NCBI GenBank assembly: GCA_902591275.1
Contig: CACJAC010000008.1
Location: forward strand, 1-43,599
Length of the DNA: 43,599 bases
Direction of reading: 5' to 3'
DNA from: an uncultured Prochlorococcus sp.
GTDB taxonomy: Bacteria > Cyanobacteriota > Cyanobacteriia > PCC-6307 > Cyanobiaceae
This document shows, piece by piece, positions 1 to 43,599 of the stretch. The notes beneath the pieces were generated by a model. It saw nothing but the letters and a program-made list of their open reading frames with translations. It had not been told where the DNA came from and searched no databases. Numbering within the stretch: position 1 is the first letter of the stretch; each line of letters opens with the position of its first letter. A program made the position numbers and the translations under genes.

Positions 1-470
1 AAACTAATTTTATCTAGATCTCTAATTATTTTCATTGCGCCTTCATAGTCTATCAATCCTCTCACTATTGGGCTTGTCCCTAAAGCCAAGGCATTTCTGA
101 ACTTATCTACCAAAGTAAGTTGTTCGGTGGTAAAAAAAGCTTTAAGTCCGTTAAATGGAGCACCTAAAGGGAATCTGAAGTCTAAAGATTTTAAATCACC
201 ACCATTATTGATAAATAGATGAGTATGATCTTTTGGAAGTAAATTGTCTAGAGCTCCCACTTTTTTCATTAATTTAAAAAGATTTGCATAATTGTAAAAA
301 AATACATGTAAACCCATTTCTATGTGGTTGCCATCCTTATCTTCCCAACTACCTACTTTACCTCCCCAAAATGACCTGCTTTCGTAAATTTCTACTTCGT
401 GACCTTCATCAACTAAATTGACTGCTGCTGTAAGACCAGCTAATCCAGAACCAACTATTGCAATTTTCAC
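1..470 (-). CDS. crtQ: zeta-carotene desaturase, N-terminal part (runs off the left edge)
   Basis: About 156 N-terminal residues are visible on the minus strand, starting at a GTG (468-470). The protein opens with a Rossmann FAD-binding motif (GSGLAGL, residues 7-13), then GGKVGSW and an IEMGLHVFF segment. These match plant/cyanobacterial zeta-carotene desaturase rather than the related phytoene desaturase, which is at 33339-34739. The enzyme adds the last two double bonds on the way from zeta-carotene to lycopene and is membrane-associated. It is divergent from the Fe-S carrier gene that follows. The identification rests on the N-terminus alone because the rest lies outside the window. Confidence 0.88.
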
Positions 471-569
471 TTTTTCTTAAAATTATAACAAATCAAGTTT
501 GGATAACGTTTGTTCTATGCATCCTATCGATTAAGTTTTTATATTATAAATAGTAGAAATCCCTTGTTT

Positions 570-962
570 ATGGAAAATGTAGAAGTTAAACAGGAAATTA
601 AAAATTCTGATGATGGCAAAGGTATCTTAATTACGAATGATGCTATAGAACAAATTTCAAATTTATTAAAGTGCCAAAGTGATAAAAAAGCACTAAGGGT
701 AGGAGTGAGATCAGGCGGTTGTAGTGGGATGAGTTATACTATGGATTTTATAGGAACTAATGAAATAAATTCCGATGATAAAGTTTATGATTATTCATTA
801 AAAGCTGAACAAAGCTTTCAAGTAGTTTGTGATCCTAAAAGTCTCTTATATATTTATGGAATGCAATTAGATTTTAGTAAGGAGTTAATTGGAGGTGGCT
901 TTAATTTTGTAAATCCCAATGCTTCTCAAACTTGCGGTTGTGGGAGCTCCTTTGCAGTTTAA
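570..962 (+). CDS. A-type iron-sulfur carrier (HesB/IscA/SufA family)
   Basis: A 130-residue protein whose C-terminal domain has the three conserved cysteines of A-type carriers: C51 in GGCSGMSY, and C122 and C124 in TCGCG. The family binds a [2Fe-2S] or [4Fe-4S] cluster and hands it to apo-proteins, here presumably including photosystem I and NDH-1. The frame stays open upstream to an ATG at 510, but homology begins only after the ATG at 570, so I chose 570. It is followed after 6 bases by the TPR gene. Whether it is SufA-like or IscA-like cannot be decided from sequence alone. Confidence 0.9.
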   Translation: MENVEVKQEIKNSDDGKGILITNDAIEQISNLLKCQSDKKALRVGVRSGGCSGMSYTMDFIGTNEINSDDKVYDYSLKAEQSFQVVCDPKSLLYIYGMQLDFSKELIGGGFNFVNPNASQTCGCGSSFAV

Positions 963-968
963 TAAATA

Positions 969-1397
969 ATGAATAACGAAATTAATCCCATCGAAGAGGA
1001 TTTTAATTCAGCTCTATCAAGATATAAAGCGGGGCAAGATTTAATTCCAATAGTTAAAGATTTTCAAAAAATTATACAGCAAATTCCAAATCATTTTGCT
1101 GCATGGACCTGTTTATCATGGCTTCAATTACTTTTGAAAAATAATGAAGAAGCTTTGGCAGCTGCCAGACAAGCTGTTCGATTAAATCAGCAAGATCCAC
1201 AAGCAAGAATGAATTTGTCTTTAGCTCTTTTGGCTACCAATAATAAAGGTGTTAGGGATCATATTGAGTTAATAAAAAAAATGTCTATGATGATTCCAGA
1301 TGTGAAAAGTGAGTTGAGAGAATCTGTTGAAGACGGATTAAGTAGATATCCAGATTGGCCTGAGTTAGCCAAAGTAAAAAAATGGTTGGAATTTTAA
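969..1397 (+). CDS. small TPR-repeat protein
   Basis: A 142-residue soluble protein. Residues 40-90 form at least one and a half tetratricopeptide repeats, with the pattern AAWTCLSWLQLLL followed by EEALAAARQAVRLN and ARMNLSLALL. TPR proteins are scaffolds for protein interactions. No signal peptide or membrane segment is seen. It lies 6 bases after the Fe-S carrier and one base before the LpxB-like gene, so the three are probably cotranscribed. The partner is unknown. Confidence 0.8.
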   Translation: MNNEINPIEEDFNSALSRYKAGQDLIPIVKDFQKIIQQIPNHFAAWTCLSWLQLLLKNNEEALAAARQAVRLNQQDPQARMNLSLALLATNNKGVRDHIELIKKMSMMIPDVKSELRESVEDGLSRYPDWPELAKVKKWLEF

Positions 1398-1398
1398 A

Positions 1399-2598
1399 TT
1401 GTTCAAAATTTTAATTTTAAGTAATGGACATGGAGAAGATCTATCTGGCAGTCTAATAGCTAAGCAATTCGTAAAAAGTGGTTATTCTGTTCATGCTTTG
1501 CCAATTGTTGGTACTGGAAACCATTACGAAAAAGAAAAAATTAAGATTATCGGCAAAACTAAAGAATTTAGTACTGGAGGAATTGGCTATAATTCTCTTA
1601 AGGGAAGATTTACTGAGATATTTGGAGGAGAAATATTTTATCTTCTAAAAAGATTATATTTAACTTTTAAAATAAGAAAAAAATATGATTATTTTTTTAT
1701 AGTTGGAGATATTGTCCCAGTATTTTTTGCATGGGTTTGTAAGAAAGATTTTTTTACATATCTAGTTGCTTATTCCAGTCATTATGAAGGGAAGTTAAAA
1801 TTACCATGGCCTTCAAAATTTTTCTTGCTCTCACAAAAAGCAAAAAAAATATACACGAGAGATTCCCTTACAGCTAATGATTTAACTTTGCAATTAAAAA
1901 AGGAAGTGTATTTTTTAGGAAACCCATTTATGGATAAGTTTTTTCCAAGAAATAAAGAATTAAAGAAAGCTGAATTTAGTATTGGATTATTTCCAGGAAG
2001 TAGATTCCCTGAGACTTTAGATAATTTTGTTTTGATTTTAGACGTATTAGAGGCATTGTCAGATTTGAGATATTTTCAAAAAATTAAGTTTAATTTTGCA
2101 ATAGTTAATACTCTATCTTCATTAAAAATAAAGGAGATATTTCAAAAAAGAGGATGGTTAAAACTAGAAAACATAAAAGATAATCTCTTGCAATTCCAAT
2201 ATAAATTTTTAGAAGTGAATGTATATTGGAATAATTTTGAAAAAATATTATTGAAAAGTAGATGCTGTATCAGCATGGCAGGAACAGCAGCGGAGCAAGC
2301 GATTGGATTAGGAAAACCGGTTATTCAGATTGAAGGTAAAGGTCCACAATTTACAAAAACTTTTGCAGAAGCGCAAAGACGTTTGCTTGGAAAATATGTT
2401 TTTTGTGCCAGTAAATATAAAGATAAGAATGATCAAATCAATCAGACAATAAAATTGATTATAAAAATAATCTATCTCATAAAACTAAATAAGAAGTTTA
2501 TGGTCTCATGTAATGAAAATGCCAAAAAAAGACTGGGTGAAAACAAAGCTTGTCTTAAAATGGTTGATGATATGAATATTGTTATAAAAAATGACTGA
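1399..2598 (+). CDS. lipid-A-disaccharide synthase-related glycosyltransferase (LpxB-like)
   Basis: A 399-residue protein starting at a TTG one base after the TPR gene. It begins with SNGHGEDLSG near the N-terminus, has a central FPGSRFPET loop around residues 198-206, and a C-terminal SMAGTAAEQAIGLGKPVIQ segment typical of GT-B donor-binding sites. This matches the cyanobacterial/plastid family annotated as lipid-A-disaccharide synthase-related rather than true LpxB. Picocyanobacteria are thought to make simplified lipid A, so the acceptor is uncertain. The 3' end overlaps the next gene by 8 bases, which suggests coupled translation. Confidence 0.75.
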   Translation: MFKILILSNGHGEDLSGSLIAKQFVKSGYSVHALPIVGTGNHYEKEKIKIIGKTKEFSTGGIGYNSLKGRFTEIFGGEIFYLLKRLYLTFKIRKKYDYFFIVGDIVPVFFAWVCKKDFFTYLVAYSSHYEGKLKLPWPSKFFLLSQKAKKIYTRDSLTANDLTLQLKKEVYFLGNPFMDKFFPRNKELKKAEFSIGLFPGSRFPETLDNFVLILDVLEALSDLRYFQKIKFNFAIVNTLSSLKIKEIFQKRGWLKLENIKDNLLQFQYKFLEVNVYWNNFEKILLKSRCCISMAGTAAEQAIGLGKPVIQIEGKGPQFTKTFAEAQRRLLGKYVFCASKYKDKNDQINQTIKLIIKIIYLIKLNKKFMVSCNENAKKRLGENKACLKMVDDMNIVIKND

Positions 2599-2860
2599 GG
2601 AGAATAATCAAAATAAGTTAAAACAGATTATAGATAATTTGTTATTAATAAATTTATTTACAGTGATTTTTTTTGCAATATTTTTTATTTTTGCAATCAT
2701 CATGCAATTAAATGGAATATTTATTTTTATTAATTTTATTCAGATAGTTTGGAATCCTCTTTTAGTTCCATTGATAACAATTCTTATTATTGGTGCTTTA
2801 GTAAACGGTATTAATTCTTGGTTGAGGCATAAATTGCTTTCTCAAGAAGAGGATATTTAA
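2591..2860 (+). CDS. small two-helix membrane protein, unknown function
   Basis: An 89-residue protein with a charged N-terminus (residues 1-16), two hydrophobic helices (about 18-40 and 55-73) and a charged C-terminal tail (WLRHKLLSQEED). It overlaps the upstream LpxB-like gene by 8 bases and is probably cotranslated with it. Its last 50 bases overlap, tail to tail, the end of the SDR gene on the other strand. I do not recognise a family. Confidence 0.7.
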   Translation: MTEENNQNKLKQIIDNLLLINLFTVIFFAIFFIFAIIMQLNGIFIFINFIQIVWNPLLVPLITILIIGALVNGINSWLRHKLLSQEEDI

Positions 2861-3737
2861 AAGTATAATTTTTGAGTTTACTGCTAATTACTTTTTGTCC
2901 TTCTAATACAACTTTTGCCCCATCTCCTAACAATATTTTTAAGACCGCTCCAGGCACTGGAAGTAAATTAGGTCTATTTAGACATTTGCCTAAAGTCTGA
3001 GAAAAGTCTCTCATTAATACTGGATTTGGTGCAACAGCATTAAATACTCCCGAATACTTTTTATCAACTAATGATTTAGTAATTAATGCACATAAATCAG
3101 TTCTATGGATCCAACTCATCCATTGCTTACCTTCTCCAATTGGTCCACCTAATCCAACTTTAAATATAGGGAGCATTTTTCCTAATGCTCCTCCATCTGA
3201 CTCTAGAACAATTCCAATTCTCAAGATTACTAATCTTGAGAAAAATGGTTTCTCAGCAGCTACAGCTTCCCATTTTTTGCAAAGTTTAGCTAAAAAGTCT
3301 TTTCCTCCAATACTATTTTCAGTGAATTCACCAGATAAACTTGTACCGTAATAACCTATTGCTGATCCATTTATGATGACTTTTGGGTTTATTTTTAAAT
3401 TTTTAAGGGTCTTCATCATAAATTTCGTGGTGTTAATACGACTATTTTCAATCTCCTTTTTTTGTTCAGAAGTCCATTTTTTTTCTGCTATGGGTTCCCC
3501 CATCAAGTTAATAATTCCATCTGTCTCTCTTAAAATATTTAGAAGATTTTCGTTATTCCAGTTTTTTTCTTTTGATAAATCTATTTGAAAAAATTTAAAC
3601 TTATTGAAATCAGAATCAACCTTTAATTTACTTATTGGTTTTCTGCTTACAAGATATAATTCGTGATTTTCATTCAGTAGTGTTGGTACTAATTCTTTAC
3701 CAATAAATCCAGTGCAACCAAGTAGTAAAAGACGCAT
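2811..3737 (-). CDS. NAD(P)-dependent epimerase, SDR39U1/YfcH family (TIGR01777-type)
   Basis: A 308-residue atypical extended short-chain dehydrogenase. The start is set at the ATG at 3737, because the protein then begins MRLLLLGCTGFIG with the TGxxGxxG nucleotide-binding loop at residues 7-13. The frame is open further upstream to 3905, but that stretch is not homologous and overlaps the divergent ndhO. The motifs NLMGEPIAEKKW, INGSAIGYYG and GEGKQWMSWIH are diagnostic for the YfcH/SDR39U1 group, which in plants and algae is chloroplast-located and of uncertain substrate. Its 3' end overlaps the small membrane-protein gene by 50 bases. Confidence 0.88.
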   Translation of the reverse strand: MRLLLLGCTGFIGKELVPTLLNENHELYLVSRKPISKLKVDSDFNKFKFFQIDLSKEKNWNNENLLNILRETDGIINLMGEPIAEKKWTSEQKKEIENSRINTTKFMMKTLKNLKINPKVIINGSAIGYYGTSLSGEFTENSIGGKDFLAKLCKKWEAVAAEKPFFSRLVILRIGIVLESDGGALGKMLPIFKVGLGGPIGEGKQWMSWIHRTDLCALITKSLVDKKYSGVFNAVAPNPVLMRDFSQTLGKCLNRPNLLPVPGAVLKILLGDGAKVVLEGQKVISSKLKNYTFKYPLLEKAIYASTKN

Positions 3738-3873
3738 ATCATATAGATGTTTATCATTTAAGGCTATTAAATTTTTTAGATGTTTGTAATTATTATTCTG
3801 GTATAAATTTTTTTCAATATTTTTCAAACAAGTTTTTGTATAATAAATCTCAAATAACTTTCTTGAATTTATT

Positions 3874-4110
3874 ATGACAGATTCTATTCCAAAGAAACCT
3901 CTCAAGAAAGGAAGCTTAGTTTTTGTCGCTAAAGCAAATTATATAAAAAGTATCGAAGCGCTAGCCAGTGATAATGATCTTCCTAATTATGTCTTTGAAG
4001 GTCCTGGAGAGATTCTTTCAGTCAAAGGCGAATATGCCCAGGTTCGATGGCGCAGACCTGTTCCAGATGTTTGGTTGAAATTAGATCAACTTAAAGAATA
4101 TACTCAATAA
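3874..4110 (+). CDS. ndhO: NDH-1 complex subunit O
   Basis: A 78-residue soluble protein, the usual length of NdhO, starting MTDSIPKKPLKKGSLVFV and containing the conserved YVFEGPGEI and VRWRRPVPDVWL segments. NdhO is an oxygenic-photosynthesis-specific peripheral subunit of the thylakoid NDH-1 complex, involved in cyclic electron flow and respiration. It stands alone here, divergent from the SDR gene and convergent with the J-domain gene 6 bases downstream. Other NDH-1 genes (ndhM, ndhF, ndhD) lie some 30-37 kb away in this window. Confidence 0.95.
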   Translation: MTDSIPKKPLKKGSLVFVAKANYIKSIEALASDNDLPNYVFEGPGEILSVKGEYAQVRWRRPVPDVWLKLDQLKEYTQ

Positions 4111-4116
4111 AATTTT

Positions 4117-4797
4117 TTATCTAGAAGTTTTTATTTTTTTTTCTAAAGACATCTTTGATTTAATTCTTTTTGCTTCTTTGATCATTTCTTTACCATCAAA
4201 TAAGTAATTATCTACATATCCTTGTGTATATCTATCAAATTCTGATAGCGCATCTTTTACTTGTGAAAAACAATGATAAAGATCGAGGCCTAAAGCTGAA
4301 ATAGACTTTGGTACTATTTTTTTGTTATAAATTTTTTCAACTTTTTCTATTTTCTTTTGTGAAAGAATTATGTAACTGCAAAAATTTTCCATTAGTTGGT
4401 CATCATATGGATCCGCAGATAGTTCTTTTATTTCTTTATTCAAAGGTTTAATTATTTGACTAATTAGTCTATTTATCGGACTATAAATTTCTTTAATCCA
4501 TGTTTCAACTTCTTTGTCCTTAATTGAAGAATTATATTTTTTTGAATTAAATTTCTCTTCCCAATTTTCATTTAATGAATCAAATGATGAACTGGAAGAG
4601 AAAAAACTGCTATCGTATTGTTTCTTTTTGATAGGGTCATTCAGAGTTTCCCAGGCATTTTGTATTGCAAGAAATCGTTCTTTTTTACCGCCTGCATCAG
4701 GATGATGTTGCTTAACTAAAGAGCGATATGAAGATTTAATTTCACTTCTTGTTGCATTTTGTTTAAGACCTAATTCTTCATATAAATTTTTTCTCAT
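4117..4797 (-). CDS. J-domain (DnaJ-class) protein
   Basis: A 226-residue protein with an N-terminal J domain (residues 4-66), including the HPD tripeptide (32-34) that stimulates Hsp70/DnaK ATPase. A serine-rich linker (about 66-80) leads to a helical C-terminal half with no glycine/phenylalanine region, zinc finger or DnaJ C-terminal substrate domain. It is therefore a specialised type III J protein rather than DnaJ itself. Its client is unknown. It lies 16 bases downstream of cysK on the same strand. Confidence 0.85.
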   Translation of the reverse strand: MRKNLYEELGLKQNATRSEIKSSYRSLVKQHHPDAGGKKERFLAIQNAWETLNDPIKKKQYDSSFFSSSSSFDSLNENWEEKFNSKKYNSSIKDKEVETWIKEIYSPINRLISQIIKPLNKEIKELSADPYDDQLMENFCSYIILSQKKIEKVEKIYNKKIVPKSISALGLDLYHCFSQVKDALSEFDRYTQGYVDNYLFDGKEMIKEAKRIKSKMSLEKKIKTSR

Positions 4798-4813
4798 TTT
4801 TATAAATTAACCA

Positions 4814-5782
4814 TTAAAGATAACCATCTTTTCTCGCTTTAATTGAGGTATTAGATTCAAACATTGCTGTTGATAAATATCTTTCTCCAAAACTTGGAAG
4901 AATAACTATCAATCTTTTATTCATTAGTTCTTTTCTTTTGCCGATTTTTATAGTTGCTGCTAAAGCTGCACCGCTGCTGATGCCAGATAAAAGGCCTTCC
5001 AATCTAGCTAATAAACGCCCATAATAAAATGCTTCATCGTCATCTATTTTTATAATTTCATCAATTAATTTAGTGTTAAGTACTTTTGGTACGAAACCCG
5101 CTCCAATGCCTTGAATCGAATGAGATCCTGCTTTTTCTCCGGAAATCACAGCACTTTTTTTGGGCTCTACGGCATAAATTTTGCAATTTGGATTAACTTT
5201 TTTCAAAAAACGTGCACAACCAGTAATTGTTCCTCCTGTGCCTACTCCTGTAACTAGTCCATCTAAATTGTTATTGGATTGGGACCATATTTCTTGGCCC
5301 GTTGTTCTTTCATGAATATCCGGATTAGCAAAGTTTTCAAACTGATTAAATTGATAGCTATTTGTAATGGTTGAAGACAACTCATTAGCTAAATCTAAAG
5401 CACCTTTCATTCCGTCTTTGCCTGGTGTTAGCTGTAATTCAGCTCCATATGCTCTCAACATCGCCCTTCTTTCAATACTCATCGTATCAGGCATAGTTAG
5501 TATCAATTTATAGCCTTTTGCTGCAGCAACCATTGCTAATGCGATGCCAGTATTCCCACTAGTTGCTTCAATTAACGTTGTTTTATCTGGTGTTATCAAC
5601 CCTTCTTCTTCAGCTTTACATAACATTGAATAAGCGATTCGATCCTTAACGGAAGCTGATGGATTGAAACTTTCTAGTTTGGCTATTATTTCTGGATAAC
5701 AATCAAAATACTTTCTGATTCTATTTAATTTAACTAACGGGGTATTTCCAACTAGAGAAGTTATATCATTTGCTATTTCCAT
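4814..5782 (-). CDS. cysK: cysteine synthase A (O-acetylserine sulfhydrylase)
   Basis: A 322-residue PLP enzyme of normal length that makes cysteine from O-acetylserine and sulfide. The PLP lysine is K46 in PSASVKDR. The substrate loop is TSGNTG (74-79), the PLP-phosphate loop is GTGGTITG (about 181-188), and the SGISSGA segment (around 266-272) contacts the pyridine nitrogen. The start is the ATG at 5782, which gives the standard N-terminus with VGNTPLVKLN. The J-domain gene follows. Confidence 0.95.
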   Translation of the reverse strand: MEIANDITSLVGNTPLVKLNRIRKYFDCYPEIIAKLESFNPSASVKDRIAYSMLCKAEEEGLITPDKTTLIEATSGNTGIALAMVAAAKGYKLILTMPDTMSIERRAMLRAYGAELQLTPGKDGMKGALDLANELSSTITNSYQFNQFENFANPDIHERTTGQEIWSQSNNNLDGLVTGVGTGGTITGCARFLKKVNPNCKIYAVEPKKSAVISGEKAGSHSIQGIGAGFVPKVLNTKLIDEIIKIDDDEAFYYGRLLARLEGLLSGISSGAALAATIKIGKRKELMNKRLIVILPSFGERYLSTAMFESNTSIKARKDGYL

Positions 5783-5935
5783 GAAATGATTTTTTTAAAA
5801 TGCAAAATAATATCTCCTATATTCATAATAATTGTATTTGAAGATCTTTTATATAATTTTCTCAAAAGAATTTAATTAAATAACTTCCTGCGTAAAAATA
5901 TTTATTATTATTAAGAGGTAGTTTTTATAATCATT

Positions 5936-6208
5936 ATGTATTCGCTGGAACTAAGTCTGAGATATTCACCTTTTCCACTTTCAATTCAGAAGAAAGAATT
6001 TGATGATGTTATACGAATTTATGATGAAATAAAAAGTGCTATGAATGAAACTTTAGAATCCTCAAACTTGATCGAATTAAGATGTGACAAAGTGCAAGAT
6101 AAACTAATTGCTGTAAAAGCTAAAGAAATTATTTCTGTTCAGATATATGAAAAATCGTCAGTAGCAGGAGGAGCTAAGAGACCAGGCTTTTCTCTCAACA
6201 TAGATTGA
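5936..6208 (+). CDS. conserved small protein of unknown function
   Basis: A 90-residue protein without membrane segments, beginning MYSLELSLRYSPFPLS and containing a basic/hydrophobic C-terminus with SSVAGGAKRPGF. The composition matches neighbouring core genes, and the stop overlaps the upstream possible TTG start of the ABC ATPase by 4 bases, which argues that it is a real, cotranslated gene. I recognise it as the type of small protein found across marine picocyanobacteria but cannot give a function. Confidence 0.75.
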   Translation: MYSLELSLRYSPFPLSIQKKEFDDVIRIYDEIKSAMNETLESSNLIELRCDKVQDKLIAVKAKEIISVQIYEKSSVAGGAKRPGFSLNID

Positions 6209-6216
6209 TAGAATTT

Positions 6217-6891
6217 ATGCGAGATCCTCATGAAAATGATATACCTCATATTAAATTCAAAGATGTTTCTTTTTCATATCCTGGAGAAAAAGAAAATTTA
6301 ATTTTTAAATGTAACTTCTCAATAAAAAAACCTGGTCTTTGGATGGTCGTAGGTAAAAACGGGAGCGGAAAAAGTACTCTTTTAAAATTAATTAATGGAA
6401 TAATCAAACCCAAAAATGGTTTTATTTATTCTAACGCGAATATTGGTATGGTGTTTCAAAACCCTGATCATCAAATATTGATGCCAAATTGTAGGAGTGA
6501 GCTTCTGATTAATATTAATCAAAATATAAGTCAAAATGAAATTAATAAAAAAATTGAATACGTGCTTGATCAGGTAGGAATGACTGGTTTTGAAAAAAGG
6601 CCAGTACATACGTTGAGCGGTGGACAAAAACAACGCTTAACTATTGCATGCGCTTTGATTAGTGATAGAAATTTTATTCTTTTAGATGAGCCTACAGCGT
6701 TACTTGATCAAATCAGCCAATTAAAAGTTTTACAAACTATTAAAAATCTTACAAGTGACCTTAAACCACCTTTATCAGCTTTGTGGATTACTCATCGTTA
6801 TGAAGAATTAACTTATGCTGATGCAGTAGCAGAGTTGAAAAATGGTTTTTTATCTAACTGGCGAGAACCATCAAAATTTCAATATAATTAA
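6217..6891 (+). CDS. ABC transporter ATP-binding protein (CbiO/EcfA-like)
   Basis: A complete ABC ATPase of about 224 residues. It has Walker A GKNGSGKST, a Q-loop FQNPDHQ, signature LSGGQKQR, Walker B FILLDEPTA and a switch histidine in WITHRYEE. The FQNPDHQ form and overall size resemble energy-coupling-factor/CbiO ATPases, whose membrane partners are encoded elsewhere. The start is uncertain. A TTG at 6205 would overlap the preceding gene by 4 bases; the ATG at 6217 gives an N-terminus closer to the first beta strand. It is the last core gene before tRNA-Asn and the island. Confidence 0.85.
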   Translation: MRDPHENDIPHIKFKDVSFSYPGEKENLIFKCNFSIKKPGLWMVVGKNGSGKSTLLKLINGIIKPKNGFIYSNANIGMVFQNPDHQILMPNCRSELLININQNISQNEINKKIEYVLDQVGMTGFEKRPVHTLSGGQKQRLTIACALISDRNFILLDEPTALLDQISQLKVLQTIKNLTSDLKPPLSALWITHRYEELTYADAVAELKNGFLSNWREPSKFQYN

Positions 6892-6900
6892 CTCTTGTAC

Positions 6901-6930
6901 TTGTCATAAGGTACTTTAAAGAGCTAAATT
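6901..6930 (+). promoter_or_regulatory. putative promoter of tRNA-Asn
   Basis: TTGTCA at 6901-6906 resembles a sigma-70 -35 box and TAAATT at 6925-6930 a -10 box, spaced 18 bp. The expected start point would be just before the mature tRNA end at 6941. This is based only on consensus matching. Confidence 0.4.
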
Positions 6931-6940
6931 CATTTTATAT

Positions 6941-7000
<60 letters not shown>

Positions 7001-7012
<12 letters not shown>

Positions 7013-7064
7013 TTTTATATGTCTTAATTAGTCCAACAAAGACCCTATATGGGTCTTTTTTTAT
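7001..7064 (+). repeat. left attachment repeat (attL), 64 bp
   Basis: A perfect 64-bp direct repeat of 17097-17160, offset exactly 10,096 bp. It contains the last 12 bases of tRNA-Asn, a spacer and the intrinsic terminator. The flanking bases differ on both sides (C7000/A17096, G7065/T17161). A repeat of a tRNA 3' end on both sides of foreign cargo is the signature of tyrosine-recombinase integration. Confidence 0.93.
7038..7062 (+). terminator. intrinsic terminator after tRNA-Asn
   Basis: The 8-bp stem AAAGACCC/GGGTCTTT with a 5-base loop TATAT is followed by a run of T. It sits 25 bases after the tRNA and is duplicated inside the right attachment repeat. Confidence 0.85.
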
Positions 7065-7096
7065 GTCTGTCACTAGATTTTCATGTAATTAGAGAA

Positions 7097-7157
7097 GGAC
7101 TAGTAAGAACGGCATAGGACATTTTATTAGTCCATTATTAGTCACTTTACTAGTCCA
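7097..7157. promoter_or_regulatory. cluster of TAGTCC motifs, putative recombinase arm sites (module A, left)
   Basis: Direct copies of A(C/T)TAGTCC-type motifs start at 7126 (ATTAGTCC), 7137 (ATTAGTCA) and 7149 (ACTAGTCC), spaced 11 and 12 bp. An inverted copy is at 7097-7104, and a further direct copy lies inside the attachment repeat at 7027-7034. One-helical-turn spacing beside an attachment site is typical of integrase/excisionase arm sites. The function is inferred. Confidence 0.5.
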
Positions 7158-7176
7158 AATTCATGCTTCATTATTC

Positions 7177-9552
7177 TCAATTACCCCAGACTTTTTTAAT
7201 CCTCTCTTGAATTTTTTTGGTAAAGTTATCTGAAAGTTTTTTGTTACCCTCAGCAATTCCATTCTCAGATTCAATCCTCTCAACAATGCGTTTCATGTGT
7301 TCTCTTATTGGCACTGGAACTTTTATTGAGTTAAGGGTTGCTTGATTCAGTTTTGGTTGTGCTGAACCAGTTAGGTATGGTTCTAGTGAAATTTGATTGA
7401 AGTAGAACTCAACATATTTTTGAGTAATGCGGTCTTTGAAACGTAAAACATGTGCATGGTTGTTAACCCAAGTTTTGCCAGAAATGCTAAATGCTATTGG
7501 ATAATTTCTATCTTTGAGATTTGCACCATCTTCACTTATTAGAAGTAAATCTTCATCAAAAAGATATCCCTCAACATAATCAACGATGCCAGATGCTCCG
7601 TAATATGGAATCGCTCCTGTTTTTCTATCACCTTTAGTAATAGGAACTCTTCTGGAGTCTAGGTTTGCCTCATATAGATTATTTAACTCAACCATCTCCC
7701 ATGAAGGATCAATTTCGAATGTGGGTTTGTAGTGATCAATTACTTGCTTGCATCCATCAATAACTCTCTGATATCCCTCTAATTCATTAACTATACTTTC
7801 TTGCTCTTCAATAGGCGGGAGGGGTATTTCAATTTCAAGGAACTTTGCTTTAGTGATATGAGTCATGGTGTTCCCATGAACCATTTCTTCAATTCGTTCT
7901 TTGATTTTTAATCCCATAAAGTAAAGATATTTGGAAAGTATTTCTTCTTTTGGTTTTACTAAAAAAATGTGTTGGTTTAGCAGTGCTGATTCTCCTTCCC
8001 ATATAAAAACTCCTATTGTTCCAGACCATGATATGAGCAGATCTCCTTTCTCTACAAAATATTTTGGGTCGACCTCTAATTTTGTTTTATTAATACTTTT
8101 AGATGAGTTAGTAAGATTTTGAATCCTTATTATTGGTTTTCCTTCATGGGACCAATCTGATTGTTTAAAAGCAAATCCATTTTGAAAATTGGCAATCTCG
8201 CCTAGTTTGGTCATTGGAAAATTAGATAAACAAATTTCTTGTTCTAGATAATTACCAATTGATAAAGAAAAATCTTGTCTTTCTAAAATTTTATTCTTGG
8301 GGACTTTTTTTATTCCTTCGCCTTCATAATCCTCATTTTTAATTTTTTTTAGTAATACCGGGAGATCATTTTCAGCAAGTGGAGTTCTTTGAACACTAAG
8401 ACTAAATCCGTCATTATTAACTTTCGCAAAGAAAATTTCATCTGATTTCTGGTTTTTATTTTTATCTAAAATCAGAATTGATGTTTTGACTCCTGAATAA
8501 GGTTGAAAAACTCCAGATGGTAAAGATACAACACCAATTAGAGAGTCTTCAATCAATTTCTTTCTTAGCATTTTATATGCATTAACTCCCTGAAAAATAA
8601 TACCCTCAGGAACAATTATTCCAGCACGACCATGGGGTTTAAGATGCTCAATTATGTAGTCAACGAAAAGAACTTCTGCTCTAGTAGATTTAACTCCGAA
8701 TCTAGAATGAGGTTTTATCCCACCTGTTGGAGAAAAGAAAGGAGGATTTGCCAGAATTACGTCAAAATATTCATTCCATCTATCTTCAGAGGATAGAGTG
8801 TCATATTCGCTGATGTTCGGTCTAGCAAAGTTATGAAGATACATGTTTACCAAAGATATTCGTGTCATCGAGGGGTCAATGTCATATCCGATAAGATTGT
8901 CTCCAATTCTTTTTCTTTCTGAGGCGTTGAGTTTGTCTCCAATTCTTGCTTGAGTATTTTGAGTAAGAATATGTTTGTATGTAGAAATTAAAAACCCAGA
9001 AGTTCCACATGCTGGATCAAGTATAGTTTCATTCTTTTGAGGATTAACTATCTGAATAATGAAATCGATAATATGTCGAGGGGTTCTAAATTGACCTGCA
9101 TCTCCCTGTGATCCCATAAAAGAGAGAAGATATTCGTAGGCATTACCTAGTTGTTCTGAATTAGAATAATGAAATTTATTAATCTCTTTTAGAAACAGAT
9201 TTAAAGTAGTTGGATCTTTAAAAGGAAGAAATGAATTTTTGAAAATCTCCCTAAATATGTCAGGAGCATTAGGGTTATTGTATAAATTTTCAATCGCTTC
9301 ACTATATAGTTTTACTTTCTCAACTCCTCCTAATTTTGTATTGAATAGATGTTTCCAAGAATATTTTTTATATTCATCAACAAAGAAAGAGGGAACGCCA
9401 CCCATTTCAATTGCTTCATTATCCATGTCATGCATGAATTTATAAATTAAACCAGTAGTTATCTGTTCAACTTGACTTTGAGGACTTGGAATTTTTCCTA
9501 CAAGAATATTTCTAAGATCATCAATCCTTTTTTTTGTAACGCTATCCAACAT
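7177..9552 (-). CDS. hsdM: type I restriction-modification fused methyltransferase-specificity subunit (HsdM-HsdS)
   Basis: A 791-residue fusion. Residues about 1-440 are an HsdM-type N6-adenine methyltransferase, with GQFRTPRH (153-160), SAM motif DPACGTSGFL (179-188) and catalytic NPPF (269-272). Residues about 446-590 and 618-760 are two HsdS-type target-recognition domains, each followed by a conserved helical spacer; the first ends in IPLPPIEEQ. M and S are normally separate proteins (about 500 and 400 residues), so here both are on one chain with a shortened S part. It overlaps hsdR by 11 bases and is translated after it. Both half-site domains look intact. The recognition sequence cannot be read from the protein. 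Confidence 0.93.
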   Translation of the reverse strand: MLDSVTKKRIDDLRNILVGKIPSPQSQVEQITTGLIYKFMHDMDNEAIEMGGVPSFFVDEYKKYSWKHLFNTKLGGVEKVKLYSEAIENLYNNPNAPDIFREIFKNSFLPFKDPTTLNLFLKEINKFHYSNSEQLGNAYEYLLSFMGSQGDAGQFRTPRHIIDFIIQIVNPQKNETILDPACGTSGFLISTYKHILTQNTQARIGDKLNASERKRIGDNLIGYDIDPSMTRISLVNMYLHNFARPNISEYDTLSSEDRWNEYFDVILANPPFFSPTGGIKPHSRFGVKSTRAEVLFVDYIIEHLKPHGRAGIIVPEGIIFQGVNAYKMLRKKLIEDSLIGVVSLPSGVFQPYSGVKTSILILDKNKNQKSDEIFFAKVNNDGFSLSVQRTPLAENDLPVLLKKIKNEDYEGEGIKKVPKNKILERQDFSLSIGNYLEQEICLSNFPMTKLGEIANFQNGFAFKQSDWSHEGKPIIRIQNLTNSSKSINKTKLEVDPKYFVEKGDLLISWSGTIGVFIWEGESALLNQHIFLVKPKEEILSKYLYFMGLKIKERIEEMVHGNTMTHITKAKFLEIEIPLPPIEEQESIVNELEGYQRVIDGCKQVIDHYKPTFEIDPSWEMVELNNLYEANLDSRRVPITKGDRKTGAIPYYGASGIVDYVEGYLFDEDLLLISEDGANLKDRNYPIAFSISGKTWVNNHAHVLRFKDRITQKYVEFYFNQISLEPYLTGSAQPKLNQATLNSIKVPVPIREHMKRIVERIESENGIAEGNKKLSDNFTKKIQERIKKVWGN

Positions 9553-12007
9553 TTGCTAACCGTTCCAAATCAACATTTTCTTTAATGTAATTTGGAATTC
9601 CTTGTTTTAGTTCGATAGGTAAAGTTTTAAATGCTTCTCCTGATGGATGCACTCCTAGTTCTGCATATCTCTTGCTTTCGATAATATCTCTGAACTCTTC
9701 GTCTATTGCATATGCTTCAAATACTTCTTTTGCAATTGCATAAATTGAGTCATCTGGTTTTAATGCTTTATCTAATTTATCGAATTCTTCATCTAAACAT
9801 TCACGTTGAGAAGGTATATGAGGAATATGATCAAATGCATGAAGCAGAATTTCTTTCATTGAGATTTTTCTATCTATTCCAAGAGATTTTCTGAGTTTTT
9901 CAAGAGAGAAATATTCATCCGCTTTGTCTATAACTTTTTCATAAAGATATTTTTCCGCTTCATTAAAATTCTTTCTCTGAACTAACTCTCTCATTAATTG
10001 ATTTTCAGTTACTTTTCTTTTGAAAGAGGGATAAAGATCTCTATCAATTTTCATCCCTTTATTAGAAATTAAAATTTCTTTTATTTCTGCAATGGGATCT
10101 GGGATAGTGCTAATTACTTCTTCGATAGGTGGAGGTGGCGGTGTTGGATTTGTTCTATTTGACGGTTTGGACGGAAGTTTTATAACCTCGTCATAATCAA
10201 ATTCCTTTTCGAAGTATTCATAATTTCCAAAAAAGTCAAATAAAAGAAATTGTTTTTTATTGGCATCATTATCATCAGGAATTTCTGATTTTGATATCCA
10301 ATATTCTGAGAAATCACACTTTCTTGTTCCTCTTCCTTTCATCTGAATAAATTCACTTGGAGAGTAAACAGGACGCATCAAACAAATATTCAAAATATCT
10401 GTGCAGTCATATCCAGTTGTCATCATTCCAACTGTGACGCAAACTCTTGTTTTGGAAGTTCGATAATAGGGGTTTATTTTTGATTGTCCGTTTAGAGAGT
10501 TATTTCTAAAATTAGTCGTCATATTTTGAGAGTCTGTGATATCTGAAGTTACTTGAACTGCGAAATCAGAATTATATTGTTTTGGAAAAAGTTTTTCAGC
10601 GAGGATATTCAAAGTTTGAGTCACTTTTGAAGCATGATTTTGCGATACACAGAAAATCAGTGTTTTGCCTATTTCTGCCGTGTAGGGATCTTTGAGTGCA
10701 TTTTTGATAAATGTTTCAGCGAAAATCGTGTTTGTGTTCTCTGAAAAAAACTTTTTTTCGAAATCTTTTTGTTTGAATGATTCTTCACAATCATTCCCAT
10801 CTTCATCAACAATATTCAAAATATATCCTTCTTCAGAAAGCAATTGAGTTGTAATTTCTGTTCTAGCATCAATAACTTTAGGGTTCAGTAAATATCCATC
10901 TTTTACTCCATCTTCCAAAGAATATCTAAATGTAGGTTCACCGCTGTCGCATCCAAAAATAGTATAGGTATCGAGCATTAATCTTCTTTCTAACTGCTTT
11001 GGATTATTGATTTCAACTTCTTCAATATCAACTGATTTTAAGTAGTCCTTGGGAGTAGCAGTTAGACCTAATTTAAATCCAATGAAGTATTCAAAAACTC
11101 TCCTGCTTCTTGCTCCAAGAGAACGGTGTGCTTCATCAGAAATTACTAGATCAAAGTCGTCAGGTCGGAAAACTTTTCTATATTTATTCTTATTTACAAA
11201 AGATTGAACTGTTGAAATTACAATCTCTGCTCTTTTCCAATCTGACTGATTTTCTTTCCAAATAACAGAGTTAAAGTCATTTTTTAAAACGTCATCAAAT
11301 TCTTTCTGTGCTTGAGTTTCTAATTCAATCCGATCAACAAGAAATAGAATACGTTTTACGCTGTAACAGCGTAAAAACATTTTTATGATCGCAGATGAGG
11401 TAAGAGTCTTACCTGTTCCAGTTGCCATCTCTAAAAGAAATCTATCTTTGCCTTCTTGTATATCTTTTTGAACTGCCTTAACTGCCCCTAATTGATAATC
11501 TCGCAATATTCTCAGTTTGTTTTTTTTAAGAAAACCTGCTCTTTTAGTTTCATCAAGATAGTCAGGGTTTTGAAGAAAATTTGGTAGTTGAGTCTTAGCA
11601 ATGTAGAAGTTATCAATTGCTTCTGATTCTTTTCTAGGCGGATTAAAATTCGATTTTCTTAATTCGAGTTGTTCTTGCGAATAAAAAGAATTAACGATTG
11701 TCGGATTTCCTTGTTCAATATCCCAAAAATAATGTTGAAAACCATTCGACAATATTATGAATCGGCAATTTAGAGATTTTGCATAATCTCTTGCTTGTTC
11801 TTTGCCGTTTAATGGAGGAGTGAGTTCATTTTTTGCTTCAATTACGCAAAGCGGGAAGGTTGAACTATCGAATAGGACATAATCTGCTCTTCCAGATTTG
11901 TTTCTAGTTTCTGTATCTACATTTATTATTCCTTTATCTCCAGGTAAATTCCATCCAGATTCTCTAAGTAACTTATCAATTATTATCCTAGAATTTGCCT
12001 CCGACAT
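9542..12007 (-). CDS. hsdR: type I restriction endonuclease R subunit (HsdR, EcoEI-like)
   Basis: An 821-residue motor-nuclease. The N-terminal PD-(D/E)XK nuclease is visible as D42 in GRADYVLFD and E57/K59 in VIEAK. The SF2 translocase follows, with Walker A ATGTGKT (about 195-201), DEAH (291-294), LTATP and a motif VI QMKGRGTRK. A proline-rich linker (around residues 620-632, PTPPPPP) leads to an EcoEI-type C-terminal domain that docks on M/S. All catalytic motifs are present, so the enzyme should be active. With the fused M-S subunit it would cleave unmethylated foreign DNA. It is divergent from the 61-residue gene and 118 bp away from it. Confidence 0.94.
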   Translation of the reverse strand: MSEANSRIIIDKLLRESGWNLPGDKGIINVDTETRNKSGRADYVLFDSSTFPLCVIEAKNELTPPLNGKEQARDYAKSLNCRFIILSNGFQHYFWDIEQGNPTIVNSFYSQEQLELRKSNFNPPRKESEAIDNFYIAKTQLPNFLQNPDYLDETKRAGFLKKNKLRILRDYQLGAVKAVQKDIQEGKDRFLLEMATGTGKTLTSSAIIKMFLRCYSVKRILFLVDRIELETQAQKEFDDVLKNDFNSVIWKENQSDWKRAEIVISTVQSFVNKNKYRKVFRPDDFDLVISDEAHRSLGARSRRVFEYFIGFKLGLTATPKDYLKSVDIEEVEINNPKQLERRLMLDTYTIFGCDSGEPTFRYSLEDGVKDGYLLNPKVIDARTEITTQLLSEEGYILNIVDEDGNDCEESFKQKDFEKKFFSENTNTIFAETFIKNALKDPYTAEIGKTLIFCVSQNHASKVTQTLNILAEKLFPKQYNSDFAVQVTSDITDSQNMTTNFRNNSLNGQSKINPYYRTSKTRVCVTVGMMTTGYDCTDILNICLMRPVYSPSEFIQMKGRGTRKCDFSEYWISKSEIPDDNDANKKQFLLFDFFGNYEYFEKEFDYDEVIKLPSKPSNRTNPTPPPPPIEEVISTIPDPIAEIKEILISNKGMKIDRDLYPSFKRKVTENQLMRELVQRKNFNEAEKYLYEKVIDKADEYFSLEKLRKSLGIDRKISMKEILLHAFDHIPHIPSQRECLDEEFDKLDKALKPDDSIYAIAKEVFEAYAIDEEFRDIIESKRYAELGVHPSGEAFKTLPIELKQGIPNYIKENVDLERLANVG

Positions 12008-12125
12008 CGCAAAATTATTTCTATAAAAACTCTAATTTTCTGAATTATATTCTAAAACTAATAATTTTAATTTTTTAAGTAATTTAAAAGTTAATTATAT
12101 TGATAGTGAGATTGATACAAATTTA

Positions 12126-12311
12126 ATGCAACCTGCTAAAACGCCTGACGAACTGGCAGAAATGTATCCTGATTTAGAACCTTGGCAAAGGGATGAATTA
12201 GAAGTTTGGCACAGAGGATGGATTACAAAAATGATGACAGGAGGTGCGTCATCTGAAGAATATTATGCTGCAATTCCTCCTCATCCAGACCCTTATCATC
12301 CTGAGGATTAA
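12126..12311 (+). CDS. small acidic tryptophan-rich protein, unknown
   Basis: A 61-residue open frame, MQPAKTPDELAEMYPDLEPW onward, with three tryptophans, several acidic residues and a proline/histidine-rich C-terminus (PPHPDPYHPED). It has no HTH, membrane segment or signal peptide. Codon use and amino-acid order look natural, and it has its own space between hsdR and the module A right end, so I take it as real. It could be a regulator or an accessory to the restriction genes, or unrelated element cargo. No function is claimed. Confidence 0.6.
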   Translation: MQPAKTPDELAEMYPDLEPWQRDELEVWHRGWITKMMTGGASSEEYYAAIPPHPDPYHPED

Positions 12312-12332
12312 AGGGTTTAAAAGCACCAAAAT

Positions 12333-12352
12333 ACTAGTCCAAATACTAGTCT
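12333..12352. promoter_or_regulatory. paired ACTAGTC motifs, putative arm sites (module A, right)
   Basis: ACTAGTCC at 12333-12340 and ACTAGTCT at 12345-12352 are spaced 12 bp. They repeat the motif and spacing of the cluster at 7126-7157 and lie about 75 bp before the internal attachment remnant. This supports module A being a separate unit with arms at both ends. Confidence 0.45.
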
Positions 12353-12424
12353 TTTTGATGGAAATGACCAAAAATGATAAGACTTGTAAGGTCATTAGGC
12401 GACTTTGAGAGACATTGTGTCACT

Positions 12425-12437
12425 CGCCCGGGGAGTT
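12425..12437 (+). repeat. internal attachment remnant (third copy of the tRNA-Asn 3' end)
   Basis: CGCCCGGGGAGTT matches positions 7002-7014 and 17098-17110 exactly, then diverges. It is followed within 20 bases by a different intrinsic terminator, as expected if it was once the end of a tRNA gene locus. The match is short, but GC-rich strings like this are rare in such AT-rich DNA. Confidence 0.7.
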
Positions 12438-12452
12438 CAATCTCAGATTCTT

Positions 12453-12486
12453 AAGACTTCAAGTTATATCACTTGAGGTCTTTTTT
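12453..12486 (+). terminator. intrinsic terminator behind the internal attachment remnant
   Basis: An 11-bp stem AAGACTTCAAG/CTTGAGGTCTT (one T-G wobble) has an 8-base loop and is followed by T6. No gene on the plus strand ends just before it except the distant 61-residue gene, so it probably derives from a tRNA-Asn terminator. Confidence 0.75.
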
Positions 12487-12513
12487 AATCTTTATTTTTT
12501 GGATTTGATTAAG

Positions 12514-12532
12514 TATTGGGAATATGTTGGGA
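12514..12532. repeat. paired TTGGGA motif, putative arm site (module B, left)
   Basis: TTGGGA occurs at 12516-12521 and, as GTTGGGA, ending at 12532, with the TTGGG cores exactly 11 bp apart, shortly inside the module B end. The motif resembles the tandem GGTGGGGAAA at the other end of module B. Recombinase binding is only inferred. Confidence 0.35.
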
Positions 12533-12632
12533 GCAAGTTTTGATAATGGGGGGACTTTTAAATTTGTAGATCAAAAATTTTATGATTCCTTAATAAAATT
12601 TACTTAATCCAATATAAATCTTTTGAAATTAA

Positions 12633-12638
12633 TATAAT
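12633..12638 (+). promoter_or_regulatory. putative -10 box of the module B operon
   Basis: A perfect TATAAT lies 21 bp upstream of the ATG at 12659, giving a very short leader. No clear -35 box is visible 16-18 bp upstream. With the terminator at 12453-12486 in front, the three-gene operon appears to have its own promoter. Confidence 0.45.
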
Positions 12639-12658
12639 GTGTCAAAAGTTTAAAAAAA

Positions 12659-13276
12659 ATGAATATTGCCTTAATAATTGCATCAATTGCCAATCCAGTA
12701 ATTACTGGTCTATTGACTATTTTATTTTTTTTAGAAAGCAAAAAGTCTAAGAAACAGATTGAGTCTATTCAAAGTGCTCTCAATAACGTACAAAAAGAAG
12801 TTGTCAGCACAGTAATTTCTAGCGGAGATCAGATTAAAAACTCAATAGATAAGCAAAAAGATGATTTTACAAAATTGGCAGACAGACTAGAACTTCTTTC
12901 AAGAGATACAGAAGAGTCTGCTAAAAATTTTGTAGAAATTTCTGATGCGCTTACTAAAAGTTCTGCGGTTAGTAAAGAAGCACTTGGAAAGGTTACCACT
13001 GGTTTAGAAAATCATGCCAACTTGGTATCTGGACTAGTTACTGAATTAACTCAAAAGGTTTCAACAACAAGTGCCGATTCGATTAAAGATTTATCTACTC
13101 AGATTGGTAACGCTTTAAAGAGTGTCAATGAGAGTGTAGAAAAGATCGAGTCTTCTCAAGAAAAACTAAACTCATCCTTATCGAATGCGATAAATGATCT
13201 ATCTTCTAAGACTGAAAAAACAACTGATTCTATTAATTCTTTAAAAGAAACACTTAATTCAACAGTGTCTCTATAA
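12659..13276 (+). CDS. membrane-anchored coiled-coil protein, first gene of a putative defence operon
   Basis: A 205-residue protein. Residues 3-25 form one hydrophobic helix, followed at once by ESKKSKK; the positive-inside rule then puts the rest in the cytoplasm. Residues about 30-205 are almost entirely helical and low in glycine and proline, with many S, T, D, E and K, consistent with a long coiled coil. There is no MotA/ExbB-type channel domain, so it is not ZorA. It is followed after 5 bases by the 255-residue gene and then the helicase-nuclease, so the three are presumably one operon. A role as membrane anchor or sensor for the helicase is inferred from context. Confidence 0.75.
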   Translation: MNIALIIASIANPVITGLLTILFFLESKKSKKQIESIQSALNNVQKEVVSTVISSGDQIKNSIDKQKDDFTKLADRLELLSRDTEESAKNFVEISDALTKSSAVSKEALGKVTTGLENHANLVSGLVTELTQKVSTTSADSIKDLSTQIGNALKSVNESVEKIESSQEKLNSSLSNAINDLSSKTEKTTDSINSLKETLNSTVSL

Positions 13277-13281
13277 CAATA

Positions 13282-14049
13282 ATGTCTGATTTACTAAGCG
13301 AAAAATATCTTCTTTATCTAAGAGATATGAGTCGGAAAGTGGTATATGGTTCAGGTAGTTCTGGAAACTATTCTCAAGTTTTAATAAGAGGTTCTAAAGG
13401 AAAAAAAGCAAAGCAATTTCAAAGAATCACATCACTAAAGTTGAATAATATTATTGAATATTCATCAGATGGTTATCGCAGACAAACTGATCAAGAAAAG
13501 ATTGGTAACGGTATTTTTTGTGGAGTAGGAATTCTTTCTGGTACTTATACAAAGAAAGTAGGTTCAAATAGTGCTTTAAGGTTAATCGCTGCTCCAACCC
13601 TGTATGGTCAAGTTACCTTTGAAGATGATGGGGATTGGGAAATATCCGAGTGGGTAGTTAATTATGATATTGCTTCTGCACTCATTGCTAGAAATGCTGA
13701 TGAAGAGGAGGAAGCATTTGCAGCATTTGATCCAGAGAGTGATAAGACAGGGAGTCAAATAATTGAATCAATTGAAGAAAGTTTAGATAAATTAAAAGGT
13801 AATGATTTAACTATCCTAAACAAACTTTCTCTAAATTTTCTTAATGGATTCAAACAACTTACTGAAACACCTGCTGAAATAGTAGAAACGCCTCTAGAGT
13901 CAGTTACTGCTGCTATTAGTGCAAGAGATGAGAAAAAAATAAAGAAGTTCTTTTTCTGTCCAGGTGATTGGGTGTTTTTTGCACCAATTCCTCCTGGATT
14001 GAGCACGTATAGAGCACTTAATGACTTAGCGCAAGAGATAAGATTATGA
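13282..14049 (+). CDS. 255-residue protein resembling a detached N-terminal domain of a UPF1-like helicase
   Basis: I recognise no stand-alone family. Residues 75-130 contain GIFCGVGILSG, IAAPTLYGQVTFEDDGDW and VNYDIASALI. The C-terminus is FFFCPGDWVFFAPIPPGLSTY followed by LNDLAQEI. In many bacterial AAA_11/AAA_12 helicases an N-terminal region of this kind (an APL-type strand pattern, then a predicted N-terminal-to-helicase linker) precedes the Q motif. The gene overlaps the helicase by ATGA (14046-14049), so translation is coupled. The simplest reading is that one ancestral protein was split in two. An acidic stretch (DEEEE, about 160) lies between the halves. Function in the operon is inferred. 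Confidence 0.65.
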   Translation: MSDLLSEKYLLYLRDMSRKVVYGSGSSGNYSQVLIRGSKGKKAKQFQRITSLKLNNIIEYSSDGYRRQTDQEKIGNGIFCGVGILSGTYTKKVGSNSALRLIAAPTLYGQVTFEDDGDWEISEWVVNYDIASALIARNADEEEEAFAAFDPESDKTGSQIIESIEESLDKLKGNDLTILNKLSLNFLNGFKQLTETPAEIVETPLESVTAAISARDEKKIKKFFFCPGDWVFFAPIPPGLSTYRALNDLAQEIRL

Positions 14050-16811
14050 GTACGACTTTATCTCGCTTGCTAGATTCCGTTTTTTCTGGAACTAAATTTG
14101 TTCCTCAACACACTGGTATAGAAGAAAATGAAATTTTTGATGTCCTAGCGAGATTACCTTTTTCATTATCAAAGTCACAAAGGACTGCAATTTTTAGAGC
14201 ACTCAGAAATGACGTCTCATATATTCAAGGTCCCCCTGGTACAGGAAAATCATTTACAATTTCGGCACTTGCAATAGCGGCAAGTGAGTTAGGTTTGAAA
14301 GTTTTAGTTGCTTCTCAAAAAACTCCTGCAGTTGATATTGTGCATAAAAAATTGACAGATGTTTTAGGTGAATCTTCTTGTCTTTATATTTCGGATAATC
14401 AGAAAAAGAAAGAAAATATGCGAGCAATTATTGATTCTTTAATTGATAAATCAATAGATGTTCAAAATCCAATTGAAGAAAAAGAACTTAATAGGTTAAG
14501 TGCAAAAGTAAAAGCGTTAGTTGATGAGAGATTAGATTATGCAAAGAAAATCAGATTATTTGAATCTGAATTAAGAAACTTTTATGATTTGAACAGAAAT
14601 GCGCAGGATTATAAAAATATCCTTATTCAGGATTGGGGTTTAAGTAAATCAACAATAAAAAGCATTAATCTTATCCACAACCAGGCAAGCATCACAAAAG
14701 CAAAAGAATTAGTGAATGAATGCGAATTGATAAGAGAGAAATCTAGAAAAAATGCTGGCAAATTATCATTTAAAGATGCAATGAGATTAAAGATTCTTTC
14801 TTCAACTGTCCTTAAAGAATTTGATTTTAAATTAGAAGAATATAAAAAACATAAAGAAGAAGTTTTAATTAGATCTATTGATTATTCAAAGAATTTGGCA
14901 GATTCTCAAAATTTAAAAAGAATTATTAAAGACCAACCTCTTGAATCAAATAGAAAAACTTTTAATAGGAGGAATATGCAGTTATATCCCTCGAATATAA
15001 AGAATTCGATCTTATCTGAATACTTGGCAATTAGGAATTCTTTTAAAACAAATCAATTATTGCTTCAAAGAAAATATAGAGAAACACTTGATGCTTTTAA
15101 AAGAAGACTTAGATGGAAAAATGCAAAAAGAGCAAAAAAAGCAAATTCTGAAATTGATTTCAATTTACTTTTCAATGTTTTTCAAGTAATTATGGGTGAG
15201 ATTAAATCACTCCATCCATATTTACCTTTTCAGGAAGAACTATTTGATCTTGTGATTTTGGATGAAGCATCACAAGTAAATCTGGCAGAGATTTTTCCTA
15301 TTTTATTTAGAGCAAAAAGGTACTGTATTGTCGGAGATCATAATCAATTAGGAATCAAAGCAGGAGGGGTAATTTTTGTAAGCAAAGTTTTTGAAAAATT
15401 TACTTGGCAAAAATATTTTTCTTCACTTCCGAAATACCCAATAGATTATAAATCCGCTGAAGAAAGAGATTTATTAGTGTCTAGGTCATCAATCTTGAAT
15501 TTAATAAGAAATGATGAGAATCCAGTATCTGCAACTCCTGTTCAACTCAATGAACATTTTCGTTCTTTGCCAATGCTTGCAGAATTTACAAGTGATCAAT
15601 TTTATAAAAATGAAACTTCTGATTCTGGTTTGCGCATAATGACTGCATTACCTGATAAGAAAGCGATAAATGCATTTCAGAATATTGAAGTACAGACTAA
15701 AAGAGAAAAAAATTCTCAGATTAATAAAGGTGAAGTTGATAGAGCGTTTAAAATTATTGCATCAATAATTGCCGAAAAACCAAATCAAGATACAAATCCT
15801 GTTTTTGAGATACCTGACTTGAAAAACGGAAAAATTTCTGTAGGAGTTGTTTGTTTTATTAGAGATCAGGTGAACTATATGAAGGATGAAGCAGAAAAAA
15901 GATTTGATGATGATCAACGAGCAAAGATTTCATTAATGATTGGTACTCCAGAGGAATTTCAAGGAAATGAGAGAGATGTAATGATTTTCACGCCTGCAAT
16001 CGATGAGAATCAAAAAAGGTCTAGGGCATTTATGGAAGATTCCAATAGATTTAATGTTGCCACAAGCAGATCTAAATTCTTTACCTTTTTTGTTCATGGA
16101 AAAATTCCATCAAACATGAATTTAATGGAAAAAATGCTCACAAAAATGGGGCAAGGTAAAAGTGAAATTCAACAGATGGACGCTGGTTTTCTTCCGATTG
16201 GTTGGAGTTTTAAGAGATCAGCATGTGATTCTGATTTTGAAGAAGTAGTAGCGGATGTTTTGGAAAAGCAAATTGTAGATGAATTCCCTGAAAGACTAGT
16301 TTTATATAATCAAGTAAAAACATGTGGTTATAGATTAGATTTTGTTATTTACGATAAATTATCTAAAAAGGCGGTTGGGATAGAAGTTGATGGAAAACAT
16401 CATTATCTTGCAGATGATTCCTCTTATACCGACGAGCATTTAGAAAGAGCAAATTCATTAAAAAGAGCAGGTTGGATTATTAAATATTTACCTTATTGGA
16501 ATTGGTTTGAGGATGGTTGGATTGAAGATGATGCAGCAGCAGCAAATGATTTAAGAGAATTTATTAGGAGATTTTTTGCAATTGAAAATGAAGAGGAATT
16601 TAATCCTAGAAACACAAACGATAAACAACTTGTTGATCAAGAGAAAAAGGATTTATCTTCTGAAGAAACAAATTTCTTATCTATACCCCTATATTCCTCT
16701 GAAAGAACAGGTAGAGAAAGAACAAAACCTTTACCAAAAGAATTCCTCAAGGAATGGAATAAAGAGATACAAGAACGTGGTGATTTGAATCCAAAAAAGG
16801 AATTAGATTAA
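14046..16811 (+). CDS. SF1 (UPF1-like) helicase with C-terminal PD-(D/E)XK-type nuclease domain
   Basis: A 921-residue protein with all SF1 helicase motifs. Q motif LSKSQRTAIF (41-50), Walker A GPPGTGKS (62-69), Walker B DEAS (406-409), motif III GDHNQLG (430-436), motif IV EHFRSLP (503-509), motif V TPEEFQGNERDV (634-645) and motif VI NRFNVATSRSK (667-677). A helical insertion (about 140-390) sits between motifs I and II. Residues about 725-825 are a nuclease fold with D765 in RLDFVIYD and E780, D782 and K784 in GIEVDGKHHY, like the Vsr/MTES_1575 group. The charged tail (about 845-921) is unassigned. It ends 7 bases from the convergent AlpA-like gene. A nucleic-acid-degrading defence effector is the likely role. 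Confidence 0.88.
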   Translation: MSTTLSRLLDSVFSGTKFVPQHTGIEENEIFDVLARLPFSLSKSQRTAIFRALRNDVSYIQGPPGTGKSFTISALAIAASELGLKVLVASQKTPAVDIVHKKLTDVLGESSCLYISDNQKKKENMRAIIDSLIDKSIDVQNPIEEKELNRLSAKVKALVDERLDYAKKIRLFESELRNFYDLNRNAQDYKNILIQDWGLSKSTIKSINLIHNQASITKAKELVNECELIREKSRKNAGKLSFKDAMRLKILSSTVLKEFDFKLEEYKKHKEEVLIRSIDYSKNLADSQNLKRIIKDQPLESNRKTFNRRNMQLYPSNIKNSILSEYLAIRNSFKTNQLLLQRKYRETLDAFKRRLRWKNAKRAKKANSEIDFNLLFNVFQVIMGEIKSLHPYLPFQEELFDLVILDEASQVNLAEIFPILFRAKRYCIVGDHNQLGIKAGGVIFVSKVFEKFTWQKYFSSLPKYPIDYKSAEERDLLVSRSSILNLIRNDENPVSATPVQLNEHFRSLPMLAEFTSDQFYKNETSDSGLRIMTALPDKKAINAFQNIEVQTKREKNSQINKGEVDRAFKIIASIIAEKPNQDTNPVFEIPDLKNGKISVGVVCFIRDQVNYMKDEAEKRFDDDQRAKISLMIGTPEEFQGNERDVMIFTPAIDENQKRSRAFMEDSNRFNVATSRSKFFTFFVHGKIPSNMNLMEKMLTKMGQGKSEIQQMDAGFLPIGWSFKRSACDSDFEEVVADVLEKQIVDEFPERLVLYNQVKTCGYRLDFVIYDKLSKKAVGIEVDGKHHYLADDSSYTDEHLERANSLKRAGWIIKYLPYWNWFEDGWIEDDAAAANDLREFIRRFFAIENEEEFNPRNTNDKQLVDQEKKDLSSEETNFLSIPLYSSERTGRERTKPLPKEFLKEWNKEIQERGDLNPKKELD

Positions 16812-16818
16812 ACCCTAA

Positions 16819-17007
16819 TTACAATTTCTTTTTTTCTATCCATTCTTCAATTTCATATTTTATAAAAACTTTTATTCTTGGAGATAATTTTCTTTTCGAT
16901 GGGAATTCCCCTTTTTTGATTAATCGATTAATTGTTGAAACTGAAATGCCAAGTAATTTTGAAACTTCCTTGATAGTTAAAAAGGGGCGATTTTCTTGAT
17001 TATTCAT
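16819..17007 (-). CDS. AlpA-like helix-turn-helix protein (putative excisionase/regulator)
   Basis: A 62-residue protein with a MerR/AlpA-type HTH: FLTIKEVSKLLGISVSTINR (about 9-28), then a basic wing KKGEFPSKRKLSPR and IEEWIEKKK. AlpA-family proteins act as recombination directionality factors or activate excision of tRNA-borne prophages and satellites. It lies 90 bp inside the right attachment repeat, the usual place for such a gene. Directly upstream of its ATG is a tandem 11-bp repeat (17007-17028) that could be its operator. No integrase gene accompanies it. Confidence 0.85.
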   Translation of the reverse strand: MNNQENRPFLTIKEVSKLLGISVSTINRLIKKGEFPSKRKLSPRIKVFIKYEIEEWIEKKKL

Positions 17008-17028
17008 GGTGGGGAAATGGTGGGGAAA
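17007..17028. repeat. tandem 11-bp repeat TGGTGGGGAAA x2 upstream of the AlpA-like gene
   Basis: TGGTGGGGAAA at 17007-17017 is repeated exactly at 17018-17028. It abuts the start codon of the AlpA-like gene and lies about 70 bp from the right attachment repeat. It may be an autoregulatory operator, an excisionase/integrase arm site, or both. Confidence 0.6.
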
Positions 17029-17096
17029 TATATCAGAATCGCAAATTTCTTATGTCATATTCAGTCATACACCTTCAGGAAACATCACCCTGACTA

Positions 17097-17160
17097 CCGC
17101 CCGGGGAGTTTTATATGTCTTAATTAGTCCAACAAAGACCCTATATGGGTCTTTTTTTAT
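17097..17160 (+). repeat. right attachment repeat (attR), 64 bp
   Basis: Identical over 64 bp to 7001-7064. It carries the last bases of a tRNA-Asn end with no upstream tRNA body, so it is not a functional tRNA. The intrinsic terminator within it (17134-17158) is a duplicate of the one behind the real tRNA. Confidence 0.93.
17134..17158 (+). terminator. duplicate intrinsic terminator in the right attachment repeat
   Basis: Same AAAGACCC/GGGTCTTT hairpin and T run as at 7038-7062. No plus-strand gene ends nearby, except that read-through from the helicase gene would be stopped here. Confidence 0.8.
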
Positions 17161-17440
17161 TTCTTTACTTTTTTTGTCAAATGCTGGTTAGCCGAAATAA
17201 AATCAAGTATATTTGATATATTATTAAGAACAGTATATAGAACATTTTATATACTAATACTCATCTTTGATAAATTATATTTTAAAATTTAATAGGATTT
17301 TTTTAAGAACAGTAATTAGAACACTTACAAAAGCCTCCACAAAAATGAAAAAAAAATAAGCTCTTTGATTGATTTTCATTTTTAAAATTAAGATATATTT
17401 TAATTTGTATCTTTTAAATTAATTCACCGCGCAGGAAATT
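17161..17440. other. non-coding stretch with a 24-bp imperfect direct repeat
   Basis: No gene is seen. TTAAGAACAGTA + TATAGAACATTT at 17224-17247 recurs as TTAAGAACAGTA + ATTAGAACACTT at 17303-17326, with 21 of 24 bases equal. Each copy holds two GAACA boxes 12 bp apart. The stretch is otherwise AT-rich without a clear hairpin. It may hold binding sites for a regulator or arms of an older element. Confidence 0.5.
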
Positions 17441-17800
17441 TTAGTCATCCCACATATCCTTTTTCTCTTGACTTAAATTATTATTTTCGAGTAATTCTTT
17501 TCTTTGCTTCTGAGAATCTATTTCTGTTTCAATTACGTTTTTATCTTCAATGTATTTTGTTTGTATTTCTAAGATAATTATTTCAAACTGTTCTCCAAAA
17601 AAATCTGACATTTCTCTCCATGCTTCTATTTCCTCTTCTTTGCCAATAGTATCGTTGATCTGATGAGAAATAATTTCTAATACATATCGTTTAAGTTCTT
17701 CATGACTCATCGATTCAACTTTTTTTTGAATGTAAAGTTCTTTAAGAATTTCTAGTTGTTTTTTTGATAAATCAGAATAGATAATAGACTTCTTTTTCAT
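17441..17800 (-). CDS. conserved-looking small acidic helical protein, unknown
   Basis: About 119 residues from the ATG at 17800, beginning MKKKSIIYSDLSKKQLEILK; the frame is open to another ATG at 17848, but that extra stretch is very hydrophobic and AT-derived. The middle (EELKRYVLEIISHQINDTIG, then KEEEIEAWREMSDFFG) reads like the small acidic proteins found in several copies in Prochlorococcus genomes, particularly near islands. It has no membrane segment in the shorter form and no known catalytic motif. It stands between the island and rpaA with long non-coding DNA on both sides. Confidence 0.6.
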   Translation of the reverse strand: MKKKSIIYSDLSKKQLEILKELYIQKKVESMSHEELKRYVLEIISHQINDTIGKEEEIEAWREMSDFFGEQFEIIILEIQTKYIEDKNVIETEIDSQKQRKELLENNNLSQEKKDMWDD

Positions 17801-17848
17801 AGATACATAAATTTTTTTTAATATAGACAAAATTATTATTTTAAACAT

Positions 17849-18205
17849 TTTGGAGAAATTAAAAATTCTAAACTTAGTTAATTTCTATTTGAAAATTGAA
17901 AATCTTCATTAAATTCAACTTTTCTAATGTCTTTTTAATGGCAATCTGAATTAGATATTCTTTCAATTTGAACCATTATTTGTTTCTAATAAACCTTTGA
18001 TTATTAAGAAAAAGTAAATAGAATCGAAAGAAATTCTAAAATTTCAACTTTTTTAAAATTTGCAATTTCTATCTAATCGATTGCTATCACAAAGTTATTT
18101 GATAAATCTAATTGATAAAATTGTTTACAGTAATTAAGCAATCTTTATAAATTCTTGAGAGAATCATAGTACCAAAAATTAATTTTAATTTAATAGTTCA
18201 TAAAT
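17849..18205. other. long non-coding region upstream of rpaA
   Basis: Very AT-rich, with no open frame of note on either strand and no strong GC hairpin. It holds the likely rpaA promoter near its right end. I see no RNA gene that I can support. Confidence 0.5.
18124..18151 (+). promoter_or_regulatory. putative rpaA promoter
   Basis: TTTACA at 18124-18129 and TATAAA at 18146-18151 are 16 bp apart, followed by a leader of about 45-50 bases to the ATG at 18206. This is a consensus match only. Confidence 0.35.
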
Positions 18206-18988
18206 ATGAAAATTTCAATCCTTTTAATTGAAGACGATCATGATATGCGTGATTTGGTGGCTAAGCATTTAGAACATTCTGGGTTCGATGTCCAAAAAGC
18301 TGAAGATGGAATTAAAGGACAAGCATTAGCTCTTCAATATTCACCAGATCTAATACTTTTGGATTTAATGCTGCCAAGTGTTGATGGTTTAACTTTATGC
18401 CAGCGACTAAGAAGAGATGAAAGAACATCTAACATTCCAATTTTGATGATAACTGCGTTAGGAGGCCTTAAAGATAAAGTTACTGGGTTTAATTCTGGAG
18501 CAGATGATTATATTACTAAACCATTCGATTTAGAAGAATTATATGTACGTATAAAAGCTTTATTAAGAAGAACTAATAGAGCACAATTAAATTCTAGTAA
18601 TCAGCAAGAAATATTAAATTATGGCCCTTTAACTCTTGTTCCTGAAAGATTTGAAGCTATATGGTTTGAATCTCCTGTTAGGTTAACGCATCTTGAATTT
18701 GAACTTCTTCATTGTCTTTTACAAAGACATGGTCAAACTGTATCTCCAGCATTAATTCTTAAAGAAGTGTGGGGATATGAACCTGATGATGATATTGAGA
18801 CAATAAGAGTTCATATTAGACACTTACGCACTAAACTTGAACCCGATCCACGCAAACCCATTTATATTAAAACGGTATACGGTGCTGGATATTGTCTTGA
18901 GTTACCTATCGGTTCTCAAGTGGAAACTGCTAAGCAAGAGTTCATTCAAGCAAGAAATCCTGACTTGATAAATTCTGCAGTAGATTAA
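18206..18988 (+). CDS. rpaA: OmpR-type response regulator RpaA
   Basis: A 260-residue regulator with an N-terminal receiver (phospho-acceptor D53, acidic pocket at 10-11, K105 in ITKPFD) and a C-terminal winged-helix domain. The segments [25 protein letters not shown] and [15 protein letters not shown] are characteristic of cyanobacterial RpaA, the circadian output regulator phosphorylated by SasA. The tail (about 240-260) is variable. It is the first core gene on the plus strand to the right of the island, after a long non-coding region. Its paralogue rpaB is at 24993. Confidence 0.92.
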
Positions 18989-18990
18989 TC

Positions 18991-19953
18991 TCATGTATCT
19001 TCCATTGAAATTTTTAAAAAAGTTATTTCCCATGCCAGCCTTGGTTGAATGTTTTTTCTCAAGAGGTATTTTAAATTTTCAAGTTTTTTAACTAAACCGA
19101 TATTTTTTGTTTTTCTCCACCAAATTGTTTGAATTAAATTTACTAAACTAATCTGTTGAAAAATTTCTAATTTTTCAGATATTGATTTAGATATTTCTAA
19201 TATTTCCAGACTATTTTTGATTGGAGAACCCAATTTATTTAAAATTTCATCTGAAATATCATTCCAAATTTCAATATTTTTCAATAATTGATTTGGAGAT
19301 CCATTTGCAGAGTTTATTAAATCTTCAAATTTTAACTTTGTATTTATATTTAATTTAGAAGTATCTAAATATTTTTTTAAAATTGACTTTATTTGTTTAC
19401 TAGAAAAAGATCGAAATCTGACAATTTGACATCTTGAGATAATCGTATCTAAGAGAAGGTTTAATTGAGATGTTAGTAAAATAAAAATGCCGTTACTAGG
19501 TTCTTCTAAGGTTTTTAAAAGGCAATTTGAGGCTGCTTCGTTTAAGAGGTGTGCATCAATAATTAAAACAATTTTTTTTTCTGAGTTTATTGATTTTTGA
19601 CTAAGAAAAGTTTTGATATTACGTATTTGAGCAATTTTAATAATCTCAGATCCACTTTTTATTGTTTTTTCAAGATCGAAACTTCTTGAACTTTTTGATG
19701 CCACTAGAGAATCAGGTTCAATAATTAAAAAATCAGGATGATTATTGTTTGCAATTCTATCTTCAACATTTTCGCTTGGTGAAGACTGTTTGAAAATCTC
19801 TTTTATGAATTGAAGTGCAGTTTGCTTTTTGCCTAATCCATCAGAACCATAAAATATATAACCATTAGCCAATGATTTGTTTTTAATTATGTTCTTAAGA
19901 AAGGTATTGACTTCTTCATTCAAGAAAAAATTATTTTTTTTAACCTCAATCAT
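18991..19953 (-). CDS. holB: DNA polymerase III delta' subunit
   Basis: A 320-residue clamp-loader AAA+ protein. It has a P-loop-like [10 protein letters not shown] (36-45), LLKTLEEP (145-152) and the SRC motif (173-175) that serves as the arginine finger in trans. The zinc-binding cysteine cluster typical of delta' in enterobacteria is not obvious. The start ATG overlaps the tmk stop by 4 bases, as in many bacteria where tmk and holB are coupled. It loads the beta clamp with gamma/tau and delta. Confidence 0.9.
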
Positions 19954-20588
19954 TTGTAATTAGAAAAATTGTTTAACAAAGTTTCTCTAATTTGATGAGA
20001 AATAGTTTTAAGATTTTGTGAAGCAGATATTACTTTCCAGTTTTTTTGTTTGGCAATTAGTTTGAAGCCTTCATTTACTTTTTCTAAAAATCTAATACCT
20101 TCTGATTCCATTCTGTCTGGAATTTCATTTTTTCTTCGGAATATGCTCTCTTCTGGAGAAATTTCTAAGAAGAAAGTGAGATCTGGAGATACTCCTTGAC
20201 ACACAATAGATTCAAGATTTTTAATTATATCTAAATTTATATTTCTTCCATAACCTTGATAAGCCAGTGTGGAATCGGAAAATCTATCACTTACTACCCA
20301 ATCATTTTTATTTAAAGCAGGTGAAATAATTTTGGAAACGTGTTCAGCTCTGTCCGCTGAATAAAGCAATAATTCTGCAAGGGATGAAGGCTTGTTATTT
20401 TTATTATTATCAAGAATTAGTTCTCTAAGTTTTTTTCCTAAAAGACTGCCTCCAGGCTCTCTAGTAGTGATTAAGTTAGACCCTTTCTTTAATAGACCAC
20501 TATTAGGAAGCCATTTAGATAGTTCATCTATTTGGGTAGTTTTACCACATCCATCAATACCCTCAATAACGATAAATTTTCCTTTCAT
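19950..20588 (-). CDS. tmk: thymidylate kinase
   Basis: A 212-residue dTMP kinase of normal length, with P-loop GIDGCGKTT (10-18), TTREPGG (41-47), the DRF motif (101-103) followed by LAYQGYGR, and a lid region with basic residues ([10 protein letters not shown]). It supplies dTDP for DNA synthesis. It starts immediately after the stop of the metal ATPase gene and overlaps holB, so the three genes form one transcription unit. Confidence 0.95.
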
Positions 20589-22883
20589 TTAATCCAAAGA
20601 TAAAGCATTAATTACAACTGTAATAGAGCTAATAGCCATCAATAATGCTGCTATTGAGGGAGTAAGAAGAATACCGTATTTAGGGAATAAAATGCCGGCA
20701 GCTAAAGGTATTGCTAGTAAGTTGTAACCAAAAGCCCATGTTAGATTTTGCTTTATTTTTCTTATAGTTTTTTTTGCAAGATTTAAGGCGTAGGGTAATC
20801 CATTTAGTTGATCTCCCATTAATACTACATCTGCATTAGCCTTGGCTATTTGAGTCCCTGATCCTACCGCAATTCCTAAGTCTGAGGATGCTAAGGCTGG
20901 GACATCATTAATACCATCACCAATCATTGCCACTTTATTATTAATTTTTAAATTTTCTATAGTCTTTAGCTTCATTTCAGGAAGAAGATCCCATTTTACT
21001 TCTGTTTCTTTACAACCAATTTTTTTTGCTAAAGCTAAAACTGTTTGTTTTCTATCGCCACTTAAAATGTTGATTTTAATTTTGTTTTCTCTCAAATTTT
21101 GGACTGTTTTAATTGAATCATCTCTGAGTAAATCGCCGAGCAAAATAAATCCTAATAACTTTTCCTTGATACTTACGCCAATGATAGTGTTCGTTTTTGT
21201 TTCTTCATCTTCAATGACTTTTTTGGCATCACTATCAATAATTATTCCTCTGCTTTGTAGCCATTCAATATTTCCAATATTAATAATTCCATCAATTGAC
21301 TCAATTTCTCCAGAAATACCTCGCCCTGAATGAGTGAAAATTTTTTTTATTGGAAATAAACTTAAATTTTGTATTTTTGCTTCTTGAATTAAGGCATCTG
21401 CTATTGGATGTCTGCTTTCCTTTTCTAAACTGGCAGCTATTTTTAATAAAAATGAATGATCATCATTATTTTTGTAATCAACAATAAAAGGCTTACCTTT
21501 TGTTAAAGTACCTGTCTTGTCAAAAATAATGTGATTAATTTTTGAAGCCATCTCAATTTTGTCGCCGCCTTTAAATAAAACCCCTTTTTTTGCTGCTTTA
21601 CCTGATGCGACAGTGATTACAGTTGGGGTGGCTAAACCTAATGCACATGGACAAGCTATCACTAAAACAGCAATTGACAATTGAATTGCTAAACTCAGGA
21701 AATTCTCAGCATTACTACCAAGCGAACTATGAAGTGTATGGCTTGAGTGAGTGATGAATTCATGTTTGTGACTTAGTAAATCAGGCCAGATGTTTCTTGC
21801 CCCCTTCCACCAAAAGAAGAAGGTTAAAGTAGCAAAAATAAGAACAAAGTAAGTAAATTTACCTGCAATTTCATCAGCAATTCCTTGAATGCGAGGTTTT
21901 CTAGCGTTTACAGACTCAATAAGATTTACTAGTTTTGCAAGAGAAGAATCTCCTCCGACCTTTTGTACTTTAAGTCTAAGTGTTGAATTAAGATTTAAAG
22001 ACCCACTAGATAGATTTTCGCCTTCTTTTACTTCTATAGGTTTGGATTCTCCAGTAATATGTGAAACATCAACATATGAATTACCTCGGATAACAATGCA
22101 GTCAGCAGGTACTCTGTCTCCTGCTAAAACTTGAATCTCTTGATCAGGTCTTAAAGTGTTCACTCTTATTGACTTTATTTGATTATCTGCTGTGTAGATA
22201 TTTGCCATCTCAGGTTGAAGATCTAATAATTCTCCAATGGATGAACCAGTTTGATATCTTGCTCTTTCTTCTAAGTAACGCCCAATCAGTATGAAGCCTA
22301 ACAGCATAACTGGCTCATTAAAAAAACAAGGAAAACCAGTAGCAGGAAATATTAAAGATAGAAGACTTGTTGTATATGCGCTAATTACTCCAAGAGCTAC
22401 TAAAGAATCCATATCGGGATGGTTCTTAATAAATGATTTAAATCCATTAATAATTATTCCTCTGCCAGGAAATAATAGAGCTAATGTCGCTAATGAAGCG
22501 TGAAAAAATATATTACCTAATATTGGAAAATTTATATATCTTCCTTCTGCCAGATGACCTAATCCTGAAAATAATAAAAGTAATAAGGCAAAAGTTAATT
22601 TTTTCCATTGATTATTCCACTTCTTTTTTTTTTCTAATTCTGCTTTATTTATTTTTTTTGAAAAATCATTGATGTAAATTTTTGATGGGAAACCATTCTC
22701 TTTTAGATTTTCTAGAACTGATTCTATTTCTATATGTTTCTGGGTAATTTCAAAATATGCACTTTCAGTAAGCAAGTTAACAGAAACATTTTCAATACCA
22801 TCGGAATTATTCAATATTTTTTCAACAGTACTAACACAACCTCCGCATTTCATCCCAGTAACGCTTAATTGAATGCTTTCCAT
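20589..22883 (-). CDS. copper-type P1B ATPase
   Basis: A 764-residue heavy-metal ATPase (start at the ATG at 22883; a second in-frame ATG at 22892 adds three residues). An N-terminal metal-binding domain carries GMKCGGC. Numbered from 22892, the actuator TGES is at 280-283, the transmembrane CPC at 414-416, DKTGT at 458-462, then SRHP and GDGINDVPAL. CPC predicts Cu(I) specificity, as for cyanobacterial CtaA/PacS, which feed thylakoid plastocyanin. A loop between membrane helices (374-396) has five histidines. It is cotranscribed with tmk and holB. Confidence 0.92.
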   Translation of the reverse strand: MESIQLSVTGMKCGGCVSTVEKILNNSDGIENVSVNLLTESAYFEITQKHIEIESVLENLKENGFPSKIYINDFSKKINKAELEKKKKWNNQWKKLTFALLLLLFSGLGHLAEGRYINFPILGNIFFHASLATLALLFPGRGIIINGFKSFIKNHPDMDSLVALGVISAYTTSLLSLIFPATGFPCFFNEPVMLLGFILIGRYLEERARYQTGSSIGELLDLQPEMANIYTADNQIKSIRVNTLRPDQEIQVLAGDRVPADCIVIRGNSYVDVSHITGESKPIEVKEGENLSSGSLNLNSTLRLKVQKVGGDSSLAKLVNLIESVNARKPRIQGIADEIAGKFTYFVLIFATLTFFFWWKGARNIWPDLLSHKHEFITHSSHTLHSSLGSNAENFLSLAIQLSIAVLVIACPCALGLATPTVITVASGKAAKKGVLFKGGDKIEMASKINHIIFDKTGTLTKGKPFIVDYKNNDDHSFLLKIAASLEKESRHPIADALIQEAKIQNLSLFPIKKIFTHSGRGISGEIESIDGIINIGNIEWLQSRGIIIDSDAKKVIEDEETKTNTIIGVSIKEKLLGFILLGDLLRDDSIKTVQNLRENKIKINILSGDRKQTVLALAKKIGCKETEVKWDLLPEMKLKTIENLKINNKVAMIGDGINDVPALASSDLGIAVGSGTQIAKANADVVLMGDQLNGLPYALNLAKKTIRKIKQNLTWAFGYNLLAIPLAAGILFPKYGILLTPSIAALLMAISSITVVINALSLD

Positions 22884-23004
22884 ATTTTTCACGATAGAAG
22901 CAAATTAATGCTTGACTTTATATTCAACTATAATAATAAATGTAATACACTTTTTAAATAGTTATTTTTTAAATTACTATATTAATTTTATTAGATATAG
23001 AGCA

Positions 23005-23526
23005 GTGCCTAGTAATCAAAACAGAGACAATTTTATTGACAAAGCGTTTACCGTAATTGCTGAATCTATAGTAAAAATAATGCCTATCGCTGAGAAAGAA
23101 AAAAAGGCATATATTTATTATAGAGACGGCTTAGCTGCACAAAATAATGGGGATTATTCGGAAGCACTAGAGTATTACAAAGAGAGCTTACTGCTTGAAG
23201 AAAATAAAATTGATAGGGGCGAGACATTAAAAAATATGGCAATTATATATATGAGTAACGGTGAAGAGGATTTGTCTATTGCAACTTATGAAAAAGCTTT
23301 AGTAGAAAATCCCAAACAGCCATCATGCTTGAAAAATATAGGTTTAATTTATGAAAAAAGGGGAAGATATGCTGAACAAAATGGTGATTTAGACCAGAGG
23401 GATATTTGGTTTGATAAAGCAGCTGAAGTCTGGTCTAAAGCAGTAAGACTTTATCCAGGTGGGTATCTAGATATTGAGAATTGGTTGAAAAACTCAGGCA
23501 GAAGCTCGATTGATATGTATCTTTGA
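23005..23526 (+). CDS. ycf3: photosystem I assembly protein Ycf3
   Basis: A 173-residue TPR protein starting at a GTG (23005), where the conserved sequence [14 protein letters not shown] begins; upstream in-frame codons are not homologous. It has three TPR units (about 35-68, 72-105 and 120-153) including [19 protein letters not shown]. Ycf3 is a thylakoid chaperone for assembly of the PsaA/PsaB core. It is divergent from the copper ATPase and convergent with radA. Confidence 0.95.
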
Positions 23527-23532
23527 TTCTTT

Positions 23533-24885
23533 TTATTTTGATAAAGAATAATCAACTGCTTCCTTAATATTTGATATCTCCTTGATATTTATTAAATGTT
23601 GAAAATTATTATTTAGTTCCTCCTCCAGTTTTGGAACTACTATATTTTTGATCCCTAGTCTTACAGCTTCTTCTATCTTTGTGCGAAGGTTATTCGATTT
23701 TCTAACCTGACCGCTCAAACCCAATTCCCCAATAAATGAGCTGTTTGCCAAAGGAGGAATATTTTTCAAACTTGATAAAATTGATATTGCTACACCTAAG
23801 TCAGATGATGGATCATTAATTTCAAAACCCCCACCAGTAGCTATATAACAGTCAAATTCAGATAATTTTATCCCTACGTGTTTTTCAATAACAGCTAGAA
23901 TTTGATGCAATCTATTTATGCTTATTCCAGTTGTAGTACGTCTTGGGTTACTGTAGAAAGTTTTATTTACCAGTGCTTGTATATCAACTGCTAATGGTCG
24001 AGTGCCTTCATTTGTAATCGTAGTCGTTACACCTGAAATATTTTCTTTATTTGTAAAAATTGAACTTGGATTTTTCATCTCTCGTAAACCTTCTTCAAGC
24101 ATTTCAAAAATTCCAATCTCGAAGGTCGATCCAAATCGATTTTTTATACTTCTTAGTAATCTATGTGAGGAAATATTATCTCCTTCAAAGTTTATTACTG
24201 TATCAACTAAATGCTCTAGAGTTTTAGGGCCAGCTAAAGCACCATCTTTGGTTACATGACCAATTATTAAAAGCGCAATATTATTATCTTTGGCAAGATT
24301 TTGCAACTTAGATGAACACTCTCTAACTTGAGAAACCGATCCTGGAGAACTTTGCATTTCATGATTCTGGATAGCTTGAATACTATCAATAATTGCGAAA
24401 CTTGGATTGACACGTTTTATCTCTTCAATAATTAGGGATAAATTAGTTTCTGCAAAAATTTTTAAATCAATACTGTTTTGATTTAATCTTTCCCATCTAA
24501 TTTTTACTTGTTCTAAAGATTCTTCTGCAGTTATGTATAAAACTTTCTCATTAAGAGATATTTTTCCTGCTGATTGAAGAACTATTGTGCTTTTACCTAT
24601 ACCTGGTTCTCCTCCAAGTAAAACAACAGATCCAGGTACTATTCCGCCTCCAAGAACTCGATCAAATTCCTTAAAACCACTCGTGAATCTTGATATTTTT
24701 TTTGATGAGATTTCATTAAATGGTATAGATTTTTTACTGTTTTTTGTTTCTTGATATTTAGGGCTCTTACTTTTTATTTCTTCAACAATGGTATTCCATG
24801 AGTTGCAATTAAGGCATTTACCAAAGTATTGAGAAGTTTCAGATCCACAATTCTGACAAATAAAAGTTGATAATTTGCTAGACAT
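23533..24885 (-). CDS. radA: DNA repair protein RadA (Sms)
   Basis: A 450-residue RecA-like protein of normal length. The N-terminal zinc finger has C10, C13, C24 and C27. The P-loop is GGEPGIGKST (91-100), the RadA-specific KNRFG motif is at 248-252, and a C-terminal Lon-like domain includes GGGFEI and GELGLSGQVR. It is a DnaB-type branch-migration helicase acting in recombination. It is convergent with ycf3 (6 bases apart) and divergent from rpaB. Confidence 0.95.
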   Translation of the reverse strand: MSSKLSTFICQNCGSETSQYFGKCLNCNSWNTIVEEIKSKSPKYQETKNSKKSIPFNEISSKKISRFTSGFKEFDRVLGGGIVPGSVVLLGGEPGIGKSTIVLQSAGKISLNEKVLYITAEESLEQVKIRWERLNQNSIDLKIFAETNLSLIIEEIKRVNPSFAIIDSIQAIQNHEMQSSPGSVSQVRECSSKLQNLAKDNNIALLIIGHVTKDGALAGPKTLEHLVDTVINFEGDNISSHRLLRSIKNRFGSTFEIGIFEMLEEGLREMKNPSSIFTNKENISGVTTTITNEGTRPLAVDIQALVNKTFYSNPRRTTTGISINRLHQILAVIEKHVGIKLSEFDCYIATGGGFEINDPSSDLGVAISILSSLKNIPPLANSSFIGELGLSGQVRKSNNLRTKIEEAVRLGIKNIVVPKLEEELNNNFQHLINIKEISNIKEAVDYSLSK

Positions 24886-24992
24886 TAAGTTTCTGAATGA
24901 AGTAATGGAACTAGAATGTTTGGGATATTGCCCCTCTACAAGTTAGATTAGGTTAATAATAAATTCTCTTACTGATTAGCTAATAGAAACAA

Positions 24993-25739
24993 ATGGCTCT
25001 ATCTAGTCAAACTAAAGAAACTATACTTGTCGCAGATGACGAGGCAAGTATTAGAAGAATTCTGGAGACACGTCTCTCTATGATTGGCTACAAAGTTGTA
25101 ACTGCAAGTGATGGTAAAGAAGCACTAAAGTTATTTAAAGATTATGAACCTGATTTAGTAGTGCTTGACGTCATGATGCCAAAGCTAGATGGTTATGGAG
25201 TTTGTCAAGAATTAAGGAAAGATTCTGATGTTCCAATTGTTATGTTAACCGCATTAGGAGATGTCGCAGATAGGATAACAGGCTTAGAATTAGGGGCTGA
25301 TGATTATGTTGTAAAACCATTCAGCCCAAAGGAGTTAGAGGCTAGAATTAGGTGTGTTCTCAGAAGAATCGATAAAGAACAAATTCCTGGAATGCCTAAT
25401 TCAGGATTAATTTTGGTTACAGATATAAAAATTGATACAAATCGAAGACAAGTTTTTAAAAGCGATGAGAGAATTAGATTAACTGGTATGGAATTTAGTC
25501 TTTTAGAGCTTTTGGTAAGCAGGTCAGGTGAGCCATTTAGTAGAGGAGAAATTTTGAAAGAAGTTTGGGGATATACACCCGAGAGACATGTAGACACGAG
25601 AGTCGTAGATGTTCATATATCAAGATTAAGATCAAAACTTGAGGCTGATCCAGCAAATCCTGAATTAATTTTGACAGCAAGGGGTACAGGATATCTTTTT
25701 CAACGGATTGTTGATATTGCTCCTTTTGATGGTAAATAA
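24993..25739 (+). CDS. rpaB: OmpR-type response regulator RpaB (Ycf27)
   Basis: A 248-residue regulator with phospho-acceptor D59, acidic pocket D15-D16, and K108 in VVKPFSPKELEARI, followed by a winged-helix domain with VDVHISRLRSKLEADP. The sequence matches RpaB/Ycf27, the high-light and redox regulator that binds HLR1 elements and represses or activates photosystem genes. Its TAA stop is directly followed by the ATG of plsX, so the two are probably cotranscribed. Confidence 0.95.
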   Translation: MALSSQTKETILVADDEASIRRILETRLSMIGYKVVTASDGKEALKLFKDYEPDLVVLDVMMPKLDGYGVCQELRKDSDVPIVMLTALGDVADRITGLELGADDYVVKPFSPKELEARIRCVLRRIDKEQIPGMPNSGLILVTDIKIDTNRRQVFKSDERIRLTGMEFSLLELLVSRSGEPFSRGEILKEVWGYTPERHVDTRVVDVHISRLRSKLEADPANPELILTARGTGYLFQRIVDIAPFDGK

Positions 25740-27158
25740 ATGGGGAAAGAAACAGCGCAAAAAATTAATAAGTCCAGAGCTATTAGAAGATTAGTTATTT
25801 GGTACAAAAGAAATTCGGCTGTCACTTCAATAGTAGATACTGCTGCTAGTTCTGCGGCAACGGCTAGTAATGTTGCGGGTAATGTGGTTTCTAGTGCTGG
25901 TTCTGTTGTGACAACTGCTAGTAATGTTGCTAGTAATGTGGCAGGTAATGTTGCAGGTAATGTAGTTTCAAGCGCTGAATCTGTTGTGAATACTGCTAGC
26001 AGTGTTGTTTCAAATGCAAGCTCAATAGCGAAAAATACATTACAGCCATTAGTTTTTGACCCATTAAAGAGATTACAAAATAGCGATAATATTCTAGATA
26101 AGGTCGAAGACATTCAATCTAAAAGAATTTGGATCGCAGTTGATGGTATGGGTGGAGATTATGCTCCCGGTCCAATTCTAGAAGGCTGCCTCGAAGCAAT
26201 AAGTAGATTCCCAATAAATATAAAGTTTGTCGGCAAAATTGAAAAAGTCAAAGATGCAGCAGAAAAAACTGGTTTAGCAGAATTATTAGAAAATGAAATT
26301 AATAATAATCGTCTTGAATTAATTGATAGTGGAGAGCCTATTGGGATGAATGAAGAAGCTACTGCAGTCAGAAAAAGGAAAAATGCAAGTATAAACGTTG
26401 CAATGGACTTAGTGAGAAATAATAAAGCTGAAGCTGTTTACTCAGCTGGTAATTCAGGTGCCATGATGGCTTCTGCCATATTTAGAATTGGAAGATTGAA
26501 AGGTATTGATAGACCAGCTATAGGAGCATTATTTCCAACAAGGGATCAAACTCGCCCTGTTTTAGTTTTAGATGTTGGTGCAAATACTGATTGTAAGCCA
26601 TCTTATCTGCATCAATTTGCTCTTCTAGGTAACATTTATGCAAAAGATGTCTTACAAGTAAAAAAACCAAGAATAGGCCTTTTAAATATTGGAGAAGAAG
26701 AATGCAAAGGTAATGATTTATCCCTAAAAACATTTGAATTATTATCTTCTGAAAAAAGTTTTGATTTTGGAGGTAATTGTGAAGGGCGAGATGTATTATC
26801 AGGTAGCTTCGATGTAGTAGTCTGTGATGGATTTACTGGAAATATATTATTGAAATTTCTTGAATCTGTGGGAGGAGTTTTATTAGATATTTTGAGATCT
26901 GAGCTGCCACGTGGAAGGCGGGGGAAAGTTGGTTCAGCTTTTTTAAGAAGTAATCTACTCAGAATTAAGAAAAGGTTAGATCATGCCGAACATGGAGGAG
27001 CTTTATTACTAGGGGTGAATGGTATTTGCGTTATTGGTCATGGAAGTAGCAAATCTTTATCAGTAGTTAGTGCTCTTCGCTTGGCCCATTCTGCAGTGAA
27101 TCATGGCGTTATGGACAATTTGAATCAACTGCAAAAGCTTCAAGTTTTAAATTCATAA
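25740..27158 (+). CDS. plsX: phosphate acyltransferase PlsX with a repetitive N-terminal extension
   Basis: 472 residues, compared with about 330-345 for typical PlsX. The catalytic part begins near residue 130 (RIWIAVDGMGGDYAPGP) and contains SAGNSGAMM and VLDVGANTDCKP. PlsX makes acyl-phosphate from acyl-ACP for phospholipid synthesis. Residues 1-25 are basic (KSRAIRRLVIWYKR). Residues 30-98 are a low-complexity A/S/V/N/T region of repeated TASNVAGNVVSS-type units, encoded by two 53-bp imperfect repeats (25869-25921 and 25947-25999). The only in-frame start that explains the adjacent rpaB stop is 25740; initiation further in would drop the extension. The extension may bind membrane. Confidence 0.93.
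   Translation: MGKETAQKINKSRAIRRLVIWYKRNSAVTSIVDTAASSAATASNVAGNVVSSAGSVVTTASNVASNVAGNVAGNVVSSAESVVNTASSVVSNASSIAKNTLQPLVFDPLKRLQNSDNILDKVEDIQSKRIWIAVDGMGGDYAPGPILEGCLEAISRFPINIKFVGKIEKVKDAAEKTGLAELLENEINNNRLELIDSGEPIGMNEEATAVRKRKNASINVAMDLVRNNKAEAVYSAGNSGAMMASAIFRIGRLKGIDRPAIGALFPTRDQTRPVLVLDVGANTDCKPSYLHQFALLGNIYAKDVLQVKKPRIGLLNIGEEECKGNDLSLKTFELLSSEKSFDFGGNCEGRDVLSGSFDVVVCDGFTGNILLKFLESVGGVLLDILRSELPRGRRGKVGSAFLRSNLLRIKKRLDHAEHGGALLLGVNGICVIGHGSSKSLSVVSALRLAHSAVNHGVMDNLNQLQKLQVLNS
25869..25999 (+). repeat. two imperfect 53-bp direct repeats within plsX
   Basis: 25869-25921 and 25947-25999 align without gaps, offset 78 bp (26 codons), so slippage or recombination would keep the frame. They encode NVAGNVVSSAGSVV and NVAGNVVSSAESVV, respectively. 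Shorter GCTAGTAATGTTGC units lie between them. Confidence 0.85.
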
Positions 27159-27211
27159 AACATATTGAGTCAAATTTATGTTTGACTAATATAAGCAACT
27201 AAAAAAGTCTT

Positions 27212-28219
27212 TTGGAAGGAATAAATTTTAATCAGATTGGAGTTTCATTCAAGGGAAGTGGAAGTTATGTACCTGATCAAATCCTAACCAATCAAAAAAT
27301 TAGTCAAAAGGTTGATACAAGCAATGAATGGATACAATCTAGAACTGGTATTTCTGAGAGAAGAATCTCTAGCGTAGAAGATAATGTTACTGAGATGGGT
27401 TATAAGGCTGCTCTAACTGCTGTAGAAATGGCTAATTGGGATATTAAAACAATTGATTTGATTGTTTTAGCTACTTCTACTCCGCATGATTTATTTGGAT
27501 CAGCCCCATCCATTCAAGCTAAATTAGGGGCAGCTAATGCTGTAGCTTTTGATTTAACTGCAGCTTGTAGTGGCTTTTTATTTGCCTTAATAACAGCCTC
27601 ACAATTTTTAAAAGGGGGAAGTTTTAAAAGGGCTATTGTTATTGGAGCAGATCAATTATCAAGTTTTGTTGATTGGAATGATAGAAGAAGTTGTATTCTC
27701 TTTGGAGATGGTGCCGGTGCATTAGCAATTGAAGCCACAAATGAATTTGATAATTTTATAGGTTTTGATATGAGAACTGATGGGGGGAGGGGTTCTTTTC
27801 TTAATCTTCCATCAAAAAATAATAAGGATTCAATAGTTGATGAAATTGACTTTTTACGTGGAGGTTTTTCTCCAATTCAGATGAATGGTCAGGAAGTTTA
27901 TAAATTCGCAGTTAAAGAAGTCCCCCTAATTCTTCAAAAGTTGTTAAAAAAAATGAAATATAATTCTGATCAAGTTGATTGGCTCTTGTTGCATCAAGCT
28001 AATCAAAGAATATTGGATTCTGTAGGAGAAAGGTTAAAAATTCCCAGAGAAAAGATTCTTAGCAATTTAGAAAAATATGGCAATACGTCAGCAGCAACAA
28101 TTCCACTAATGATGGATGAGGCTGTAAGAGATTATAGAATTAAACAAAATGATATTATTGCTACAAGTGGTTTCGGTGCTGGGCTAAGTTGGGGTGCAGC
28201 CCTAATTAAATGGGGTTAA
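27212..28219 (+). CDS. fabH: 3-oxoacyl-ACP synthase III
   Basis: A 335-residue KAS III of normal length starting at a TTG (27212). The catalytic triad is C119 in TAACSGFLF, H261 in LLLHQANQRI and N291 in GNTSAATIP. It starts fatty-acid synthesis by condensing acetyl-CoA with malonyl-ACP. It follows plsX by 53 bp and precedes fabD by 18 bp, in the common plsX-fabH-fabD order. Confidence 0.95.
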   Translation: MEGINFNQIGVSFKGSGSYVPDQILTNQKISQKVDTSNEWIQSRTGISERRISSVEDNVTEMGYKAALTAVEMANWDIKTIDLIVLATSTPHDLFGSAPSIQAKLGAANAVAFDLTAACSGFLFALITASQFLKGGSFKRAIVIGADQLSSFVDWNDRRSCILFGDGAGALAIEATNEFDNFIGFDMRTDGGRGSFLNLPSKNNKDSIVDEIDFLRGGFSPIQMNGQEVYKFAVKEVPLILQKLLKKMKYNSDQVDWLLLHQANQRILDSVGERLKIPREKILSNLEKYGNTSAATIPLMMDEAVRDYRIKQNDIIATSGFGAGLSWGAALIKWG

Positions 28220-28237
28220 AAACAAAATAGGAACATT

Positions 28238-29134
28238 ATGACAGTTGCATGGGTATTCCCTGGACAGGGTTCGCAAAAAATTGGAATGGCAAAACAAATT
28301 GAAAATCTGCCGATCACAAAAGAGAGGTTTAGTTATGCTTCTGAGATATTTGAGAGAAATTTATTTGAAATTTGTGCATTAAATACTGAACCACCAAATC
28401 CTCTTCTTGATTTGAATAACACAAGGAATACACAAATTTGTCTTTTTTTAGTTGAATCAATTTTATTAGATGCATTAAAGGAAAATGGGTTTAAACCAAC
28501 TTATGTTGCGGGACATAGTCTTGGAGAAATCACTGCACTATATTGTGCGGATGTTTTTTCATTCGAAGATTGTGTTTCTCTGATAAAAGAAAGGTCTCAA
28601 TTAATGGTCAATGCTGGGAAAGGATCTATGGCAGCAGTAATTGGTTTTGATAGAAATCAACTTGATTTATTAGTGCAAAAAATTGATGATATTGTCATTG
28701 CTAATGACAATAGCTCTTCTCAAGTTGTCTTATCAGGATCTACAGAAGCCTTAGATAATTTATCGAGAGAAATTGTTTGTAAAAGATTCTTGAAATTAAA
28801 TGTTTCAGGAGCCTTTCATTCGCCATTTATGAATGAACCTTCATCAAAATTTTGTGAATATTTAAAAAAGATTAAATTTAACAATCCCTCTTTCCCTGTA
28901 ATAAGTAATTATGAACCTTCACTGTGTAGCGATGCAAACGAGCTTAAAATCAGATTAGAAAAGCAAATGTGTAATGGAGTGAGGTGGCGAGAAACTATGG
29001 ATTTAATGGCAAAAGATAGTGATCTTCACATTGTCGAAATTGGCCCTTCTAATGTATTAAGCGGTTTAGGAAAAAGACATCTTAAAGATGTAAAAATTTC
29101 TCAAGTTTCATCTTCTGGTCAAATATCTTATTAA
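28238..29134 (+). CDS. fabD: malonyl-CoA:ACP transacylase
   Basis: A 298-residue enzyme with the N-terminal FPGQGSQ motif, the acyl-serine S93 in GHSLGE and catalytic H193 in GAFHSPFM. It loads malonate onto ACP for the fatty-acid cycle. It is 18 bases after fabH and 5 bases before plsC, so it is part of the lipid operon. Confidence 0.95.
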   Translation: MTVAWVFPGQGSQKIGMAKQIENLPITKERFSYASEIFERNLFEICALNTEPPNPLLDLNNTRNTQICLFLVESILLDALKENGFKPTYVAGHSLGEITALYCADVFSFEDCVSLIKERSQLMVNAGKGSMAAVIGFDRNQLDLLVQKIDDIVIANDNSSSQVVLSGSTEALDNLSREIVCKRFLKLNVSGAFHSPFMNEPSSKFCEYLKKIKFNNPSFPVISNYEPSLCSDANELKIRLEKQMCNGVRWRETMDLMAKDSDLHIVEIGPSNVLSGLGKRHLKDVKISQVSSSGQISY

Positions 29135-29139
29135 TCAGT

Positions 29140-29760
29140 ATGAAAAATCATACTATTCAAAAATTAATCTATGAATTAGTAAGCAAGCTTTTTGTATTTC
29201 CAATTTATAAATTTGTATTTAAAGGTCATTTAATAGGTAGAGACAATATTCCGCAAAAAGATTCCTTTATCATGGTTTCTAATCATGGTTCTTTACTTGA
29301 CCCTCCTTTGTTGGGACATGCCCTTGGACGTAATATATCTTTTATGGCCAAGGCAGAGCTTTTTCGAATCCCTTTCCTTGGCTTTATTATCAAGGCTTGT
29401 GGAGCGTATCCTGTAAAAAGAGGAATTGCTGATAAAAACACAATTAAAACAGCATGTAAGAAATTATCAGATAATAATTGTATTGGAATTTTTATTGATG
29501 GCACTCGTCAAAAAAATGGTCGAGTGAATAAGCCCAAACAAGGTGCAGCATTATTAGCCTTTAAAAATCAAAAAATATTATTGCCTGTTGCAATAGTTAA
29601 TTCACATAGACTAATAAGATTTAGATGGTTTATTCCTTTGTTTTCAAAAATAGTTATTAAAGTGGGCAAACCTGTTCAACCTCCACAAAGTTCATCAAGA
29701 CATGATCTGAATTCTGTAACAATGCACCTTCAAGATAAAATTAATAATTTGATTGGATGA
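29140..29760 (+). CDS. plsC: 1-acylglycerol-3-phosphate acyltransferase
   Basis: A 206-residue PlsC-type acyltransferase. The catalytic HX4D is H49-D54 in NHGSLLDP and the substrate-binding motif is IDGTR (119-123, usually EGTR). An N-terminal hydrophobic helix can anchor it to the membrane. It makes phosphatidic acid from lysophosphatidic acid, two steps after PlsX. It is convergent with tsaB, 4 bases apart. Confidence 0.9.
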   Translation: MKNHTIQKLIYELVSKLFVFPIYKFVFKGHLIGRDNIPQKDSFIMVSNHGSLLDPPLLGHALGRNISFMAKAELFRIPFLGFIIKACGAYPVKRGIADKNTIKTACKKLSDNNCIGIFIDGTRQKNGRVNKPKQGAALLAFKNQKILLPVAIVNSHRLIRFRWFIPLFSKIVIKVGKPVQPPQSSSRHDLNSVTMHLQDKINNLIG

Positions 29761-29764
29761 ATAT

Positions 29765-30418
29765 TTAGTTAATTGGAGAAATAGGGTAAAGAGGCAAAAC
29801 TTTTCTCCAGGAATCTATATTTGATTTTAATAAATTTTTATTTGATAAATCTAATAGTTCTTTCAAATCTTTTTTATCATCATAAGTAGCTTCAAAAGAA
29901 AGTTCTTTACTATCAAGCTCTTTGACAACTTTTGGTAAAATTGTTTCTCGAATGATTAGATCCGAGGAATTTTTTTCATTACCACAAATTTCATATTTAC
30001 CTGCAATAAAACCCTTACGTTTTAAATTTTTGAAAATCCAGAATGATTTTTTGTTTTTTAAGATATTATTTTTTGATGCAATTCTTTTTGCCATTATTTC
30101 AAATGAACTAAAACTGTCTAGAGGGCAATTTATTTGTTGTGAGATAGTTCTTGCTAAAACTACAATTAGTCGTGAAGCGTTAAAATTTGCTGGCCCTATG
30201 CTGACAGATAACTTATTTATTTTTTGTAAATTTTCTTTGGAAATGAATTTGTTAAGATCATTTATTAAGTTGTTGCAAAGGTCATTATCAAATTTTTTGA
30301 TAAATAATACATCAGACTCTAGGTCATTGTTTTTTCTATACCCAAAGCCAAAAGAATTATCTGTGCTATGAATCACTAATGTAGAGTAATTTTCTCCTTG
30401 ATTAAGTTTATTTGTCAT
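29765..30418 (-). CDS. tsaB: tRNA threonylcarbamoyladenosine synthesis protein TsaB
   Basis: A 217-residue divergent TsaB/YeaZ-type protein: an N-terminal LVIHSTDNSFGFG strand-loop, LSVSIGPANFNASRLIVVLA (about 71-90, the SxGPGSFTGxR site in altered form) and no metal-binding HxxxH of TsaD. It is an accessory partner of TsaD in t6A modification of tRNAs, including tRNA-Asn. The glycine-poor GPANFNASR is unusual. It is preceded 9 bases upstream by ycf34 on the same strand. Confidence 0.85.
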   Translation of the reverse strand: MTNKLNQGENYSTLVIHSTDNSFGFGYRKNNDLESDVLFIKKFDNDLCNNLINDLNKFISKENLQKINKLSVSIGPANFNASRLIVVLARTISQQINCPLDSFSSFEIMAKRIASKNNILKNKKSFWIFKNLKRKGFIAGKYEICGNEKNSSDLIIRETILPKVVKELDSKELSFEATYDDKKDLKELLDLSNKNLLKSNIDSWRKVLPLYPISPIN

Positions 30419-30427
30419 CTATTACCT

Positions 30428-30679
30428 TTAAACAGGTAATTCAATACCTGGATTCAACTTAGACCATTTACCAAATTCATTTTCAAAACTTTCACAAGAT
30501 TGAACATCCCAATCAGTTTTATAATTACCATTATTATCTTTAACTATATTGACATGAATGAATGGTTTTTTTGCTTTAAAATCAGGTAGATCACAAATAT
30601 GATCAACACCATGATTATTCTCAACATCATGATATGTGATACATCTATCAACCCATTTACAGTTGATGCAAATGCACAT
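30428..30679 (-). CDS. ycf34: Ycf34 iron-sulfur protein
   Basis: An 83-residue protein of normal length that starts MCICINCKWVDRC, with clustered cysteines at 2, 4, 7 and 13 and a further one in HICDLP. Ycf34 of cyanobacteria binds an Fe-S cluster and influences photosynthetic electron transport. It is divergent from the nucleotidyltransferase gene (14 bases) and followed by tsaB. Confidence 0.93.
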   Translation of the reverse strand: MCICINCKWVDRCITYHDVENNHGVDHICDLPDFKAKKPFIHVNIVKDNNGNYKTDWDVQSCESFENEFGKWSKLNPGIELPV

Positions 30680-30693
30680 AATTAATAAATAAT

Positions 30694-31911
30694 ATGAAAA
30701 AGAGCTTTAACACAGATCATACACTAATAATTGACGAATTAGAAACAAGTATAAAATTTCATAATTTGGATTTTATATTAGGTTTTTTACCTAAAGGATC
30801 ATATTTGGTTGGTGGTTATATAAGAGATATTATTTTGGGAAGAAAAACTGAAAAGTTAGATGTTGATATTGTGGTACCTTTAAATGCAATTGAAATTGGT
30901 AAAAAGATTGCAGATAATATTGGATCAAAATTTATAATTTTAGATAAAAAAAGAGAAGTAGTAAGAATTATTCTTAATAATCTTTATATTGATATTGCTA
31001 ATCAAGTTTCATCTTCCATTGAAGGAGATTTATTTTCTAGAGACTTTTCGATTAATTCAATTGCTTTTTTATTTGATAAGAAGAGTTTGTTTGATCCATT
31101 AAATGGTCTTAAAGATCTTGAGATTTCTTTGCTGAGAACTCATTCTGAAAACAATTTATTAAATGATCCTTTACGAATTTTAAGATGTTTTCGATTTGTT
31201 TCAGAATTGAACTTTAAAATTGATTCAAGATTAGTTGATTTTATAAAAAAAAATAAAGGGAACTTATATCTTGTCGCAAAAGAGAGAATTACTTATGAAA
31301 TACAGAAAATAGTAAATGGAGTAAATGCTCTTGATGCAGTATTGTTGATAAAAAAATTAAATATATTTGATAATGAAAATTTATTTGAAGATTCTTTTTT
31401 TTTGGATTTAGAGAAAATTAATTATGGAGAACTTGATCAGGAAGAAAAAGATAAATATTTACCATTATTTTTTATCGCTCAAATCTTAGATGTTGTAACT
31501 TTAGAGAAACTGAAATTTAGTAAAGCTGATATTGCAAAAACAAAATTATTGCGAAAATGGCACCGTTTCTTGAAAAACAAAAATATCGCTCAGTTAGATG
31601 AATTTGACAGATTTAAATTACATCAAGAATTAGAAATGTTTCTGCCATCTTTTATTTTTTATTTACCTCAAAACTTACAATTAGATTGGCTTCATAGATG
31701 GCGTGACAACGATGATAAATTATTTCATCCCTCAAATTTAGTTAATGGTGATGTAATTAAAAATAATTTGGAAATTAAGGATGGACCTATATTGGGAGAG
31801 CTTTTACAGTATCTTTCTAAGGAACTTGCATATAAGAGATTGAATAATTTTGATGAAGCTATTTATAAAGCAAAGCGATGGATTGAACAAAATGCGCCAA
31901 AATGTGATTAA
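30694..31911 (+). CDS. tRNA nucleotidyltransferase / poly(A) polymerase family protein (class II)
   Basis: 405 residues. The N-terminal palm has YLVGGYIRD (37-45) and the metal-binding pair DVD (56-58), then RDFSINSIAF and the RRxxR-type NDPLRILRCFRF segment. The C-terminal half is helical. The family either adds or repairs the tRNA CCA end or makes poly(A). The tRNA-Asn in this window lacks encoded CCA, so a CCA-adding activity is needed in the cell. Which activity this enzyme has cannot be decided by sequence alone. Confidence 0.88.
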   Translation: MKKSFNTDHTLIIDELETSIKFHNLDFILGFLPKGSYLVGGYIRDIILGRKTEKLDVDIVVPLNAIEIGKKIADNIGSKFIILDKKREVVRIILNNLYIDIANQVSSSIEGDLFSRDFSINSIAFLFDKKSLFDPLNGLKDLEISLLRTHSENNLLNDPLRILRCFRFVSELNFKIDSRLVDFIKKNKGNLYLVAKERITYEIQKIVNGVNALDAVLLIKKLNIFDNENLFEDSFFLDLEKINYGELDQEEKDKYLPLFFIAQILDVVTLEKLKFSKADIAKTKLLRKWHRFLKNKNIAQLDEFDRFKLHQELEMFLPSFIFYLPQNLQLDWLHRWRDNDDKLFHPSNLVNGDVIKNNLEIKDGPILGELLQYLSKELAYKRLNNFDEAIYKAKRWIEQNAPKCD

Positions 31912-31969
31912 ATACACATAGCTTAGTTTTGTTTAGAAGTTCAGACTTCAAAATCAATTTTAAAAATTT

Positions 31970-32389
31970 ATGAGTATTCGCATTTACATTGGCAACTTAC
32001 CACAAGGATTTAATCCAAAAGAATTTGATACACTTTTAAAGTCAGTTTCTGATTCGATTAGATTTAAAGCAGTTTTAGATAAGGAAACTAAGGAATGCAG
32101 GGGGTTTGGTTTTGCGACTGCTAATAATGAAGATAATGCTAATTTATTAATTCAAAAGTTAAATGGTTTTGAATTTAATGGTTCTAAATTAAGAGTAGAG
32201 CTCTCAGAAAAGAAAGATTCTGCTTCAAATAAAAGAAATAGTGGAAAATTAAATAAGAATAAGAAGAGGAAAGACTTTAAGAAAATTGTTCACAGTGATG
32301 CTCCTAACTTAGAAGCTCCTGATCCAAGATGGGCAGGAGAACTATCTAAATTAAAAGATTTGTTGGCTAATCAGAAGACTCCTGCTTAG
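31970..32389 (+). CDS. RNA-binding protein with one RRM domain
   Basis: 139 residues. An N-terminal RRM (4-82) has RNP2 IYIGNLP and RNP1 RGFGFAT. The C-terminal tail is lysine- and asparagine-rich, followed by a conserved-looking LEAPDPRWAGELSKLKDLL end. Cyanobacterial Rbp proteins are often cold- or stress-responsive and bind mRNA. The ordered C-terminal motif suggests an interaction surface. It is convergent with crtB and adjacent (0 bases). Confidence 0.9.
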   Translation: MSIRIYIGNLPQGFNPKEFDTLLKSVSDSIRFKAVLDKETKECRGFGFATANNEDNANLLIQKLNGFEFNGSKLRVELSEKKDSASNKRNSGKLNKNKKRKDFKKIVHSDAPNLEAPDPRWAGELSKLKDLLANQKTPA

Positions 32390-33298
32390 TCATTTAATTC
32401 TAGAAATTAAAAAAGATATAGGAATTTCAAAAGCTTTTACTGAATTTTTTACAAAAGCTCTATTATTAAAGACATCATAGTCTAGCCTTTCTATAGAATC
32501 TAATATTCCTCTGTAAAGACGTAAGGATGTCCAAACGGGCCATCTTGCGTCAGAAGATAACCATTTGATTCCATCTTCAGATTTCTTGAACCAATCGCGA
32601 GCCCTGGTTAACTGAAATTTCATTAGTGCTTTCCATTGTTTGTTTATTTCACCTTTTAAAAGTTTTTCTTCAGAATAATTAAATTTTTCAATATCTTCTT
32701 GAGGAAGATAAATTCTACCTCTTTGCCTATCTTCGCCGACATCTCTTAATATATTTGTTAATTGATTAGCTACACCTAAAGCTATAGCGGCTTCTGAGGG
32801 GTCAGGTTTTGCACTCCATGGAGCGGATGTGTAAGCACTATCAATCCCCATGACATTCTGAGTCATCAAACCAACTGTCCCTGCGACTCTATAACAATAG
32901 AGTTTTAATTCATCAAAATCTTTGTATCTAAATTTATTAAGATCCATTCTCTGGCCATCTATCATGTCTAGATAAGGTTGAATACTTTGGGGATATTTTT
33001 CGATGGTGTCTAGTAGAACGGCATCTAATTCCGATTTAATGTTGCCTTTAAAAATATTCTTTGTATTTTCTTCCCATGAATTTAAATTTTCTGCAAGTTC
33101 ATCTTGCGATTTAGTTGAAGCTTCTAAGCTATCCATTATTTCATCTGTTCTTCTACACCAAACATAAATAGCCCAAATAGCTTTTCTTTTCTCTACCGGT
33201 AGCAGAAGGGTTCCCAAATAAAAGGTTTTAGCCCATTTTTGGGTTTCTTTTCGGCATATCTCGTATGCTTGATCTAGTTGAGAAATTGAATTTTTCAA
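32390..33298 (-). CDS. crtB: phytoene synthase
   Basis: A 302-residue trans-isoprenyl diphosphate synthase-type enzyme that joins two GGPP to give phytoene. The Mg-binding motifs are DEIMD (52-56) and DVGED (186-190). The conserved YCYRVAGTVG and NQLTNILRD segments are present. It follows crtP by 40 bp on the same strand, the classical cyanobacterial crtP-crtB operon. Confidence 0.95.
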   Translation of the reverse strand: MKNSISQLDQAYEICRKETQKWAKTFYLGTLLLPVEKRKAIWAIYVWCRRTDEIMDSLEASTKSQDELAENLNSWEENTKNIFKGNIKSELDAVLLDTIEKYPQSIQPYLDMIDGQRMDLNKFRYKDFDELKLYCYRVAGTVGLMTQNVMGIDSAYTSAPWSAKPDPSEAAIALGVANQLTNILRDVGEDRQRGRIYLPQEDIEKFNYSEEKLLKGEINKQWKALMKFQLTRARDWFKKSEDGIKWLSSDARWPVWTSLRLYRGILDSIERLDYDVFNNRAFVKNSVKAFEIPISFLISRIK

Positions 33299-33338
33299 AA
33301 AGTTTTAGATGAATTTTTAAATTACTGGAATGTAAATC

Positions 33339-34781
<1,443 letters not shown>

Positions 34782-34829
34782 TTAAAGTTAGAACATAATA
34801 GTTTTTTTCGTTGATTATTTCGTAAAATT

Positions 34830-35177
34830 ATGGAAAAAATGCTTTTAAAATCGACAACTAGGCATGTAAGAATTTTTACTGCCGAAGTGGTAGATGAGGA
34901 ATTAAAGTTTCATCCCAATAAACTAACTCTCGATTTAGATCCTGATAACGAATTTATTTGGAACGAAGATTCTCTAAACAAAATAAATGAAAAATTCAAT
35001 GAATTAATAAAAGAAAGAGCAGGAAAGGATTTAGATGATTATGAACTTCGAAAAATAGGATCAGAAATTGAAGGTTTGATTAAATTTTTGCTTCAAAATG
35101 GTCTTCTAAGCTATAACCCTGATTGTAGAGTAATGAATTATTCAATGGGTTTACCAAAGACAAATGAAGTGCTGTGA
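34830..35177 (+). CDS. ndhM: NDH-1 complex subunit M
   Basis: A 115-residue soluble protein matching NdhM, with [23 protein letters not shown] and the C-terminal [19 protein letters not shown]. NdhM is an oxygenic-phototroph-specific subunit of the NDH-1 hydrophilic arm. A second ATG three codons in (34839) is equally possible. The stop overlaps the GTG of the next gene by 4 bases. Confidence 0.95.
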
Positions 35178-35797
35178 ATAGATCATCCTCAAATAGAAGG
35201 CCAAGAAGAGGCTCAAATAGAAGTTATTATCCACCAAATCCAAAGGACATAGATCCGTATGGTCAAAGAAGCAATAGATTGCCTGCTTCTTCTGAACAAA
35301 AGATCAACTTTAGTACAGGAACCATTGCCGTACTTGCTGGAGTATTAATTTTAGGAGTTGGTATCGGGAGCGCTATTACCAGTACAACTGATGGCGGGCA
35401 GGGAAATATAGCAAGTCAACAACAATTAGATATGGCTGTTCCAGATCCTGAATTTTGCAGACAATGGGGAGCTAGTGCTTTTGTAATTGATGTTGAAATG
35501 TATACGACTCTGAATCCATCAACGAGCTTTGTAACGCAACCAGCTCTTCAGCCAGGGTGTGTCATTAGAAGAGAGAATTGGACAGTGTTACAAAAACAGG
35601 GCGCAATTAGTAATGAAGATGTAAGAGAATGTAAGCAAAGGATGAATACTTTTGCTTATATTGGTTCTATAAGAGATAAGCCAATAGTTAAATGTGTTTA
35701 TCAGACTGATGTAAATGAAAATAAATTTATAATAAAAGGTGATGGACAAGCTGAAGACGGCGGGGTAGGTATTAACAAAGAAGCAATTCAGTTTTGA
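35174..35797 (+). CDS. DUF3172-type single-pass membrane protein
   Basis: 207 residues with a GTG start overlapping ndhM. A basic, serine/arginine-rich N-terminus (1-40) precedes one membrane helix (about 47-69) and a soluble domain with four cysteines, including [19 protein letters not shown] and [10 protein letters not shown]. This corresponds to the cyanobacterial/plastid DUF3172 family, of unknown function. Coupling to ndhM suggests coexpression with the NDH-1 complex. The C-terminal domain is predicted to lie in the lumen or periplasm. Confidence 0.85.
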
Positions 35798-35803
35798 TCG
35801 AAA

Positions 35804-36748
35804 TTATATATACCTCAAAGGGCTTTCTAAACTAGCAAATTGTGGGAGAATATTTTTCTTGAATACTTCTGATGCTCTTGATGTATATCTTGAAGGATTA
35901 GTAATTAATTTAAGTTCTCTTTTTACCTCTAAATCAGCAACGAATGCTTTGTGGATTGTTCCAGCCGATAATTCTCTTTCAATAGAAACAACAGGCAAAA
36001 AGGAAGCTCCTAAACCTGATTGAACTGCATTCTTGATTGCTTCAAGAGAGTTAAGTTCCATCTCAATTTTTAATCTTTGAATGTCAAGGCCAGAATCTTG
36101 GAGAAGTTTGTCAACAACTTTTCTTGTTGTAGATTGTGAGTCTAATGTTACAAAATTTAATTTGTATAAGTCTTCTTTTAGAAGCTCTTTTTTGGTCGAA
36201 AGTGGATGTTTAGATGGTAAAACTAATGCCAATTCATCAGTGGCATATGGAATTACTTGTAGTAAATTTTCCAAATCTCCAGGTAATTGTCCCCCAATAA
36301 TGGCTAAGTCAATTTGTCCATTGGCAACACTCCAACCAGTTCTTCTCGTACTATGAACTTGAAGTTGAACGGACACATCAGGGTATTTTTGTCTGAATAG
36401 TCCTATCATTCTAGGCATTAAATAGGTACCCGTTGTTTGGCTTGCTCCAATGACAAGAGTTCCACCTTTTAAGCTATTTAAATCTTCAATAGCTTTGCAA
36501 GCTTCGTCGCATTGATTCAAAATTCGTTCACAATATTCAAGTAATAGTCTCCCTGCTTCAGTCAATAGAGCCTTCCTACCACCTCTGTCGAAAATTGTGA
36601 TTTCAAGTTGTTTTTCTAAATTTTGTATTTGTAAACTTACGGCAGGTTGGGTTACATATAAGAGATCTGCAGCTTTTTTAAAACTTCCTTGAGCTGCTAT
36701 AGCTTTTAATATTCTTAATTGGTCGAGTGTAAATGGTAATTCTGGCAT
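35804..36748 (-). CDS. rbcR: LysR-family regulator, RbcR type
   Basis: 314 residues: a winged HTH (about 6-65, with [19 protein letters not shown]) and an effector-binding domain starting at about 95 ([19 protein letters not shown]). Similarity to RbcR/NdhR/CmpR-type cyanobacterial regulators of carbon fixation is strong. The ligand may be a photorespiratory or Calvin-cycle metabolite, by analogy. It is divergent from the NnrU-type gene, and the shared intergenic region contains palindromes that suit autoregulation. Confidence 0.85.
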
Positions 36749-36777
36749 CTATTATGCCTACAATTTCTTATAATTCT

Positions 36778-36804
36778 AATGCTTAGGAGCATTCTTGTTA
36801 AGAA
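36778..36804. promoter_or_regulatory. palindromes between the LysR gene and the NnrU-type gene
   Basis: AATGCT-TAGG-AGCATT (36778-36793) is followed by TTCTT-GTT-AAGAA (36792-36804). Dyads in a divergent intergenic region are typical LysR operators. No experimental support. Confidence 0.4.
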
Positions 36805-36831
36805 CAAAAATTATTTGAACAATTTAAATAT

Positions 36832-37560
36832 ATGGAGACTCATAAAACTTCGCTAATCATCTTAATTTTGATTTTGATTTTTGCGGTCATTCATAGTGGG
36901 GGAGCTGCTTTAAGAAGCAAAGCAGAATCTATTATGGGTCCAAGATTATGGCGGTTATGTTTTGTTTTTTTAAGTTTGCCATCTGCAATTATCTTGATTA
37001 GTTATTTTTTAGCTCATAGATATGACGGAATCAGATTATGGAATTTACAGGGCAATAATTTTGTTTTTATGGTCGTTTGGTTCTTAACTGCAATAAGTTT
37101 TTTATTTTTGTATCCCGCTACTTACAATTTGCTAGAAATTCCTTCCGTTTTAAAACCTAAAGTACGAATCTATGGAACTGGGATAATGCGAATCACAAGA
37201 CATCCACAAGCATTTGGTCAGATAATTTGGTGTTTTGCTCATACTTTATGGATTGGTACATCATTCACATTATTAACTTCTGTTGGCTTAGTTTTGCATC
37301 ACCTTTTTGCAATATGGCATGGTGACAAGAGATTAGAAAATAGATTTGGAGAAGAATTTGAAAATTTTAAAAAAAATACTTCCATAATCCCTTTTTTGGC
37401 GATACTTGAGGGGAGGCAAGAATTTAAGATTAAAGAATTTTTTAGGTTATCTCAAGTTGGCATATTAATTGCAATAGGCGTACTTTGGTGGTCTCATCAA
37501 TATATAAATATTGCTGTTAAAACATTTAATTCATCATTTTTGTCTGAATTTTTCAATTGA
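36832..37560 (+). CDS. NnrU-family membrane protein (possible 15-cis-zeta-carotene isomerase)
   Basis: 242 residues with about six hydrophobic segments and the family core MRITRHPQAFGQIIWCFAHT (around 122-141) and HHLFAIWHGDKRLENRFG. NnrU proteins are homologous to plant Z-ISO, the heme-dependent isomerase acting between phytoene desaturase and zeta-carotene desaturase. Conserved histidines are present (H124, H139, H160-H161 and H166 region). Only family membership is seen; an isomerase role is inferred from the homology and from the presence of crtP, crtB and crtQ in the same window. It lies 33 bp before ndhF. Confidence 0.8.
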   Translation: METHKTSLIILILILIFAVIHSGGAALRSKAESIMGPRLWRLCFVFLSLPSAIILISYFLAHRYDGIRLWNLQGNNFVFMVVWFLTAISFLFLYPATYNLLEIPSVLKPKVRIYGTGIMRITRHPQAFGQIIWCFAHTLWIGTSFTLLTSVGLVLHHLFAIWHGDKRLENRFGEEFENFKKNTSIIPFLAILEGRQEFKIKEFFRLSQVGILIAIGVLWWSHQYINIAVKTFNSSFLSEFFN

Positions 37561-37593
37561 CAGTTTAAAATCAAAATATAAGTTTTTTAAAAA

Positions 37594-39615
37594 ATGCCAC
37601 AAGCTTCAGAAATTGCCTGGTTAATTCCCGTTTTCCCACTTATAGGAGCAGTGCTTTCTGGCTTAGGACTAATAAGCATTAACAAGAAAATTAATAATTC
37701 AAGAGAAATTGTTTCTGTAGGTCTGATTTCTTTCGTTGGGATTTCTGCGGTAATTAGTTATAAAGCTTTAATTGAACAAGTTAATGGTTATCAATCAGTA
37801 GAAAAATTATTTGTATGGGCCAATGCAGGGGATTTCATAATTCCAATGGGATTTGTCCTTGATCCTTTGGGGAGTGTAATGCTTGCGTTAGTAACTACAA
37901 TAACTTTGCTGGTAATGATTTACTCTCATGGTTATATGGCGCATGACAAAGGATATGTCAGATTTTTTACATATTTAGCATTATTTAGTAGTTCAATGAT
38001 GGGATTAATAGTTAGTCCGAATTTATTAGAAATTTATGTTTTTTGGGAATTAGTTGGGATGTGTTCTTATTTATTAGTTGGTTTTTGGTATGACAGGGAT
38101 GGCGCTGCACACGCTGCACAAAAGGCATTTGTTGTTAATAGGGTTGGAGATTTTGGTTTATTACTAGGAATTCTTGGCCTATTTTGGGCAACAAATAGTT
38201 TTGATTTTAATGAAATAGCTACTGGAATTTCTCAATCGATATCTGACCATTCGATACCCATTTGGGCTGCTTTATTACTTTGTTTTTTAGTTTTTCTAGG
38301 GCCTATGGCTAAATCTGCTCAGTTTCCTCTGCATGTGTGGTTACCTGACGCAATGGAAGGTCCTACACCAATTTCTGCACTTATCCATGCTGCAACAATG
38401 GTTGCAGCAGGAATCTTTCTTGTAGCAAGACTTCAACCTTTGTATTCAATATTCCCCTCTATTCAGTTCATTATTGCTTTAGTTGGCACCATTACTTGTT
38501 TTTTAGGAGCCTCTATAGCTTTGACCCAAATGGATTTAAAAAAAGGTTTAGCATACAGCACAGTTTCTCAGCTTGGGTATATGATGCTCGCAATGGGTTG
38601 TGGAGCACCAGTAGCAGGAATTTTTCATTTAGTAACTCATGCTTGCTTTAAAGCAATGCTATTTTTGGGATCTGGTTCAGTAATACATGCTATGGAAGAA
38701 GTGGTTGGTCATCAGCCTGTATTAGCTCAAGACATGAGATTGATGGGTGGTTTAAGAAAAAAAATGCCATTTACAGCAACAACATTTTTAATAGGTTGTG
38801 TAGCAATTAGTGGAATTCCCCCACTGGCAGGATTTTGGAGTAAAGACGAGATACTTGGAAATGCTTTTATATCATTCCCAGCTTTTTGGTTTGTAGGACT
38901 TTTAACAGCAGGTATGACTGCTTTTTATATGTTTAGGCTTTATTTCTTGACATTTGAAGGAGATTTCAGAGGGGAGAATAAAGAATTGCAAAAACAGCTT
39001 CTAATAGCCTCCAAAACAAACCTAGACGACGAAAATGAAGAAGAGCATGAAGAACATGGCTCTATTCATGAGTCACCCTGGTCAATGACATTTCCCTTGG
39101 TATTTCTAGCTGTACCGTCTGTAATAATCGGTTTTATGGGACTTCCATGGGATAGCAAAATTGCAAATTTACTAGATCCTGAAGAAGCAGAGACTGCTGC
39201 AAAAGCCTTCGAATTAAAAGAATTTTTGCCTTTAGCACTTGCTTCAATACTTATTGCATCAGCCGGAATCATTATTGCTTATCAGGCATATTTTGTGAAA
39301 AAAATTAATTTATCAATTTTATTTGCCGAAAAGTTTCCTAGCATCAATCGATTTTTATCTAATAAATGGTACCTAGATGATATCAATGAAAAACTTTTTG
39401 TTAAGGGTAGTAGAAAACTTGCTAAAGAAGTTTTAGAGGTTGATTCTAAGGTTGTTGATGGTGTTGTAAATCTTACTGGACTTGTAACTTTAGGTAGTGG
39501 AGAAGGTTTAAAATATTTTGAGACTGGTAGGGCTCAATTTTATGCGCTAATTGTTTTTGGAGGTGTAATTTTACTAGTTGCTATATTTGGTTTTCAATCT
39601 CCTCAAGTTTCTTAA
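37594..39615 (+). CDS. ndhF: NDH-1 complex subunit F (proton-pumping, NuoL-like)
   Basis: A 673-residue polytopic membrane protein, the normal length for NdhF1. It contains LLEIYVFWELVGMCSYLLVG and the antiporter-type sequence KSAQFPLHVWLPDAMEGPTP with key charged residues. A hydrophilic acidic/histidine-rich loop (about 470-490, DDENEEEHEEHGSIHE) is notable. The subunit is a proton channel of NDH-1. It is followed by ndhD after 85 bp, as in other cyanobacterial ndhF1-ndhD1 pairs. Confidence 0.95.
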   Translation: MPQASEIAWLIPVFPLIGAVLSGLGLISINKKINNSREIVSVGLISFVGISAVISYKALIEQVNGYQSVEKLFVWANAGDFIIPMGFVLDPLGSVMLALVTTITLLVMIYSHGYMAHDKGYVRFFTYLALFSSSMMGLIVSPNLLEIYVFWELVGMCSYLLVGFWYDRDGAAHAAQKAFVVNRVGDFGLLLGILGLFWATNSFDFNEIATGISQSISDHSIPIWAALLLCFLVFLGPMAKSAQFPLHVWLPDAMEGPTPISALIHAATMVAAGIFLVARLQPLYSIFPSIQFIIALVGTITCFLGASIALTQMDLKKGLAYSTVSQLGYMMLAMGCGAPVAGIFHLVTHACFKAMLFLGSGSVIHAMEEVVGHQPVLAQDMRLMGGLRKKMPFTATTFLIGCVAISGIPPLAGFWSKDEILGNAFISFPAFWFVGLLTAGMTAFYMFRLYFLTFEGDFRGENKELQKQLLIASKTNLDDENEEEHEEHGSIHESPWSMTFPLVFLAVPSVIIGFMGLPWDSKIANLLDPEEAETAAKAFELKEFLPLALASILIASAGIIIAYQAYFVKKINLSILFAEKFPSINRFLSNKWYLDDINEKLFVKGSRKLAKEVLEVDSKVVDGVVNLTGLVTLGSGEGLKYFETGRAQFYALIVFGGVILLVAIFGFQSPQVS

Positions 39616-39700
39616 TTACAATTGTGTGTCTTCACTGTCCATTGGGGTGAAAAAATACAGAAAATTTCTAGACTTTATTTAAGATAAATTTCTTATTAAA

Positions 39701-41341
39701 TTGAGTACTTATTTTTATACACCTTTTGCGACACAAATTTTGGGAACTGTGGGAGCTGGATTATCTAACTTTCCTTGGTTATCTGCTTCAATTTTATTCC
39801 CAATTATTAGTGCATTTGTGATTCCTTTTTTCCCAGATAAAGGGGATGGCAAAGAGGTGAGATGGTTTGCATTGTCTATTGCATTAATCACTTTTTTAAT
39901 AACTGTAGGTTCATATATAAATGGCTTTGATATTAGTAATGAAAATGTTCAACTTAAAGAAAATATTAGTTGGCTCCCTGATTTAGGTCTTACTTGGTCT
40001 GTTGGCGCTGATGGCATATCTATGCCTTTAATATTATTGACTAGTTTTATAACTGCTTTAGCAGTTCTTGCTGCATGGCCAGTCAAGTTCAAACCAAAGT
40101 TATTTTTCTTTTTGATATTAGTTATGGATGGTGGGCAAATCGCTGTGTTTGCCGTACAAGATATGCTTTTATTTTTTCTAACTTGGGAACTTGAGTTAAT
40201 TCCCGTTTATTTATTACTGGCTATATGGGGTGGCAAAAATCGACAATATGCAGCAACAAAATTCATTATTTATACTGCTGGCAGTTCTATCTTCATTCTT
40301 CTTGCAGCGTTAGCAATGGGTTTCTATGGTACAGAAATTCCTAACTTTGAGTTTTCTCACTTGGCAGCTCAAGATTTTAGTCAAAAATTCCAAATATTAT
40401 GTTATGTAGGGCTTTTAATTGCATTTGGTGTGAAACTTCCAATAGTACCCCTTCATACTTGGCTTCCGGATGCTCATGGAGAGGCTACAGCTCCAGTTCA
40501 TATGCTTCTAGCAGGAATTTTATTAAAGATGGGAGGATATGCTCTTTTAAGATTTAATGCACAATTATTACCAGTCGCTCACGCTCAATTTGCCCCATTA
40601 TTAATAGTTCTAGGAGTAGTCAATATAATTTATGCTGCATTAACTTCTTTTGCTCAAAGAAATCTTAAAAGAAAAATTGCATACAGTTCGATAAGTCATA
40701 TGGGTTTTGTTCTTATTGGAATTGGGAGTTTTAGTAGCCTTGGAACAAGTGGAGCTATGCTGCAAATGGTTAGTCATGGATTAATCGGTGCAAGTTTATT
40801 TTTTCTTGTTGGTGCTACTTATGACAGAACAAAGACTCTTAAACTTGATGAAATGAGTGGTGTAGGACAAAAAATGAGAATTATGTTTGCCCTATGGACT
40901 GCTTGCTCTCTGGCATCCCTGGCTTTACCTGGTATGAGTGGATTTGTTTCCGAATTGATGGTATTTACAGGATTTGTTACTGATGAAGTGTATACACTAC
41001 CGTTTAGGGTGGTGATGGCCTCTTTAGCAGCTATCGGCGTAATACTTACTCCTATTTATCTACTTTCAATGTTAAGAGAAATTTTCTTTGGTAAAGAAAA
41101 TCCTAAATTAATCGAAGAACGAAAACTTATAGATGCAGAGCCTAGGGAAGTTTATATTATTGCCTGTTTACTTTTACCGATTATTGGAATAGGTTTATAC
41201 CCAAGATTAATTACTGAAAGTTACATTGCATCTATCAATAATTTGGTCGATCGAGATTTAACTGCAGTTAAAGGTGCTGTGAAAACAAATATTTTTTCAG
41301 GAACTAAAACAAATGACATCATAAAAGCTCCAACAATATAA
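39701..41341 (+). CDS. ndhD: NDH-1 complex subunit D (NuoM-like)
   Basis: A 546-residue polytopic membrane protein from a TTG start (39701), with GVDGIS-type [31 protein letters not shown] and the channel motif [19 protein letters not shown]. It is a proton-translocating subunit paired with NdhF. The N-terminal [14 protein letters not shown] suits the TTG start. It is most likely the NDH-1L/M type (ndhD1), judged from its neighbour ndhF. Confidence 0.95.
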
Positions 41342-41437
41342 TTTCTTAAATTAACTCAATATTGTTTGGCATTAAATAAATTTAAAGATATCTTGTGAGT
41401 AGATTTTATCTATCTCAAAATAACTTATTTCAATCCT

Positions 41438-42286
41438 ATTGATAAGCAACAATTAGGCCCTAGATTGTTGATTAAGTTCCTTCAAGACGCCGCAGGAAAA
41501 GGTGAGCTTGATCCATGGGATATTGATGTAATAAGTGTAATTGATAGTTTTTTAGAGGAATACTCGCATACTTTTAATCAATCTTCAAATAGTCAAATCT
41601 CATATCAGAAGGATTTGGCTGAGACCAGCGAAGCATTTTTTGCAGCTTCCGTACTAGTTAATCTCAAAGCTGAGGTTTTGGAAGCTGATGTTTTCAAAGA
41701 AAATTCTACCGATTTTGAAGATGAATTTGATTTGGATGATCAAGATTGGATTGATAAAGAATTTGATATTCCGAAATATCCTGAAAAATATCTAAGAAGA
41801 AGATCAATTGCTCAACCAATTCTTAAACGTACAACAACATTGGGAGAACTTGTAAGTCAGTTAGAGTCCATAGCAGAAGTTATAGAAACCCAAGATCTTC
41901 TGCTCATGAAGAGAAAAAGAAATAAAAAATATTCTGATAGGGCTTTAATTTCTCAAGTAAAGTCATTAGCGCATCGCGAGAAACTTCCAGAAACCACTAA
42001 AGCATTAGGGAAATTTATTGAAGGATGGGAAAAAGCATTACAATGGACAGATTTTGAATATTTAGTCAAAAAATGGCAAACAGTTGTAAAAAATGATTTA
42101 GATAAAGACCGTTTGGGAGTTTTTTGGGCTTTGTTATTTTTATCATCTGAAAACAAAATTGAAATTAAACAAATTAATTCCTTATATGGCCCAATTCAAA
42201 TTAAAAGAATAATACCTGATGGTGGCTTAGCTCAATTGCCTATAGAAAATCTTGAGGTAAGTAATGCCTCTTCCTCGGCTGCTTAG
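41438..42286 (+). CDS. scpA: chromosome segregation and condensation protein ScpA
   Basis: A kleisin partner of SMC, about 273 residues from a TTG at 41465, with the N-terminal LLIKFLQDAAGKGELDPWDI and a C-terminal winged helix (about 200-255). The homologous pattern G-(A/P)-R-L-(A/L)-I-(R/K)-x-L-Q-D-A-A extends upstream of the TTG (LGPRLL), with no ATG, GTG or TTG before a stop at 41396. I therefore place the start at the ATT at 41438, giving MDKQQLGPRLL. The conventional alternative is 41465. A NusB-like or sugar-nucleotide gene partner is not implied. Confidence 0.85.
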   Translation: MDKQQLGPRLLIKFLQDAAGKGELDPWDIDVISVIDSFLEEYSHTFNQSSNSQISYQKDLAETSEAFFAASVLVNLKAEVLEADVFKENSTDFEDEFDLDDQDWIDKEFDIPKYPEKYLRRRSIAQPILKRTTTLGELVSQLESIAEVIETQDLLLMKRKRNKKYSDRALISQVKSLAHREKLPETTKALGKFIEGWEKALQWTDFEYLVKKWQTVVKNDLDKDRLGVFWALLFLSSENKIEIKQINSLYGPIQIKRIIPDGGLAQLPIENLEVSNASSSAA

Positions 42287-42332
42287 AAGCTTCATAGTAA
42301 TAACGTATAATTTAAAAAATGGTTTTGAATCT

Positions 42333-43511
42333 ATGAAGGCAATGATACTTGCGGCAGGTAAAGGTACACGTGTGCAGCCTATTACGCACGTTATTCCTAA
42401 ACCGATGATTCCAATTTTGCAAAAACCTGTTATGGAGTTTCTCTTGGAACTTTTAAGAGAACATAATTTTAAGGAAATAATGGTAAATGTTTCTCATCTG
42501 GCTGAAGAAATTGAAAATTATTTTAGGGATGGGCAAAGATTTGGAGTAGAAATTGCTTATAGTTTTGAAGGAAGAATTGAAGATGGAGAATTAATAGGTG
42601 ATGCTTTAGGATCCGCGGGAGGATTAAAAAAAATTCAGGATTTTCAAAATTTCTTTGATGAAACTTTTGTTGTTTTATGTGGTGATGCTTTAGTTGATTT
42701 AGATTTAACTCAAGCTGTTAAAAAACATAAGCAGAAAGGAGCTATTGCGAGCTTAATAACAAAGAAGGTAACTAAAGATCAAGTATCAAGTTACGGTGTC
42801 GTAGTTTCTGATGAAAATGGGAGAATAAAGGCTTTTCAGGAAAAGCCAACAGTTGATCAAGCTTTAAGTGACTCTATAAATACAGGAATTTATCTTTTTG
42901 AACCTGAAATTTTTAATTACATACCTTCAGCAGAGAAATTTGATATTGGAGCTGATCTTTTCCCTAAACTTGTTGAAATGGATTTACCATTTTTTGCATT
43001 ACCAATGGATTTTGAATGGGTAGATATTGGAAAAGTTCCTGATTATTGGAGTGCTATTAGAAATGTATTACAAGGTAAGGTAAGACAAGTGCAAATACCA
43101 GGTAAGGAAATAAAACCCGGAGTTTTTACTGGCTTGAATGTAGCGGCTAACTGGGAAAAGGTTAATATTACCGGGCCGGTTTATATAGGAGGCATGACTA
43201 GGATCGAGGATGGAGCAACTATTATTGGCCCTTCCATGATTGGACCAAGTTGTTGCATTTGCGAGGGCGCAACTATAGATAACTCAATTATCTTTGATTA
43301 TTCTAAAATTGGTAAAGGTGTAAGACTTATGGATAAGTTGGTGTTTGGTAAATATTGTGTTGGGAAAAATGGAGATCATTTTGATTTACAAGATGCATCT
43401 TTAGATTGGTTAATAGCAGATTCAAGAAGATCTGATTTGACTGAGCCATCGCCTCAACAGAAAGCTATGGCAGAATTATTAGGGACTGATTTGATTAATA
43501 TTCCAGACTAA
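42333..43511 (+). CDS. NDP-sugar pyrophosphorylase / mannose-1-phosphate guanylyltransferase-like
   Basis: 392 residues from the ATG at 42333 (an upstream ATG at 42264 lies inside scpA in another frame and adds no homologous sequence). It has a nucleotidyltransferase domain with AAGKGTRVQP (about 7-16), KPM, GDALVDLDL and EKP, then a left-handed beta-helix-type tail with IGGMTRIEDGATIIGPSMIG. Such enzymes make GDP-mannose or glucose-1-phosphate nucleotides for envelope polysaccharides. The exact sugar is not clear. It follows scpA by 46 bp. Its last 17 bases overlap the convergent gene at the right edge. Confidence 0.9.
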   Translation: MKAMILAAGKGTRVQPITHVIPKPMIPILQKPVMEFLLELLREHNFKEIMVNVSHLAEEIENYFRDGQRFGVEIAYSFEGRIEDGELIGDALGSAGGLKKIQDFQNFFDETFVVLCGDALVDLDLTQAVKKHKQKGAIASLITKKVTKDQVSSYGVVVSDENGRIKAFQEKPTVDQALSDSINTGIYLFEPEIFNYIPSAEKFDIGADLFPKLVEMDLPFFALPMDFEWVDIGKVPDYWSAIRNVLQGKVRQVQIPGKEIKPGVFTGLNVAANWEKVNITGPVYIGGMTRIEDGATIIGPSMIGPSCCICEGATIDNSIIFDYSKIGKGVRLMDKLVFGKYCVGKNGDHFDLQDASLDWLIADSRRSDLTEPSPQQKAMAELLGTDLINIPD

Positions 43512-43599
43512 GATCAGCTTTTTCAATAATCTCAGGAATTAAATGCTCTGCTTTTACTGCCATTAGATGCACACCATTTGCGATTTTCATAAAATCATG
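43495..43599 (-). CDS. C-terminal end of a gene entering from the right (unidentified; possibly metF)
   Basis: A minus-strand frame without stop until TAA at 43495-43497, giving the last 34 residues, ending in NGVHLMAVKAEHLIPEIIEK plus ADLSLEY. It overlaps the 3' end of the sugar-nucleotide gene by 17 bases, as neighbouring genes in this window do. Methylenetetrahydrofolate reductase is a guess from remembered gene order, and I cannot confirm it from 34 residues. Confidence 0.5.
   Translation of the reverse strand, partial: HDFMKIANGVHLMAVKAEHLIPEIIEKADLSLEY

Follow-up and report, generated by a model that had tools for sequence, protein, structure and literature searches.

Phased word arrays around a Prochlorococcus tRNA-Asn attachment core are likely arm-type sites of tyrosine integrases

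Results

Cargo modules at the tRNA-Asn gene

The window, that is, the whole 43.6-kb stretch of Prochlorococcus DNA analyzed, carries a tRNA-Asn(GTT) gene targeted by an island in which three copies of a 13-bp attachment core bound two cargo modules (Table 1). Module A holds a type I restriction-modification system, and module B carries helicase-nuclease cargo followed by an excisionase-like gene. No integrase of the G127-type family was found in modules A and B or in the assembled source genome (G000, 70% complete), which contains one PF00589-like protein that scores below the curated cut-off and lies outside this family. Module A lacks an excisionase-like gene. The viral contigs scanned with these integrases likewise yielded none.

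Table 1. Features of the island ends, cores and cargo.
Feature	Position	Strand	Remarks
tRNA-Asn(GTT), island target	6940..7013	+	ARAGORN
Attachment core 1, CGCCCGGGGAGTT, overlapping the tRNA gene 3' end	7002..7014	+	Same 13 bp at 12425 and 17098
Left-end terminator-like hairpin segment, holding the 7027 copy	7015..7068	+	Varies between elements of different words
Inverted arm-like site, +95 from core	7097..7104	-	Follows the word
Left arm-like site ATTAGTCC, offset +124	7126..7133	+	+124 to +126 in G127, G034, G202, G250, G027
Left arm-like site ATTAGTCA, offset +135	7137..7144	+	+135 to +137 in G127, G034, G202, G250, G027
Left arm-like site ACTAGTCC	7149..7156	+	Homology with L017, L019, L020 stops at 7155
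Fused type I methylase and specificity subunit, module A	7177..9552	-	PF02384, PF01420; PADLOC MTase_I, Specificity_I
Type I restriction HsdR, module A	9542..12007	-	HSDR_N, ResIII
Right arm-like site ACTAGTCC, -92 from core 2	12333..12340	+	G127 right end: same offset
Right arm-like site ACTAGTCT, -80 from core 2	12345..12352	+	G127 right end: same offset
Attachment core 2, module A end and module B start	12425..12437	+	13-bp core
Module B left-end word, TTGGGA type, two copies 11 bp apart	12514..12532	+	By eye
Module B cargo: coiled-coil protein, ORF without PADLOC match, AAA helicase-nuclease (Mokosh-like hits)	12659..16811	+	
AlpA/HTH_17 excisionase-like gene	16819..17007	-	PF12728 4e-13, PF05930 9e-12; PHROG excisionase families
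Module B right tandem pair, ATGGTGGGGA twice, 11 bp apart, 71 bp from core 3	17006..17026	+	
Attachment core 3, island right boundary	17098..17110	+	Flank beyond matches empty-site genomes

Copies, spacing and background of the repeated word

All seven motif copies that the initial annotation had placed around module A were found, and its spacing of 11–12 bp between adjacent copies is correct (measured values of 11, 12 and 12 bp). The consensus it gave, A(C/T)TAGTCC, is exact in five of them (7027, 7097 in inverted orientation, 7126, 7149 and 12333), but the copies at 7137 (ATTAGTCA) and 12345 (ACTAGTCT) deviate at the last base. The clusters at the two ends are real; within the module A genes, where the initial annotation had recognized no copy, one-mismatch copies lie at 8149, 8615, 10511, 11041 and 11925. 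Nowhere else in the window do two AYTAGTC copies lie on the same strand at a spacing of 11 or 12 bp. Further exact 8-mers lie at 5253, 13031 (minus strand), 17123 and 37666 (minus strand), and allowing up to one mismatch gives 58 matches in the window against 46.7 ± 6.6 expected, a number reached in 5 of 100 shuffles.

The single 8-mer occurs at background frequency, with 72 exact copies in the assembled genome compared to 68 for the reversed control. The genome-wide count once suggested as a check is consequently uninformative, and because the single word sits at background it would mislead, wrongly refuting the arm-site idea. Across 266 same-genus genomes, the degenerate 12-bp pair showed no overall enrichment either (14 matches versus 11 for the control); eight of these 14 matches lie at tRNA-Asn island ends. 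The unusual feature is the phased 11/12-bp array at a set distance from the tRNA-Asn core CGCCCGGGGAGTT, not the word alone.

Module A ends compared with those of relatives

In the relative G127, the arrays of module A recur at both ends, at the same offsets, around a core-bounded element that encodes an excisionase-like gene and a PF00589 tyrosine integrase. Left arrays with the module A word also occur in G250, next to a related methylase, and in G034, G202 and G027, where the neighboring genes are different ones. The inverted site at 7097 is present in five of six left ends of the module A word type and is replaced by the other word in all five TTCGTC-type left ends. The 7027 copy, located +25 from the core within a 64-bp repeat, is found in four of the six module A-type ends and in none of the five TTCGTC-type left ends examined. 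This copy is probably no functional arm site, because it does not follow the word, whereas the 7097 copy changes with it; the proposal that the repeat itself carries an arm site is thus not borne out. An outer left copy at +168, present in L017 and L019, is absent from module A. In addition, module A fails the strict left-right word test, as its flanking bases differ.

Word arrays at integrase loci and in core-to-core elements

Upstream of the integrase homologues, an exact tandem of at least 9 nt was present at 18 of 22 loci, as compared to 29 of 316 control windows. These 22 loci are the 24 integrase matches minus two: L047 had no match by tblastn, and L048 is a fragment of 61 residues that was not extended. 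No such upstream tandem was seen at L017 (7 nt), L053, L060 and L046. The tandem at L067 (9 nt, 151 bp from the gene) is not convincingly repeated at the tRNA and may be due to chance. For 12 of the 14 integrase loci compared, the word of the locus was present again at least twice next to the tRNA, a count in which the words at the two-tandem loci L055, L056, L058 and L063 were hand-picked with prior results in view and L064–L066 are near copies. Related words also cross-matched: the L055 word in L056, the L058 word in L065 and L066, and TCCCAACAACA in L058.

A tandem pair adjoins the right core in 38 of 46 core-to-core elements, and in 37 of these 38 it lies 68–74 bp from the core, within a possible range of 55–103 bp; controls gave 12 of 2,560 windows and 4 of 2,300 shuffles. 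The remaining eight elements have no clear right pair. Of 31 elements, 20 had at least two copies of their own word at the left end, versus 8 of 782 cross-pairings; in the other 11, modules A and B among them, the element's own word was not repeated twice at the left. Matching words had been expected at both ends of module B, but its TTGGGA-type left-end word does not match the right-end word ATGGTGGGGA. In the 21 elements with a left match, 15 offsets fall at 110–177 and six (L084, L087, L089, L101, L106 and L108) at 57–120. L076 is a 5,943-bp unit present in about two copies on one contig. At its attP-like junction, three words are followed by the core and then by two more, a pair that begins 74 bp away from it. 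With repeated words to either side of the crossover core, at set spacings, these ends have the architecture of arm-type sites.

In the sequences compared, the distance between array and tRNA-Asn core is nearly constant on the right and takes one of a few values on the left, the same word is found at both ends of most elements tested, and the word differs by integrase lineage while the layout is constant. Right-end words at tRNA-Asn form about 13 clusters. Among 35 listed contigs with several cores, an integrase of the G127-type family was found in 3 of 42 elements, a count that includes the multi-core contigs G043, G045 and G127, each known beforehand to have an integrase. Words matched at both ends in 18 of the 27 testable elements of those 42, and 19 of the 42 are shorter than 1.3 kb, too short for an integrase gene.

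The G127-type integrase

The G127 integrase matches PF00589 (4e-10) and has a catalytic domain with R, K, H-x-x-R and a nucleophile Y, as well as a separate N-terminal domain of the arm-binding type. R256, K285, R353 and Y387 are invariant across all 21 homologues, and H350 is conserved in at least 90%. At positions 8–91, the integrase profile matched the CP4-like integrase domain 3jtz (E 5e-4); lambda integrase was also matched. A homologue model (pTM 0.46, from a seven-sequence alignment) predicted a four-stranded sheet and a helix at residues 32–97, and the best fold matches of the integrase model were lambda Int complexes. Among five close integrases, word difference correlated with N-terminal domain identity (rho -0.65, P 0.04, from 10 non-independent pairs), as compared to rho 0.13 for the identity of the remaining protein.

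Discussion

The iterated words are very probably arm-type binding sites of a tyrosine integrase. This reading, which the initial annotation had offered for both ends of module A, is well supported, except for the copy in the 64-bp repeat, because G127, a relative that encodes an integrase, shares the arrays and their offsets, and because related integrases combine a similar layout with words of their own. The integrase would bind the arrays with its N-terminal domain and act on CGCCCGGGGAGTT with the remaining domains. Upon excision, the two arms would come to surround a single core, forming attP, and they would be separated again by integration at a tRNA gene. Module A would be an integrase-less type I restriction-modification cargo element, open to mobilization in trans by a cognate G127-type integrase, and different words at one tRNA would call on different integrases, allowing tandem islands to move separately. 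Module A probably depends on the integrase of a relative for its movement, because it has the sites and no integrase.

Binding of the words by an excisionase or recombination directionality factor (AlpA/Vis-like), instead of an integrase, appears unlikely. An excisionase-like gene does occur in 21 of 46 elements, and the right pair of module B touches the start codon of its AlpA excisionase-like gene; yet the words stand at both ends, whereas directionality factors mostly bind one arm, the arrays are retained in elements without an excisionase-like gene, module A among them, and, in a small test, word differences track the integrase N-terminal domain. The same abutting pair would suit operators or promoter elements for cargo or tRNA-proximal transcription, since operators are typically phased repeats, and in AlpA-bearing elements, whose right pair can extend as far as the start codon of xis, an operator role may exist. 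As a general account this is very improbable, given that the module A left array lies downstream of the methylase gene stop and that the offset from array to core is constant despite unrelated cargo and largely independent of the nearest gene. Chance clustering of a common AT-rich word draws on the background counts of the 8-mer and of the degenerate pair, but position, layout and both-end word matching are far from their controls; it was rejected by the window, shuffle and cross-pairing controls, and we give it almost no weight.

A more substantial alternative concerns module A itself, which could be a decayed relic, because the +168 copy is missing and the strict word test failed. Its words would then be former arm sites of an element that is no longer mobile, consistent with the lack of a family integrase and of xis in the module and of a family integrase in the assembled genome. 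We regard this as possible but somewhat doubtful. The cores and most word copies of module A are intact at both ends, and the persistence of end-matching words in most testable elements, although so few listed elements have an integrase, fits use in trans better than separate decay, an argument weakened by the many elements that cannot hold an integrase gene.

With arm-type sites as the preferred reading, we tentatively propose, at slightly less than even confidence, that one tRNA gene in Prochlorococcus offers a dozen-odd recombination addresses, each one a word that the N-terminal domain of a single integrase lineage recognizes, and that the mostly integrase-less cargo forms a common pool that a small number of autonomous elements mobilize in trans, the word telling which helper is used. 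To our knowledge, there is no clear answer to how integrase-less islands move in this very abundant photosynthetic genus. If the words are addresses, sequence alone could assign an orphan island to the integrase able to move it, tandem islands at one tRNA could be distinguished, and precise island boundaries could be drawn even where no integrase is present. The integrases themselves, differing in arm specificity, would also form a natural series in which to study DNA reading by the N-terminal domain.

Arm sites as such are already known; the novelty lies in the multitude of arm words at a single tRNA, most of them in elements that lack an integrase. In the CrimD and Pixie phages, short repeats in pairs and triplets (11 bp in CrimD; in Pixie, direct copies in groups of two and three plus an inverted one) flank a tRNA or tmRNA core, and related phage integrases that use the same site have different arm words (PMC3203893). 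The elements described here are alike in their paired and triplet repeats around an RNA-gene core and in having words that differ between related integrases, but the phages encode their own integrase, whereas 3 of 42 listed elements do so here, with about 13 right-end word clusters at one tRNA. Tycheposons are described, second-hand, as Prochlorococcus cargo islands at tRNA genes with tyrosine recombinases (PMC10872708, PMC11389934). Modules A and B resemble them as cargo bounded by tRNA-Asn cores in Prochlorococcus, but were not assigned to them because no family integrase was found in the modules or in G000, whereas a tycheposon, as so described, would carry its own tyrosine recombinase; the parts of these descriptions available to us do not mention arm-type sites. 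Module A, with its cores, arrays at both ends and no family integrase, has the attL and attR of a cis-mobilizable element. Dehalococcoides ssrA islands without an integration module are considered cis-mobilizable and thought to move with their neighbors (PMC3146451); they share with our elements the cargo between attL and attR, the lack of an integrase and the tandem arrangement at one RNA gene. Those islands are, however, tied to a serine recombinase, while here matching arm words point to a likely helper.

The G127-type integrases resemble P4/CP4/HPI-type and lambda integrases in the N-terminal profile match to 3jtz and the fold match to lambda Int. They differ from them in arm words and targets, with the binding here being predicted, and identity to lambda Int in the fold matches was 11–14%, with TM-scores of 0.32–0.48 for the longer ones.

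Architecture of the island

The core CGCCCGGGGAGTT (the 13-bp attachment sequence) is repeated twice downstream of the tRNA-Asn gene, and the island therefore consists of two core-bounded modules (see table). In two same-genus genomes, G042 and G005 (loci L112 and L116), DNA less than 60 bp past the tRNA aligns to the right island flank of the window, with 81% and 75% identity there and 98% and 97% upstream, respectively. On this alignment, both tRNA loci represent the empty site of the window's island. The cargo of module B resembles defence genes, with a weakly ZorA-like coiled coil and a helicase-nuclease giving Mokosh-like matches.

Coordinates of the island features in the window
Feature	Position	Description
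tRNA-Asn gene	6940-7013	
Core copies	7002, 12425, 17098	tRNA-Asn 3' end plus one further base
Post-core hairpin	7015-7068	Terminator-like, directly 3' of the tRNA core
Module A	7002-12437	Cargo: type I restriction-modification
Module B	12425-17110	Coiled-coil protein, ORF without PADLOC match, AAA helicase-nuclease, AlpA-like excisionase gene
Module B cargo	12659-16811	
Module B left words	12514-12532	TTGGGA type
Module B right words	about 17005-17026	ATGGTGGGGA, two copies
Repeat copy at core 3	about 17092-17164	Right of the core

Paired words at the island ends

All seven copies of the word A(C/T)TAGTCC (a candidate integrase arm-type site) reported around module A in the initial annotation are present, five exactly and two with a different last base. 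Their proposed 11-12 bp spacing is borne out: three same-strand pairs are spaced by 11 or 12 bp, and the window holds no further AYTAGTC pair of this kind. The lone word is ordinary in frequency (72 exact copies in the window's genome, G000, vs 68 for the reversed control). Across 266 same-genus genomes, a degenerate 12-bp pair gave 14 matches in 11 genomes, vs 11 for its control; eight of the 14 lie at tRNA-Asn island ends (two each in G000 and G127, one each in G034, G202, G250 and G027), and the remaining six lie elsewhere.

The same ends enclose other cargo in relatives. Homology between the window and G127 (locus L017) reaches the end of the left array at 7155, breaks and restarts at 17093, the gap being filled in G127 by an element that spans 7,990 bp from core to core. 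Its right end holds the word pair of module A together with two genes, one for a PF00589 integrase of 414 residues and one excisionase-like (HTH_17, scoring 23.5 bits against a curated cut-off of 27). Relative to the core, the left words lie at +124/135/147 in the window vs +125/136/148/168 in G127, and the right words at -92 and -80 in both. The left array of module A adjoins other genes in G202, G034 and G027, and a related methylase-specificity gene in G250; no second exact core was found in G202 or G034.

The inverted copy at 7097 (+95) recurs in five of six left ends of the module A word type, and left ends of the TTCGTC type carry their own word inverted at +94/95 in 5/5 cases (in L078 at +105, its other copies being likewise shifted by 10). 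Because its form tracks the word type, we assign this copy, by sequence comparison, to the array. The 7027 copy (+25), present in 4/6 left ends of the module A type and 0/5 of the TTCGTC type, probably lies outside it. Accordingly, the earlier proposal that the 64-bp repeat carries an arm site is probably incorrect; the 64/73-bp repeat represents the terminator segment at an A-type left end. A different terminator stands right of the core 3 position in the flanks of G127, G042 and G005, so that the window's repeat copy there looks like a short conversion or remnant. A hairpin like that of the window follows the core at the left ends of L017, L055, L056, L058 and L059, and varies among these elements as if each supplied its own.

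Module B, whose ends are mismatched, may have arisen by recombination between two elements. Its right tandem pair abuts the excisionase-like gene at the start codon, an arrangement suggestive of autoregulation.

Core-to-core elements in the genus

The core is present in 205 of the 266 genomes. Among the matches listed, with core places listed up to G128, 35 contigs carry at least two cores within 20 kb: 32 (L078-L109), plus L017, L056 and L058, three known to have an integrase. These yielded 42 elements, or 46 with the window (two), L055 and L059. Among the matches listed, a right-end tandem (at least 9/10 matches, period 11 or 12, possible distance 55-103 bp) was found in 38 of the 46, 37 of them at 68-74 bp from the core (34 and 33, respectively, for the 42 contig elements), compared with 12/2,560 control windows and 4/2,300 shuffled windows.

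We compared both ends of the elements longer than 400 bp with a right pair (n = 31), allowing left copies at most one mismatch. Among the matches listed, the right word recurred at least twice at the left end in 20/31 elements (18/27 within the 42), vs 8/782 different-word pairings. Both window modules failed this strict test, module A because flanking bases differ and module B because of the unlike words at its two ends. The left match, again among the matches listed, lay 110-177 bp after the core in 15/21 elements, often at 121/132/154, and at 57-120 bp in 6/21 (L084, L087, L089, L101, L106 and L108); there is thus more than one set of left offsets. Right-end words formed 14 clusters among the matches listed, two of which (that of module A and that of L017) are one word, frame shifted. 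Seven mini-elements of 169-247 bp core to core (L081, L083, L091, L092, L095, L097 and L102) have the right-end pair and lack matching left copies; they could be solo ends or minimal relics.

By profile, an integrase of the G127 family is absent from most elements, being found in 5/46 (3/42 among the matches listed); this count uses the G127-family profile only, with ORFs of at least 110 aa looked over in 13 larger elements. Nineteen of the 42 are unable to hold an integrase, being smaller than 1.3 kb. An excisionase-like gene occurs in 21/46 elements among the matches listed.

Integrases and their words

Homologues of the G127 integrase gave 24 matches in 22/266 genomes. Neither such a match nor any cognate integrase was found in G000 (1.08 Mb, 70% complete). 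Its one PF00589-like open frame (429 codons, L016:468-1754, below the curated cut-off) was unmatched by the integrase profile, had no tRNA within the 3.2 kb examined around it, and resembles tyrosine recombinases from a different family.

An exact tandem (at least 9 nt, with a period of 10-13 and three or more G or C) was present 100-1000 bp upstream of the gene in 18/22 integrase loci (20 with wider DNA, L017 and the unextended L046), vs 29/316 control windows of 900 bp from the same loci, some of which contain other elements' ends. Words at tRNA-Asn integrases vary by lineage (TCCCCACCAT, TTTCCCGACC, TTCCCAACAT, ACCAGAACGA and ACTAGTCC), and tRNA-Ser loci carry still others. Within 400 bp on the tRNA side, the own word recurs at least twice in 12 of the 14 loci that include the tRNA, with zero copies in L062 and one in L067. 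Specifically, L055, L056, L058 and L059 have copies at tRNA distances of 131-143, 142-154 and 164-175 bp; at the stringency used, the middle copy is missing from L059. Related words cross-match: that of L055 three times in L056, that of L058 twice in L065 and L066, and TCCCAACAACA twice in L058.

The profile built from 21 integrases aligns over positions 8-91 with 3jtz (CP4-like integrase, 88 residues; E 5e-4), which we take to be the arm-type binding domain of HPI integrase, and over positions 107-327 with lambda integrase. For one homologue, the predicted model (pTM 0.46) has a four-stranded sheet and helix at residues 32-97; its best fold matches, of modest confidence, are lambda Int complexes (E 5e-7, TM 0.32-0.38). 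In a set of five integrases whose sequences are 63-82% alike apart from the N-terminal domain, differences between words correlated with N-terminal identity (rho -0.65, P 0.04) vs rho 0.13 for the rest of the protein and rho -0.62 (P 0.06) for N-terminal minus rest. Since the ten pairs are non-independent and the words of L052 and L054 come from the right pair alone, this is a hint that the word tracks the N-terminal domain.

A joined site and related systems

In contig L076 (NHGE01000070.1), which is recorded as part of a Euryarchaeota MAG, a 5,943-bp unit is present roughly twice, the copies being 99.2% alike across 6,280 bp; the first ~340 bases of the contig fall outside the repeat pattern. 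The unit encodes a related integrase and a tRNA-Asn core of the Prochlorococcus kind. At the junction, words at 4002, 4023 and 4034 precede the core (4164-4177), and words at 4251 and 4262 follow it. This order has the layout expected of attP, as either a circle or a tandem insertion would give; L076 is perhaps a mis-binned circular element.

Word positions, word identities and matching ends in most tested elements are read from the sequence itself. We propose that the integrase would bridge arms and core, that elements could be excised and reintegrated in trans, and that different words may be orthogonal to each other. PMC8138268 presents arm-binding domains as a mark of mobile-element integrases and lists a reference on their structures, and integrase-less islands between att sites are treated as cis-mobilizable elements in PMC3146451. 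Among the descriptions read, the nearest architecture to this word layout is attP of mycobacteriophage Pixie (PMC3203893), which has one inverted copy and 2+3 direct ones; integrases related to that of Pixie employ other words at this site.
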